Assembly (NCBI GenBank): GCA_002862465.1
Contig: PKDD01000141.1
Span: forward strand, 1 to 46,610
Direction of reading: 5' to 3'
Length of the DNA stretch: 46,610 nucleotides
DNA from: Haliea sp.
GTDB lineage: Bacteria; Pseudomonadota; Gammaproteobacteria; Pseudomonadales; Halieaceae
Under the pieces are notes generated by a model, which was not told the DNA's origin, made no database searches, and worked only from the letters and a program-made list of their open reading frames with translations. The translations under genes were made by a program, and so were the position numbers. Shown here one piece after another: positions 1-46,610 of the stretch (the stretch's first letter is position 1; each line of letters opens with the position of its first letter).

Positions 1-188
1 GGGCGCAATTCGCCGTCACGTCGGTAGAGCTGTCCTTCACGCTCCAACATGCAGGGGTAGCTCTTTAACTCGATGAAGTTCACATCGAATTTATCCGCAT
101 GAGCAGACCGCTTGAGCAGCGAATAACGGCTGACCATCGCGCCTAGCATCTGCTTATGATTTGTGTGAATAAAAACGGTTGGTTTCAA
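1..188 (-). CDS. Glycosyltransferase-like protein, N-terminal part (third paralogue)
   Basis: This gene is cut by the left edge; only about 62 N-terminal codons are visible. The translation starts (TTG as Met) KPTVFIHTNHKQMLGAMV and continues with DKFDVNFIELKSYP, matching position by position the N-termini of the two complete paralogues at 1411-2355 and 6434-7348. TTG at 186-188 is chosen as start because GAGAAG lies seven bases upstream and an in-frame TGA lies just before it; no ATG lies in the conserved first residues. The catalytic DxD region is outside the window, so function rests on the paralogues: a probable cytoplasmic GT-A-fold sugar transferase. Seen: the homology to the paralogues. 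Inferred: the enzymatic role. Confidence 0.75.
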   Translation of the reverse strand, partial: MKPTVFIHTNHKQMLGAMVSRYSLLKRSAHADKFDVNFIELKSYPCMLEREGQLYRRDGELR

Positions 189-323
189 ACTGGTTCTTCT
201 CGCGCACAATGTATGGGATAGTTTAACGCTAGTGCGACCTTCAACAAACGTCTGGCTTTGGCAATTTTTGGAGTGACGCTCTGGAGCGGCCGTTACCGGT
301 AATCAAAGTAACAAGGAACTTGC

Positions 324-1436
324 GTGGACGAGGGTCAATTTACAGTCTGGTGTCTGCTGGGGAAAAAAGCCGGCGATAATGCGCAGGTGCGCGCCTTGGC
401 TGCGGAACTGGGCGTTTATAGTGTAGAAAAGCTTATAACGGCGAGGCCTTGGGAGCTATTGAGTCATCTCGGCACTGCGCCGACGCTTGTGGGTATCGAT
501 CGGCGTCAATCCAGCAATCTGCAAGCTCCTTGGCCGGATATTGTCATCAGCGCTGGGCGCCGTAATGAGGCCGTAGCACGGTGGATTAGGCAGCAATCTG
601 GCGGACTCACTCGTCTTGTACATATTGGTCGTCCTTGGGCGCCCCTCTCCAGTTGGGATCTGATCGTGACAACGCCACAGTACTTCTTGCCACAGCAGGA
701 CAATATCCTGCACAACAGTCTGCCATTGCATAGTGTTTCTCGGGAAGCCTTGAGAAACGCCGAAAAGGAGCTGCGCCCGCAGTTGGCGAATCTTCCGCGG
801 CCCTGGTTGGCAGTACTTGTGGGTGGGGACAGCGGTCGCTTTGTAATGACTGGTGAGAAGGGTAGACGGTTGGGCGCGCTGGCTGCGAATCTTGCTGCCG
901 CCGCTGGCGGCTCCGTATTGTTGACCGACAGTGCGCGCACGCCCCGTGCGGTCGGAGATGCTTTGCAGGCGCAATTGGATGCGCCGAACTTCTGTTACCG
1001 TTGGGGTAGTGGCGGTGACAATCCTTATTATGGATTGTTGGCGCTGGCAGATGCTTTTGTGGTAACGGGCGAGTCCATGTCCATGTTAGGCGAAGCAGCA
1101 GATACGGGCCGACCGCTTTACATCTTTGATGTCGGAGATGGTGCAGTCCCCTGGTGGAAACTACCACACAGTTATCGCTACAAGCCACTGAGTCATCATT
1201 TTGCAATGCGCTTCGGCCCGGCCCGCATGCGGCGCGATATCGGTAACATGCAGAATACGTTGGTGCACGATGGTGGGGCAAAGTGGTTAGATTCTGAGAT
1301 GCTTGATTCTGCTGCAGTTGCGTTGAGAGCGACTACCGCATCTTCTTCTGCCTTCTCGCAGGAGGCCAGATCAGTTGCATACCATGAACTGAAACGGGCA
1401 GCGGATGCGGTCAGGCAGCTTGTGACAGCGCGCTGA
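324..1436 (+). CDS. ELM1-family (DUF1022) protein, GT-B-like
   Basis: 370 residues. The sequence matches the ELM1/DUF1022 family: an N-terminal LLGKKAGDNAQVRALAAEL segment, ISAGRRNEAVARWI near residue 75, HIGRPWAPLSSWDLIVTTPQ near 105, and a C-terminal TGESMSMLGEAADTGRPLYI segment. The plant namesake acts in mitochondrial fission; the bacterial proteins are uncharacterised, look like GT-B-fold proteins and often sit near lipid or envelope genes. GTG at 324 is the start, with AAGGA about six bases upstream. It runs towards the next glycosyltransferase-like gene and their 3' ends overlap by 26 bases. A role in glycan or glycolipid assembly is inferred from neighbours only. Confidence 0.8.
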   Translation: MDEGQFTVWCLLGKKAGDNAQVRALAAELGVYSVEKLITARPWELLSHLGTAPTLVGIDRRQSSNLQAPWPDIVISAGRRNEAVARWIRQQSGGLTRLVHIGRPWAPLSSWDLIVTTPQYFLPQQDNILHNSLPLHSVSREALRNAEKELRPQLANLPRPWLAVLVGGDSGRFVMTGEKGRRLGALAANLAAAAGGSVLLTDSARTPRAVGDALQAQLDAPNFCYRWGSGGDNPYYGLLALADAFVVTGESMSMLGEAADTGRPLYIFDVGDGAVPWWKLPHSYRYKPLSHHFAMRFGPARMRRDIGNMQNTLVHDGGAKWLDSEMLDSAAVALRATTASSSAFSQEARSVAYHELKRAADAVRQLVTAR

Positions 1437-2355
1437 GGGGGTGCAGCGGCGCTGAGGGTAAATCGGGTGTATTGGTGAGGATTTCAAAGGCGTCATGGCG
1501 CACATGGTTCTGTGCCATTTCACTGCGCAGGAAGTCCTCGCTAATCTTGCCTTCTTGCATGCATTCTTTAAGTAGGCCGAAGAAGAAGGCTTCCTGATTG
1601 CGGTCAGGGTGTTGTTTATAGTTGCCCAAGAAAGCGTACTCGCCAAAGAGTTTGCGGCGCGCGCGCATGATCCAGGCTGCGGGAGGAAACAAGCGAAAGC
1701 GCTCCGCTGGGCGCCAGTCGGTAGGTAGACCCGTCTTCCATGGTTGAGTTTTACGGCGCGTGGTGTGCAGTAATTTAGTCTCCAGAGAGAACTTGTCGAA
1801 ATCATTCCACTGGGTCTCGAAAAAACCGATTGTGGTTTGATCCTCTTCCTTCAGACATATCCAAGGTTGGTAGTCTTGGGTGAAATCGAACATGGCTTCA
1901 AAGCTTTTGTGGGCATCCCAATGGCGGAGCTTGCTGCAATCAAGCAACATAACACTACTTGCCATGCATTTGTCGATAAGGCCCTTGGGGCCAGAGCGCA
2001 TGCGGCACATGATGGCATTATCTTCCATATTCCGGCTAAGTAGCGCCCAAATATCTGCAGTGGCGAAGATGTCGGGGTCTATGACTACAGCGCGGCCTTC
2101 GTAATTCATAAGCTGTGGCGGCATGAACCGTGTTGGCGTGAACGACTGTAAATCGTCGTTCAGCCATGTGCGCTTGACGCCGTCACGAAGGTACTCCTGA
2201 CCTTCTCTCGCAGCGAAAAAAGGGTAATCCCGGCTGTCCATAATCTGCACATCAAACTTATCATTGTTGAGCGAATAACGCCGCAGGGCGTGCTCGGCAA
2301 CGATGGCACCGGTAATCTGCTTTTGGTTCGTTTGAATGAATACAGAGGCTTTCAT
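1411..2355 (-). CDS. GT-A-like glycosyltransferase-like protein
   Basis: 314 residues, complete. The N-terminus VFIQTNQKQITGAIVAEHA, a DPD triplet at residues 93-95 (a DxD-type nucleotide-sugar/metal site) and the block LLHTTRRKTQPWKTGLP around 195-211 suggest a family 8-like GT-A transferase. It is very similar throughout to the protein at 6434-7348 and to the partial gene at 1-188, so the locus holds three paralogues. No signal peptide or membrane segment is seen, so it should be cytoplasmic. It is the last gene of a leftward run starting at 5236, with a 129-base gap before it; no good ribosome-binding site precedes the ATG. The sugar donor and acceptor cannot be read from the sequence. Confidence 0.7.
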   Translation of the reverse strand: MKASVFIQTNQKQITGAIVAEHALRRYSLNNDKFDVQIMDSRDYPFFAAREGQEYLRDGVKRTWLNDDLQSFTPTRFMPPQLMNYEGRAVVIDPDIFATADIWALLSRNMEDNAIMCRMRSGPKGLIDKCMASSVMLLDCSKLRHWDAHKSFEAMFDFTQDYQPWICLKEEDQTTIGFFETQWNDFDKFSLETKLLHTTRRKTQPWKTGLPTDWRPAERFRLFPPAAWIMRARRKLFGEYAFLGNYKQHPDRNQEAFFFGLLKECMQEGKISEDFLRSEMAQNHVRHDAFEILTNTPDLPSAPLHPLSALSQAA

Positions 2356-2484
2356 GGGGTTGTCAAGGCTGTCGAGAGTTGTCTTAATGGGTCTAAAACT
2401 ATAAAGGAATACGCCTAAATTTGCTATTTCGGGGGGCTGTTTTGAACGTGAATAGTTCGCGCTATGCTGGATGTCAATCCACCA

Positions 2485-3438
2485 TTATTTAAAAATACCA
2501 CGGCGGTAAAGGCGCCAAAAAAATCCCCATAGGTGAATTAGCGGCGCACGCCTGACCGACTCGGGGATGGAGATTTCCTCCCCAGAGTGACGCTCGAGTT
2601 TCCAGGCTATGTAATCTAGTCCGCCGTCGAAAGTAAATAGTGCCTTGAGCAGCCGGGCAATAGATAGAAGCTTACCTTGGACCCGTCGAAGCGCCCATGC
2701 TAAGTTCGTGAAGAAGCGCCTGATGTAGCCAATGTGGATGCGGTAATGGAGTTCCTCTCCTTGCATGTATAAGGAGAAAGAGGGTCCCAGATCGCCTGCA
2801 TGATGCCGCGTCAGTGAGGCATAGAAATCTCGGGAAGTGTTTGCCAATTCCTGCGCTCGCCCACTGCGCTCTGTTCGTAGTTCTGTCGCATAGCTTAGGC
2901 TTAGCGCTTGCTCCCACAGAGTCAGAAGGTTGCCCTGAGCGGGCAGAGCGGGCAGCGCCTTTCGCAGTAGGGTATGCGCTGCCTGCGTGAGAGCTTTTTC
3001 TACATGCTCCTGCACTACGGTGTCTCGCGCGGACAAGATGTGAGTGGGTTGCGCGAAGCGGCCCCATATATAGGATTCAAACCAAGCTGAAGAGCATCCC
3101 CGCTGGAAATCACGCAAGGAAATGACGGTGACCTTGCTACGCAGGGTCCTATTTTTATTCCGAGTATCTAGCGCCTCCTGCTCGGCATAAAAGACATTGG
3201 GCGGTAGTAGCCAGTTGGCCGCCGCTAGCAGAGGACCCCGATAGGCTGTTTGATAGTCATCGCAGATCAGATACAGATCCAGCAGTCCGTTATAGATATC
3301 GCCGCTGCGCAGGCAGGAGCCATACAATAATGTACAGCAGATGGCGCCGTGATGACGGGCATTAAGCTGCACCAATAATGCCGCCAGCGTTGGATCTGAT
3401 GCTGCGTCGGGGCCAGCTACCTTTGGATAGTTACTCAC
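2485..3438 (-). CDS. TAM41/Mmp37-like nucleotidyltransferase (candidate CDP-diacylglycerol synthase)
   Basis: 317 residues. The layout follows mitochondrial TAM41, which makes CDP-diacylglycerol from phosphatidate and CTP. It has LLYGS at residues 37-41 (the polymerase-beta-type G-S motif), LLDLYLICDD at 52-61 (TAM41 has LDFVFVVDD here), VFYAE near 82, VTVISLRDF near 103, W119 with YIWGRFAQPTHIL at 123-135 (TAM41: LYIAGRLQKPVKI), and LSYATELR near 181 (TAM41: LSYSGDFR). The GTG start overlaps the TGA of the upstream diacylglycerol kinase gene by four bases, implying translational coupling and linking it to the enzyme that makes phosphatidate. Comparison with TAM41 is from memory. A plain nucleotidyltransferase with another substrate is the alternative. 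Confidence 0.65.
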   Translation of the reverse strand: MSNYPKVAGPDAASDPTLAALLVQLNARHHGAICCTLLYGSCLRSGDIYNGLLDLYLICDDYQTAYRGPLLAAANWLLPPNVFYAEQEALDTRNKNRTLRSKVTVISLRDFQRGCSSAWFESYIWGRFAQPTHILSARDTVVQEHVEKALTQAAHTLLRKALPALPAQGNLLTLWEQALSLSYATELRTERSGRAQELANTSRDFYASLTRHHAGDLGPSFSLYMQGEELHYRIHIGYIRRFFTNLAWALRRVQGKLLSIARLLKALFTFDGGLDYIAWKLERHSGEEISIPESVRRAPLIHLWGFFWRLYRRGIFK

Positions 3439-4400
3439 AGGCGTAAAAATGCCAAAGGTTCGCTAGCGCTGATAGTGGCGGCTTGAGCAACCTTCAGGAG
3501 TTCTCCATCCAGATTGATTTTACCCGCCATTTTAAGCGTTACACTGTTGGTATTGTGGCTGTGGTAGCCCGAAGCCGGCACCGCGTTGCGACTGTGGCGA
3601 CCGCGCACAATAGATAAGAAAGTGCGGGCAAAGCGAGTACAGCCTTGCTCCATGAGTGTCAGTCGAATGGAGCCAGGTTCTGTGCTCCAGAAAGGGCGCA
3701 TACCGAAGGCCAGACGCTGCAGGGTGCTCACGGCGAGAATTAGGGTGCTGTATTGGGTGGGATTACTGCTCCCGAGAGATAGTGTGATGTTGACCTGCTG
3801 GTTGAAGTCTGGGTCATTACGCACGACCCCCCACACAGTTCGCAGTGTGCCTAGGGCGAGGCTAAAATCATCGCGCAGGCCCCGTGAATGAATTTCCTTG
3901 TGGGCGTATTCCGTGCCGTGAATGACTGCCCCACTGCCGAGAAACATTCCATAGCGTTCTGGTTGGCCGCCGTCTATGACTACCCGTAAGATTGCACGTT
4001 GGGCGATTTTATTAGTAGTGTTGCGGTTGCCCTTACTCCACCGGCAGAAGTCGGCTACCGCCTTATTGAGCGAGCCCCGCAGGCCTATGTCGCCCGCACT
4101 CATGTTTGCGGTGCCACCCGGCAGCAGAGCGATGAGAGGCATTGTTCCAAAGGCTTTCGATTCTAAAAGGGCACCAAGAATGGCAGCCACTGTCCCGTCG
4201 CCGCCATTGATTGCCAGTACTTGAATATTCAACTCGGCAAGCTCTTGCAGTACCAGCGGGATATCAGCGGTACAGTGGGTGATACGGTGGTGAATGTTTG
4301 GATAGCGTTCAATGCGCGAGCGGATACCCTCGAATTGATCACGATTATGGCCGCTGTTGGGGTTGCTTATCAGGCCTATTGGGCCTGCCATCGGACTCAC
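3435..4400 (-). CDS. Diacylglycerol kinase family (DAGK catalytic domain) protein
   Basis: 321 residues. The DAGK/sphingosine-kinase/YegS fold is marked by ISNPNSG at residues 11-17, the ATP-binding INGGDGT at 64-70 and LLPGGTANM at 92-100, with a C-terminal lipid-binding half ending in INLDGELL. These enzymes phosphorylate diacylglycerol or a related lipid with ATP at the inner membrane face, giving phosphatidate. The GTG start overlaps the TGA of the upstream DUF3108-like gene by four bases; its own TGA overlaps the next GTG in the same way. ATG at 4389-4391 is a possible internal start. The substrate is not certain: family members also act on other lipids. Confidence 0.85.
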   Translation of the reverse strand: MSPMAGPIGLISNPNSGHNRDQFEGIRSRIERYPNIHHRITHCTADIPLVLQELAELNIQVLAINGGDGTVAAILGALLESKAFGTMPLIALLPGGTANMSAGDIGLRGSLNKAVADFCRWSKGNRNTTNKIAQRAILRVVIDGGQPERYGMFLGSGAVIHGTEYAHKEIHSRGLRDDFSLALGTLRTVWGVVRNDPDFNQQVNITLSLGSSNPTQYSTLILAVSTLQRLAFGMRPFWSTEPGSIRLTLMEQGCTRFARTFLSIVRGRHSRNAVPASGYHSHNTNSVTLKMAGKINLDGELLKVAQAATISASEPLAFLRL

Positions 4401-5236
4401 AATTTGGATTCCCTCATCGTCACGGATTTCAGATTGATTTCGGTGGCGCCAATGCGTGGCGCCCGACCACGTATTTGCAGTGGTAAGCCAGTAGCGCGGT
4501 CGAAGAATAAAATAATCTCTCCATCAAGTCCAAGTAGCCTGAAGTCATCTTTTTTCTCTAATATCGTGTCTGGTTCAGCGTGTATGGCCACTGCCAATGT
4601 TTCGCGCATGCCAGAGACGCGATCTGCCCCCGTAATGTTATAGTTAACCGAGATCGGGATGCCACTGCCACTAGTAAGATGTACTCGATAGAAGTTCAAA
4701 TCGGTGTGAACCAGCACGTCCATAGATTCGCCCGGTCCTTTTGCTTGTAGCTGTTGTGCTAGAAGCAGCAGCATGTAGGGCGTTGTCACCACGATTTCGC
4801 TCTTTGAAGAAGGATAAGCAAGCTCTGTCCGCGATGTAGCTGGCCAATCCTGCTGCGGAGTATCGTCATTGGTCAGTGGCTCGCGACGTTCACGAACCAG
4901 AAAGTCAGCTTCATACTCGTAAGATTTTACCCGTTGTTGTTTGCCTTGGCTCAGGCGCGATCGATTGAGAGCCCTGCCCGTAGCAGGCTCAAAATTCACT
5001 TTCACTTGCTCTGAATTATTCACCACAGAGCTCTTAACGTCTAACTCCCAGACCCCTGGATCATCGGTAGCGGCAAGCACTTCGATGCGGGACCGCGCAG
5101 TGGCCCAAAATGCTTTTTGCTCAAACTCCACTGCACGCCACTCAGGCAACTGCGGGGCTTCGATGCCAGAGGCCTGAGTAACGCTTGCTAGTGCCGCGAC
5201 CGCGTTGATGAGGAGAATTCTTGCTAGCTTAGTCAT
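4397..5236 (-). CDS. Secreted DUF3108-like protein
   Basis: 279 residues. The N-terminus MTKLARILLINAVAALASV, followed by a likely cleavage after TQASG, is a Sec signal peptide, so the protein is periplasmic or outer-membrane associated. The body is predicted mostly beta, with RATGLPLQIRGRAPRIG near the C-terminus resembling the end of DUF3108 proteins, which have no established biochemical function. It is the first gene of the leftward chain and is coupled to the diacylglycerol kinase by a GTGA overlap. It has no catalytic motif I recognise; a binding or transport role for the locus product is only a guess. The family assignment itself is moderate. Confidence 0.6.
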   Translation of the reverse strand: MTKLARILLINAVAALASVTQASGIEAPQLPEWRAVEFEQKAFWATARSRIEVLAATDDPGVWELDVKSSVVNNSEQVKVNFEPATGRALNRSRLSQGKQQRVKSYEYEADFLVRERREPLTNDDTPQQDWPATSRTELAYPSSKSEIVVTTPYMLLLLAQQLQAKGPGESMDVLVHTDLNFYRVHLTSGSGIPISVNYNITGADRVSGMRETLAVAIHAEPDTILEKKDDFRLLGLDGEIILFFDRATGLPLQIRGRAPRIGATEINLKSVTMRESKL

Positions 5237-5444
5237 ATTGAATAACCATCGTAATGGGAAAAAGTTGCCTTAGGTCGGACCCGCGCGGGGATAGTTCATT
5301 CCCATAGCAGCTGATGCGAGGCTTGCTCAAGACGCTCATTTAACGCGGCGAGAGCTTTAGCTCAAGGTCATATGTTTATCTAATACCCAGTAAAATCAAC
5401 TGGTTGTGACGACGTAAGAAAGCCGTTAAAAATACCACACATCC

Positions 5445-5471
5445 TTGAGAATGGCATGATCATCCTATAAC
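5445..5471 (+). promoter_or_regulatory. Possible sigma-70 promoter for the sulfotransferase operon
   Basis: TTGAGA at 5445-5450 and TATAAC at 5466-5471 each match five of six consensus bases, but the spacer is 15 bases, shorter than the ideal 17. It would start transcription near 5478, about 33 bases before the ATG at 5511. The rest of the divergent gap (5237-5510) shows nothing else I can name. Confidence 0.4.
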
Positions 5472-5510
5472 CTTCGCATCGCAATCTGTCCGCGATCAGG
5501 GGGTATTGAC

Positions 5511-6434
5511 ATGCATATGATTATCAAACGACTGATCAAATGGTTGGTACGGGCGATTTCGGTATTTTTACCAGAGGCTGAAGCGCATCAGCTGCAGCGC
5601 TGGCGTCGAGGCCGAGAGGAATTCTGGAAATACAGCAACTGCCAGTACATCTTTGCTTCTTATGGCAAGAGCGGCAGAACGTGGGTGCGGGTTATGATCT
5701 CGCGTTACTATCAGTTGGTCTACAAGTTGCCCGACAACATTCTAATGGGGTTTGATAATTTCACTCGGCTCGACGGGGATATCCCTAAAATCTTTTTTAC
5801 TCATGATAACTATCTGCGGGGCTACACGGGTAATATCGACTCGAAGAAAGATTTTTATAGCAAGAAGACAGTACTGCTGGTGCGTAACCCTATCGATGTC
5901 GCTGTGTCCCAGTTTTTTCAATGGAAATATCGCATGCGGCCTGAAAAGAAGGCTATGAATCACTATCCCGCTCATGAAGCAGATATTTCGGTCTACGATT
6001 TTGTCAAGGACGAAAATCAGGGGCTCTCGCACATAATTGAATTTCTCAATAACTGGGCTACTGAGTTGCCGAAAATTCAGAATTTGCTTGTGGTGCGGTA
6101 CGAGGACCTGCGCTCACATCCTGAGCAGGAAATGGCCAAAATAGTGGCATTTCTGGGGCTTGAGGTTAATACAGCCTATCTTCGAGATACGGCAGAGTTC
6201 GCTTCCGTCGAGAATCTGCGTAAGAAAGAACAGGACAATTATTTCTGGCGTAGTGGCAGTCGCGTGCAGGCTAAAGACGTCAATGACCCTAATACGTTCA
6301 AGGTACGAAAAGCCAAGGTCGGCGGTTACCGCGATTATTTTGACGACGATCAAGTGGAAGAATTGGACGCCATGGTAGATGCGTTCCTCTTGCCCGCGTT
6401 CGGTTATACCAGCACAGAAATAACGGAGGTTTAG
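5511..6434 (+). CDS. PAPS-dependent sulfotransferase
   Basis: 307 residues. The two PAPS-binding signatures of the sulfotransferase family are present: the 5'-phosphosulfate loop YGKSGRTWVR at residues 51-60 and the 3'-phosphate site RNPIDVAVSQ at 125-134; VVRYEDLRSHPEQ follows near 200, as in Sulfotransfer_1 domains. The enzyme should move sulfate from PAPS to a hydroxyl or amine of a small molecule, lipid or glycan. The N-terminus (LIKWLVRAISVFL) is hydrophobic and basic and may touch the membrane. AGGGGG lies about eight bases before the ATG. Its TAG shares one base with the GTG of the following glycosyltransferase, so it opens a three-gene operon. The acceptor is unknown. Confidence 0.88.
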   Translation: MHMIIKRLIKWLVRAISVFLPEAEAHQLQRWRRGREEFWKYSNCQYIFASYGKSGRTWVRVMISRYYQLVYKLPDNILMGFDNFTRLDGDIPKIFFTHDNYLRGYTGNIDSKKDFYSKKTVLLVRNPIDVAVSQFFQWKYRMRPEKKAMNHYPAHEADISVYDFVKDENQGLSHIIEFLNNWATELPKIQNLLVVRYEDLRSHPEQEMAKIVAFLGLEVNTAYLRDTAEFASVENLRKKEQDNYFWRSGSRVQAKDVNDPNTFKVRKAKVGGYRDYFDDDQVEELDAMVDAFLLPAFGYTSTEITEV

Positions 6435-7348
6435 TGGCAGATAAATGCGTCTTTATTCACACCAATGAGCGGCAATGGCTGGGTGCTCTGGTTGCGGAAT
6501 ATTCTTTTCGGCGCAATTCAGCTAATGCCGACAAGTTTGACGTTAAATTTATTCATACTCAAGATTACCCCTATCTCAGCGCCAAGGAAGGTCAGACCTT
6601 TTTGCGCGGCGGTACTGAGCGCGTTTGGTATATGAACGATTTGCAATCCTTCACGCCACTTCGATTTCTACCGCCAAAGTTAATGAACTGGCAGGGGCGT
6701 GCGGTGCTGACCGATCCAGACATTTTCGCAGCGGGTGATATTTACGAGCTCTTACAGAGGGACATGAAGGGTGCCGCCGTTATGGGTCGCCGTCGATCAG
6801 GAAGCCAGCGGAAAGCTTCTGAAGTTGCCACTAGTGTGATGTTGATGGACTGTGCGCGTCTGCAGCATTGGGATGCCGAATTGCAGTTTGAGCAGATGTT
6901 CCGCGCTGAAATAGACTATAAAAAGTGGATGGTGCTTGCTTACGATGACCCCGCTAATATTGGCTATCTCGAGGACTGTTGGAACGACTTTGATCATCTC
7001 GATGCCAATACGCGCTTATTGCACAATACAAAGCGCAAAACTCAGCCATGGAAAACAGGTTTGCCGGTAGATTACACGCCGGCTGAAAAATTCAAGGGTA
7101 ACCCGCTGCTCGCTGCTGCCAACAATTTTCGGATAAAGATGTTTGGTCAATATGGTCTGCTCGGTCATTACAAAAAACACCCGGACCTTCGGCAAGAGCA
7201 ATTTTTTTTCGGGCTGCTGAAAGAGTGCCTGAATTCAGGGCATATCAGCGAGGATCTTGTGCGAGCCGAAATCAGCAGAAACCATGTGCGCCATGACGCT
7301 TTTGAAGTGTTAGACCGCACCCCTAATTTAGAGGGGAAAGCGGCGTGA
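6434..7348 (+). CDS. GT-A-like glycosyltransferase-like protein (second complete paralogue)
   Basis: 304 residues. Close paralogue of the protein at 1411-2355: CVFIHTNERQWLGALVAEYS at the N-terminus, the DxD-type DPD at residues 94-96, the nearly identical block LLHNTKRKTQPWKTGLPVDY near 196, and the end FFFGLLKECLNSGHISEDL. No signal peptide or membrane helix. The GTG start at 6434 has ACGGAGG upstream and overlaps the sulfotransferase stop by one base. Its own TGA overlaps the next gene's GTG (GTGA). The tight pairing suggests that the sulfotransferase, this transferase and the oxygenase act on one product. The sugar donor is unknown. Confidence 0.72.
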   Translation: MADKCVFIHTNERQWLGALVAEYSFRRNSANADKFDVKFIHTQDYPYLSAKEGQTFLRGGTERVWYMNDLQSFTPLRFLPPKLMNWQGRAVLTDPDIFAAGDIYELLQRDMKGAAVMGRRRSGSQRKASEVATSVMLMDCARLQHWDAELQFEQMFRAEIDYKKWMVLAYDDPANIGYLEDCWNDFDHLDANTRLLHNTKRKTQPWKTGLPVDYTPAEKFKGNPLLAAANNFRIKMFGQYGLLGHYKKHPDLRQEQFFFGLLKECLNSGHISEDLVRAEISRNHVRHDAFEVLDRTPNLEGKAA

Positions 7349-8061
7349 ACTACATCAATATTGAGAAGCTACGTAATCTAAGCCGCCACGAATTCTTGGC
7401 TGTTAATCCCTATCCATATTTCAACACTGAAGGGGTGTTGACAGGTTCAGGCTTCCAAGATTTGTTGGCAAATATGCCGCCGCAGAAGATGTTCGAACAG
7501 AAGTTTGGTTATGAACGTCGGGCCGGGCAGGCTCCGCATGATCGGTATTCGTTGGAATATACGGCGGATATGCCAGTGCCTAAACCTTGGAAGGAATTTA
7601 TCACTGAGCTATGCTCAGATGCTTACCGCAAGGAAATCGAACGCTTGCTCGGCGCCAACAAGGCAGAGTTTCGTTTTCATTGGCACTATACGCCGAGCGG
7701 TGCAGACGTCTCACCGCATTGCGATGCAAAACGTGAATATGGTTCGCATCTTTTTTATTTTAATTCGACTGAAGATTGGGACCCGGCATGGGGCGGGTCA
7801 ACGCTGGTATTGGATGACGGCGGCCGGCTGGATTATAACTCGGCCCCCGACATCAAAGAATTCGATAACGTTATTGAGTGCGACTGCCTAGGAAACTACA
7901 GTTCTCTTATAATGCGTGCGGATCACGCTTGGCATGCGGTGAAGCCGATTGAATGTCCCGAGGATCGCTTGCGCCGAGTTTTCATTATCGTGGTCAACCC
8001 GAACTCTCTGTTTTGGAAGTTGCGTGATCGGCTCATAGGCAAAAAAATCCAGCGCTTTTGA
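7345..8061 (+). CDS. 2-oxoglutarate/Fe(II)-dependent oxygenase-like protein
   Basis: 238 residues. The double-stranded beta-helix iron site is visible: H125-x-D127 (SPHCDAKREY), the distal H197 in RADHAWHAVKP and a following arginine (RLRRVF near 208-211) to hold 2-oxoglutarate. WGGSTLVLDDGG near 149 is typical of prolyl-hydroxylase-like 2OG oxygenases. Such enzymes hydroxylate or desaturate a substrate using O2 and 2-oxoglutarate in the cytoplasm. Translation is coupled to the glycosyltransferase by the GTGA overlap at 7345-7348, with GAGGGG upstream. It is the last gene of the operon. The substrate is probably an intermediate of the same pathway, which is inferred. Confidence 0.78.
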   Translation: MNYINIEKLRNLSRHEFLAVNPYPYFNTEGVLTGSGFQDLLANMPPQKMFEQKFGYERRAGQAPHDRYSLEYTADMPVPKPWKEFITELCSDAYRKEIERLLGANKAEFRFHWHYTPSGADVSPHCDAKREYGSHLFYFNSTEDWDPAWGGSTLVLDDGGRLDYNSAPDIKEFDNVIECDCLGNYSSLIMRADHAWHAVKPIECPEDRLRRVFIIVVNPNSLFWKLRDRLIGKKIQRF

Positions 8062-8169
8062 GGCGTATGTTAGCCACCGATTAAACACACTAAACTGCGG
8101 GCGGGTGCTGCAGTCCATTAACTGATAAACTGCATCATCAAAAGCAACCACTGGCGAGTCAATTCGGCC

Positions 8170-8877
8170 ATGAACATCGATCGATATTTCAGTGAAACTA
8201 ATGGCAACATCTGCTTTACGCGTGAGCAAGGTAGCAATTTTGCCAAGAAAATGGCCGACGACTTTAATCCTCTGCACGATATAGATGCCAAACGATTTTG
8301 CATTCCTGGCGATCTGCTGTTTTCTATTATTTTAGCCAAGTACGGCATTAGCCAGCATATGCAGTTTGTCTTTTCAGGTATGGTTGTTGCGGGCGTGCAG
8401 CTTCTTATGCCCGAGCCGGCGGAAGAAATTCATATTGCTGATGAGGAGGGAAGGGAGTATCTGCGGGTGAAGCGCGAGGGCAATATATCTTGTGACGAAC
8501 TATTGCTCCAGAATTTGACGCGAAGTTACGTGCAATTTTCTGGCCAAACCTTCCCGCATATTCTTGTGCCGCTTCTGGCTGAGCAGAATGTAATGATTCA
8601 TCCTGATCGACCGCTGGTGATTTATGAGAGCATGTCTATTGATCTCGACAGACTTGATATTGAAAAACCTTTGATTCGCGGCGACTATAACAGACTTGGG
8701 GTCACTGGAAAGCGCGGAACTGTCGAGCTAGCGTTTCACCTTGAGGATGATGGGGAAGTTGTTGGACGCGGTAAGAAGCACATGTTGTTAATGGGCTTGC
8801 GGGAGTATGACAAGGACGCTACCGAGGCCGCGATTAGTTCCTACAATAATAGTAAGACATCGTTTTCTTCAAAGTAA
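8170..8877 (+). CDS. DUF3581 family protein
   Basis: 235 residues. The N-terminal block with FTREQGSNFAKKMADDFNPLHD followed by DAKRFCIPGDLLFSIILAKYG is characteristic of the DUF3581 family of gammaproteobacteria. The pattern DFNPLHD and the later pairing of beta segments recall hotdog-fold proteins, but no activity is established. No signal peptide or membrane helix. It lies alone after the oxygenase gene with a 108-base gap and no strong ribosome-binding site before the ATG, and faces the next gene tail to tail. Family recognition is from memory. Confidence 0.75.
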   Translation: MNIDRYFSETNGNICFTREQGSNFAKKMADDFNPLHDIDAKRFCIPGDLLFSIILAKYGISQHMQFVFSGMVVAGVQLLMPEPAEEIHIADEEGREYLRVKREGNISCDELLLQNLTRSYVQFSGQTFPHILVPLLAEQNVMIHPDRPLVIYESMSIDLDRLDIEKPLIRGDYNRLGVTGKRGTVELAFHLEDDGEVVGRGKKHMLLMGLREYDKDATEAAISSYNNSKTSFSSK

Positions 8878-8937
8878 TTAACTGCCTCAACGGAGACTAT
8901 ATGATCGCGCTACGGCCCTTCTGCTGTCGGCAGGATG

Positions 8938-9624
8938 TTACTGCGAATTTTTTTGTTGGATTCTATCGAGTTGTGCTCGTATCTGCATAGCCCATGAGGT
9001 GAAAACTCGCCGTACTTGCGCTTCATTAGTGATGCTGTTGTTCAGTCCCCATAGAGATGATCCGGATCGGGTGTCTTTTGCCAGGGCGAGTACTTCTCCG
9101 GTTTCAGAGTCACTGAAGGTAACCTCGACACTTATCTTTCCTGCTCCTTCCGTAATAATCGCGCTGCGCCCTGCAGGTCGTGAGCGATTATCGTCCTTCG
9201 GCGCTGTGGGTGCGATACGGGTGAGCTTGGCTGAGATCAGGAGCACATTGTCTCCGGCTGCTGTGACAAGCGGGTAAGTGTCCTGCAAAGCAAGTTGCTT
9301 GGCAAGCGCCTCATGAAAGTCTCTCTGGAGTCTGAGTTTGTCGGCGTCGGTAAGAGCCCAGTTGGGGGCTCTAAGTGTTCTGTAGCTTGTGGTTGGCTGC
9401 ACGATCTCTACATTTTCCACACCTAGGGGTGCGAGAAGAATTGCGGTGTATTTTTTGAAATCAGCGCTCGGATCTATATAGGCTAGTTTGGCGCGTGAGT
9501 GATCAACACGAACGAGGTTGCCCTGAATTATCTCCGCATTTTCGCCGGTTTGAACTTGAGGCGTATTTTGACAGGCAGCCAGAAATAAAAACATTAGTGA
9601 TCCGCCAACAATAGAGTAGTTCAT
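8938..9624 (-). CDS. DUF3313 domain lipoprotein
   Basis: 228 residues from the ATG at 9622-9624, chosen over ATGs 6 and 15 bases upstream because AGGAT is then well spaced. The signal MNYSIVGGSLMFLFLAAC ends in a lipobox (LAAC), so it is a lipoprotein. The body has the DUF3313 layout: YIDPSADFKKYTAILLAPLGVENVE near 50, an RLQRDFHEALAKQL helix, LLISAKLTRIAPT and VEVTFSDSETGEVLA. Members are envelope lipoproteins of unknown function. It lies 110 bases downstream of the sulfatase gene on the same strand and could be co-transcribed. Confidence 0.78.
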   Translation of the reverse strand: MNYSIVGGSLMFLFLAACQNTPQVQTGENAEIIQGNLVRVDHSRAKLAYIDPSADFKKYTAILLAPLGVENVEIVQPTTSYRTLRAPNWALTDADKLRLQRDFHEALAKQLALQDTYPLVTAAGDNVLLISAKLTRIAPTAPKDDNRSRPAGRSAIITEGAGKISVEVTFSDSETGEVLALAKDTRSGSSLWGLNNSITNEAQVRRVFTSWAMQIRAQLDRIQQKNSQ

Positions 9625-9733
9625 GGCCATTATCCTCATGCAGTATTAAGCGCTTGCCTCAGGTTCTCCGAAGTTGCCTGCGCAGTCAAGCCGGTCTGGT
9701 TATTCTCAGTAGTAGTCGCTATCGATTACCTTG

Positions 9734-11209
9734 CTACCGCCAGCCGCGCTTGTTTTCCTTCATATCCTCATTTTTGGCATTGAAGGCGGAGCGCAGTCGT
9801 GCCAATTCTTGTGGATTTCGATCGGATGTATCGTACGACTCTCGTGGGTCTCCAGCGAGATCAAAAAGCCATTCCTTGTTGGGCAGCGCGATTCCTATTG
9901 GGGCCTGATCGCTACTGTAGAGAACACCCGCAGGTCCTCGATATTTGAAGTCTTGATCGCGGACCGCAAACAGGTTCTCGCCGCCATAGTAGTAAAGGTA
10001 ATCATGCGGCGAGGGCCCGCCCTCAGTCAGTATGTTGAGGATGCTGCGACCGTCTAGTATTCGATCTGAAGGCGCGGGCAGCTGCAACAAGTCTAGTGCT
10101 GTTGGCAAGAGATCAATGCCCATTGCCATTGCATTCTCGATCCTGCCTGGCGCAATACCATCGGGCCAGTAGGCAATGAAAGGCACTCGCATGCCACCCT
10201 CGAAAGTTTTGCCCTTGCGGCCACGCTGATCCCCTGCATTGCCAAGAAACCAGGGCCCATTGTCCGATGTAATAATGATCAGGGTGTTGGCTAAATTTCC
10301 AGTGCGCTCTAGTGTTGCAATAATTGCACCGACGCTGTCGTCGATTTCCTCCAGAACGTCACCATACAAGCCTGCTCTCGAAGTGCCGCTGCGCTCAGGT
10401 TTAATTGCTAACGGATCGTGCGGAAAGTTATGTGCAAAATAGAGGAAGAATGGCTCTTCAGCATGTTGTTGGATGAAGCTAGTGGCCGCCTGAGTGTAAC
10501 GCTCTGTTAAAAAGCGCTGATCGACCGGTGCTTCGATGGCGATGTCGCGATCGGCATAAAGCGCAAAAGGCTGCATGTCATTGCTATACAAAGCGCCAAA
10601 ATAGCTATCAAACCCCATATCGTTGGGCAGAGATGGGCTGCGATCTCCAAGGTGCCACTTGCCGACCATGCCGGTGGCATAACCTGCCGCTTTTAGCAGA
10701 TCCGCTAGTGTAATTTCTTCCGCCGGGAGGCGCACATGGGCGTTAGGGGTCAGTAGGATGTTGAATAAAAAGCCTTTGGCGCTGTCGCTTGGAAACAGCA
10801 CATTGGTGAGGCCCACTCGGGCAGGTAGTCGTCCTGTGAGGTATCCCGCGCGTGAAGGGGTGCATACTGGTGCAGGGGAGTAAAAGTCGGTCAGGACCAC
10901 ACCTTCAGCCGCCAACAAGTTGATATTGGGTGTGGCGATCATCGGGCTGTCTTTTGCGCCGGCTCCTAGATCGCCATAACCCAGATCGTCATAAAGGAAA
11001 AAGACAATATTGGGGGCGGGTTGATTAGTCCTATTTTGCAGGCTGATCTCTGCCAGGTAGTTGTGCTTTTCATTGAGTGCTGCCTGATTGTCTAACTGCC
11101 CGCTGCTGGCTAGGCGATATGTCGTATACAGTGCGACGAGGACGATCAGTATCATCACGGTGCTGATGGCTGCTGTAATACGATTCCAAAAAAAAGTGAA
11201 AATATTCAT
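9734..11209 (-). CDS. Membrane-anchored type I (formylglycine) sulfatase
   Basis: 491 residues. One N-terminal membrane helix (about residues 11-30) should anchor the protein with the catalytic domain outside the cytoplasm. The alkaline-phosphatase-like metal site starts with FFLYDDLGYGD near 70-80, and the maturation motif is PVCTPSRAGYLTGR with C116 as the residue to become formylglycine (C-x-P-S-R). TSDNGPW and GGMRVPF, other arylsulfatase-family landmarks, follow. It hydrolyses sulfate esters; the substrate is unreadable. A formylglycine-generating enzyme is needed and is not in this window. It is divergent from the SDR gene cassette and about 3 kb from the sulfotransferase operon, so the region both adds and removes sulfate. 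Confidence 0.88.
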   Translation of the reverse strand: MNIFTFFWNRITAAISTVMILIVLVALYTTYRLASSGQLDNQAALNEKHNYLAEISLQNRTNQPAPNIVFFLYDDLGYGDLGAGAKDSPMIATPNINLLAAEGVVLTDFYSPAPVCTPSRAGYLTGRLPARVGLTNVLFPSDSAKGFLFNILLTPNAHVRLPAEEITLADLLKAAGYATGMVGKWHLGDRSPSLPNDMGFDSYFGALYSNDMQPFALYADRDIAIEAPVDQRFLTERYTQAATSFIQQHAEEPFFLYFAHNFPHDPLAIKPERSGTSRAGLYGDVLEEIDDSVGAIIATLERTGNLANTLIIITSDNGPWFLGNAGDQRGRKGKTFEGGMRVPFIAYWPDGIAPGRIENAMAMGIDLLPTALDLLQLPAPSDRILDGRSILNILTEGGPSPHDYLYYYGGENLFAVRDQDFKYRGPAGVLYSSDQAPIGIALPNKEWLFDLAGDPRESYDTSDRNPQELARLRSAFNAKNEDMKENKRGWR

Positions 11210-11351
11210 CGTGGTTCAGTTTCTGTTGATGTGACGGCCCGATTGCACTGGAAATTGCGGCATCAACCAAAGATACTGTCATATTAGTTTGGCTGACTCA
11301 AACTCTCGGCGTAGATTTCAATGTGGTGGAACAGGTTGTGGGAAATATAGT

Positions 11352-12116
11352 ATGAGAAATCTGCAGGGGAAGCGCATTCTGGTTTGTGGCGGTGCCACCG
11401 GTATTGGCGCGGCTACAGTTCGCCGCCTGTGTGAAGAGGGAGCGCGTGTAGGGGTTGGCGACTTCAATATGGAAGCAGCTGAGGCTTTGATCAAAGAGTT
11501 GGATGGTGCCGGCTTCGAGGCTACGGCCTGGTACTTTGACCAGTCTGATCAGGCGAGCATTGCGGCTTTGGTCGATTCAGCGGTTGAACATTTTGGCCAG
11601 TTGGACGGCTTATTCGCCAATGTGGCAGATTTGCAGGCGGTGTTAGTGGATGGTGATATTGTTAGTAATGACAGCGCGATATGGGAGCGCACTCTTCTTG
11701 TTAATGTGGTTGGCACAGCGATGCTTTTACGTGCCGCATTGCCGCACATGCTCGAGCATGCCAGCGGATCTGTGGTCTTGACTTCGTCAGATGCAGCAGT
11801 GATCGGAGAGCCTGAGAGGCCGGCTTATGCCGCATCGAAAGCAGGGGTTAATTCGCTGTGCCGCCACGTTGCATCAAAGTGGGGCTCTAAAGGTATACGG
11901 TGCAATACTATATCGCCCGGCTTTGTGCTGACTGAGCAGTTGGACGCGAACATGAGTCAAGAAATCAAAGACGCTATGCTGAGGGGTGTACGGAGTCAGC
12001 GCCATGGTGCGCCACGGGACGTTGCCGGCGCAGTAGCGTTCTTACTGTCCGATGATGGCGAATGGGTCAACGGGCAGACTTGGCGCGTTAACGGCGGGGT
12101 CAGCTATGCTAACTAG
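11352..12116 (+). CDS. Short-chain dehydrogenase/reductase (SDR)
   Basis: 254 residues from ATG 11352; an upstream TTG at 11289 would add residues that precede the normal SDR start. The Rossmann motif GGATGIG is at residues 13-19, the catalytic S145/S146, Y159 and K163 are in TSSDAA and YAASK, and the end GEWVNGQTWRVNGG is the classical SDR finish. It should oxidise or reduce a hydroxyl/keto group with NAD(P)(H). ANVAD replaces the usual NNAG at about residue 89, an unusual substitution. It begins a rightward cassette with the SRPBCC and EthD-like genes, which suggests a catabolic or modification pathway. Confidence 0.88.
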   Translation: MRNLQGKRILVCGGATGIGAATVRRLCEEGARVGVGDFNMEAAEALIKELDGAGFEATAWYFDQSDQASIAALVDSAVEHFGQLDGLFANVADLQAVLVDGDIVSNDSAIWERTLLVNVVGTAMLLRAALPHMLEHASGSVVLTSSDAAVIGEPERPAYAASKAGVNSLCRHVASKWGSKGIRCNTISPGFVLTEQLDANMSQEIKDAMLRGVRSQRHGAPRDVAGAVAFLLSDDGEWVNGQTWRVNGGVSYAN

Positions 12117-12154
12117 TGGCTCAGTCTATACCTGTCATCCAAAGGAGTTTGAGA

Positions 12155-12613
12155 ATGATTACCCCTAGCAGTGTCTCGAGTGAAGAAGTCGTCATCCATG
12201 CGCCAGCTAAGGTGGTTTGGGATGTCATTCTTGATTTTGCCAACTACGGCCTTTGGAATACGTTTTGCCCAAGTATGAAGGGCGAGGCGGTCATTGGTTC
12301 ACCGCTTGAAATGCAGGTCGATTTGGGTAATGGGTTACAGGCGCAGGTGGAGTATGTGACAAAAATTGAACCCATCCACACCATTGTATGGTCTATGCAG
12401 AATAAACCTGGTGATCCGATACATGCGGATCGGATTCAGCGCATAACGCCTATTGATGACACCAGTTGCCGCTATTGCAGCATTGATGAATTTAGCGGCG
12501 AACTTTCCGGGCCTATGATTGAGCAGTTGGGCGAGCAGGTGGAGAAGGGTTTCAATGATTGCGCTTTGGGCTTAAAGGCACGGGCAGAAGCGCTTCATCG
12601 GGCGTCAGATTAA
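12155..12613 (+). CDS. SRPBCC-family (START-like) protein
   Basis: 152 residues from ATG 12155, which has AAGGAG eight bases upstream; a GTG at 12116 overlapping the SDR stop is less likely. EEVVIHAPAKVVWDVILDFANYGLWNTFCP is the classic opening of SRPBCC (polyketide cyclase/Bet v1-like) proteins, with a C-terminal helix at about residues 125-148. These bind hydrophobic ligands in a deep pocket and may act as cyclases, hydrolases or carriers. It is between SDR and EthD-like genes, consistent with handling a bulky hydrophobic substrate. The substrate is not known. Confidence 0.8.
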   Translation: MITPSSVSSEEVVIHAPAKVVWDVILDFANYGLWNTFCPSMKGEAVIGSPLEMQVDLGNGLQAQVEYVTKIEPIHTIVWSMQNKPGDPIHADRIQRITPIDDTSCRYCSIDEFSGELSGPMIEQLGEQVEKGFNDCALGLKARAEALHRASD

Positions 12614-12666
12614 TCTTCGGTTCTGTTGAGCGCATCCGTGGTTGTTATGAGGAAGAGTAGTACCAC

Positions 12667-13353
12667 ATGGAAAAGAGTATCTATTTTTTGCAGAAGCCCG
12701 CGGCGATCTCTATTGAAGCGTTCCGGGATAGCCTGCTCAATGAACTTGTGCCGCGGCTTCAGACGTTGGGCGCATCCCAGCTGACAATTAATGTCGCGGA
12801 TATTAACCGCAGTATACAAGAACAGGCTCCCAGCCGATTGATCGGCCCTTGGCAAACGCTGTCAGCTGCGGTGTCGTTTTGGCACGACTGTCTCGACCAG
12901 CGCGCGCCTCTTGAGGCAAGCTTGAGTGATATTAGCGACACTATCGTCGGCTATCTAGTAACAGAGTCTGTGCTGCAGGTGTTCGATCCCGTGTGGGAGG
13001 GCGGACGGCGTAGACCTGGTGTGACCCAGTTCGGTGCAAACGGCAAACCGCAAGACGTATCTGACCTTGCGTTTTATCACAACTGGCAGGTCGTGCATTC
13101 CACCTCTTCATTTGATTTGCACCCTCTGCGCTGGTCTTATGTGCGCAACGCCGTGGCTAGGCCATTGACCGTCGGTGCCCCCGCTTACCGGGCTATCGTT
13201 TGTGAGCATTTTCGCGAACTGGTTGACTTTACAGATGATCAGCGCTATTTCGGAACAGAGGAAGCGGTACTCGCTATGCTTAAAGAGCTGCCGGGCTTCT
13301 GTGACTTAAATAATATGGTCTCGCTGGCAATGAGTGAGTACTATTTTCGATAG
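12667..13353 (+). CDS. EthD-like (dimeric alpha-beta barrel) protein
   Basis: 228 residues. Two EthD-like halves can be seen: KSIYFLQKPAAISIEAFRDSLLNEL at the start and LAFYHNWQVVHSTSSFDLHPLRWSYVRNAV near 138-167, the latter with the YxxxWxxxH-like spacing and a YVRN motif common in EthD proteins; the end MVSLAMSEYYF is also typical. EthD-like proteins are small ferredoxin-like folds found in degradation clusters, some acting as dehydratases or tautomerases. GAGGAAGAG lies upstream of the ATG. Its place in a cassette with SDR, SRPBCC and TauD-like genes points to catabolism of an organic compound. Family assignment is moderate. Confidence 0.6.
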   Translation: MEKSIYFLQKPAAISIEAFRDSLLNELVPRLQTLGASQLTINVADINRSIQEQAPSRLIGPWQTLSAAVSFWHDCLDQRAPLEASLSDISDTIVGYLVTESVLQVFDPVWEGGRRRPGVTQFGANGKPQDVSDLAFYHNWQVVHSTSSFDLHPLRWSYVRNAVARPLTVGAPAYRAIVCEHFRELVDFTDDQRYFGTEEAVLAMLKELPGFCDLNNMVSLAMSEYYFR

Positions 13354-13504
13354 CGAAGAAAAGTGGCTCTAGTGCCACCCCATCTCTCTGATATTGCATG
13401 ATATGGTAACCGGTATAGAGTACATCGATAGTGTTTTAAGCGCTGCCAGTCGAGTCTTATCGAGCAGCTAAAACCGAAGACGTTCAATCCATTGGAGGCA
13501 TTCG

Positions 13505-14374
13505 ATGATTAAGGTTACTCCGTCTAACCAAGCCTGCGGCGCTACTGTCACCGGGGTAGATCTCTCCAGGAAGCTTGATACAGCGATCTTGCGGGCAGTG
13601 CGTTCAGCCTGGCTGGAACATCATGTGCTCGCTTTTCCCGACCAGATGCTGACGAATGCAGACCTAGAACAGATTGTTCAAAGTCTAGGGGTGTTTGGCA
13701 GTGAGCCTTACTTCGAGCCAATGGAGGGCAGTGAGCACGTCGTAGCCTTGACGCGAAAGGCTGACGAGAAAGCCCCGCTGTTCGCGGAAAATTGGCACTC
13801 CGACTGGAGCTTCATGGAAGAGCCGCCAATTGGCACGTGCCTCTACAGCCTAGTTATTCCGCCCATCGGTGGAGACACTGGTTTTATCAATCAGCAAAAG
13901 GCTTTGGCAGAAATGCCTGCTGTATTGCGCGCAAAAATTGAGGGACGCATGGCACTGCATTCCGCAGCAGGCGCCTATGCGCCCGACGGCATGTATGGCG
14001 AGAAGGACAGGGCTGCAGGGCGCAGTATGGCTATTCGCTACTCTGAAGATGCTAGGGATATATGCGGTCATCCGTTTATCTTGCAGCATCCGGAAAGTGC
14101 TCGTGAAACCTTGCTGGGTTGCCTGGGTTATATAGTAGGTGTGGAAGGTATGACAGATGAGGAAGCGCTGCCCTTGCTGTTGGAGCTGCATCAATGGCAA
14201 ACGCGTGAGGAGTTCCAATACAGCCACAAATGGTCGAAAAATATGTTTGTGATCTGGGACAATCGCAGCCTCTTGCACAAGGCCAGCGGCGGTTACGATG
14301 GCTATGATCGTCTACTGCATAGAATCACTGTGGCATCAGATCCGCAAAAATACCTGCATGTGAATGCGGCCTAG
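13505..14374 (+). CDS. TauD/TfdA-family 2-oxoglutarate dioxygenase
   Basis: 289 residues. The Fe(II) site is H98-x-D100 in NWHSDWSF, with the distal H258 (SLLHKAS) and the 2-oxoglutarate arginine R273 (HRITV), the standard TauD/TfdA arrangement. WDNRSLLHKA is the family's C-terminal signature. The opening TGVDLSRKLD is also typical. The enzyme hydroxylates its substrate next to a sulfonate, ether or similar group, which then breaks down. TTGGAGG precedes the ATG. A 151-base gap separates it from the EthD-like gene, so it may have its own promoter. Given sulfatase and sulfotransferase nearby, an organosulfur substrate is possible but unproven. Confidence 0.87.
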   Translation: MIKVTPSNQACGATVTGVDLSRKLDTAILRAVRSAWLEHHVLAFPDQMLTNADLEQIVQSLGVFGSEPYFEPMEGSEHVVALTRKADEKAPLFAENWHSDWSFMEEPPIGTCLYSLVIPPIGGDTGFINQQKALAEMPAVLRAKIEGRMALHSAAGAYAPDGMYGEKDRAAGRSMAIRYSEDARDICGHPFILQHPESARETLLGCLGYIVGVEGMTDEEALPLLLELHQWQTREEFQYSHKWSKNMFVIWDNRSLLHKASGGYDGYDRLLHRITVASDPQKYLHVNAA

Positions 14375-14477
14375 CATTCTTCTGACTTCAAGTGAGTGAC
14401 TGCGGCAACAAGATTTGCCATACTTCACCTTTAATGTTTGACTGTCCACACTCCATACCATAGAGGATATCTTCGTT

Positions 14478-15071
14478 ATGACTATTAAAGTAATCACCGC
14501 ATTATCTACCACCCTAATGTTCGCTTTAGCCGGTTGCGCTAGCACAACGCCTGGAACCGGTTCGAGTCGCAATCAGGTCATTTCTGTGCAATACGGTACT
14601 GTCGAGAACGTTCAGCAGGTGGCTATGGCGCCTAGTTATGGTGCGAGCTCCGTCATCGGGGGTGCGCTTGGCTTACTGGCAGCGGGCGGACGATCAAGTG
14701 CGACAAAGGTAGCTGGCGCGGCTGCTGGTGCGGGACTGGGCGCCCTTGTTGCGAAGGAAACGGCTGGCACTGCGGAGCGGTTTACTGTGCGCTTGGTAAA
14801 TAATAGTACGATTGATATTGTATTGGAGAATCAGGATGTTCGGGTCGGAGACTGCGTTTCTGTAGAGCAGGGCACGCATGCAAATATCAGGCGCGTCTCT
14901 TCAGTTTTGTGTTCCACCCCTGCATCACATCCCGCCTACAGTTCTATGAATGCTGAAACTATGCGTGAGTCTTCTGATTGTCTCGCGGCCAAGCAAGAAC
15001 TATTGAAGGCTCAAACAACAGAGCAGACTGATATCGCTTATAAGAAAATGCGCGCGCTCTGCGAAAGTTAG
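14478..15071 (+). CDS. Glycine-zipper outer-membrane lipoprotein (SlyB-like)
   Basis: 197 residues. The signal MTIKVITALSTTLMFALAGC has a lipobox LAGC with C20 as the lipidated residue. A glycine-zipper segment around 55-90 (GGALGLLAAGG, GAAAGAGLGALVA) suggests membrane insertion, as in SlyB/17-kDa-antigen proteins. ERFTVRLVNNSTIDIV and DVRVGDCVSVEQG follow, as in that family, then a C-terminal extension with two extra cysteines (SSDCLAA, MRALCES). GAGGAT precedes the ATG. Function is likely envelope integrity. Confidence 0.78.
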   Translation: MTIKVITALSTTLMFALAGCASTTPGTGSSRNQVISVQYGTVENVQQVAMAPSYGASSVIGGALGLLAAGGRSSATKVAGAAAGAGLGALVAKETAGTAERFTVRLVNNSTIDIVLENQDVRVGDCVSVEQGTHANIRRVSSVLCSTPASHPAYSSMNAETMRESSDCLAAKQELLKAQTTEQTDIAYKKMRALCES

Positions 15072-15125
15072 TGAGGCCAGTGGAACGTCGGCAGTTTTCC
15101 TGACCTAATTGTGGGCGGGACCCGT

Positions 15126-15158
15126 GAGCGCCTGATGCATTGAGGGCGTTCTTTTTTT
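15126..15158 (+). terminator. Rho-independent terminator after the glycine-zipper lipoprotein
   Basis: GAGCGCC at 15126-15132 pairs with GGCGTTC at 15145-15151 (one G-T wobble) around a 12-base loop and is followed by seven T residues (15152-15158). It separates the lipoprotein gene from ppnN. Confidence 0.7.
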
Positions 15159-15194
15159 GAAAAACTAACTATTAATGAGTGTTACATCCACGTT

Positions 15195-16553
15195 ATGGAA
15201 AAAATCGCTCATGTTATTGTTAATCCGCTTAAGTCGCTAAACCTGCTCTCTAGACAAGATGCTGAAGAGATTACCGGTAGTGGAGGAGTTTTATTTGCAC
15301 TCTTTCGGCTCTGTGCCCTGGCAATTTTGAACACCGATAGTGAGAAAGATGATGCTGAAAAAGTTTTGGCTGATTACGCAGACTTTGATGTTCGCCTGAT
15401 CCCGCAGCCACGTGGCCTTAGGTTGGAGCTTTTCAACGCCCCGCCCCAGTCATTTGTTGATGGCAAGATGATACGCGGCATTCAGGAGCATCTGTTTTCA
15501 GCCCTGCGCGATATTATTTATACTGATTTGAAAATAACTGCCAGCCAACCCGAACTTCCAAGTTCGGTCCAGATCACTGACACGGTGTTCCGTATTCTAC
15601 GCAATGCTCGTGTCGTACGCCCTGATCAGTCACCACAGATGGTGGTCTGCTGGGGCGGCCACTCTATCCCTCGGGAGGAGTATACTTACGCCAAAAACGT
15701 GGGTTATCAGCTTGGTCTGCGTGGACTGGACATCGTGACCGGCTGTGGTATTGGTGCAATGAAGGGTCCGATGAAAGGTGCCGCTGTCGGACACGCGAAA
15801 CAGCATATCAAAGATGGCCGTTATGTCGGCATTAGCGAGCCGGGTATTATTACGTCTGAGTCGCCAAATGCCATCGTCAACGAGTTAGTGATTATGCCAG
15901 ATATTGAGAAACGTCTGGAGGCTTTCGTTCGGCTTGCCCATTCTATTATTGTGTTTCCTGGTGGCGTAGGGACCGTTGAGGAGATTCTTTATCTGCTTAG
16001 CATATTAATGCATCCAGATAATCATGAGGCCATTCCATTAGTGCTGACCGGCCCTGAATCCTGTCGCGAGTACTTTGAAGAACTCGAGCGGTTTTTAATA
16101 GATTGTCTCGGTGAAGACGTAAGAGCATATTATCGTATCATCGTGGGTGCCGAGAAAGAAGTCGGCAATGCTATTCGTGCTGCTAATGATGAAGTGCACT
16201 CAAGACGCCGCGCCGCACATCAGGCCTACTATTTTAATTGGGAGCTAGTAATCTCGCCCGATCTACAGATGCCCTTTGTGCCTACTCATGAAGCGATGGC
16301 TGCATTGCAGCTTCACGCACGACTACCTAAGCATGAATTAGCCAGCGCGCTACGCTGTGTTTTTTCAGGCCTTGTCGCCGGTAACGTGAAAACATTTGGT
16401 ATTGAACAGGTGCGCACGCGGGGGCCCTATCAATTGTCAGGGGACAAAAGCCTTTTATCTAGTATGGATCGATTGCTAAAGATGTTGGTAAAGCAGAAAC
16501 GCATGAAGTTGGATCAAGAAAAATATCAGCCTTGCTATCAGTTGGTGGAATGA
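15195..16553 (+). CDS. ppnN: Pyrimidine/purine nucleotide 5'-monophosphate nucleosidase
   Basis: 452 residues, matching E. coli PpnN (YgdH) along its length: an N-terminal domain (FDVRLIPQPRGLRLELFNAPP), the central LOG domain with MVVCWGGHSI, GCGIGAMKGPMKGA near 184 and the phosphoribohydrolase motif PGGVGTVEE at 255-263, and the C-terminal domain with SPDLQMPFVPTHE and FSGLVAGNVK. It cleaves nucleoside monophosphates to base and ribose 5-phosphate and, in E. coli, is controlled by (p)ppGpp. It starts after a terminator, so it is transcribed alone. The 3' end overlaps a small opposite-strand gene by 16 bases. Confidence 0.93.
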   Translation: MEKIAHVIVNPLKSLNLLSRQDAEEITGSGGVLFALFRLCALAILNTDSEKDDAEKVLADYADFDVRLIPQPRGLRLELFNAPPQSFVDGKMIRGIQEHLFSALRDIIYTDLKITASQPELPSSVQITDTVFRILRNARVVRPDQSPQMVVCWGGHSIPREEYTYAKNVGYQLGLRGLDIVTGCGIGAMKGPMKGAAVGHAKQHIKDGRYVGISEPGIITSESPNAIVNELVIMPDIEKRLEAFVRLAHSIIVFPGGVGTVEEILYLLSILMHPDNHEAIPLVLTGPESCREYFEELERFLIDCLGEDVRAYYRIIVGAEKEVGNAIRAANDEVHSRRRAAHQAYYFNWELVISPDLQMPFVPTHEAMAALQLHARLPKHELASALRCVFSGLVAGNVKTFGIEQVRTRGPYQLSGDKSLLSSMDRLLKMLVKQKRMKLDQEKYQPCYQLVE

Positions 16554-16807
16554 TCGCGCACTACCGATCGGCGCCAGTATTTCCATAGTCCGATCAGTGA
16601 AGCACCTATCCAGAAAACCTCAATTGCTAAACTGGCGAGATTAAAATTGAAGCATAAACTAAAAAGCAGAAGGGTAGCGCCCGCCAGATTGATCATATTG
16701 TAGCTAAGGCTTTTAGGGTCAATTCGTTCGAGCTGTAGCAAGACGTAGGCTAGTACCACCATTAATGTGCCCAACAGGCCAATAGCGTCAATGACATTAG
16801 TTTGCAT
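16538..16807 (-). CDS. Small membrane protein, CBU_0592-like
   Basis: 89 residues from ATG 16805-16807 (TTG at 16811-16813 is an alternative; neither has a clear ribosome-binding site). Three hydrophobic stretches are visible at roughly 8-26, 37-54 and 57-76 (AIGLLGTLMVVLAYVLLQL, MINLAGATLLLFSLCF, IEVFWIGASLIGLW). The pattern fits the CBU_0592 family of small inner-membrane proteins with no known role. It is tail to tail with ppnN, overlapping it by 16 bases, and divergent from the flavoprotein gene. Confidence 0.65.
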   Translation of the reverse strand: MQTNVIDAIGLLGTLMVVLAYVLLQLERIDPKSLSYNMINLAGATLLLFSLCFNFNLASLAIEVFWIGASLIGLWKYWRRSVVRDHSTN

Positions 16808-16911
16808 AGCCAATAGTCCAAGGAGGGATTGTAGAACTAGAGCCTATCATACAATACCTATTTCAGCTGCGATGACTGTTATCGCTAGAGGGTTGTTCAA
16901 TTGAGCGTCAC

Positions 16912-18165
16912 ATGTCAGTCGGTGAGAAATCTTTGCACGAAAGAATAGAACACTACGATGTTGTCATTTTAGGCGGAGGCGCTGCGGGGTTAATGTGTGC
17001 TGCAGCTGCAGGCGCACGCAATCGTCGTGTTTTGGTATTGGAAAAAGCTAACAAGGTTGGTAAAAAAATTCTCATGTCCGGCGGCGGCCGCTGTAACTTC
17101 ACTAACCTGTTTATCGAGCCGGAAAATTTTATTTCTGCTAATCCACATTTTTGCAAGTCGGCCCTAAGTCAGTATACGCAATGGGATTTTATTGCCATGG
17201 TTGAGGGTCACGGCATTGACTATGAGGAGCGTTCACATGGACAGCTTTTTTGTCGTCATTCTGCGCAGGATATTCTGAAAATGTTATTGCGTGAATGCGA
17301 TAAGGTGGGTGTTGATGTTTCTTCGCGGTGTGGAGTCGAGTCCGTTGAGGCTGCGGATGCTCCAGATGGTCGATTTTCGGTATGCTTTAACCAGGTTTCA
17401 GATACAGGAAAATCTAGTCGCGTTATTGTCTGCCAATCACTGGTGGTCGCGACTGGGGCGCTCTCCGTACCTTCGCTGGGCGGCAGTGGTATTGGATATG
17501 ATATTGCTGAGCAGTTTTCGTTGTCATTGACACAGCGCAGTGCGGGACTGGTGCCGCTGATGTTTAGTGACACAATAAAGGCTTTGTGTGGCCGGTTGTC
17601 TGGTGTGGCTTTTGAGGTGGAGGCTTACTGCAACGGTTATTCTTTCACTGAAAATATGCTGTTTACTCATCGAGGTGTCAGCGGCCCGGTTATCCTGCAA
17701 ATCTCCAACTATTGGTCCCCAGGAGATACAGTGTCGATTAATTTACTACCACATGTCGATGTTAGAGATTGGCTACTTCGGGCAAAGCGTAAGCGCGGCC
17801 ACAGCCTATTGCGCAGTCTGCTGACCCAAAAACTGCCCAAGGCATTAGTGGCCGAACTGCAAGCGCTGTGGTGGTCAGGTGATGCGGAGCAGAAGCTTGC
17901 TGATTATAGTGATCGGCGTTTGGAATCAATAGCCTGGCTATTCGAAAACTGGTTATTGAAGCCCTCTGGCACAGAAGGCTATCGAACGGCTGAGGTTACT
18001 CTGGGCGGTGTGGATACCGCCGGTGTTAGCTCGCGCACGATGGAGGCCAGTAGACGCGATGGCCTGTTCTTTATCGGAGAGGTATTAGATGTCAGTGGAC
18101 ATCTCGGCGGTTATAATTTTCAGTGGGCGTGGTCCTCGGGCTATTGTGCGGGGCAATATGTATAA
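16912..18165 (+). CDS. HI0933-family FAD-dependent oxidoreductase (YhiN-like)
   Basis: 417 residues. The FAD-binding GGGAAG is at residues 21-26 (VVILGGGAAGLMCAAAA), followed by EKANKVGKKILMSGGGRCNFTN, the hallmark of the HI0933/BaiN/YhiN family, and by TGALSVPSLGGSGIGYDIA and FTHRGVSGPVILQIS. The C-terminal GEVLDVSGHLGGYNFQWAW completes the FAD site. Members are flavoproteins of largely undefined substrate in proteobacteria; some anaerobe relatives reduce bile-acid intermediates. The 98-base gap upstream is divergent with the small membrane protein gene. Confidence 0.88.
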   Translation: MSVGEKSLHERIEHYDVVILGGGAAGLMCAAAAGARNRRVLVLEKANKVGKKILMSGGGRCNFTNLFIEPENFISANPHFCKSALSQYTQWDFIAMVEGHGIDYEERSHGQLFCRHSAQDILKMLLRECDKVGVDVSSRCGVESVEAADAPDGRFSVCFNQVSDTGKSSRVIVCQSLVVATGALSVPSLGGSGIGYDIAEQFSLSLTQRSAGLVPLMFSDTIKALCGRLSGVAFEVEAYCNGYSFTENMLFTHRGVSGPVILQISNYWSPGDTVSINLLPHVDVRDWLLRAKRKRGHSLLRSLLTQKLPKALVAELQALWWSGDAEQKLADYSDRRLESIAWLFENWLLKPSGTEGYRTAEVTLGGVDTAGVSSRTMEASRRDGLFFIGEVLDVSGHLGGYNFQWAWSSGYCAGQYV

Positions 18166-18320
18166 CTGCCGCTAATTACTAGCAGAGCCATGAGAAATAT
18201 ATTTTATGTCGCAGTCGCCAGCCCTAGTGATATCAACTTGTTACTGCCAAATTTGCGTGAGAATCCATGCTATTGTTTGCTTAGTTTCTAGCCTACGATT
18301 TATGATGTAAACCTTCTGCC

Positions 18321-19955
18321 ATGCTTAGACTCAATGAAATTAAACTTCCGCTCGATCATGATGCTGATGATTTAATGGCGGCTATTGCTGAACGATTGGG
18401 TATTGCGGAGGACGATATTTGCAGCTTTAAAGTTTTCAAGCGTAGTTATGATGCGCGCAGAAAAGCGAAGATTCTGTTGGTTTACCAATTGGACATTGAA
18501 CTATGTAAGTTGCGTGAGAGTCAGTTATTAGAACAGTTTAAACATGACTCTCGCATTGGCCCCAGCCCAGATACAGATTACTGTTTTGTCGCTCACGCCG
18601 ATATGCATTTTCCAGAAGGCGAGCAGCAGCGACCGATTGTTGTCGGCTTTGGTCCCTGCGGAATTTTGACAGCGCTGCTTCTTGCTCAGATGGGCTTGAA
18701 GCCGATCGTGATCGAGCGGGGACGAGAGGTGCGCCAGCGTACGAAGGATACTTGGTTAATGTGGCGCAAACGTCAGCTTAACACTGAGTCCAATGTCCAG
18801 TTCGGTGAAGGCGGAGCGGGCACATTTTCAGACGGCAAGCTTTACAGTCAGGTGAAAGACCGTCGTCATTTAGGCCGCAAGGTGCTGTCGGAGTTTGTTC
18901 AAGCTGGCGCACCTCAAGAAATTTTGTTCATAAGCAAACCACATATTGGTACTTTTAAGTTGGTAACGATGGTGGAGAAGATGCGCGCCGAAATAATTCG
19001 CTTGGGAGGCGAGGTCCGTTTTGGGCTAAAAGTTGAGTCACTTTTGTTAGAAGAAGATGTTGATGGCGTTAGCCAGGTAACCGGTCTGACGACTGCCAGT
19101 GGTGAAACCTTGTTAAGTAAACACATTGCGCTAGCGATAGGACATAGTGCTCGAGACACCTTCCAGGTGCTTTCCGATCAGGGTGTTTATATCGAAGCCA
19201 AGCCGTTTTCTATAGGCTTTCGTATTGAGCATCCGCAGTCAATAGTCGATCAGGCGCAGTTTGGTGAATACGCTGGCAATCGGATACTGGGGGCGGCGGA
19301 TTACAAGTTGGTACATCATTGCGATAATGGCCGCACAGTTTACAGCTTTTGTATGTGTCCTGGTGGAACCGTCGTGGCGGCAACGTCGGAAGAATGCCGT
19401 GTCGTAACTAATGGAATGTCACAGTATTCGCGAAACGAACGCAATGCGAACTCAGCGATTGTTGTGGGTATAAATCCTGACGAAGATTATCCGGATAATG
19501 TTTTTGCAGGTATCGACCTTCAGCGGGAACTGGAATCGCTGGCTTACACAATGGGCGGCGAGAATTACAATGCGCCGGCGCAACTAGTGGGTGACTTCCT
19601 ACAGGGTCGGGTCTCTAAAGCGTTAGGCAGCGTGGTCCCCTCTTATCAGCCGGGAGTGACGCTAACTGACTTATCCAATGCACTGCCAAAATTTGCGATT
19701 TCCGCGATTCAGGAGGCAATTCCAGCTTTCGACAGGCAGATAAAAGGCTTTGCTATGTCGGACGCGGTTCTGACTGGAATTGAAACTCGAAGCTCGTCGC
19801 CGATTTGCATTAGGCGAGGCGAAGACTATCAGAGTACCAATACGCGTGGCCTTTATCCGGCTGGGGAGGGTGCTGGTTACGCGGGCGGTATATTGTCAGC
19901 GGCTATAGATGGCATCAAAGTGGCGGAGGCAATGGCACTAGATATACTGAAGTAG
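18321..19955 (+). CDS. COG2509-type FAD-dependent dehydrogenase
   Basis: 544 residues. A unique N-terminal domain (about 1-95, with the FKVFKRSYDARRK motif) precedes the FAD Rossmann motif GFGPCG at 109-114, ERGREVRQRTKDT, and SNVQFGEGGAGTFSDGKLYS, which mark the COG2509 uncharacterised FAD-dependent dehydrogenase family. The C-terminal GLYPAGEGAGYAGGILSAA closes the flavin site. Length is normal for the family. The protein is cytoplasmic; its substrate is not known. It follows the HI0933-type flavoprotein by 155 bases with no terminator seen between. Confidence 0.85.
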   Translation: MLRLNEIKLPLDHDADDLMAAIAERLGIAEDDICSFKVFKRSYDARRKAKILLVYQLDIELCKLRESQLLEQFKHDSRIGPSPDTDYCFVAHADMHFPEGEQQRPIVVGFGPCGILTALLLAQMGLKPIVIERGREVRQRTKDTWLMWRKRQLNTESNVQFGEGGAGTFSDGKLYSQVKDRRHLGRKVLSEFVQAGAPQEILFISKPHIGTFKLVTMVEKMRAEIIRLGGEVRFGLKVESLLLEEDVDGVSQVTGLTTASGETLLSKHIALAIGHSARDTFQVLSDQGVYIEAKPFSIGFRIEHPQSIVDQAQFGEYAGNRILGAADYKLVHHCDNGRTVYSFCMCPGGTVVAATSEECRVVTNGMSQYSRNERNANSAIVVGINPDEDYPDNVFAGIDLQRELESLAYTMGGENYNAPAQLVGDFLQGRVSKALGSVVPSYQPGVTLTDLSNALPKFAISAIQEAIPAFDRQIKGFAMSDAVLTGIETRSSSPICIRRGEDYQSTNTRGLYPAGEGAGYAGGILSAAIDGIKVAEAMALDILK

Positions 19956-20068
19956 ACGCTTGGCAAATCGACCCGCAACGCCAGCCTAGCTAGACGCCAT
20001 AGTCACAGCGCCATATGCCGTTCAGATGCCGGTAAGGCAAGAGCTTGTCTGCTGTTGTGATAAGCGTT

Positions 20069-21991
20069 TTAGGCAGGCATCGCTAAAGCCTGAACCGTCA
20101 CGGGTTGCAATTTTGCAGCATGTTCGGCTTTGCTGCTGGCGCGCTCAGCATGAATCCACACACCACCATCTGGATCCTTTATGATGTCACCTACGCCTCC
20201 GGGAATATGAATGTCGATCTCCGTAGGCTGGTTATCGAACGAATCCGGAGACGGAAGTTCCATACATTCTAATGTATCTATTATCTTGTTGGCGTCAAAG
20301 CTGAAGTATGCAGTGACGTCTCGGGTAGCGCCGGTGTGAGGTGCAAAAGCTTGATCAACCGCCAGTAACTGGGTCACGCGGTTCTGCACGCTCGTCATCT
20401 CGACGGCATTGTCCATGTGATCATTAATCCATTGTATCGCTACACGCTTTAAGCAGGTATAGGTGCGATCTGGATAAGTGAATGAGGTCACAAACAGTTC
20501 TTCACGATACTCGTATACCCCCATCTTGTCAGAGGCATCAAGCCCTTGAATTTCCTGGCTGAACTCTGAACACAATGCATGCAGCATTGAGCGCATCATT
20601 CCTGCTACTGGCACGACCTCACTTAGAGCTAGATAGCGCAGGGTGAGTGGCATCATATAACCACGACTCATCAACATATGCGCGGTGATAAGGAAGTAGC
20701 CTTCTAGGCCTTCTTCAATAGGGAAGCTCATGCAGCCGACTACGTACTCTCCTTTGGCTTTGCCGTAACCCGCAACAGGCAGAGTTTCTATCTGGTATTC
20801 CTCACGCTTGCCGTAGAACTCGGTGCCTGGCAGCAGGGTATAACCGAAAATATTGATGGTAGGAAAGACCGCAAAGAGACGATCAAGATTGGTCTCAAAA
20901 CTGATCAGATTGTCGCCGATCAACCCCCAGATCAATTCACAGGCGATCGGCACGCGGGCTTTCGCCATCTCGCGCGCGATGGGCTCATATTTATTGGCAT
21001 CCATATTGGTCCGATGACACAACTCCAACGCCAGCGGTGTTAATGTCTGCAGCGCCAAATGATAATGCGGTAACAAGTTATTTTCATGCAGCAGCAATAC
21101 AATTTCTTGTGATCGTGGACCGTGTTTTTTGGACCAAGACGTTGCAAATGTGTGGGGAAGCCCGGTGCGTTGCTTTATCTCGCATAACGCCTTCGCCTTT
21201 TCTACATCGTCGCGCAAGGCTCCAAAATTAGAGTCCGTAAGCCAAATATTTTTGATGCCAGCATTTACAATAAAATTCCAGTCGTTGCGAACGCGGTCCA
21301 CAGAAAAAGACAACATTTTGGTTCCAATGGCGCCAGTTCCCCACTCACAAAAAGCGCATTTGAAGGGGCAGCCACGACTAGTTTCATAGGCGATGCAGTC
21401 ATAGGGATTACCGTCATCGTCCAGCAAGCTAATCACATCAAGGGCTGACGGCAAAAGATTGAGGTTGCGAAAGCGCGGCCGCTCCGGAGTCATCACCAGC
21501 TCGCCGTTTTGAACAAAAGCTAGGCCGGCAACGTCATGCCATTCCTTAGGGCCTGAGGCATCTAGAAAATCGGTAAAGGTGGCTTCACCTTCGCCCATAA
21601 CGACGATATCTATAGCTTCAGAAAAAAGATAATCACTAGCTTTTTGCACGTGAGGGCCGCCGACAACGATCAATAACTCGGGGCACAAGTTTTTGACTTG
21701 TCGCATTAGATCAAGAAACTCTGCAGCGTTCCATGTATAAACAGAAAACCCCATTACCGGCTGCATTCCCTGAGCTGCGGATGCCTGTGCGCGCGGGAGT
21801 TCCTCTTCCTGCCATTGTTCTAGCCACTGAGAAATGCGCTCGGGGTGATTGACAAAATGTACCAGTTGAATGTCTGTCTGAGCGATTTTCTTTCCAAAGG
21901 TATGGTAATAAGCTTTGAGTCCCCCAGTGGTCATGGGGGCGGCGGGAAAAGTATCTGAATCCAAGGATAAAAGCCATATGGGACGCTGCAT
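20069..21991 (-). CDS. Cobalamin-binding-type radical SAM protein of unknown reaction
   Basis: 640 residues. The N-terminal half (1-150) has the B12-binding-like layout (VGFSVYTWNAAEF-type strand, IVVGGPHV near 108, VVMGEGEATFTDFL near 130) without a DxHxxG motif. The radical SAM core starts at residue 200 with C208-x3-C212-x2-C215 (GCPFKCAFCEWG), binding a 4Fe-4S cluster and SAM. A C-terminal region of about 250 residues has no motif I know. It is the fourth gene of the polyamine operon, 99 bases after the decarboxylase. Class B radical SAM enzymes often methylate or rearrange. The substrate is unknown; a polyamine link is inferred from position. Confidence 0.82.
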   Translation of the reverse strand: MQRPIWLLSLDSDTFPAAPMTTGGLKAYYHTFGKKIAQTDIQLVHFVNHPERISQWLEQWQEEELPRAQASAAQGMQPVMGFSVYTWNAAEFLDLMRQVKNLCPELLIVVGGPHVQKASDYLFSEAIDIVVMGEGEATFTDFLDASGPKEWHDVAGLAFVQNGELVMTPERPRFRNLNLLPSALDVISLLDDDGNPYDCIAYETSRGCPFKCAFCEWGTGAIGTKMLSFSVDRVRNDWNFIVNAGIKNIWLTDSNFGALRDDVEKAKALCEIKQRTGLPHTFATSWSKKHGPRSQEIVLLLHENNLLPHYHLALQTLTPLALELCHRTNMDANKYEPIAREMAKARVPIACELIWGLIGDNLISFETNLDRLFAVFPTINIFGYTLLPGTEFYGKREEYQIETLPVAGYGKAKGEYVVGCMSFPIEEGLEGYFLITAHMLMSRGYMMPLTLRYLALSEVVPVAGMMRSMLHALCSEFSQEIQGLDASDKMGVYEYREELFVTSFTYPDRTYTCLKRVAIQWINDHMDNAVEMTSVQNRVTQLLAVDQAFAPHTGATRDVTAYFSFDANKIIDTLECMELPSPDSFDNQPTEIDIHIPGGVGDIIKDPDGGVWIHAERASSKAEHAAKLQPVTVQALAMPA

Positions 21992-22090
21992 GTTACGAAT
22001 ATCCTCTTATGTAAAACTGGTAGTATCTACAACAATTGAGTGAATGTCAGCGCATTTTTTCGACTCGGACTCAAAGATCTTTTGGGCATA

Positions 22091-23257
22091 TTAGGACAGA
22101 CGCTGCTTGAACGCTTCGTAGCCAAACTCACGCACAATCTCAAGTTCGTCGGTTGCCGAATTCCATAGCGCAATGGCGGGCAATTTAGTGCCGTTGAAAG
22201 TGCTGGTTTTGACCATGGTGTAGTGGGACATGTCGCCGAACATAAGGCGTTGGCCCACCTGCAGCGGTTTGGCGAAGCTATAGTCGCCCAAAATATCGCC
22301 CGCCAAGCAGGTCAGACCACCCAAACGGTAGGTGTACTCGAGCTGACCTGGCTCTGATGCACCAAGAACATCTGCGCGGTAGGGCATTTCCAGTAGGTCC
22401 GGCATGTGACAGGTTGCAGAGGTATCAACAATGGCCTGATCTAATTGGTTCCAGCTCAGGTCCAGCACCTCTGTGACCAAAACACCGGTGCCAATAGCAA
22501 TCGCCTCGCCAGGCTCTAGGTAAACTTGTACGCCGTATCGGTTGGAAAATGCACGGATGCAAGCGATCAATTCGTCCATTTGGTAGTCTGGACGCGTGAG
22601 GTGGTGCCCACCACCAAAATTGACCCATTGCAGACTGCCCAGCAGATGCCCGAATTTTTCTTCTACTGCCCGCAGTGTTCGCTGCAACGGCGGAAAATCT
22701 TCTTCACATAGCGTGTGGAAGTGAAAGCCACTGATATGTTCAAGCTCATTGGCGTCCAATTGCGACAGAGGAATACCCAGTCGTGATCCTGGAGCGCATG
22801 GATCATAGATTGAAACATCTCCCTCGGAATGCTCAGGGTTGATTCGCAAGCCAAATTTCAATTCGGGACGGCGTCTTCTCGCTGCTAACGCGAGCGGCCG
22901 AAAACGGCGCCACTGGGCGCAACTGTTAAACACGATATGATCAGCGATTTTGAGAATTTCTTTTAGGTCGTCTTCGCTATAGGCAGCACTGAAGACATGA
23001 ACTTCGCCTGCATAATGTTCTCTACCCAAGCGAGCCTCGTGGAGGCCACTGGCACAGATGCCACTTAAATAGTTTGATACTAGAGGCGCCAGACGCCACA
23101 TAGAAAACGCTTTTAGTGCAGACAATACCTTTGCGCCACTGTCTTCTGCTAGCTGTGCGAGGATTTTTAAATTGCGTTCCACTGCGATTTCATCAACCAC
23201 AAAACAAGGCGATGGCAATTGCTCGAGATTTAGTTTTTCAAAGTCCGTAAATTGCAT
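22091..23257 (-). CDS. nspC: Carboxynorspermidine decarboxylase family (NspC-like)
   Basis: 388 residues from ATG 23255-23257, with GGAGATAG upstream; longer readings lack a ribosome-binding site. It is a PLP enzyme of the alanine racemase fold: LPSPCFVVDE near 14, the Schiff-base K49 in LSALKAFSMW, GFHFHTLCE, VNFGGGHHLTR and YLEPGEAI (phosphate binding). The family decarboxylates carboxynorspermidine or carboxyspermidine; relatives act on carboxyaminopropylagmatine. It starts 20 bases after the dehydrogenase stop. With speA upstream and no ornithine decarboxylase in sight, a carboxyaminopropylagmatine substrate is plausible. The symbol reflects the family, not a proven substrate. Confidence 0.87.
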   Translation of the reverse strand: MQFTDFEKLNLEQLPSPCFVVDEIAVERNLKILAQLAEDSGAKVLSALKAFSMWRLAPLVSNYLSGICASGLHEARLGREHYAGEVHVFSAAYSEDDLKEILKIADHIVFNSCAQWRRFRPLALAARRRRPELKFGLRINPEHSEGDVSIYDPCAPGSRLGIPLSQLDANELEHISGFHFHTLCEEDFPPLQRTLRAVEEKFGHLLGSLQWVNFGGGHHLTRPDYQMDELIACIRAFSNRYGVQVYLEPGEAIAIGTGVLVTEVLDLSWNQLDQAIVDTSATCHMPDLLEMPYRADVLGASEPGQLEYTYRLGGLTCLAGDILGDYSFAKPLQVGQRLMFGDMSHYTMVKTSTFNGTKLPAIALWNSATDELEIVREFGYEAFKQRLS

Positions 23258-23277
23258 AACTCTATCTCCGATCCGCT

Positions 23278-24489
23278 CTAGCTGTCGATGATATCCAGTT
23301 GAAAATTCGGATCTAGTTCCATCACTGTCCATGGCAGTCCATAACGATTCATGTCATCCATGAATGGGTCTGGGTCGCACTGTTCGACATTCCATACGCC
23401 GGGCTTGCGCCATTTGCCCTCAATTATCATTTTGGCGCCAATGACTGCGGGAACCCCGGTAGTGTAAGAAATAGCCTGCGACTGGACTTCTTCATGGCAG
23501 CGCTGATGGTCACTGATATTGTAGATATACATTACTTTTTCTTTGCCTGCCTTTACACCGCGCACGATACAACCGATGCATGTTTTGCCCTTGGTACGTG
23601 ACCCTAATGTAGAAGGTTCGGGCAGTAGTTGCGCCAAAAACTGAATCGGAACTATGGATTGGCCCTGATATGCCACGGGCGCGATGCTAGTCATCCCAAC
23701 ATTCTCAAGCACCTGCAGATGTTTCAGATAATTGTCCGAAAAACTCATCCAAAACTGTGCGCGCGTTAGGCTGGGGAAGTGTTTGCTAAGTGATTCTAGT
23801 TCTTCATGATACATCCGATAAATATTGAATGTGCCGACGTCATCTGGGCAGCTATAACGCGCTTTTTTTGACATAGCCTCGGTCGTTACAAACTTTCCGT
23901 TTTCCCAGTGGCGGCATGCTGCTGACACTTCGCGAATATTAATTTCGGGATTGAAGTTGGTGGCGAAGGGATAGCCGTGATCGCCACCGTTGACATCAAT
24001 GATATCGAGTTCATGAATTTCATCGAGGTAGTGCTTTGCAATATAGGCGGTAAAGGCGTTGGTAGCGCCGGGGTCGAATCCACTGCCTAACAGAGCGGTC
24101 AATCCTGCTTCTGCAAAACGTTGCTGGTAATCCCACTGCCATCGATACTCAAATTGCGCGGTATCAAGCGGCTCGTAGTTGGCTGTGTCTAAATAGTGAA
24201 CTCCGGTCTCAAGGCAGGCGTCCATAATGGCCAGATCTTGATAGGGGAGCGCTACGTTGATGACCAGCTCTGGTTCTTCTTTGCAGAGTAGGTTTACCAG
24301 TGCGGGCACATTATCGGCATCTACCTGTGCCGTGCGTATGGGCCGGCTTAGTTGGGCGGCAATTGCCTTGCACTTGGATTCTGTGCGACTGGCTAGAACG
24401 ATCTCGGAAAACACATCGCTCAACTGTGCACATTTGTGTGTCACTACGCCGCCTACACCACCAGCTCCGATGATCATCACCTTAGACAT
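23278..24489 (-). CDS. Carboxynorspermidine synthase family dehydrogenase (saccharopine dehydrogenase-like)
   Basis: 403 residues. The Rossmann nucleotide site is VMIIGAGGVGGVVTHK at 4-19 and SRTESKC follows; the middle has LDTANYEP and GSGFDPGATNAFTAYI, marks of the saccharopine-dehydrogenase-like carboxy(nor)spermidine synthases. These enzymes join L-aspartate semialdehyde to an amine (diaminopropane, putrescine or, in some bacteria, agmatine) with NADPH. The ATG has GAGG upstream and lies 26 bases after speA; the decarboxylase follows. Position beside arginine decarboxylase suggests agmatine or putrescine as amine. Confidence 0.87.
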   Translation of the reverse strand: MSKVMIIGAGGVGGVVTHKCAQLSDVFSEIVLASRTESKCKAIAAQLSRPIRTAQVDADNVPALVNLLCKEEPELVINVALPYQDLAIMDACLETGVHYLDTANYEPLDTAQFEYRWQWDYQQRFAEAGLTALLGSGFDPGATNAFTAYIAKHYLDEIHELDIIDVNGGDHGYPFATNFNPEINIREVSAACRHWENGKFVTTEAMSKKARYSCPDDVGTFNIYRMYHEELESLSKHFPSLTRAQFWMSFSDNYLKHLQVLENVGMTSIAPVAYQGQSIVPIQFLAQLLPEPSTLGSRTKGKTCIGCIVRGVKAGKEKVMYIYNISDHQRCHEEVQSQAISYTTGVPAVIGAKMIIEGKWRKPGVWNVEQCDPDPFMDDMNRYGLPWTVMELDPNFQLDIIDS

Positions 24490-24515
24490 TGTCTTGTGCC
24501 TCTTCTGTGTCTGCT

Positions 24516-26462
24516 CTATTCATGCTCAAAATAAGTGTAGCCGTTTAGGCTTTCTTTAAAGGCCCGCAAAATTTCCTGACGCTGGGCGACGCTTATTTTT
24601 CCGCTGCGCACGGCATCTTCTGCTACTAAACGGAACTTCTCTTGCATCTGCTTCGGTTCATATTCAACGTAAGTGAGTACGTCAGAGATACTGTCACCGT
24701 GGAATTCTCGAATAAAATCGAAGGTGCCTTCTGAATCAATGGCAACATTGACTACATTGGTATCGCCAAATAGGTTGTGCAAGTCGCCGAGCGTTTCCTG
24801 GTAGGCGCCCACAAGAAATACGCCAAGGTAGTAATCCTCGTCTGGTCTCAATGAATGTAGGCTCAGAGTGCGGCTGATCCCTTCTGGCGTGGAGAATTGA
24901 TCTATTTTGCCATCGCAGTCACAAGTTAAGTCGGCTAATACCGCCGATCGGGTGGGCCGCTCATTTAGGCGATGAATCGGCATGATGGGAAATACTTGAT
25001 CCATAGCCCATATGTCCGCAAGTGATTGAAATAGGCTAAAATTCCCGTAGTAAATGTCTGATAACAACTCTGGCAGGTTCTCGAGTTCAGGCGGTACCCT
25101 GTTCAATTGAGGGAGTATGATTGCGATTTTCTGCAGCACAGCCAGATATATGTTTTCCCCTAAAGCCCTCTCTCTCAAAGTGGCCTGACCATGGTGAAAT
25201 TCTTCGCGTAATTCATCTCGATAAAACAGAGCATCGTTATAACTTTCTTGAAAGTTGTCAATGCACACCGTGTTCAGGGTCGACTGGAGGTTGACCAGCA
25301 TCTCATTGCAATTCGCTGGCAGTTTTTCGGCGATCGGCCCAGGACTGCTGTCGCGGACATCGAGTATGTTAAATAACAACATCGACGAATAAGCAACAGT
25401 AGCACGACCAGATTCAGTGATAATGACAGGATGTGCGATACCAAGCGGATCGAAGGTTTCGCAAATACTCTCCACAATATTTACGCAGTATTCGTGCAGT
25501 TGGTAGTTCATGCTGTTAGTGCTATTAGTGCGTGCACCTTCGTAGTCAACTGCAAGGCCACCGCCTAGGTCGAGATAACCCATCGGTGCGCCTTCCTCGA
25601 CTAGTCCGGCATAAAAGCGGCAAGCCTCAAGTACTCCGCTGCGTACATTCCGAATATTGGGAATCTGCGAGCCCAAGTGGCAATGCAACAGTTGCAGGCA
25701 GTGCAGCATCCCGGCTTCGCGCAGATTATCCGCAATATTGATCAGCGAATCTGTGGATAGTCCAAATATAGAGCGGTCGCCACTGTCTTGACTCCAGTGA
25801 CCGTCAACTGCGACGCTGTTTTTGATACGTACACCAAGCAGTGGCTCGACGTTCAGTATGCGACTGCGCTCAAGGACAAGCGGTAATTCGGTTATGGATT
25901 CCAGCACAAAGAAACACGCGATGCCCATTTGTCTCGCGTAGAGTCCTAGATCGATAAATTCGGCATCTTTGTAGCCATTGCATACAATAAGACTGCCATG
26001 GTCCTTCAACTGCGAAAGTGCAATAATCAGTTCCGCTTTACTGCCTGCTTCAAAGCCATGGTGATAACTGCGCCCGTAGTCGGCTATCTCTTCAATAACG
26101 TGACATTGCTGGTTGACCTTGATGGGAAATACGCCGCGGTAGACGTTTTGGTAGCCGCCTTGTTCTATCGCCGACGCAAAAGATTCGTTTAATACCTTGA
26201 TGCGGTGATCAAGCAGATTTCTGATGCGCAGCACCGCCGGCATGTGCATCCCTCGCGCCCGCATCCCCAATACGATATCCATAATCGAAACAGCGACCTG
26301 ACTTTCGCCAAAGTCTATATTAACTTGTGCTTCGCCCTGTTCAGAAAGATTAAAGTATCCTGCGCCCCAAGTATTGATGCCATAGAGTTCGGCGCTGCGC
26401 TCGCTGCTCCAGCCTTCAGACTTGTCTGTAACTGATGTGACGGTTGAGCGGTTTTTGGACAT
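24516..26462 (-). CDS. speA: Biosynthetic arginine decarboxylase
   Basis: 648 residues, the usual length. PLP-binding K115 is in GVFPIKVNQQ; LLHCHLGSQI, LDLGGGLAVDYEG and the later ESGRATVAYSS are landmarks of SpeA. The protein converts L-arginine to agmatine and CO2. It is the first gene of the polyamine operon; the next gene begins 26 bases after its stop. A promoter at 26684-26711 would give a leader of about 215 bases. Agmatine could feed putrescine by enzymes elsewhere, or the two downstream enzymes directly; no agmatinase, agmatine deiminase or spermidine synthase is in the window. Confidence 0.95.
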   Translation of the reverse strand: MSKNRSTVTSVTDKSEGWSSERSAELYGINTWGAGYFNLSEQGEAQVNIDFGESQVAVSIMDIVLGMRARGMHMPAVLRIRNLLDHRIKVLNESFASAIEQGGYQNVYRGVFPIKVNQQCHVIEEIADYGRSYHHGFEAGSKAELIIALSQLKDHGSLIVCNGYKDAEFIDLGLYARQMGIACFFVLESITELPLVLERSRILNVEPLLGVRIKNSVAVDGHWSQDSGDRSIFGLSTDSLINIADNLREAGMLHCLQLLHCHLGSQIPNIRNVRSGVLEACRFYAGLVEEGAPMGYLDLGGGLAVDYEGARTNSTNSMNYQLHEYCVNIVESICETFDPLGIAHPVIITESGRATVAYSSMLLFNILDVRDSSPGPIAEKLPANCNEMLVNLQSTLNTVCIDNFQESYNDALFYRDELREEFHHGQATLRERALGENIYLAVLQKIAIILPQLNRVPPELENLPELLSDIYYGNFSLFQSLADIWAMDQVFPIMPIHRLNERPTRSAVLADLTCDCDGKIDQFSTPEGISRTLSLHSLRPDEDYYLGVFLVGAYQETLGDLHNLFGDTNVVNVAIDSEGTFDFIREFHGDSISDVLTYVEYEPKQMQEKFRLVAEDAVRSGKISVAQRQEILRAFKESLNGYTYFEHE

Positions 26463-26683
26463 AAGTTGTATCTCGTTATTTACAGTAACTGCGCGTGCTG
26501 GTCGACGGCTAACATGCTGCCCGCGTTGGTAGATGCGGTGCTGTCAATACTGCTGACGCCAAATCAGGGCTTCGCGATTAGCAAACGTAGTACTCTACCG
26601 TCAGTAACAGCCTGAGCTAATCAGACAGACTATATCAGGGAGTGGCACTCCAGAGTGGACGACCGGTCTCAGTAAAAATCGGC

Positions 26684-26711
26684 ATTATTCTCTCTCCAAT
26701 TCAGCTGTAAA
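26684..26711 (-). promoter_or_regulatory. Likely sigma-70 promoter of the speA operon
   Basis: On the minus strand TTTACA (26706-26711) and AATAAT (26684-26689) each match five of six consensus bases and are 16 bases apart. Transcription would begin near 26677, giving a leader of about 215 bases before the speA ATG. Confidence 0.5.
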
Positions 26712-26802
26712 CTGTCGCTCGATATCAACGCGACCTAAGGCAGAGGGCCAGCCATTCGGTGACATAAGATATTTATTACTGCGACAACGCCGCGATTTTA
26801 TT

Positions 26803-26923
26803 CCTGCCTGACGAGAACGCAAGTATTTTCTAGTTCAGGTAGGCCTCAGGTCAGCCGGGATACGCTCTGTGGCATCCGCAAGTCATGTGGCATGACCGGT
26901 AAATCAGTGGCTGTCGATGCCAC
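26803..26923. other. Tandem hairpin region, possible structured RNA
   Basis: CCTGCCTGA (26803-26811) can pair with TCAGGTAGG (26835-26843), one G-T wobble. GTGGCATC (26869-26876) is the exact complement of GATGCCAC (26916-26923); between them GTCATG (26882-26887) pairs with CATGAC (26891-26896). GTGGC at 26907-26911 could instead pair with GCCAC at 26919-26923, giving mutually exclusive folds. No known RNA family is recognised. Confidence 0.35.
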
Positions 26924-26996
26924 CGACATGCAGAAAACCTACCACCAAGGCGAGCGAATAAGACTTGGCTGAATTCAAATGGGAGGTGGATAGGTA

Positions 26997-27031
26997 TAAG
27001 CTATATGCTGCTTTTAAGCTTCAAGCTATAG
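26997..27031. repeat. Short AAGCT-rich direct repeat
   Basis: AAGCTATA occurs at 26998-27005 and again at 27023-27030, with TTAAGCTTCAAGCT between. It resembles the AAGCTTCAAGCTGCAAG-type intergenic repeats of pseudomonads, but is too short to classify. Confidence 0.35.
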
Positions 27032-27085
27032 TGCGAGACTTCGTGCTCTTGACTCTCTTGCTACTAGCGTGGATCCGGTGACCCG

Positions 27086-27157
27086 GTGTTTAGCGTTTCG
27101 ATGCGTTTCAGGGTTTGAGTTCGGCAACTGGTAGAATGGAATATATGCGCTAAACAC
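27086..27157. repeat. 10-base inverted repeat upstream of the Nudix gene
   Basis: GTGTTTAGCG at 27086-27095 is the exact reverse complement of CGCTAAACAC at 27148-27157, 52 bases apart; CCGG next to each arm extends the symmetry after a two-base slip. It may be a paired operator or the stem of a leader RNA. Confidence 0.4.
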
Positions 27158-27272
27158 GCCGGCGCAGCTTGGTCGAACATTAAAAGTAGTCTGAGACACG
27201 CACGACTGCTTACATTTAAGACGTTTTTGGCCGGCGTTTGCGCTGTTTCTACCTAAATAACAAGGAAGACGA

Positions 27273-28010
27273 ATGAATTGCAATGAGCAGCGTGATTTCA
27301 CTTACGTATCCTCTAATGAGTTGCGCAGTAACACTCGTGCAGTGCGGCCCAAGGACGCAGCCACTCTGATTATTGTGCGTGGCGGGGGTAGGGAGCCACG
27401 CGTGTTGCTCGGCAAGCGTGCCGCAAGCCATAAGTTCATGCCGAATAAATTTGTCTTTCCCGGTGGTAAAGTGGACCCGGCAGATAGCCGGATTGTCCCG
27501 CCGCACGATTTGCATCCGCAGGTGATGGAACGTCTGCGGCGAGGCTGCTCTGAAGTGCGAGCGCGTGCGCTCGCATTAGCCGCAATTCGCGAGACCTATG
27601 AGGAGACAGGGCTACTAGTAGGCGAGTCCTATACGCCCACGCTGAAAACCCGCTCGCGACACTGGGCTGATTTTTTGCAGCATGATGTCAATCCGCGACT
27701 GGATGTCCTGCATCTTATTGCTCGGGCCATCACTCCGCCCTATCGTAACCGCAGATTTGATGCTCGCTTCTTTATGGTTGATGCGGAACATATCCAAGGG
27801 GAGATACATGAGCGACCAGAGGGTTCGGGAGAGTTATTAGATTTGCATTGGGTTGGGCTGTCTAAGGCGCAGGAAATGGATCAACTGCCGCATATCACAC
27901 GAGCAGTGCTGCAGGAACTGGAGCGGCGTTTACGTGAGGGTGCCGGGCCCAATGATCCAGGGCCATTCGTTCTTGTGCGACATGGCAAGTCGGTGACCGA
28001 GTCAATCTAA
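27273..28010 (+). CDS. Nudix hydrolase (NUDT19-like)
   Basis: 245 residues. The Nudix fold is marked by DAATLIIVRGGG near 28, FVFPGGKVD at 60-68 and the catalytic helix RETYEETGLL at 106-115 (REUxEExGU). The glycine and glutamate that normally open the Nudix box are displaced by an insertion (residues about 70-95), as in the larger NUDT19/RP2p-like members, which cleave CoA derivatives and other nucleoside diphosphate compounds. CAAGGAAGAC precedes the ATG. It is divergent from speA across the 810-base gap and convergent with the DUF4136 gene. The substrate is unproven. Confidence 0.83.
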   Translation: MNCNEQRDFTYVSSNELRSNTRAVRPKDAATLIIVRGGGREPRVLLGKRAASHKFMPNKFVFPGGKVDPADSRIVPPHDLHPQVMERLRRGCSEVRARALALAAIRETYEETGLLVGESYTPTLKTRSRHWADFLQHDVNPRLDVLHLIARAITPPYRNRRFDARFFMVDAEHIQGEIHERPEGSGELLDLHWVGLSKAQEMDQLPHITRAVLQELERRLREGAGPNDPGPFVLVRHGKSVTESI

Positions 28011-28034
28011 CATCATCTGCGAGACCCATTAATA

Positions 28035-28667
28035 TTAATCGGGCGGGAAGGTAGCAAAAATCGCGGTGGCGGCGGCGTTGTATTTACCTTGGTCTTCGCT
28101 GTGTTGGCCTTTGAGCCGCGATTGAGTAATACCACGCCATACCGATTTTTTTAACGCCGGGTCTATCAAATCCACGATGAAGGTGCCCTGAGTATAGTTC
28201 TGTACAGATACTTCTGTGCGGGTTGGGGCACAGCTCCAGCAGTTGTAGGCACTGTAGCGATTATAGCCGCCATAGTACCCACCGTATCCTCTGCCCATGC
28301 CCATGCCCATGCCCATTGTTGGAGTCTGATAGGAGCGCACGTCAGTTTTGTTTTGCGTGTCCAGCGTCCAACTGAGTAAAAGATCAGCATCGGACGTATC
28401 CGTCACCATCTCGAAGCCTCGGTTAGTCAGTGCATATGATAGCGCCTCGTCGATGCGGTCGCGCTGTATGTCGCTAAGCTGCATCGGGTTATCACCTATA
28501 ACCTCGCCAGAGTTTCGGTAAAAAGCGATTTTTTTCACTGTGCTAAAGTTATAATCGGCTTTGTAATCCACGGTTGGTTTTGGTGGACCGCTAGCGCAGG
28601 CGACTAATAAAATGCTGACTGATAGTGCGGTCATTGTTCGCAACAGTGTCTGAGAGAAATTGATCAT
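28035..28667 (-). CDS. DUF4136 lipoprotein
   Basis: 210 residues from ATG 28665-28667, chosen because GGAGA lies nine bases upstream; a longer reading lacks a site. Signal MINFSQTLLRTMTALSVSIL ends with the lipobox LVAC. The DUF4136 pattern is visible: VDYKADYNFSTVKKIAFY, a DRIDEALSYALTNRGFEMV helix, SDADLLLSW, and the end KYNAAATAIFATFPP. A low-complexity insert near 115-135 (repeated GM, then GYGGYYGGYN) is unusual. Envelope lipoprotein of unknown role; its stop lies in a 12-base palindrome (28028-28039). Confidence 0.8.
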   Translation of the reverse strand: MINFSQTLLRTMTALSVSILLVACASGPPKPTVDYKADYNFSTVKKIAFYRNSGEVIGDNPMQLSDIQRDRIDEALSYALTNRGFEMVTDTSDADLLLSWTLDTQNKTDVRSYQTPTMGMGMGMGRGYGGYYGGYNRYSAYNCWSCAPTRTEVSVQNYTQGTFIVDLIDPALKKSVWRGITQSRLKGQHSEDQGKYNAAATAIFATFPPD

Positions 28668-28767
28668 TAGAATCTCCATTAGGGAATGGAACGTATCGTT
28701 CCGGTCGCCTCTTTAGTGTAACCAATTCTCACGCGTTTGGGCATGAAGAGCCTTAATTTATGCTGCA

Positions 28768-29655
28768 CTATAGGATGCATATAAGTAAGCTTCTTTCTCC
28801 CTGCCGCAAGGCGGGGGCTGTCACCCGAGCATTGCGGTCATCCATCCAAAGGCGATATTGCTTCGGAAGGACGCGGACAAGCTGTGTTTCTAGTATTTTG
28901 ATGGGCATCAACAGCATGTGCAGGCGTGCAATTGCAGAAGTAGCGCTGTCTGGCGCGTTACTCTGGACACGTATCGCATGCATTAACGTGCCTGCGCCAC
29001 CCCCAGCGACTTCACTGAGTAACACCTCAAAGTCAAGATTGTGCGTCTGGTAATCGCCATTCAACCAGCGGCATATGTGTTGATTGATATGCCTTAAAGC
29101 GGTCACCGCCAACGCGTGGCTGACAGGAGGGTAACCTCCTAACGGCCTAGTGCTAAGCCAGAACGAACGGTATTCGTCGCTGGCCAAAGTCGCGTTGAAG
29201 ATCAGGGCGGGTAGTTGCTGTCGTTTATGGCGCCAGATTGCATTAAGGGAGCGCGATAGAATGCTGTGGTTCTCGCGCAGCAGGTTAATACACGCTGGCG
29301 CCAGCCGCAGATATTCCAGTTCTATTAGCAGTCGCTGCGATGGTTTTGCATATCGCCCGAGGCTGCTGCGATGCTTACCAACGGTGGTTTGCACAGCGCA
29401 CCGACTGAGACCTACTAGGTTGAGCGTGTCGAGAGTCTTCAAGGGAACATGCAGCTGTAAGTCGACAACGATCGGTGGCTTCGGAGGTGCGCCGGGGAAG
29501 GCAGCCGACGGGCCAGGAGCTGTCTCGCCAACGTGGGCTGCAAACGGTGTATCAAGCCCTAGCGGCTGACAACCGGATATCAAGATCAGAAGCGCACTGC
29601 ATAACAGTGGCCGGCTGCGCCATTGTTTGCTTCTAGCAATGCGCCGACGCAGCAT
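28768..29655 (-). CDS. DUF3080-family lipoprotein
   Basis: 295 residues from ATG 29653-29655, preceded by GGAGGG; a TTG 39 bases upstream is less likely. A basic N-terminus is followed by a hydrophobic stretch and lipobox LISGC (LLCSALLILISGC). DUF3080 landmarks are present: TLDTLNLVGLSRCAVQTTVG, SSLGRYAKPSQRLLIELEYL, a PACINLL segment, and LPALIFNATLASDEYRSFW. Members are gammaproteobacterial lipoproteins with no known function. It follows the glutathione transferase by 92 bases on the same strand. Confidence 0.75.
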   Translation of the reverse strand: MLRRRIARSKQWRSRPLLCSALLILISGCQPLGLDTPFAAHVGETAPGPSAAFPGAPPKPPIVVDLQLHVPLKTLDTLNLVGLSRCAVQTTVGKHRSSLGRYAKPSQRLLIELEYLRLAPACINLLRENHSILSRSLNAIWRHKRQQLPALIFNATLASDEYRSFWLSTRPLGGYPPVSHALAVTALRHINQHICRWLNGDYQTHNLDFEVLLSEVAGGGAGTLMHAIRVQSNAPDSATSAIARLHMLLMPIKILETQLVRVLPKQYRLWMDDRNARVTAPALRQGERSLLICIL

Positions 29656-29747
29656 ACATCGTGCCCTCCGAAGACCCTCTCCGTTATAGCGCAAAGGGCC
29701 GCGACATGCTGCATCATTTCAGGTCTATTGGCAGCGCGCCGCAGGCG

Positions 29748-30368
29748 TCAGGTTGTCCGTACAGTCGCGCGCTGGTGCCACGCTTGCAACTGTGGACAGG
29801 TATCGGGAATGGACTCTTTTATCCACGCAAGAAAATCGATCATTACCAGAAGGTCAATATCAGCAATGGTAAAGTTGTCACCTGCAAGCCACGTTGATGT
29901 GGCCAAATGCGCGTTCAGTTGCGGCAGAATGTGGTGGATCTGCATTAGGCCGCGTTCGGCCAGTTCAGGTATTTGGGGGGTATCTAACGGCCCTGGGAGC
30001 GCTCGATTGCGAAAATGTTTACCCCTATTGCGCAGCGCGCTGGCAATAGGGACCATCAGACCTTGAAAGAGCCTGTGGCACCAGCTTATGGCCTGAGCTC
30101 GCTCCAGTGGCGTGCTGCCCATCAGCGGTCGCTCGGGATGAAGTTCTTCTATATAAGAGAACATGCCAATCACTTCTGTTAGCAATGTGCCGTCGTCCAG
30201 TGTTAACGCTGGCAAGGTGCATGTTGGATTGATCTGCCGGTAACCATCGTCCAACTGCTCAGCTGTCATCATATCGATCTGCTGGGTGTCGATTTCAATG
30301 CCTTTGAGCTTGAGAAATAGGCTGAGGCGGCGCGGGTTGGGGGCGGGATCGTAGGTATAAAGTTTCAT
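29748..30368 (-). CDS. Glutathione S-transferase family protein
   Basis: 206 residues from ATG 30366-30368 (AAGG nine bases upstream). The N-terminal thioredoxin fold is MKLYTYDPAPNPRRLSLFLKLKGIEI, with NPTCTLPALTLDDGTLLTEVIGMFSYIEE carrying the conserved cis-proline and the glutathione-binding (normally E-S) site, here E-V. The C-terminal helical domain contains TWLAGDNFTIADIDLLVMIDF, the N-capping box motif. Length is normal. Typical role is conjugating or reducing electrophiles with glutathione. The replaced serine in the E-S pair is unusual and might alter glutathione binding. Confidence 0.85.
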   Translation of the reverse strand: MKLYTYDPAPNPRRLSLFLKLKGIEIDTQQIDMMTAEQLDDGYRQINPTCTLPALTLDDGTLLTEVIGMFSYIEELHPERPLMGSTPLERAQAISWCHRLFQGLMVPIASALRNRGKHFRNRALPGPLDTPQIPELAERGLMQIHHILPQLNAHLATSTWLAGDNFTIADIDLLVMIDFLAWIKESIPDTCPQLQAWHQRATVRTT

Positions 30369-30505
30369 TTTTGACCTTTTCTGATTCAGCGTAAGTAGCG
30401 GCAAGCCCAAATAGAGACCCCAGCAACAGCGGTGATAGTGTGTCGCGATTTTTAGTCTCGAACAATAGTTTTAATCATCACGTTTTATCGTCCCGTATAT
30501 TTGGC

Positions 30506-30511
30506 TATAAT
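30506..30511 (+). promoter_or_regulatory. -10 box of the cytochrome c5 promoter
   Basis: A perfect TATAAT at 30506-30511 lies about 29 bases before the GTG start. The -35 region (TTTTAT, 17 bases upstream) is poor, so an activator or extended contacts may be needed. Confidence 0.5.
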
Positions 30512-30539
30512 GCGCGCGACATGAACCGAGGAATGCGTT

Positions 30540-30968
30540 GTGATTAATCGTTTAGCTTTAAGTTTTTTAGCCGTCCTGCTGGCTACTAGCGCCGTTGCGC
30601 TAGAGTTGACTAATGCCCAGCGTGACGCCATTGTCGAACGGATCAAGCCAGTGGGCGAATCCTGTGTGGCGGGTGACATTACTTGTGCCGCTGCTCCCGC
30701 CACGGTGGTAAGTGCGGAACCACGCACGGGAGAAGACGTTTATAATGCAGCCTGCATGGCCTGCCATAGCACTGGTGCCGCAGGTGCTCCCAAATATGGT
30801 GACGCTGTGGCTTGGAGTGGTCGAATCGCTAAGGGCATGCCAGCTCTCTACGCAACCGGCGTTGGTGGTGTTCCTGGTACTGGCATGATTGCCAAAGGCG
30901 GGTGTATGAGTTGCTCTGATGATGAAGTTTATGCTGCTGTTGACTATATGGTCGCTGGTAGCCAGTAA
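30540..30968 (+). CDS. Cytochrome c5 family protein
   Basis: 142 residues starting at GTG 30540 with GAGGA upstream. MINRLALSFLAVLLATSAVA is a Sec signal peptide. The haem-binding motif C72-x2-C75-H76 (ACMACH) is followed by GKG-type region RIAKGMPALYATG with the axial methionine, and GGCMSC near 121 supplies the second cysteine pair typical of cytochrome c5. Residues C42 and C49 near the start of the domain are also seen in many c5 proteins. It is a periplasmic electron carrier that probably feeds terminal oxidases. Convergent with rep, 12 bases apart. Confidence 0.9.
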   Translation: MINRLALSFLAVLLATSAVALELTNAQRDAIVERIKPVGESCVAGDITCAAAPATVVSAEPRTGEDVYNAACMACHSTGAAGAPKYGDAVAWSGRIAKGMPALYATGVGGVPGTGMIAKGGCMSCSDDEVYAAVDYMVAGSQ

Positions 30969-30980
30969 AAAACTCTTTGC

Positions 30981-32978
<1,998 letters not shown>

Positions 32979-32982
32979 GCGG

Positions 32983-33399
32983 TTATCGGCTCCTGACTAC
33001 TTTTGCAACGGAACTGGCCGTGGCGGTGAGAAGTCCGTCGCTGTTGTAGAGCCGACCTTCTAAAAATGCTGTCTTGTAGCTACATTTGACAATTTTTCCT
33101 ACCGCCCGCAGGCACCCTGCTCGAGTGGGTTCCAAGTAAGTTGTGTTGATGTCGAGGGATGATAGCCCGCTTATATCTTCGCCTGATGCAAAGACAGCAT
33201 GACTCATGGCGGCGTCCAGCATAACAGTGATAAACCCGCCCTGCACCACGTCGATAGAATGGCAAAAGTCTGTACTGATCATGAATTCAAAGCTGCAGCT
33301 TCGTTCCTGCTGATCGACAGCCACAATTGTGCCGCCTAGCATCTCAACAAACCTGGGGCGGTGTGCATTGAGCCGTTCAATGACAGAAGACTGACTCAT
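32983..33399 (-). CDS. PaaI-family hotdog thioesterase
   Basis: 138 residues. The single hotdog domain is shown by IDVVQGGFITVMLDAAMSHAVF near 50-71 (PaaI-like, with VQGG instead of the common HGG) and LDINTTYLEPTRAG then VGKIVKCSYKTAFLEGRLYN. Such enzymes cleave acyl-CoA or aryl-CoA thioesters. GAGGAGA precedes the ATG. The gene sits between ppnP and rep on the same strand with gaps of 45 and 4 bases, so it is probably co-transcribed with them. Confidence 0.85.
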   Translation of the reverse strand: MSQSSVIERLNAHRPRFVEMLGGTIVAVDQQERSCSFEFMISTDFCHSIDVVQGGFITVMLDAAMSHAVFASGEDISGLSSLDINTTYLEPTRAGCLRAVGKIVKCSYKTAFLEGRLYNSDGLLTATASSVAKVVRSR

Positions 33400-33444
33400 G
33401 TCAGGGTATCTCCTCGTGAATACGCTGGCACTCCAGAAGCGATT

Positions 33445-33726
33445 TTATTCATACGTGCACAAATAGGCCGTCTCTGTTGCCACTTTGACGCGGAACGTTT
33501 CGTTAGCGTTGACGTTAAAGTGCTCTCCTGCTTTGTAGGTTGTCCAGTCCTCTGTGCCGGGTAGCATCACGGTCAGAGCACCGCTGATGACGGTCATGGT
33601 TTCTTTTTGAGTGGTGCCAAATTCGAACTCTCCAGCGGCCATTACGCCAACAGACGCCGGAAGTGTTGCGGTCTGAAAGGCGATGGAAGCGACCTTGCCG
33701 TCAAAGTATTGGTTAATATGAAACAT
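33445..33726 (-). CDS. ppnP: Pyrimidine/purine nucleoside phosphorylase
   Basis: 93 residues, matching the DUF1255/YaiE family for its full length: [12 protein letters not shown]-like opening, [51 protein letters not shown], and a C-terminal TAYLCTYE. The cupin-fold protein phosphorolyses several nucleosides to base and ribose 1-phosphate. TGAGGA precedes the ATG. It is the first gene of a leftward run with the PaaI thioesterase and rep. The 289-base gap upstream (33727-34015) is shared with the divergent thiolase gene; I see no convincing operator in it. Confidence 0.92.
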
Positions 33727-34015
33727 GGGATTCCTCAGGCTACTCTGTATAGAAAATACGGAAGATGATTCTCGATTTTTTTAACGGCAAAGTAAAAAGA
33801 AAAATGCCCTGCGCGCGAATTAAAAAGGAAAAAAGTCATTGCTCTGCGGCCGATTAGCACATACATGCGCTTTTTTAGTTCAATTGGTCGTACGCCTGCT
33901 CGAAATTCCGCGGTATGCCTTGAAGACAGGGGTTTATCAGGTATGTTTGCAGCCTCAAGGTCATTGGTGCGGAGGCTTTTGTCTGCGCCTAGAGAACGAA
34001 CACGCGAGGTTTTGC

Positions 34016-35218
34016 ATGAGTAACGACGCTTTCATCTACGATGCGATTCGTACCCCCCGGGGCAAGGGTAAGCCTGGCGGAGGCCTCTACGAAGTGAAGC
34101 CCATTGATCTGCTGACCAATTTGTTGGAGGAGATGAAGACGCGGCATGAACTGGATACCACTGCGGTTGAGGATGTAATTATAGCGACGGGTGAGCCAGT
34201 AAACGAGCAGGGGCAGAATATAGCCAAGACCGCCTTGGTCTACTCCAGTTGGGATGATGTGACAGTAGGCGCGCAGCTGCATCGCTATTGTGCGGGCGGC
34301 CTGGATGCCGTTAATACTATAGCGATGAAGATTATGTCTGGCATGGAGTCCATGGGTGCAGCGGGGGGCGTGGAGAGCATGTCGCGTCTCGGCATCGGTG
34401 CCAGTGGCGCTGCTGCTGGTGATGCCTGGGTGGCAATGAGCAGCTATGGCATTTCACAGGGGCTGGGCGCCGACTTGATGGCGGGCCTCGACGGCTTCGG
34501 CCGCGATGACGTGGACCGGTATGCGTGTCAGTCTCAATCGCGCGCCGCGCACGCCCGCGACCATGGCTATTTTGACAAATCATTGGTGCCTGTGAAAGAT
34601 CTAAATGGGGTGGTTGTGCTTGCGCATGACGAACTGATTCGTCCAACGACAACAGAGGGTCTGGCGAAGCTGAATCCCTCCTTCACCATGTTCAATGACT
34701 ATGGTCACGGAGACTTACTGAAATTTAAGTATCCTCAGATAGAGCGCGTTGAATGCATTCACACCCCGGGTAATTCTTCCGGTGTGGTCGACGGTGCGGC
34801 CCTTGTGCTGTTGGGTAATCGGCAGGCCGGAACTGATCAGGGACTGAAGCCGCGTGCACGCATAGTGGCGTGCGCCCTAACCGGAACCGAGCCTACCCTT
34901 ATGCTGGCTGGACCAGTTCCAGCGGCACAAAAAGCACTGCAACAGGCCAACATGTCAGTCGATGATATTGACCTATTTGAACTAAATGAGGCATTTGCCT
35001 CTGTGGTGTTGCGGTTTCAGCGGGAAATGGGCGTAGTGGATGACAAAATCAACGTCAACGGTGGGGCCATTGCAATGGGCCATCCTATCGGTGCCACCGG
35101 CGCCATAATTCTGGGAACCGTGCTGGATGAACTCGAGCGTCGCGACCTCACTACAGCGCTGGTAACGCTCTGCGCCGGTGGCGGTATTGGTATCGCCACG
35201 ATTATCGAGCGCGTTTGA
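34016..35218 (+). CDS. Acetyl-CoA acetyltransferase / 3-ketoacyl-CoA thiolase
   Basis: 400 residues from ATG 34016, which has GAGG eight bases upstream; the in-frame extension upstream has no family match. The catalytic C92 is in HRYCAGGLDAV, and GHPIGATGA and CAGGGIG near the C-terminus supply the His and second Cys. IRTPRGK near the start is typical of the FadA-like thiolases. It cleaves 3-ketoacyl-CoA (or condenses acetyl-CoA) in the cytoplasm. The partner multifunctional gene starts 38 bases after its stop, so they form a beta-oxidation operon. Confidence 0.92.
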   Translation: MSNDAFIYDAIRTPRGKGKPGGGLYEVKPIDLLTNLLEEMKTRHELDTTAVEDVIIATGEPVNEQGQNIAKTALVYSSWDDVTVGAQLHRYCAGGLDAVNTIAMKIMSGMESMGAAGGVESMSRLGIGASGAAAGDAWVAMSSYGISQGLGADLMAGLDGFGRDDVDRYACQSQSRAAHARDHGYFDKSLVPVKDLNGVVVLAHDELIRPTTTEGLAKLNPSFTMFNDYGHGDLLKFKYPQIERVECIHTPGNSSGVVDGAALVLLGNRQAGTDQGLKPRARIVACALTGTEPTLMLAGPVPAAQKALQQANMSVDDIDLFELNEAFASVVLRFQREMGVVDDKINVNGGAIAMGHPIGATGAIILGTVLDELERRDLTTALVTLCAGGGIGIATIIERV

Positions 35219-35256
35219 ATAGAGAGCGACCTCAGGCACATCGGAGTGAACAGCTA

Positions 35257-37413
35257 ATGAGTTATATACGACTAGAAAAAGATGCAGATGGCATCGTGGA
35301 ACTGATTTTTGATCAAGACGGCAAGTCTGTAAACGTCATGGGCGATGAATATGCCGCGGCTATGCCTAAGGCGTTGGATGAACTGGAGGCACAGCAAGAG
35401 GAGATCACCGGTGTATACATCCGCAGTGGTAAGCCTGGCCAATTTTTTGCTGGAGGTGACATTTCGTTGATGCTGGAGATGGATCTGCATCCGAACGATG
35501 CCGAGCGCAAGCGCATGCTTGATGGCATTATCGCCGCCAAGGCACCCTTGCGCAGACTAGAAGCGCTGGGTGTGCCGATTGCAGTGGGTATCAACGGTGC
35601 AGCCCTGGGCGGTGGTTTTGAAATCGCTCTTGCGTGTCATTATCGTCTTGCCGTAGATGACAAGCAGGTGCAGATTGGTTTGCCTGAAGCCATGCTCGGC
35701 CTGATGCCCGGTGCCGGTGGCATAGTGCGCATGGTGCGTTTGCTGGGCATGCAGGATGCCGTGACCTTGATTTCTCAAGGCAAGCGACTGGACGCAGGGC
35801 AGGCCGTTGAAAAAGGCTTGGTGCATGAGTTGGCTACTAGCGAAGAAGAAATGGCGAAGAAAGCCAAGGCATGGATAAAGTCTAACCCCGATGCACAGCA
35901 GCCTTGGGAGCGATCCAGCTATAGCATTCCTGGTGGAGCGCCCGGCGATCCCGCGACGCAAGCATTGACCTATTTCGGCCCAGTAAATGTCATGGTTCAA
36001 ACCAAAGGCAATATGCCCGCACAGCAGGTTATTATGGCTGCCGTTATAGATTCTGCCCGAGTCGACTATGACACGGCGCACACTATAGAGGCGCGTTATT
36101 TCCAGCGTTTGTTGTTGGATCAGGTCGCGCGCAATATGATGACGACGTTCTTCGTGCAAATGAACCAGATGGATGCAGGCGCATCGCGCCCTGACGGGGT
36201 TGCAAAAACTGCGGTGAAAAAACTCGGCATACTGGGTGCGGGGGTGATGGGTGCAGGTATTGCTTTCAATGCAGCGAAGGTAGGTATCGACGTCATATTA
36301 AAAGACCTTACCCTTGAGAATGCGGAGAAGGGCAAGGCGTATGCCGCCGCTGTTTGCGAAAAAATCCGCAGTATTGATAAGGCCGGATCGAAGACGCTGC
36401 TGGCACGAATCCAGCCTACGGCAGAGGTGAATGATCTTGCCGATTGTGACCTAGTGATCGAGGCCGTGTTTGAGGACCGCGCAGTGAAGGCTTTAGTCAC
36501 TAGAGAGACTGAAGCGGTGTTAGCTGAGTCAGTGGTATTTGCCACCAATACCTCAGCGCTGCCCATTACCGAACTGGCGCAGGCATCACAACGCCCTGAA
36601 AACTTTATTGGTATGCATTTCTTCTCTCCGGCAGAGAGAATGCCGTTGGTCGAGATTATCGTCGGTGATAAAACTTCAGATGAAACGCTTGCAAAGGCGT
36701 TTGACCTAACTCAAAAGTTGGGGAAGAAGCCTATCGTGGTGAGGGACTCTCCGGGATTTTTCACCACGCGTGTCATCGGACAAACCATCACCCAAGGCCA
36801 AATGATGCTTGCAGAGGGCGTTAATCCGGCGCTTATCGAAAATGCTGCGGCCTTTAATGGCTCGCCGATGGGCCCGCTTGAAACACTGGATAACATTTCT
36901 ATCGAGACCGCCTACCATGCAATGAAGCAAACTCAGGCAGACGCAGTCGCTGCTGGTGAGGAGCCTGCAACGGGGCCACAGGTTGAGGTGATTCGTATTA
37001 TGTTTGAGGACATCGGTCGCAAGGGCCAAAACAAGGGAGGCGGCTTTTACGATTACGATGATAAGGGTAAGAAAATCGCCACTTGGGCTGGCCTGAAAGA
37101 TGTTTTTGCCCCAAATGGGTATACGGATATTCCCTATCAGGATATCAAAGATCGCCTGCTGTTCCCGCAAGTGTTAGAGGCTATTCGTATTATGGAGGAG
37201 GGTGTGATGACGAGCGTTGTCGACGGCAATATTGGCTCCATTATGGGTATTGGTTTTCCGCCCCATACCGGTGGCGTGTTTCAATGTGTAAATGCCTATG
37301 GACTGCAGGCCTTTGCCGAGAGAGCGCAGGATTTGCGAGCGAAGTACGGGCCTGCTTTTGCGCCGCCTCAATTATTGTTGGACATGGCGGCGCAGGGTAA
37401 GGTTTTCGCCTGA
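35257..37413 (+). CDS. 3-Hydroxyacyl-CoA dehydrogenase/enoyl-CoA hydratase (FadB/FadJ-like)
   Basis: 718 residues from ATG 35257 (GGAG upstream). The N-terminal crotonase domain has FFAGGDISLML, NGAALGGGFEIALACHYRL with E122 and LPEAMLGLMPGAGG with E144 as the two catalytic acids. The NAD domain starts near 323 with LGAGVMGAGIAFNA and has IGMHFFSPAERMPLVEII with the catalytic His; the C-terminal domain has SPGFFTTRV and GGGFYDYDDKGKK. It carries out hydration and dehydrogenation in fatty-acid beta-oxidation, with the upstream thiolase. It could be named fadB or fadJ; the order thiolase first is opposite to E. coli fadBA. Confidence 0.93.
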   Translation: MSYIRLEKDADGIVELIFDQDGKSVNVMGDEYAAAMPKALDELEAQQEEITGVYIRSGKPGQFFAGGDISLMLEMDLHPNDAERKRMLDGIIAAKAPLRRLEALGVPIAVGINGAALGGGFEIALACHYRLAVDDKQVQIGLPEAMLGLMPGAGGIVRMVRLLGMQDAVTLISQGKRLDAGQAVEKGLVHELATSEEEMAKKAKAWIKSNPDAQQPWERSSYSIPGGAPGDPATQALTYFGPVNVMVQTKGNMPAQQVIMAAVIDSARVDYDTAHTIEARYFQRLLLDQVARNMMTTFFVQMNQMDAGASRPDGVAKTAVKKLGILGAGVMGAGIAFNAAKVGIDVILKDLTLENAEKGKAYAAAVCEKIRSIDKAGSKTLLARIQPTAEVNDLADCDLVIEAVFEDRAVKALVTRETEAVLAESVVFATNTSALPITELAQASQRPENFIGMHFFSPAERMPLVEIIVGDKTSDETLAKAFDLTQKLGKKPIVVRDSPGFFTTRVIGQTITQGQMMLAEGVNPALIENAAAFNGSPMGPLETLDNISIETAYHAMKQTQADAVAAGEEPATGPQVEVIRIMFEDIGRKGQNKGGGFYDYDDKGKKIATWAGLKDVFAPNGYTDIPYQDIKDRLLFPQVLEAIRIMEEGVMTSVVDGNIGSIMGIGFPPHTGGVFQCVNAYGLQAFAERAQDLRAKYGPAFAPPQLLLDMAAQGKVFA

Positions 37414-37643
37414 AGGACAGGCACTGGAGCTTTGGAATTGCTTTCGCTTTGAGCCCGAGGTTGTCAAATTGCCTTACTCGCTATTGAGCTAGGGGGATGT
37501 GCAACTCCTTGTCGGTTTCAAAAAACCGGTTGGGGTGCAGCACAGATAACCTCAGATCAGGTTTCAGTGATGCTCAAATTGAAGTCTTCGGGTGAAGCTG
37601 CAGCGAGCGATCAGGCGCAGCCACGCTTATTTTGCCAGGTCCT

Positions 37644-39131
37644 TTAGTAGCGGTAAGCAAGGGCCTCGGCAATATGTGTCATACCAATGGATTTGCACTG
37701 TTCGAGATCAGCCAGTGTGCGCGCTACCCGCAGTGTTCTATGTAACCCTCTTGCAGATAAGTGCATTCTTGTTGCGGCCGCTATTAGGCGCTTATTTTCT
37801 TCCTCTCCCAGTGAGCAAATGTTTGCTAACTTGTCGGGTGGGAGTTGCGAATTAGGTTTCCCTTGGCGCGCTTCCTGCACTGTCCGGCAACGATGGACGC
37901 GTTCTTGGACGACACTGGAGGGCTCGCCGACCGTGGCCGGGGTCAATAATTGTTCAGGCGTTAACCGGCTGACTTGAACGTGGAGATCGATGCGGTCCAA
38001 TAGCGGCCCTGACACACGTGATCGGTAGCGCTGGATTTGTTCCGGTGTGCAGTGGCAAGCTCGATCGGAGTCTCCGAGGTAGCCGCAGGGGCAGGGGTTC
38101 ATCGCGGCGACTAACTGAAATTGGGCGGGGTAGGTGATTCTGTGACTCGCCCGCGCCAGCGTGATCTCACCGGATTCCATCGGCTCCCTGAGAACTTCGA
38201 GGCAGTGGCGGCTAAATTCTGGTAGCTCGTCTAAAAACAGCACGCCGCCGTGAGCAAGGGAAATTTCCCCCGGCAGCGGCTTGCTGCCGCCGCCGACCAG
38301 CGCGGCAGCGCTCGCACTGTGGTGTGGATTGCGAAACGGTCGCTGAAAAACCAAGTCGCCCTCAGTAAAAGGGTTGTAAATATCGCGTAACGCCAGTCCA
38401 AGCAGAGCCTCACGCGGAGTAGGTGGCGGCAGTATCCCAGGTAGGCGACTGGCAAGCAGTGTTTTTCCGGTCCCTGGAGGACCCCAAAGCAGGAGATTAT
38501 GACCACCTCCAGCGGCTATTTCCAGTGCGCGTCGGGCACCTTCCTGGCCTACCACGTCACATAAATCTGGGTGTTCTTGTGCCATAGCGGCGAGTCCGGC
38601 TTGTGCTGCTGTGATGTTCTCACTGCCGTTCAGGTGCGCGCAGAGCGCAAGAATATCGGGTGCTGCAATTACTTTGCTGTCGGGAATGATTGCAGCAGTT
38701 GGAGCGCATGCGGCGGCAACGACCAACTGGCGACTTTCGCTGCTCGCCGCGATGGCGGCGGCAATCACGCCCGGAACTGCCCTCAGACTACCATCTAGAG
38801 CTAATTCTGCGAGAAATTCATGTTGTGCAAGGCGGTCCTGTGCTACTTGCCCCGACGCACTGAGAATCCCCAATGCGATTGGCAGGTCAAAACGTCCGCC
38901 CTCCTTAGGTAAATCTGCTGGAGCGAGATTTACAGTGATGCGGCGATCCGGGAAGGCGAAGTGGGAATTAAGTATAGCACTGCGGACCCGGTCTTTGCTT
39001 TCGCGTACGGCTATCTCTGGCAAACCTACGATGTTGAAGGCCGGTAGTCCGTTGGATAAATGTGTCTCTACTTTTACGAGAGGGGCATCAATGCCAGATA
39101 GAGCACGACTATAAATAAAAGACAGTTCCAT
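37644..39131 (-). CDS. comM: YifB/ComM-family AAA+ ATPase (Mg-chelatase-like)
   Basis: 495 residues. The N-terminal ChlI-like domain runs to about 160 (KVETHLSNGLPAFNIVGLPE, RITVNLAPADLPKEGGRFDLPIA), then the AAA+ core with Walker A GPPGTGKTLLASRLPG near 217, the RNPHHSASAAALVGGG segment, Walker B FLDELPEF, and AAMNPCPCGYLG with its cysteines; the C-terminal Mg_chelatase_C domain ends the protein. ComM promotes branch migration and integration of transformed DNA in Vibrio and Acinetobacter. AAGGAAG precedes the ATG. It follows ubiK by 64 bases. Confidence 0.93.
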   Translation of the reverse strand: MELSFIYSRALSGIDAPLVKVETHLSNGLPAFNIVGLPEIAVRESKDRVRSAILNSHFAFPDRRITVNLAPADLPKEGGRFDLPIALGILSASGQVAQDRLAQHEFLAELALDGSLRAVPGVIAAAIAASSESRQLVVAAACAPTAAIIPDSKVIAAPDILALCAHLNGSENITAAQAGLAAMAQEHPDLCDVVGQEGARRALEIAAGGGHNLLLWGPPGTGKTLLASRLPGILPPPTPREALLGLALRDIYNPFTEGDLVFQRPFRNPHHSASAAALVGGGSKPLPGEISLAHGGVLFLDELPEFSRHCLEVLREPMESGEITLARASHRITYPAQFQLVAAMNPCPCGYLGDSDRACHCTPEQIQRYRSRVSGPLLDRIDLHVQVSRLTPEQLLTPATVGEPSSVVQERVHRCRTVQEARQGKPNSQLPPDKLANICSLGEEENKRLIAAATRMHLSARGLHRTLRVARTLADLEQCKSIGMTHIAEALAYRY

Positions 39132-39195
39132 GGCTCTTCCTTGAGCTTGTCGTTGCTGCTGTTCGCGATCCTGCGGGTTGGCTGGACCTCGCTGT

Positions 39196-39456
39196 TCACT
39201 CGTCGCTTCGTTGTTCCAGATCCTGTGTCATCGCTGCCAATGTTGCCTCTAGCAAAACCACGCGTGCACGAGTGCGCTGAAGTATTTCAGTCTGGGCGTC
39301 AAACTCATCGCGACTCACCATATCGAGTTTAGACACCGCAGATTGTGCCAATGCGCGCAGGCTTTTATCTACATCGCCCTTGACGCCACTAGCGCCCACC
39401 AGTTCGCTGACCTGCTGCAAGATTTCCCAAGGGGGTGGAGGTGTTTTTAGTGCCAT
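39196..39456 (-). CDS. ubiK: Ubiquinone biosynthesis accessory factor UbiK
   Basis: 86 residues from ATG 39454-39456; an ATG six bases upstream is also possible, and neither has a strong ribosome-binding site. The BMFP/YqiC pattern is clear in the second half: SKLDMVSRDEFDAQTEILQRTRARVVLLEATL, a coiled coil of the UbiK family. UbiK forms a complex with UbiJ to help aerobic ubiquinone synthesis at the membrane. Immediately upstream is the nitrogen-control region of the divergent torF-like/glnK/amtB operon. Downstream 64 bases is comM. Confidence 0.88.
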   Translation of the reverse strand: MALKTPPPPWEILQQVSELVGASGVKGDVDKSLRALAQSAVSKLDMVSRDEFDAQTEILQRTRARVVLLEATLAAMTQDLEQRSDE

Positions 39457-39530
39457 AAGCATACCGTTACATGTCATTGTTACCCTGCGAAAGTCTAGAT
39501 CATTTTGTTGATTGGGCACAGTGCATAAGT

Positions 39531-39549
39531 GCGCACCATATCGGTGCGC
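39531..39549 (+). promoter_or_regulatory. NtrC-type binding site
   Basis: A perfect palindrome: GCGCACC, five bases, GGTGCGC. The core GCACC-N5-GGTGC is the NtrC consensus. It lies about 110 bases upstream of the sigma-54 promoter, a normal enhancer distance. A second weaker half-conserved copy, GCAC-N7-TTGC, is at 39551-39565. Confidence 0.7.
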
Positions 39550-39550
39550 C

Positions 39551-39565
39551 GCACAATAATGTTGC
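39551..39565 (+). promoter_or_regulatory. Secondary NtrC-like site
   Basis: GCACAATAATGTTGC has the GCAC-N7-GTGC spacing with one mismatch. It is about two helix turns from the perfect site, as expected for cooperative NtrC dimers. Confidence 0.45.
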
Positions 39566-39643
39566 CTCATCACTGGCTTAAATGAGTGCGTATTCTGTGA
39601 ATATATTCCATATATGATTGAAATATATAAAAAATATATTTTT

Positions 39644-39659
39644 TGGCACGGCTCCTGCT
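39644..39659 (+). promoter_or_regulatory. Sigma-54 promoter of the porin-glnK-amtB operon
   Basis: TGGCACG, four bases, CTGCT: the consensus is TGGCACG-N4-TTGCW, so only one base of the -12 block differs. The GG and GC dinucleotides are correctly spaced. Transcription would start near 39670, about 82 bases before the porin ATG. A very AT-rich stretch (39595-39643) between the NtrC sites and the promoter may let IHF or intrinsic curvature bend the DNA. Confidence 0.75.
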
Positions 39660-39751
39660 ATTTCCACATGGGAAACTGATGGAAAGGCTCACAGCCCTCT
39701 GAAGCCTCACCACAGCCTGTAATCTAATGTGCAATTTTAGGAGCAAGCAGC

Positions 39752-40486
39752 ATGAAAAACAAAATACTAGGAACAGCAGCAGTGACTTCGGCCCTTTTGG
39801 TTGGTATGGCCACAACGCCAGTACACGCTTTTGATATCAGTGGCAACATCGCTTTAGTCTCTGACTACCGCTTTCGAGGTATCTCCCAGTCGAATCAAGA
39901 TGCGGCCGTTCAGGGTGGATTGGATGCGACATTTGATTCTGGTTTTTATATAGGGACATGGGCTTCATCTGTTGACTTCGGTGATGTCACTGATGGCAGT
40001 GGTAGCTTTGGAACGATGGAGATTGACTACTATGCGGGTTGGGGTGGACCTATCGCTGATAGCGATTTCAGCGCTGATGTTGGTTATATGTACTACCAGT
40101 ATCCTGGCGACACCGTAAACCCCAGTGGCGACTACCAAGAAATTCACGCGACAGGTTCATGGAAGGATCTATCGGTCGGAGTTATTTACTCCAACGATTT
40201 TTATGCTGAGACGGGTAAATACGTTTACTACACGGGCGACTATAGCATGACGATCGCAGAGGATTTTTCTTTGGCGTTACATGTTGGCTATAACGATTTT
40301 GATAAATCGGGTTTCTTTGCCACGGATGAGGACACCTACACCGACTATTCGGTCACCGTCGGCTATACGTTTAAAGGTGTTGATCTATCAGTGGCATGGG
40401 TTGGGACAGATCTGGACGATGTAGACTGCTTCGACTCTAGCATTTGCGATGATACTGCCGTTTTTAGCATCAGTAAAAGCTTGTAA
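39752..40486 (+). CDS. TorF-family putative porin
   Basis: 244 residues. Signal peptide MKNKILGTAAVTSALLVGMATTPVHA, probably cut after residue 26. The mature protein opens with FDISGNIALVSDYRFRGISQSNQDAAVQGG, the signature of the TorF (TIGR02001) family, and shows alternating beta strands with aromatic ends throughout (AGWGG, VGYMYYQYP, HVGYNDFDKSG, VGYTFKGVDLSVAW). It should be a small outer-membrane beta-barrel. Placed directly after the sigma-54 promoter and before glnK-amtB, it may take up a nitrogen source; this is an inference from position. Confidence 0.87.
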   Translation: MKNKILGTAAVTSALLVGMATTPVHAFDISGNIALVSDYRFRGISQSNQDAAVQGGLDATFDSGFYIGTWASSVDFGDVTDGSGSFGTMEIDYYAGWGGPIADSDFSADVGYMYYQYPGDTVNPSGDYQEIHATGSWKDLSVGVIYSNDFYAETGKYVYYTGDYSMTIAEDFSLALHVGYNDFDKSGFFATDEDTYTDYSVTVGYTFKGVDLSVAWVGTDLDDVDCFDSSICDDTAVFSISKSL

Positions 40487-40876
<390 letters not shown>

Positions 40877-40915
40877 CACTATTCCTAAACGACCGTTAGT
40901 GGAGGGGTTATACCC

Positions 40916-42175
40916 ATGGAACAAAATATTTTCGAACTACAGTACGCCTTAGATACTTTTTACTTCTTAATCTGTGGTGCGCTAGTAATGTGGATGGCAG
41001 CAGGTTTCGCTATGCTTGAGGCAGGCCTAGTCCGCTCCAAGAACACGACAGAGATTCTACTAAAGAACATCTCACTGTATGCAGTGGCATGCACTATGTA
41101 CATGATCTGCGGTTACGCGATTATGTACGGGGGTGGTGACTTTTCTATGTTTTTGAGTGGCATCGAGTCTAACGGCGTGACGGGTGCAGAAGAGCCCGCC
41201 ACTTATGCACCCTCTGCTGACTTTTTCTTTCAGGTAGTGTTTGTCGCTACCGCAATGTCTATCGTGTCGGGAGCTGTAGCGGAGCGCATGAAATTATGGG
41301 CATTTCTTGCTTTCGCCATTGTCATGTCGGGCTTCATCTACCCGATGGAGGGCTCATGGACTTGGGGCGGGCAATCAGTTTTCGGCTTGTATACACTGGC
41401 TGATCTTGGTTTCTCTGACTTTGCCGGATCTGGCATTGTGCACATGGCGGGAGCGTCCGCCGCCCTCGCTGGTGTACTTCTGCTGGGTGCACGGAAAGGC
41501 AAATACGCCGCGGATGGCTCGGTGAAACCTATCCCAGGTGCTAATATGCCGATGGCAACGTTAGGAACTTTTATTCTGTGGATGGGCTGGTTCGGCTTCA
41601 ATGGTGGCTCTGTTTTGGCAACCGCGAGCGTCGACAGTGCTAATGCTGTTGCAGTGGTCTTCATGAATACCAATGCATCAGCAGCAGGCGGTCTGATCGG
41701 CGCGATGATTTTAGCTCGGATTATTTTTGGAAAAGCAGACCTCACGATGGCGCTCAACGGCGCGCTGGCCGGTCTAGTCGCTATTACCGCTGAGCCATCT
41801 ACCCCCACCGCTTTGCAGGCTACATTATTTGGAGTCTTGGGTGGTGTGTTGGTGGTGTTTGCCATAGTTACGCTGGATAAGCTCAAGATTGATGATCCTG
41901 TCGGTGCGATTTCAGTGCACGGTGTGGTTGGTCTGTTGGGTCTGCTGTTAGTTCCAATTACCAACGGCGAAAATGCATCATTTAGTGGGCAACTCATCGG
42001 TGCCTTGACGATCTTTGTCTGGGTCTTTGTTACCAGCTTCATAGTGTGGGCTATCCTAAAAGCAGTCATGGGTATTCGTGTCAGCGAACAGGAAGAATAT
42101 GAAGGCGTAGATATGTCGCAGTGCGGCATGGAAGCTTACCCTGAATTTGTTGGGGCTAGCGGCAGCGGCCGCTAA
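40916..42175 (+). CDS. amtB: Ammonium transporter
   Basis: 419 residues with 11 expected membrane helices. AMLEAGLVRSKNTTEILLKN near the start, GSWTWGG, DFAGSGIVHMAGASAALAGV with the first pore histidine, LGTFILWMGWFGFNGGS, and ISVHGVVGLLGLLL with the second are Amt/Rh-family landmarks. It conducts ammonium inward and is gated by GlnK at the cytoplasmic side. No cleavable signal is apparent. GGAGGGG precedes the ATG. The terminator at 42220 follows. Confidence 0.95.
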   Translation: MEQNIFELQYALDTFYFLICGALVMWMAAGFAMLEAGLVRSKNTTEILLKNISLYAVACTMYMICGYAIMYGGGDFSMFLSGIESNGVTGAEEPATYAPSADFFFQVVFVATAMSIVSGAVAERMKLWAFLAFAIVMSGFIYPMEGSWTWGGQSVFGLYTLADLGFSDFAGSGIVHMAGASAALAGVLLLGARKGKYAADGSVKPIPGANMPMATLGTFILWMGWFGFNGGSVLATASVDSANAVAVVFMNTNASAAGGLIGAMILARIIFGKADLTMALNGALAGLVAITAEPSTPTALQATLFGVLGGVLVVFAIVTLDKLKIDDPVGAISVHGVVGLLGLLLVPITNGENASFSGQLIGALTIFVWVFVTSFIVWAILKAVMGIRVSEQEEYEGVDMSQCGMEAYPEFVGASGSGR

Positions 42176-42219
42176 TGACCACGGTAGTCCTTGCGGGTGC
42201 ATTTTGCGACCCGTTTTTA

Positions 42220-42243
42220 GGGGGTCTTCGGGCCCCCTTTTTT
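42220..42243 (+). terminator. Rho-independent terminator after amtB
   Basis: GGGGGTC (42220-42226) pairs with GGCCCCC (42231-42237, one T-G wobble), with a TTCG tetraloop, followed by six T residues. Confidence 0.85.
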
Positions 42244-42263
42244 GTATCCTCGTGAGACTGCGC

Positions 42264-42269
42264 TATACT
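42264..42269 (+). promoter_or_regulatory. Possible -10 box of the SHOCT lipoprotein gene
   Basis: TATACT lies about 90 bases before the ATG at 42358, with TTGTAT 16 bases further upstream as a weak -35. It lies just past the amtB terminator. Confidence 0.35.
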
Positions 42270-42357
42270 TGAGGCGTTTATTTCAGTTCCGCATGTTATT
42301 CTTATTCTGATAGAGTAATTACTCAGTCTAATAAGTAAATTTTGAGGAAAATTTAAA

Positions 42358-42561
42358 ATGTATAAAAAGTTAATTATTGCGTCCAGCATTTTAGTGCTTA
42401 CCATGGGTTTGTCGGCATGCGGGGGCGGATCCACCACCACCAAGGTTGAGACTACGGGAACCCAGGGGCAGCAGTTACTCGATTTGAAGAAGGCTCTCGA
42501 TCAGGGCGTGATAACCGAAAGTGAGTATAAGCGAACCAAGAGCAAGATTCTCAAGGGCTAA
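42358..42561 (+). CDS. Small SHOCT-domain lipoprotein
   Basis: 67 residues. MYKKLIIASSILVLTMGLSAC is a lipoprotein signal with lipobox LSAC; a GGGSTTTK linker follows. The C-terminal LLDLKKALDQGVITESEYKRTKSKIL is a SHOCT domain, a short helical motif of oligomerising proteins. GAGGAAAA precedes the ATG. Small envelope proteins of this kind are common and uncharacterised. Convergent with the HAD gene, with 18 bases between stops. Confidence 0.82.
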   Translation: MYKKLIIASSILVLTMGLSACGGGSTTTKVETTGTQGQQLLDLKKALDQGVITESEYKRTKSKILKG

Positions 42562-42579
42562 CGGCGGCGCTCGGCGATC

Positions 42580-43287
42580 CTAGCGGCCGTCAGCAATGTG
42601 ATCTATGGCTGCGGGTAATTGCCGTAAATTCACAATTTCGCGGTCGGGCCGAGCCCCATCAAGCCAAGGTTTTTGCCGGATATTCACCCACACCGTGTGC
42701 ATACCCATGTTGTGGGCTCCTCGGATGTCATGTTCAGGATCATCCCCCACGTGAATAATTTGCTCAGCAGCAGTCCCCGTTTTTTTTAGAGCTGCTTGGA
42801 ACATAGCGGGATGAGGCTTACTGGTACCTATATCCTCTGCAGAAAACGCGAAATCAAAATAGTCGCCAGCATCGGTCTTGTAGATATCAGCATTTCCATT
42901 AGTCAGGGCGCCTACGGTATAGCGTTGCGCCAGTAGTTTCAGGACATCCAAGGCCTCCTCGTAAAGCTCGACCTTTTGTCGCGCGCCTAAAAACACTTCA
43001 AATGCTTGTCGTGCGCCGCTCACAGCCTCTTCTTCAGAGTAACCCCCGGCAATCTGCAGTTCATAGAGCATTTGAGTGCGCATTTGGCTGACGTGGTGCG
43101 CTAGCTCAGGGTGGCGCCTCCAGACAGATTTTTTAAACTCTAAGAGAGCCTCATGATCGAAAGCAGCTACTGCACCGGGTCGGTGTTGCAGTAGCCACTG
43201 TTGTTGTATTTGTTCCGCTTTGATCAGCGAAGGTTCCACATCCCACAATGTGTTATCTAGGTCAAAGGTGATAACAGAAATGGTCAT
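42580..43287 (-). CDS. HAD-superfamily hydrolase (YigB-like)
   Basis: 235 residues from ATG 43285-43287, one base after the xerC stop. HAD motif I is FDLDNTLWD with D9 and D11, motif II LTNGNAD near 124, motif III lysine in GTSKPHPAMF near 153, and motif IV HVGDDPEHDIRGA near 177. A helical cap lies between motif I and II. In E. coli the xerC neighbour YigB dephosphorylates FMN in riboflavin synthesis; the same position in the dapF-DUF484-xerC-HAD operon supports a YigB-like role, which is an inference. Confidence 0.87.
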   Translation of the reverse strand: MTISVITFDLDNTLWDVEPSLIKAEQIQQQWLLQHRPGAVAAFDHEALLEFKKSVWRRHPELAHHVSQMRTQMLYELQIAGGYSEEEAVSGARQAFEVFLGARQKVELYEEALDVLKLLAQRYTVGALTNGNADIYKTDAGDYFDFAFSAEDIGTSKPHPAMFQAALKKTGTAAEQIIHVGDDPEHDIRGAHNMGMHTVWVNIRQKPWLDGARPDREIVNLRQLPAAIDHIADGR

Positions 43288-43288
43288 C

Positions 43289-44221
43289 CTAGTCTTCGCT
43301 GCGACGTTTGGCGCGAGGATGTGATGCGTCGTACACCTTGGCGAGGTGTTGAAAGTCGAGATGAGTATAAATCTGTGTGGTGGAAATGTTTGCATGGCCT
43401 AGTAGTTCTTGGACGGCACGCAGGTCGCCGCTGGATTCCAGCATGTGACTGGCGAACGAGTGGCGCAACATATGAGGATGTATATCTTGGTGCATGCCAG
43501 ACTTGCGACCCTGAAGCTTCAATCGTGCCTGAATATTGCGCACGCTTACGCGGCGGCCTCGGTTGCTGGTAAATAGAGCACCAGAGTCAACTGTTCCAAC
43601 ACAGTCCGGTGGACGGACTTCCAGCCAGCGCGCGATCGCCTGCAGTGCTGTTGCGCCGATCGGGACGGTCCGCGTTTTTCTACCCTTGCCGGTTATGGTT
43701 AGCAGCTTGGTTTGTGAGTCTAGGTCATTGACATTCACCGAGGCTAATTCTGCCAAGCGCAGCCCCGAGGAGTAAAACAATTCCGCTATCGCGCTGTCGC
43801 GACGGGCGATCGCTGTGTCTGAGTCGAAGACCAGATACTTGTCTACCTGGTCAGCATCCAGCGTTTTGGGTAGTTTACGCGGCTTGCGCGGCGCCTGCAC
43901 GCTCGTTGCCGGATTGCGCAGTATGCCGTTTTCACGCCCAAGAAAGTGGTAATAGGAGCGGGTGGCGGAAAGGCTACGCTGAATGCTGCCGCCGGCCAAA
44001 CCGCGACGATGTAGTTGGCCTGCCCATGCGCGAATATCGGCCTCTACCAGCGTCTCCATGGCGTCCTTATTGTTTGTTGCGCAGTAACGCTGCAGTGATA
44101 ACAAGTCGCGCTTATAATTGCCAATGGTATGAGGTGAAAGTCTGCGTACGTCTCGCAGATAAGTGATAAAGCGTTCAGCGGATTCATTCAGAGTAGCATC
44201 CGGCGCGGTACTGTCTATCAC
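43289..44221 (-). CDS. xerC: Tyrosine recombinase XerC
   Basis: 310 residues with a GTG start. The N-terminal SAM-like domain runs to about 105. The catalytic residues are R155 (SSGLRLAEL), K179 (TGKGRKTR), H250-x2-R253 (HMLRHSFASHML), H276 (LLGHANIS) and Y285 (QIYTHL). XerC with XerD resolves chromosome dimers at dif. It lies seven bases after the DUF484 gene and one base before the HAD gene, the usual order of this operon. Confidence 0.95.
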   Translation of the reverse strand: MIDSTAPDATLNESAERFITYLRDVRRLSPHTIGNYKRDLLSLQRYCATNNKDAMETLVEADIRAWAGQLHRRGLAGGSIQRSLSATRSYYHFLGRENGILRNPATSVQAPRKPRKLPKTLDADQVDKYLVFDSDTAIARRDSAIAELFYSSGLRLAELASVNVNDLDSQTKLLTITGKGRKTRTVPIGATALQAIARWLEVRPPDCVGTVDSGALFTSNRGRRVSVRNIQARLKLQGRKSGMHQDIHPHMLRHSFASHMLESSGDLRAVQELLGHANISTTQIYTHLDFQHLAKVYDASHPRAKRRSED

Positions 44222-44228
44222 GATCTGC

Positions 44229-44936
44229 TCACTGTTTTGTATGGGATAGGCTTGGAATCAGTTTCACTAGAACTTCGGAAATATGAGCCAGAAAGAGTGT
44301 ACCCGTCTTGCTGTCGTAGCGGCTTGGGTCCGAACTCCCAACGGCAATCAGTCCGAGCTGCTCGCTAGATCCCAGTGGCATGATAGCGGCCGAGCCGACG
44401 CCTTCACCCTCCGGAAAGAGAAATAGCAGTTCTTCTGTCCTTAGAGTGCCACAAAAGGGCTTGTGACCTCGGAAGAGGGCACCGATCTCTTTTTTTATCC
44501 TCTCATGAGATGCGGTTCGATATCCTTCACTACTGTCGTTGTCGGCGTATAGAATCATGCTTGCGTACTCGACATTAAAATCAGTAGCCATCGATATGAT
44601 GAAGGCGCTGTAAAGTTCCTCGACAGAAGTGGCATCTAGTAGCTTCAGCACTAAGGCACGAGTTTGCTCAAATATAGCGTCGTTGTCCTTTGCATTCGCG
44701 GAAAGAGCTGTAAGTCGTTGGCGTAATTCCATGCTGCGCTCTCGCATGACGCTGACCTGTTTCTCCACAAGCGATACGGCGCTCCCTGATGCATGCGAAA
44801 CATGCAGAAAATCCAGCATATCGGGATAACGCTGCAGGAAATCATCATGGTTCTTCAGATATTCGCGCACCGTTTCGTCATTGATTTCGCCGTCTGCGTT
44901 TGGTGCGTCACAGTTTTTTTCTTCGCTGGCTACCAT
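44229..44936 (-). CDS. DUF484 family protein
   Basis: 235 residues from ATG 44934-44936, with AGGAGA upstream; a longer reading enters dapF. VREYLKNHDDFLQRYPDMLDFLHVSH near 20 and SLVEKQVSVMRERSMELRQRL (a coiled coil) are DUF484 hallmarks; the C-terminal half (residues about 90-230) is GAF-like. No activity is established. The gene lies between dapF and xerC, as in most gammaproteobacteria. Confidence 0.9.
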   Translation of the reverse strand: MVASEEKNCDAPNADGEINDETVREYLKNHDDFLQRYPDMLDFLHVSHASGSAVSLVEKQVSVMRERSMELRQRLTALSANAKDNDAIFEQTRALVLKLLDATSVEELYSAFIISMATDFNVEYASMILYADNDSSEGYRTASHERIKKEIGALFRGHKPFCGTLRTEELLFLFPEGEGVGSAAIMPLGSSEQLGLIAVGSSDPSRYDSKTGTLFLAHISEVLVKLIPSLSHTKQ

Positions 44937-44980
44937 GATTCTTGGCTCTCCTAACTTGAATGTCCCTCGCTGACGAGGGT

Positions 44981-45811
44981 TCAGATTTTTATGCTTCCGT
45001 CGAACACTACCGCGGTGGGGCCTGTCATTATCACCGGCTGGCCTTCTCCCGCCCACGATACTGAAAGCTTACCTCCCGGCAACGCTACTGTCACGGAATC
45101 ACTCAGCCAGCCGCATAAAATACCGTAAACAACAGCCGCACAGGCCCCAGTCCCACAGGCCAGAGTTTCGCCAACGCTGCGCTCATAGACACGCAATTTG
45201 ATCTTATTTTTCGCAACGATTTGCATGAAACTGACGTTAACGCGCTGTGGAAAGTCAGGATGTGATTCAATAAGCGGGCCCAAGCGATCGATTTCACTGG
45301 TGCTGGTGCTTTCAACCCGCAATACAGCATGTGGATTCCCCATCGAGACCGAGCCAATTTCCAGCTCTGTATTGTCTGCCAGCAGCGTATAGCTGTTCTG
45401 TCTGGTGGCGGCGGCGAAGGGAATCTTTTCCGGCTCGAACTCTGGGCTACCCATATCTACTTCCACTTCGTGGTTGCCGAGTACCCGCAGTTCAATAACG
45501 CCGGCGGCTGTCTCTACACTTATCGTTCGCTTACGGGTCAATTTCTTTTCGCGCACGAAGATGGCGAAGCAACGCGCGCCATTACCGCACTGCTGCACCT
45601 CATTGCCGTCTGCATTATAGATGCGGTAACGAAAATCCACCTGTGGATTGTCTGGCGCTTCCACTGCCAGCACCTGATCGCAGCCCACGCCAAAATGCCT
45701 GTCCGCCAGTCTGCGAACGTCTTGCGGGCGTAGCGTGTAATTCTGGCTGATCAAATCAATCACGACGAAGTCATTGCCGGCGCCGTGCATTTTGGTGAAG
45801 TTTAATTGCAT
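44981..45811 (-). CDS. dapF: Diaminopimelate epimerase
   Basis: 276 residues. FTKMHGAGNDFVVID at the start, C75 in QQCGNGARCFA and C219 in LACGTGACAAV supply the two catalytic cysteines of the epimerase. It converts LL- to meso-diaminopimelate for lysine and peptidoglycan synthesis. It follows lysA by 15 bases. No ribosome-binding site beyond GAGCG is obvious. Confidence 0.96.
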   Translation of the reverse strand: MQLNFTKMHGAGNDFVVIDLISQNYTLRPQDVRRLADRHFGVGCDQVLAVEAPDNPQVDFRYRIYNADGNEVQQCGNGARCFAIFVREKKLTRKRTISVETAAGVIELRVLGNHEVEVDMGSPEFEPEKIPFAAATRQNSYTLLADNTELEIGSVSMGNPHAVLRVESTSTSEIDRLGPLIESHPDFPQRVNVSFMQIVAKNKIKLRVYERSVGETLACGTGACAAVVYGILCGWLSDSVTVALPGGKLSVSWAGEGQPVIMTGPTAVVFDGSIKI

Positions 45812-45826
45812 TTTACGCTCGTCGTC

Positions 45827-46610
45827 TCATGATTCAGAGACGCTTTGGGCTGGCAATATAGCCTCGCTACGGATTAGATCCGCTAGCGTTTCTCGAGTTC
45901 GGACCAGATGTGTGCGATCAGCGTCCACCATGATTTCTGGAGCGCGACCGCGGCTGTTGTAGTTGGAACTCATGGTAAAGCCGTAAGCACCTGCGCCAAA
46001 CATCGCTAGAAGGTCACCTTGAGCGAGCGTTAGTTCCCTATCTTTTCCGAGGAAATCTCCAGTTTCACAGACGGGGCCAACCACATCCCATTGAGCATGC
46101 TGTCCCTCTGCATTTTTCTCTACACGCTGAATGTCCATCCAAGCCTCATAAAGTGCTGGTCGCAGCATATCGTTCATCGCGGTATCAACCAATGCAAAGT
46201 GATGATCAGGTGTAGATTTAAGATACTCCACCTTCATAACCAACAGACCCGCATTGGCAGCAATAGAGCGTCCCGGCTCAAACATTAGTTGTAAATTACG
46301 ATCACCCATGACCTCTCTGATCGCAGTAATGTACTCGGAGATAGACGGCGGATTTTCGTCGCGGTAATTTACGCCCAGTCCGCCACCAAGATCTAGATGG
46401 CGAATGGCAATTCCCATTTCAGCTAGCGTGTCAATTAGTGCCAGTAGGCGGTGCAATGTGTCGATAAATGGACTGACTTCAGTCAATTGTGAGCCTATGT
46501 GGCAATCCAAGCCAACTACTTGCACGTTGTCTAATTGTGCGGCCTGCTGGTATACCCGTAGCGCCTCTTCAATCGTTAGCCCAAACTTGTTTTCGCGCAA
46601 GCCGGTGGAA
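45827..46610 (-). CDS. lysA: Diaminopimelate decarboxylase, C-terminal part
   Basis: About 260 C-terminal residues; the N-terminus lies past the right edge. STGLRENKFG begins the visible part, then DCHIGSQLTE, LDLGGGLGVNY, FEPGRSIAANAG, VGPVCETGDFLG with the catalytic cysteine at the dimer interface, and GAYGFTMSSNYNSR. The family is about 415 residues, so some 155 residues are missing, including the PLP lysine. It decarboxylates meso-diaminopimelate to lysine and opens the lysA-dapF-DUF484-xerC-HAD operon. Confidence 0.96.
   Translation of the reverse strand, partial: STGLRENKFGLTIEEALRVYQQAAQLDNVQVVGLDCHIGSQLTEVSPFIDTLHRLLALIDTLAEMGIAIRHLDLGGGLGVNYRDENPPSISEYITAIREVMGDRNLQLMFEPGRSIAANAGLLVMKVEYLKSTPDHHFALVDTAMNDMLRPALYEAWMDIQRVEKNAEGQHAQWDVVGPVCETGDFLGKDRELTLAQGDLLAMFGAGAYGFTMSSNYNSRGRAPEIMVDADRTHLVRTRETLADLIRSEAILPAQSVSES

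Follow-up and report, generated by a model that had tools for sequence, protein, structure and literature searches.

A lipid kinase and a TAM41-like protein encoded side by side in Halieaceae are tied to sphingolipid genes and probably act on ceramide

The stretch of DNA analyzed here (the window, 46,610 nucleotides) is one whole contig of the draft genome of Haliea sp. (97.8% complete, 182 contigs). It encodes, on the minus strand, a lipid kinase and a protein resembling Tam41, accompanied by several genes that are conserved in related genomes. Two of the labels below refer to the Caulobacter proteins CpgB and CpgC, and Spt stands for serine palmitoyltransferase, the committed enzyme of sphingolipid synthesis.

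324–1436, plus strand: Mito_fiss_Elm1 family protein (PF06258, E 8.8e-59), conserved neighbor
1411–2355, minus strand: downstream gene without a Pfam family, conserved neighbor
2485–3438, minus strand: TAM41-like nucleotidyltransferase of the CpgC type, proposed CTP:ceramide-1-phosphate cytidylyltransferase (PF09139, Foldseek, co-occurrence with Spt)
3435–4400, minus strand: DAGK_cat lipid kinase of the CpgB type, proposed ceramide kinase (PF00781, E 1.1e-12, and kinase-profile score)
4397–5236, minus strand: first gene of the unit, without a Pfam match; signal-peptide-like N-terminal helix and a barrel-like predicted fold, mostly beta
5511–6434, plus strand: sulfotransferase (PF00685, E 7e-23), conserved neighbor and candidate head-group modifier
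6434–7348, plus strand: conserved neighbor with a very weak GT8 match (PF01501, E 0.13, under the cut-off)
7345–8061, plus strand: 2OG-Fe(II) oxygenase-like protein (PF13640, E 0.002, under the cut-off), conserved neighbor

The ORFs of the kinase (321 amino acids) and the TAM41-like protein (317 amino acids) both start with GTG, and the stop codon of the former shares four bases with the start codon of the latter (GTGA on the minus strand); an earlier note on this DNA had pointed out this overlap and read the kinase gene as DAGK. The first gene shares four bases with the kinase start in the same manner, and the unit consists of three genes, not two. The structure model of the first gene product (pLDDT 89.6) finds its top Foldseek match in Brucella DUF1849 (6ntr, E 1.6e-5, TM about 0.5), with weaker matches to RseB (E 0.026) and LolA (E 0.078); from this likeness of fold, one might guess that the protein is possibly a periplasmic partner or a lipid carrier.

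Conservation of the unit was assessed in loci from 29 of the 38 other Halieaceae genomes with a match to the TAM41-like protein; loci L032–L049, which come in part from the same genomes, were left out of this count. The kinase gene lies directly upstream of the TAM41-like gene in 28 of the 29 loci, so that the arrangement cannot be put down to chance, and the first gene is likewise present in 28; the exception, locus L022, begins at a contig end. The overlap itself is not universal (for example, there is a gap of 44 bases in L010). The Elm1 family (PF06258) takes its name from mitochondrial fission, and several of its members are encoded beside sulfotransferases, at 324–1436 in the window, at 12003–13106 and 18176–19297 in L032, and in the genome G115; a glycosyltransferase-like role appears likely for them.

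The protein encoded at 2485–3438 contains the motifs YGS (residues 39–41), LLDLYLICDD, VTVIS, YIWGRFAQP, and LSYATELR, by which the earlier note had likened it to TAM41, naming a structure comparison and a search with the Tam41 family profile as checks. In the profile search, the match to PF09139 (Tam41_Mmp37; E 2.9e-5) scores 24 bits, right at the curated cut-off of 24, and covers only residues 101–191 (91 residues). The same Pfam model recognizes 3 of 28 diverse members of the family at E ≤ 0.1 and has matches in 2 of 398 genomes of the phylum and in none of 14 control genomes, Caulobacter vibrioides among them. No NCBIfam family matched the protein at E ≤ 1, and the single sequence retrieved no Tam41 from the PDB at E ≤ 10. 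A profile of 22 sequences of the family reached Tam41 (6ig2 and 6ig4) at E 0.24–0.29, ranked under a designed protein (E 0.036), and a broader profile of 28 sequences retrieved no Tam41 from the PDB at E ≤ 1.

The structure comparison gave a far clearer result. In a Foldseek search of the PDB with an AlphaFold model built on the alignment of these 22 sequences (mean pLDDT 86.7, pTM 0.84), the matches ranked 1–5 are all Tam41 (6ig2, 6ig4, and 7ecd; E 1.3e-8 to 3.2e-8), and the first matches to other proteins are aminoglycoside nucleotidyltransferases, from E 7.4e-4. Identity to the Tam41 structures is 15–16%, and TM-scores are 0.45–0.52 by query length and 0.51–0.59 by target length. According to this model, the window gene encodes a protein with the Tam41 fold, and, because sequence profiles miss the Tam41 structures at significant E-values and PF09139 recognizes only 3 of the 28 members, the catalytic identity rests on the fold. 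Five residues (K102, R127, P131, Y183, and R188) are invariant in the 28 members and identical in the Tam41 profile alignment; W125 and Q130, also invariant in the family, face A and K, respectively. All 28 members have the aspartate D54 that follows YGS, and at least 90% of them have a tyrosine at position 56; Tam41 is described as keeping only one of the three classical acidic residues of nucleotidyltransferases (PMC11646218). The window protein thus shares with the mitochondrial and Firmicutes Tam41 the overall fold, the best match among the PDB chains searched, and part of the motifs, but differs in its low identity, TM-scores of about 0.5, the limited extent of the Pfam match, and probably the substrate, ceramide-1-phosphate (see below).

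The link to sphingolipids comes from the distribution of Spt. When the Spt encoded beside the pair in L083, a locus from outside Halieaceae, was used as the query, there was one clear match in the Haliea sp. genome, on contig C72 (48% identity, E 1.6e-116). This protein scores 587.6 bits against the NCBIfam equivalog NF047599 (cut-off 500) and does not reach the thresholds of two sister models for serine palmitoyltransferase. In the PDB, its top ten matches all carry the name serine palmitoyltransferase (E 4e-118 to 4e-81), and an aminoketobutyrate ligase comes next (E 1e-57). Because the PDB and NCBIfam agree, the Spt label is sound. Another relative of Spt in this genome (L108) adjoins a gene that looks like biotin synthase and is therefore probably BioF. 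On C72, Spt is preceded by a gene for an acyl carrier protein (ACP); as this contig and the window both start within a gene of the same kind, the two probably abut.

Among 140 Halieaceae genomes, 39 have a match to the window TAM41-like protein and 41 have a clear orthologue of the Haliea sp. Spt (E ≤ 4e-187, at least 71% identity), cleanly set apart from the paralogues, the next matches being at E 1.2e-64 and 35% identity. Both genes are present in 39 genomes, Spt only in 2 (G033 and G123), the TAM41-like gene only in none, and neither in 99. Across the 398 genomes of the phylum, a family profile of the TAM41-like protein found matches in 27, and a 13-sequence Spt profile identified 36 genomes at 497 bits or more, with the next score at 327; 26 genomes have both, 1 the TAM41-like gene only, 10 Spt only, and 361 neither, with the qualification that at most 4–5 candidates per genome were scored in these two profile searches, so that single absences are not firm. 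The one genome with the TAM41-like gene and no clear Spt orthologue, G484, has a neighboring Spt-like gene at 29% identity. The ten genomes with Spt and no detected TAM41-like gene (G163, G226, G278, G294, G362, G368, G380, G407, G468, and G505) possibly produce sphingolipids that carry different head groups. Fisher's test for the co-occurrence gives p values of 1.2e-32 (Halieaceae) and 1.6e-31 (phylum), which are overstated given that related genomes are not independent, and the co-occurrence recurs across classes. The two genes share a contig at full length in 18 of the 39 Halieaceae genomes, from about 9 kb (G056) to 42 kb (G128) apart; in G117, the TAM41-like gene on the Spt contig is a fragment. 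Thus, by conservation and co-occurrence, the TAM41-like gene is tied to sphingolipid genes.

We further examined 26 loci around all matches in the phylum outside the Haliea sp. genome, of 16 kb each (11 kb for L089); 2 of the genomes belong to the same class and 24 to other classes of the phylum. Gene types were assigned by comparison with genes of L081, L083, L084, and L098, on which Pfam was run. In 25 of the 26 loci, the gene immediately preceding the TAM41-like gene on its strand encodes a DAGK-family kinase, with gaps of −553 to +204 bases, some ORF starts being over-extended. The functional pairing with a lipid kinase proposed in the earlier note is supported, as is its idea of a special lipid, in place of bulk phospholipid. 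Only at L089, which has a masked stretch, did the TAM41-like gene have no detected kinase neighbor. An Spt-like gene lies within the stretch in 16 loci, in 15 at 45% identity or more and in L106 at 29%; there is none within the stretch in L081, L089, L094, L096, L099, L100, L101, L103, L104, and L105. Of the 26 loci, 20 encode permeases resembling LptF/LptG and 7 a CDP-alcohol transferase of the CpgA type. Outside Halieaceae, the pair is accompanied by genes for Spt, ACP, a CerR-like protein, an acyl-AMP ligase, and LptF/G-like permeases. The acyl-AMP ligase passes the NCBIfam threshold for fatty acyl-AMP ligases; the names CerR and acyl-AMP ligase are our presumptive ones, from protein family, gene order, and the layout of the Caulobacter region. 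In the low-GC genomes of L090, L093, and L095, an ORF exceeding 1,900 amino acids beside Spt and ACP matches the acyl-AMP ligase, and its length suggests a large multidomain protein.

Such a pair has a counterpart in the sphingolipid region of Caulobacter crescentus, where CpgB and CpgC (CCNA_01218-01219, CC_1160-1161) are likewise a lipid kinase and a CDP-diacylglycerol-synthase-like protein (PMC11324152, PMC10331486). CpgB is reported to be a ceramide kinase by assay (PMC10331486). CpgC is needed between ceramide-1-phosphate and ceramide phosphoglycerate (CPG), by a mechanism described as unidentified (PMC12275187, PMC13228409, 2026 preprint), and a CDP-diacylglycerol-synthase-like InterPro domain has been noted in CC_1161 (PMC11324152). 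The Halieaceae pair probably corresponds to CpgB and CpgC, an analogy based on the order of the genes, the types of domains, and the literature rather than on alignment.

The kinase fits this correspondence. It has the DAGK_cat domain in common with soluble lipid kinases of the YegS and DgkB types, and its best PDB relatives are YegS (E 2.2e-7); however, the similarity to YegS is limited to approximately the first 115 residues, and scores against the NCBIfam YegS and DgkB-type models are far under the cut-offs (at best, 40.7 bits for a cut-off of 284). We built a profile from 14 kinases adjoining CpgC-like genes, none of them from Halieaceae and, to our knowledge, none the Caulobacter CpgB, with Spt in the same stretch for 10 of the 14. 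Against this profile, the window kinase scores 217.7 bits over the full length (model positions 2–320), whereas E. coli YegS scores 34.9 bits over positions 7–113. By these profile comparisons, the window kinase is a member of the same family as the kinases whose genes directly precede CpgC-like genes, and we infer that it is a ceramide kinase. It is the only match to PF00781 over the cut-off in the Haliea sp. genome; one weaker match (20.5 bits, cut-off 23.6) reads as an NAD kinase.

Other apparent components of a sphingolipid pathway are encoded elsewhere in Haliea sp.: contig C123 carries genes for a CerR-like protein, an acyl-AMP ligase, a lipid A-type acyltransferase, and a fatty acid hydroxylase. 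In the relative G115, 55 kb of the cluster were taken in three adjoining stretches (L138–L140), with genes named from Pfam and, for Elm1 and sulfotransferases, by similarity to scanned proteins. The cluster comprises the first gene of the unit, the kinase, the TAM41-like gene, Elm1-family and sulfotransferase genes, and an LptF/LptG-like pair; there follow an ABC transporter, ACP, Spt, a MurA-like gene, a metallophosphoesterase, an NTP transferase, and a GNAT protein, and, at the end, an O-antigen-ligase-like protein, the acyl-AMP ligase, a CerR-like protein, two lipid A-type acyltransferases, a fatty acid hydroxylase, and a glycosyltransferase. From its gene content, this cluster looks like a dedicated pathway for the assembly and export of a ceramide-based lipid. 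In both Haliea sp. (L143, 13573–14823; the copy on which Pfam was run) and G115 (L139, 12865–14418), the gene directly downstream of Spt is the EPSP synthase/MurA-like one.

In Caulobacter, CpgA acts only after CPG. Haliea sp. encodes three PF01066 CDP-alcohol transferases, two of which look like PgsA and PssA, and in a search for a CpgA-type protein with a six-sequence CpgA-like profile these three scored only 35.0, 34.7, and 13.4 bits, compared with 629 and 598.5 bits for two of the profile's own members rescored as a control; among the ORFs of the Halieaceae cluster that were scanned, the score was at most 5.7 bits. Nor did this CpgA-type search bring up an enzyme of Haliea sp. that would obviously use CDP-ceramide. 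For CpgD, only a half-length match at 36% identity was found in this genome, with a query judged CpgD-like from its sequence start. Compared with Caulobacter, Halieaceae show no CpgA-type protein among these transferases and ORFs and have an extra first gene as well as sulfotransferase and Elm1-family neighbors. Given that no CpgA-type gene was found and that the pair is bordered by sulfotransferases, the head group is probably not that of Caulobacter, and the Halieaceae product is probably not CPG2.

Taken together, we consider it rather probable that the pair represents the cpgB-cpgC of Halieaceae and converts ceramide, via ceramide-1-phosphate, to CDP-ceramide for the attachment of a head group and subsequent export, and is not a replacement for CdsA. 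The kinase would phosphorylate ceramide to ceramide-1-phosphate, and the TAM41-fold enzyme would combine ceramide-1-phosphate with CTP to yield CDP-ceramide and pyrophosphate, as Tam41 does with phosphatidate, a step proposed because it fits the fold, the gene order, and the published genetics. CDP-ceramide would then serve as the donor for the head group, which the sulfotransferases, the Elm1-family and glycosyltransferase-like proteins, and the metallophosphoesterase might complete, and the LptF/LptG-like permeases together with the ABC protein of the cluster may help to export the finished lipid.

The earlier note had read the pair as a route from diacylglycerol through phosphatidate to CDP-diacylglycerol that bypasses or supplements CdsA. 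Such a route would accord with the fold and the PF09139 and PF00781 matches, and Tam41 homologues have been described in firmicutes and proteobacteria, with a bacterial version making CDP-diacylglycerol (PMC11646218). It nevertheless appears improbable, as it leaves the close association with Spt unexplained and CdsA is already present in Haliea sp., with one match in the genome; we rejected the CdsA bypass on these two grounds. The kinase, with its poor YegS/DgkB scores and full-length match to the CpgC-adjacent family, together with the tie to Spt and the reported activity of the Caulobacter kinase on ceramide (PMC10331486), indicates ceramide-1-phosphate rather than phosphatidate as the substrate, so that the earlier reading most likely had the right proteins and the wrong lipid.

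A sphingolipid pair could also perform other chemistry on the TAM41 fold, using another nucleotide, joining ceramide-1-phosphate to a preformed CDP-activated head group, or activating a later intermediate. The description of the CpgC reaction as unidentified (PMC12275187, PMC13228409), the results of the CpgA search, which made no consumer of CDP-ceramide evident in Haliea sp., and the substitutions facing the invariant W125 and Q130 all leave room for this; yet the five residues shared with Tam41 argue for retained nucleotidyl transfer, and we regard a departure of this kind as somewhat unlikely. Finally, with sulfotransferase and Elm1-family genes flanking it in Halieaceae, the pair might be a mere neighbor, part of a locus for a sulfated surface glycan within the sphingolipid cluster. 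This seems highly improbable given the company that the pair keeps outside Halieaceae (Spt, ACP, the CerR-like protein, acyl-AMP ligase, and LptF/G-like genes) and the co-occurrence with Spt, which extends to genomes in which the two are not neighbors.

The fold and the distribution of the TAM41-like protein thus provide a concrete, testable candidate reaction for CpgC, whose step in the phosphosphingolipid pathway of Caulobacter has lacked an explanation; the idea of an NDP-activated ceramide has been put forward already (PMC11324152). In a partial literature library, the papers listed for Halieaceae together with sphingolipids did not use the family name, those listed for CDP-ceramide did not contain that term, and, of 108 matches on sulfated sphingolipids of marine bacteria, the ten listed did not look relevant from their titles and opening abstract lines. 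The module is now placed in 39 of the 140 sampled genomes of Halieaceae, a marine gammaproteobacterial family, and the findings caution against labeling genes of this kind as phosphatidate cytidylyltransferase. The presence of a CpgA-type gene in 7 of the 26 outside loci suggests that the kinase and the TAM41-like protein form a core that lineages couple to different head groups. A bolder and more doubtful possibility, offered tentatively, is that CpgC-type proteins in general are CTP:ceramide-1-phosphate cytidylyltransferases that, in Halieaceae, feed the synthesis of a sulfated ceramide-anchored glycolipid exported by the LptF/G-like and ABC proteins. If so, CDP-ceramide would be a new activated lipid, the sphingolipid counterpart of CDP-diacylglycerol made by a relative of TAM41, and the sulfated glycolipid of Halieaceae would be an analogue of lipopolysaccharide.
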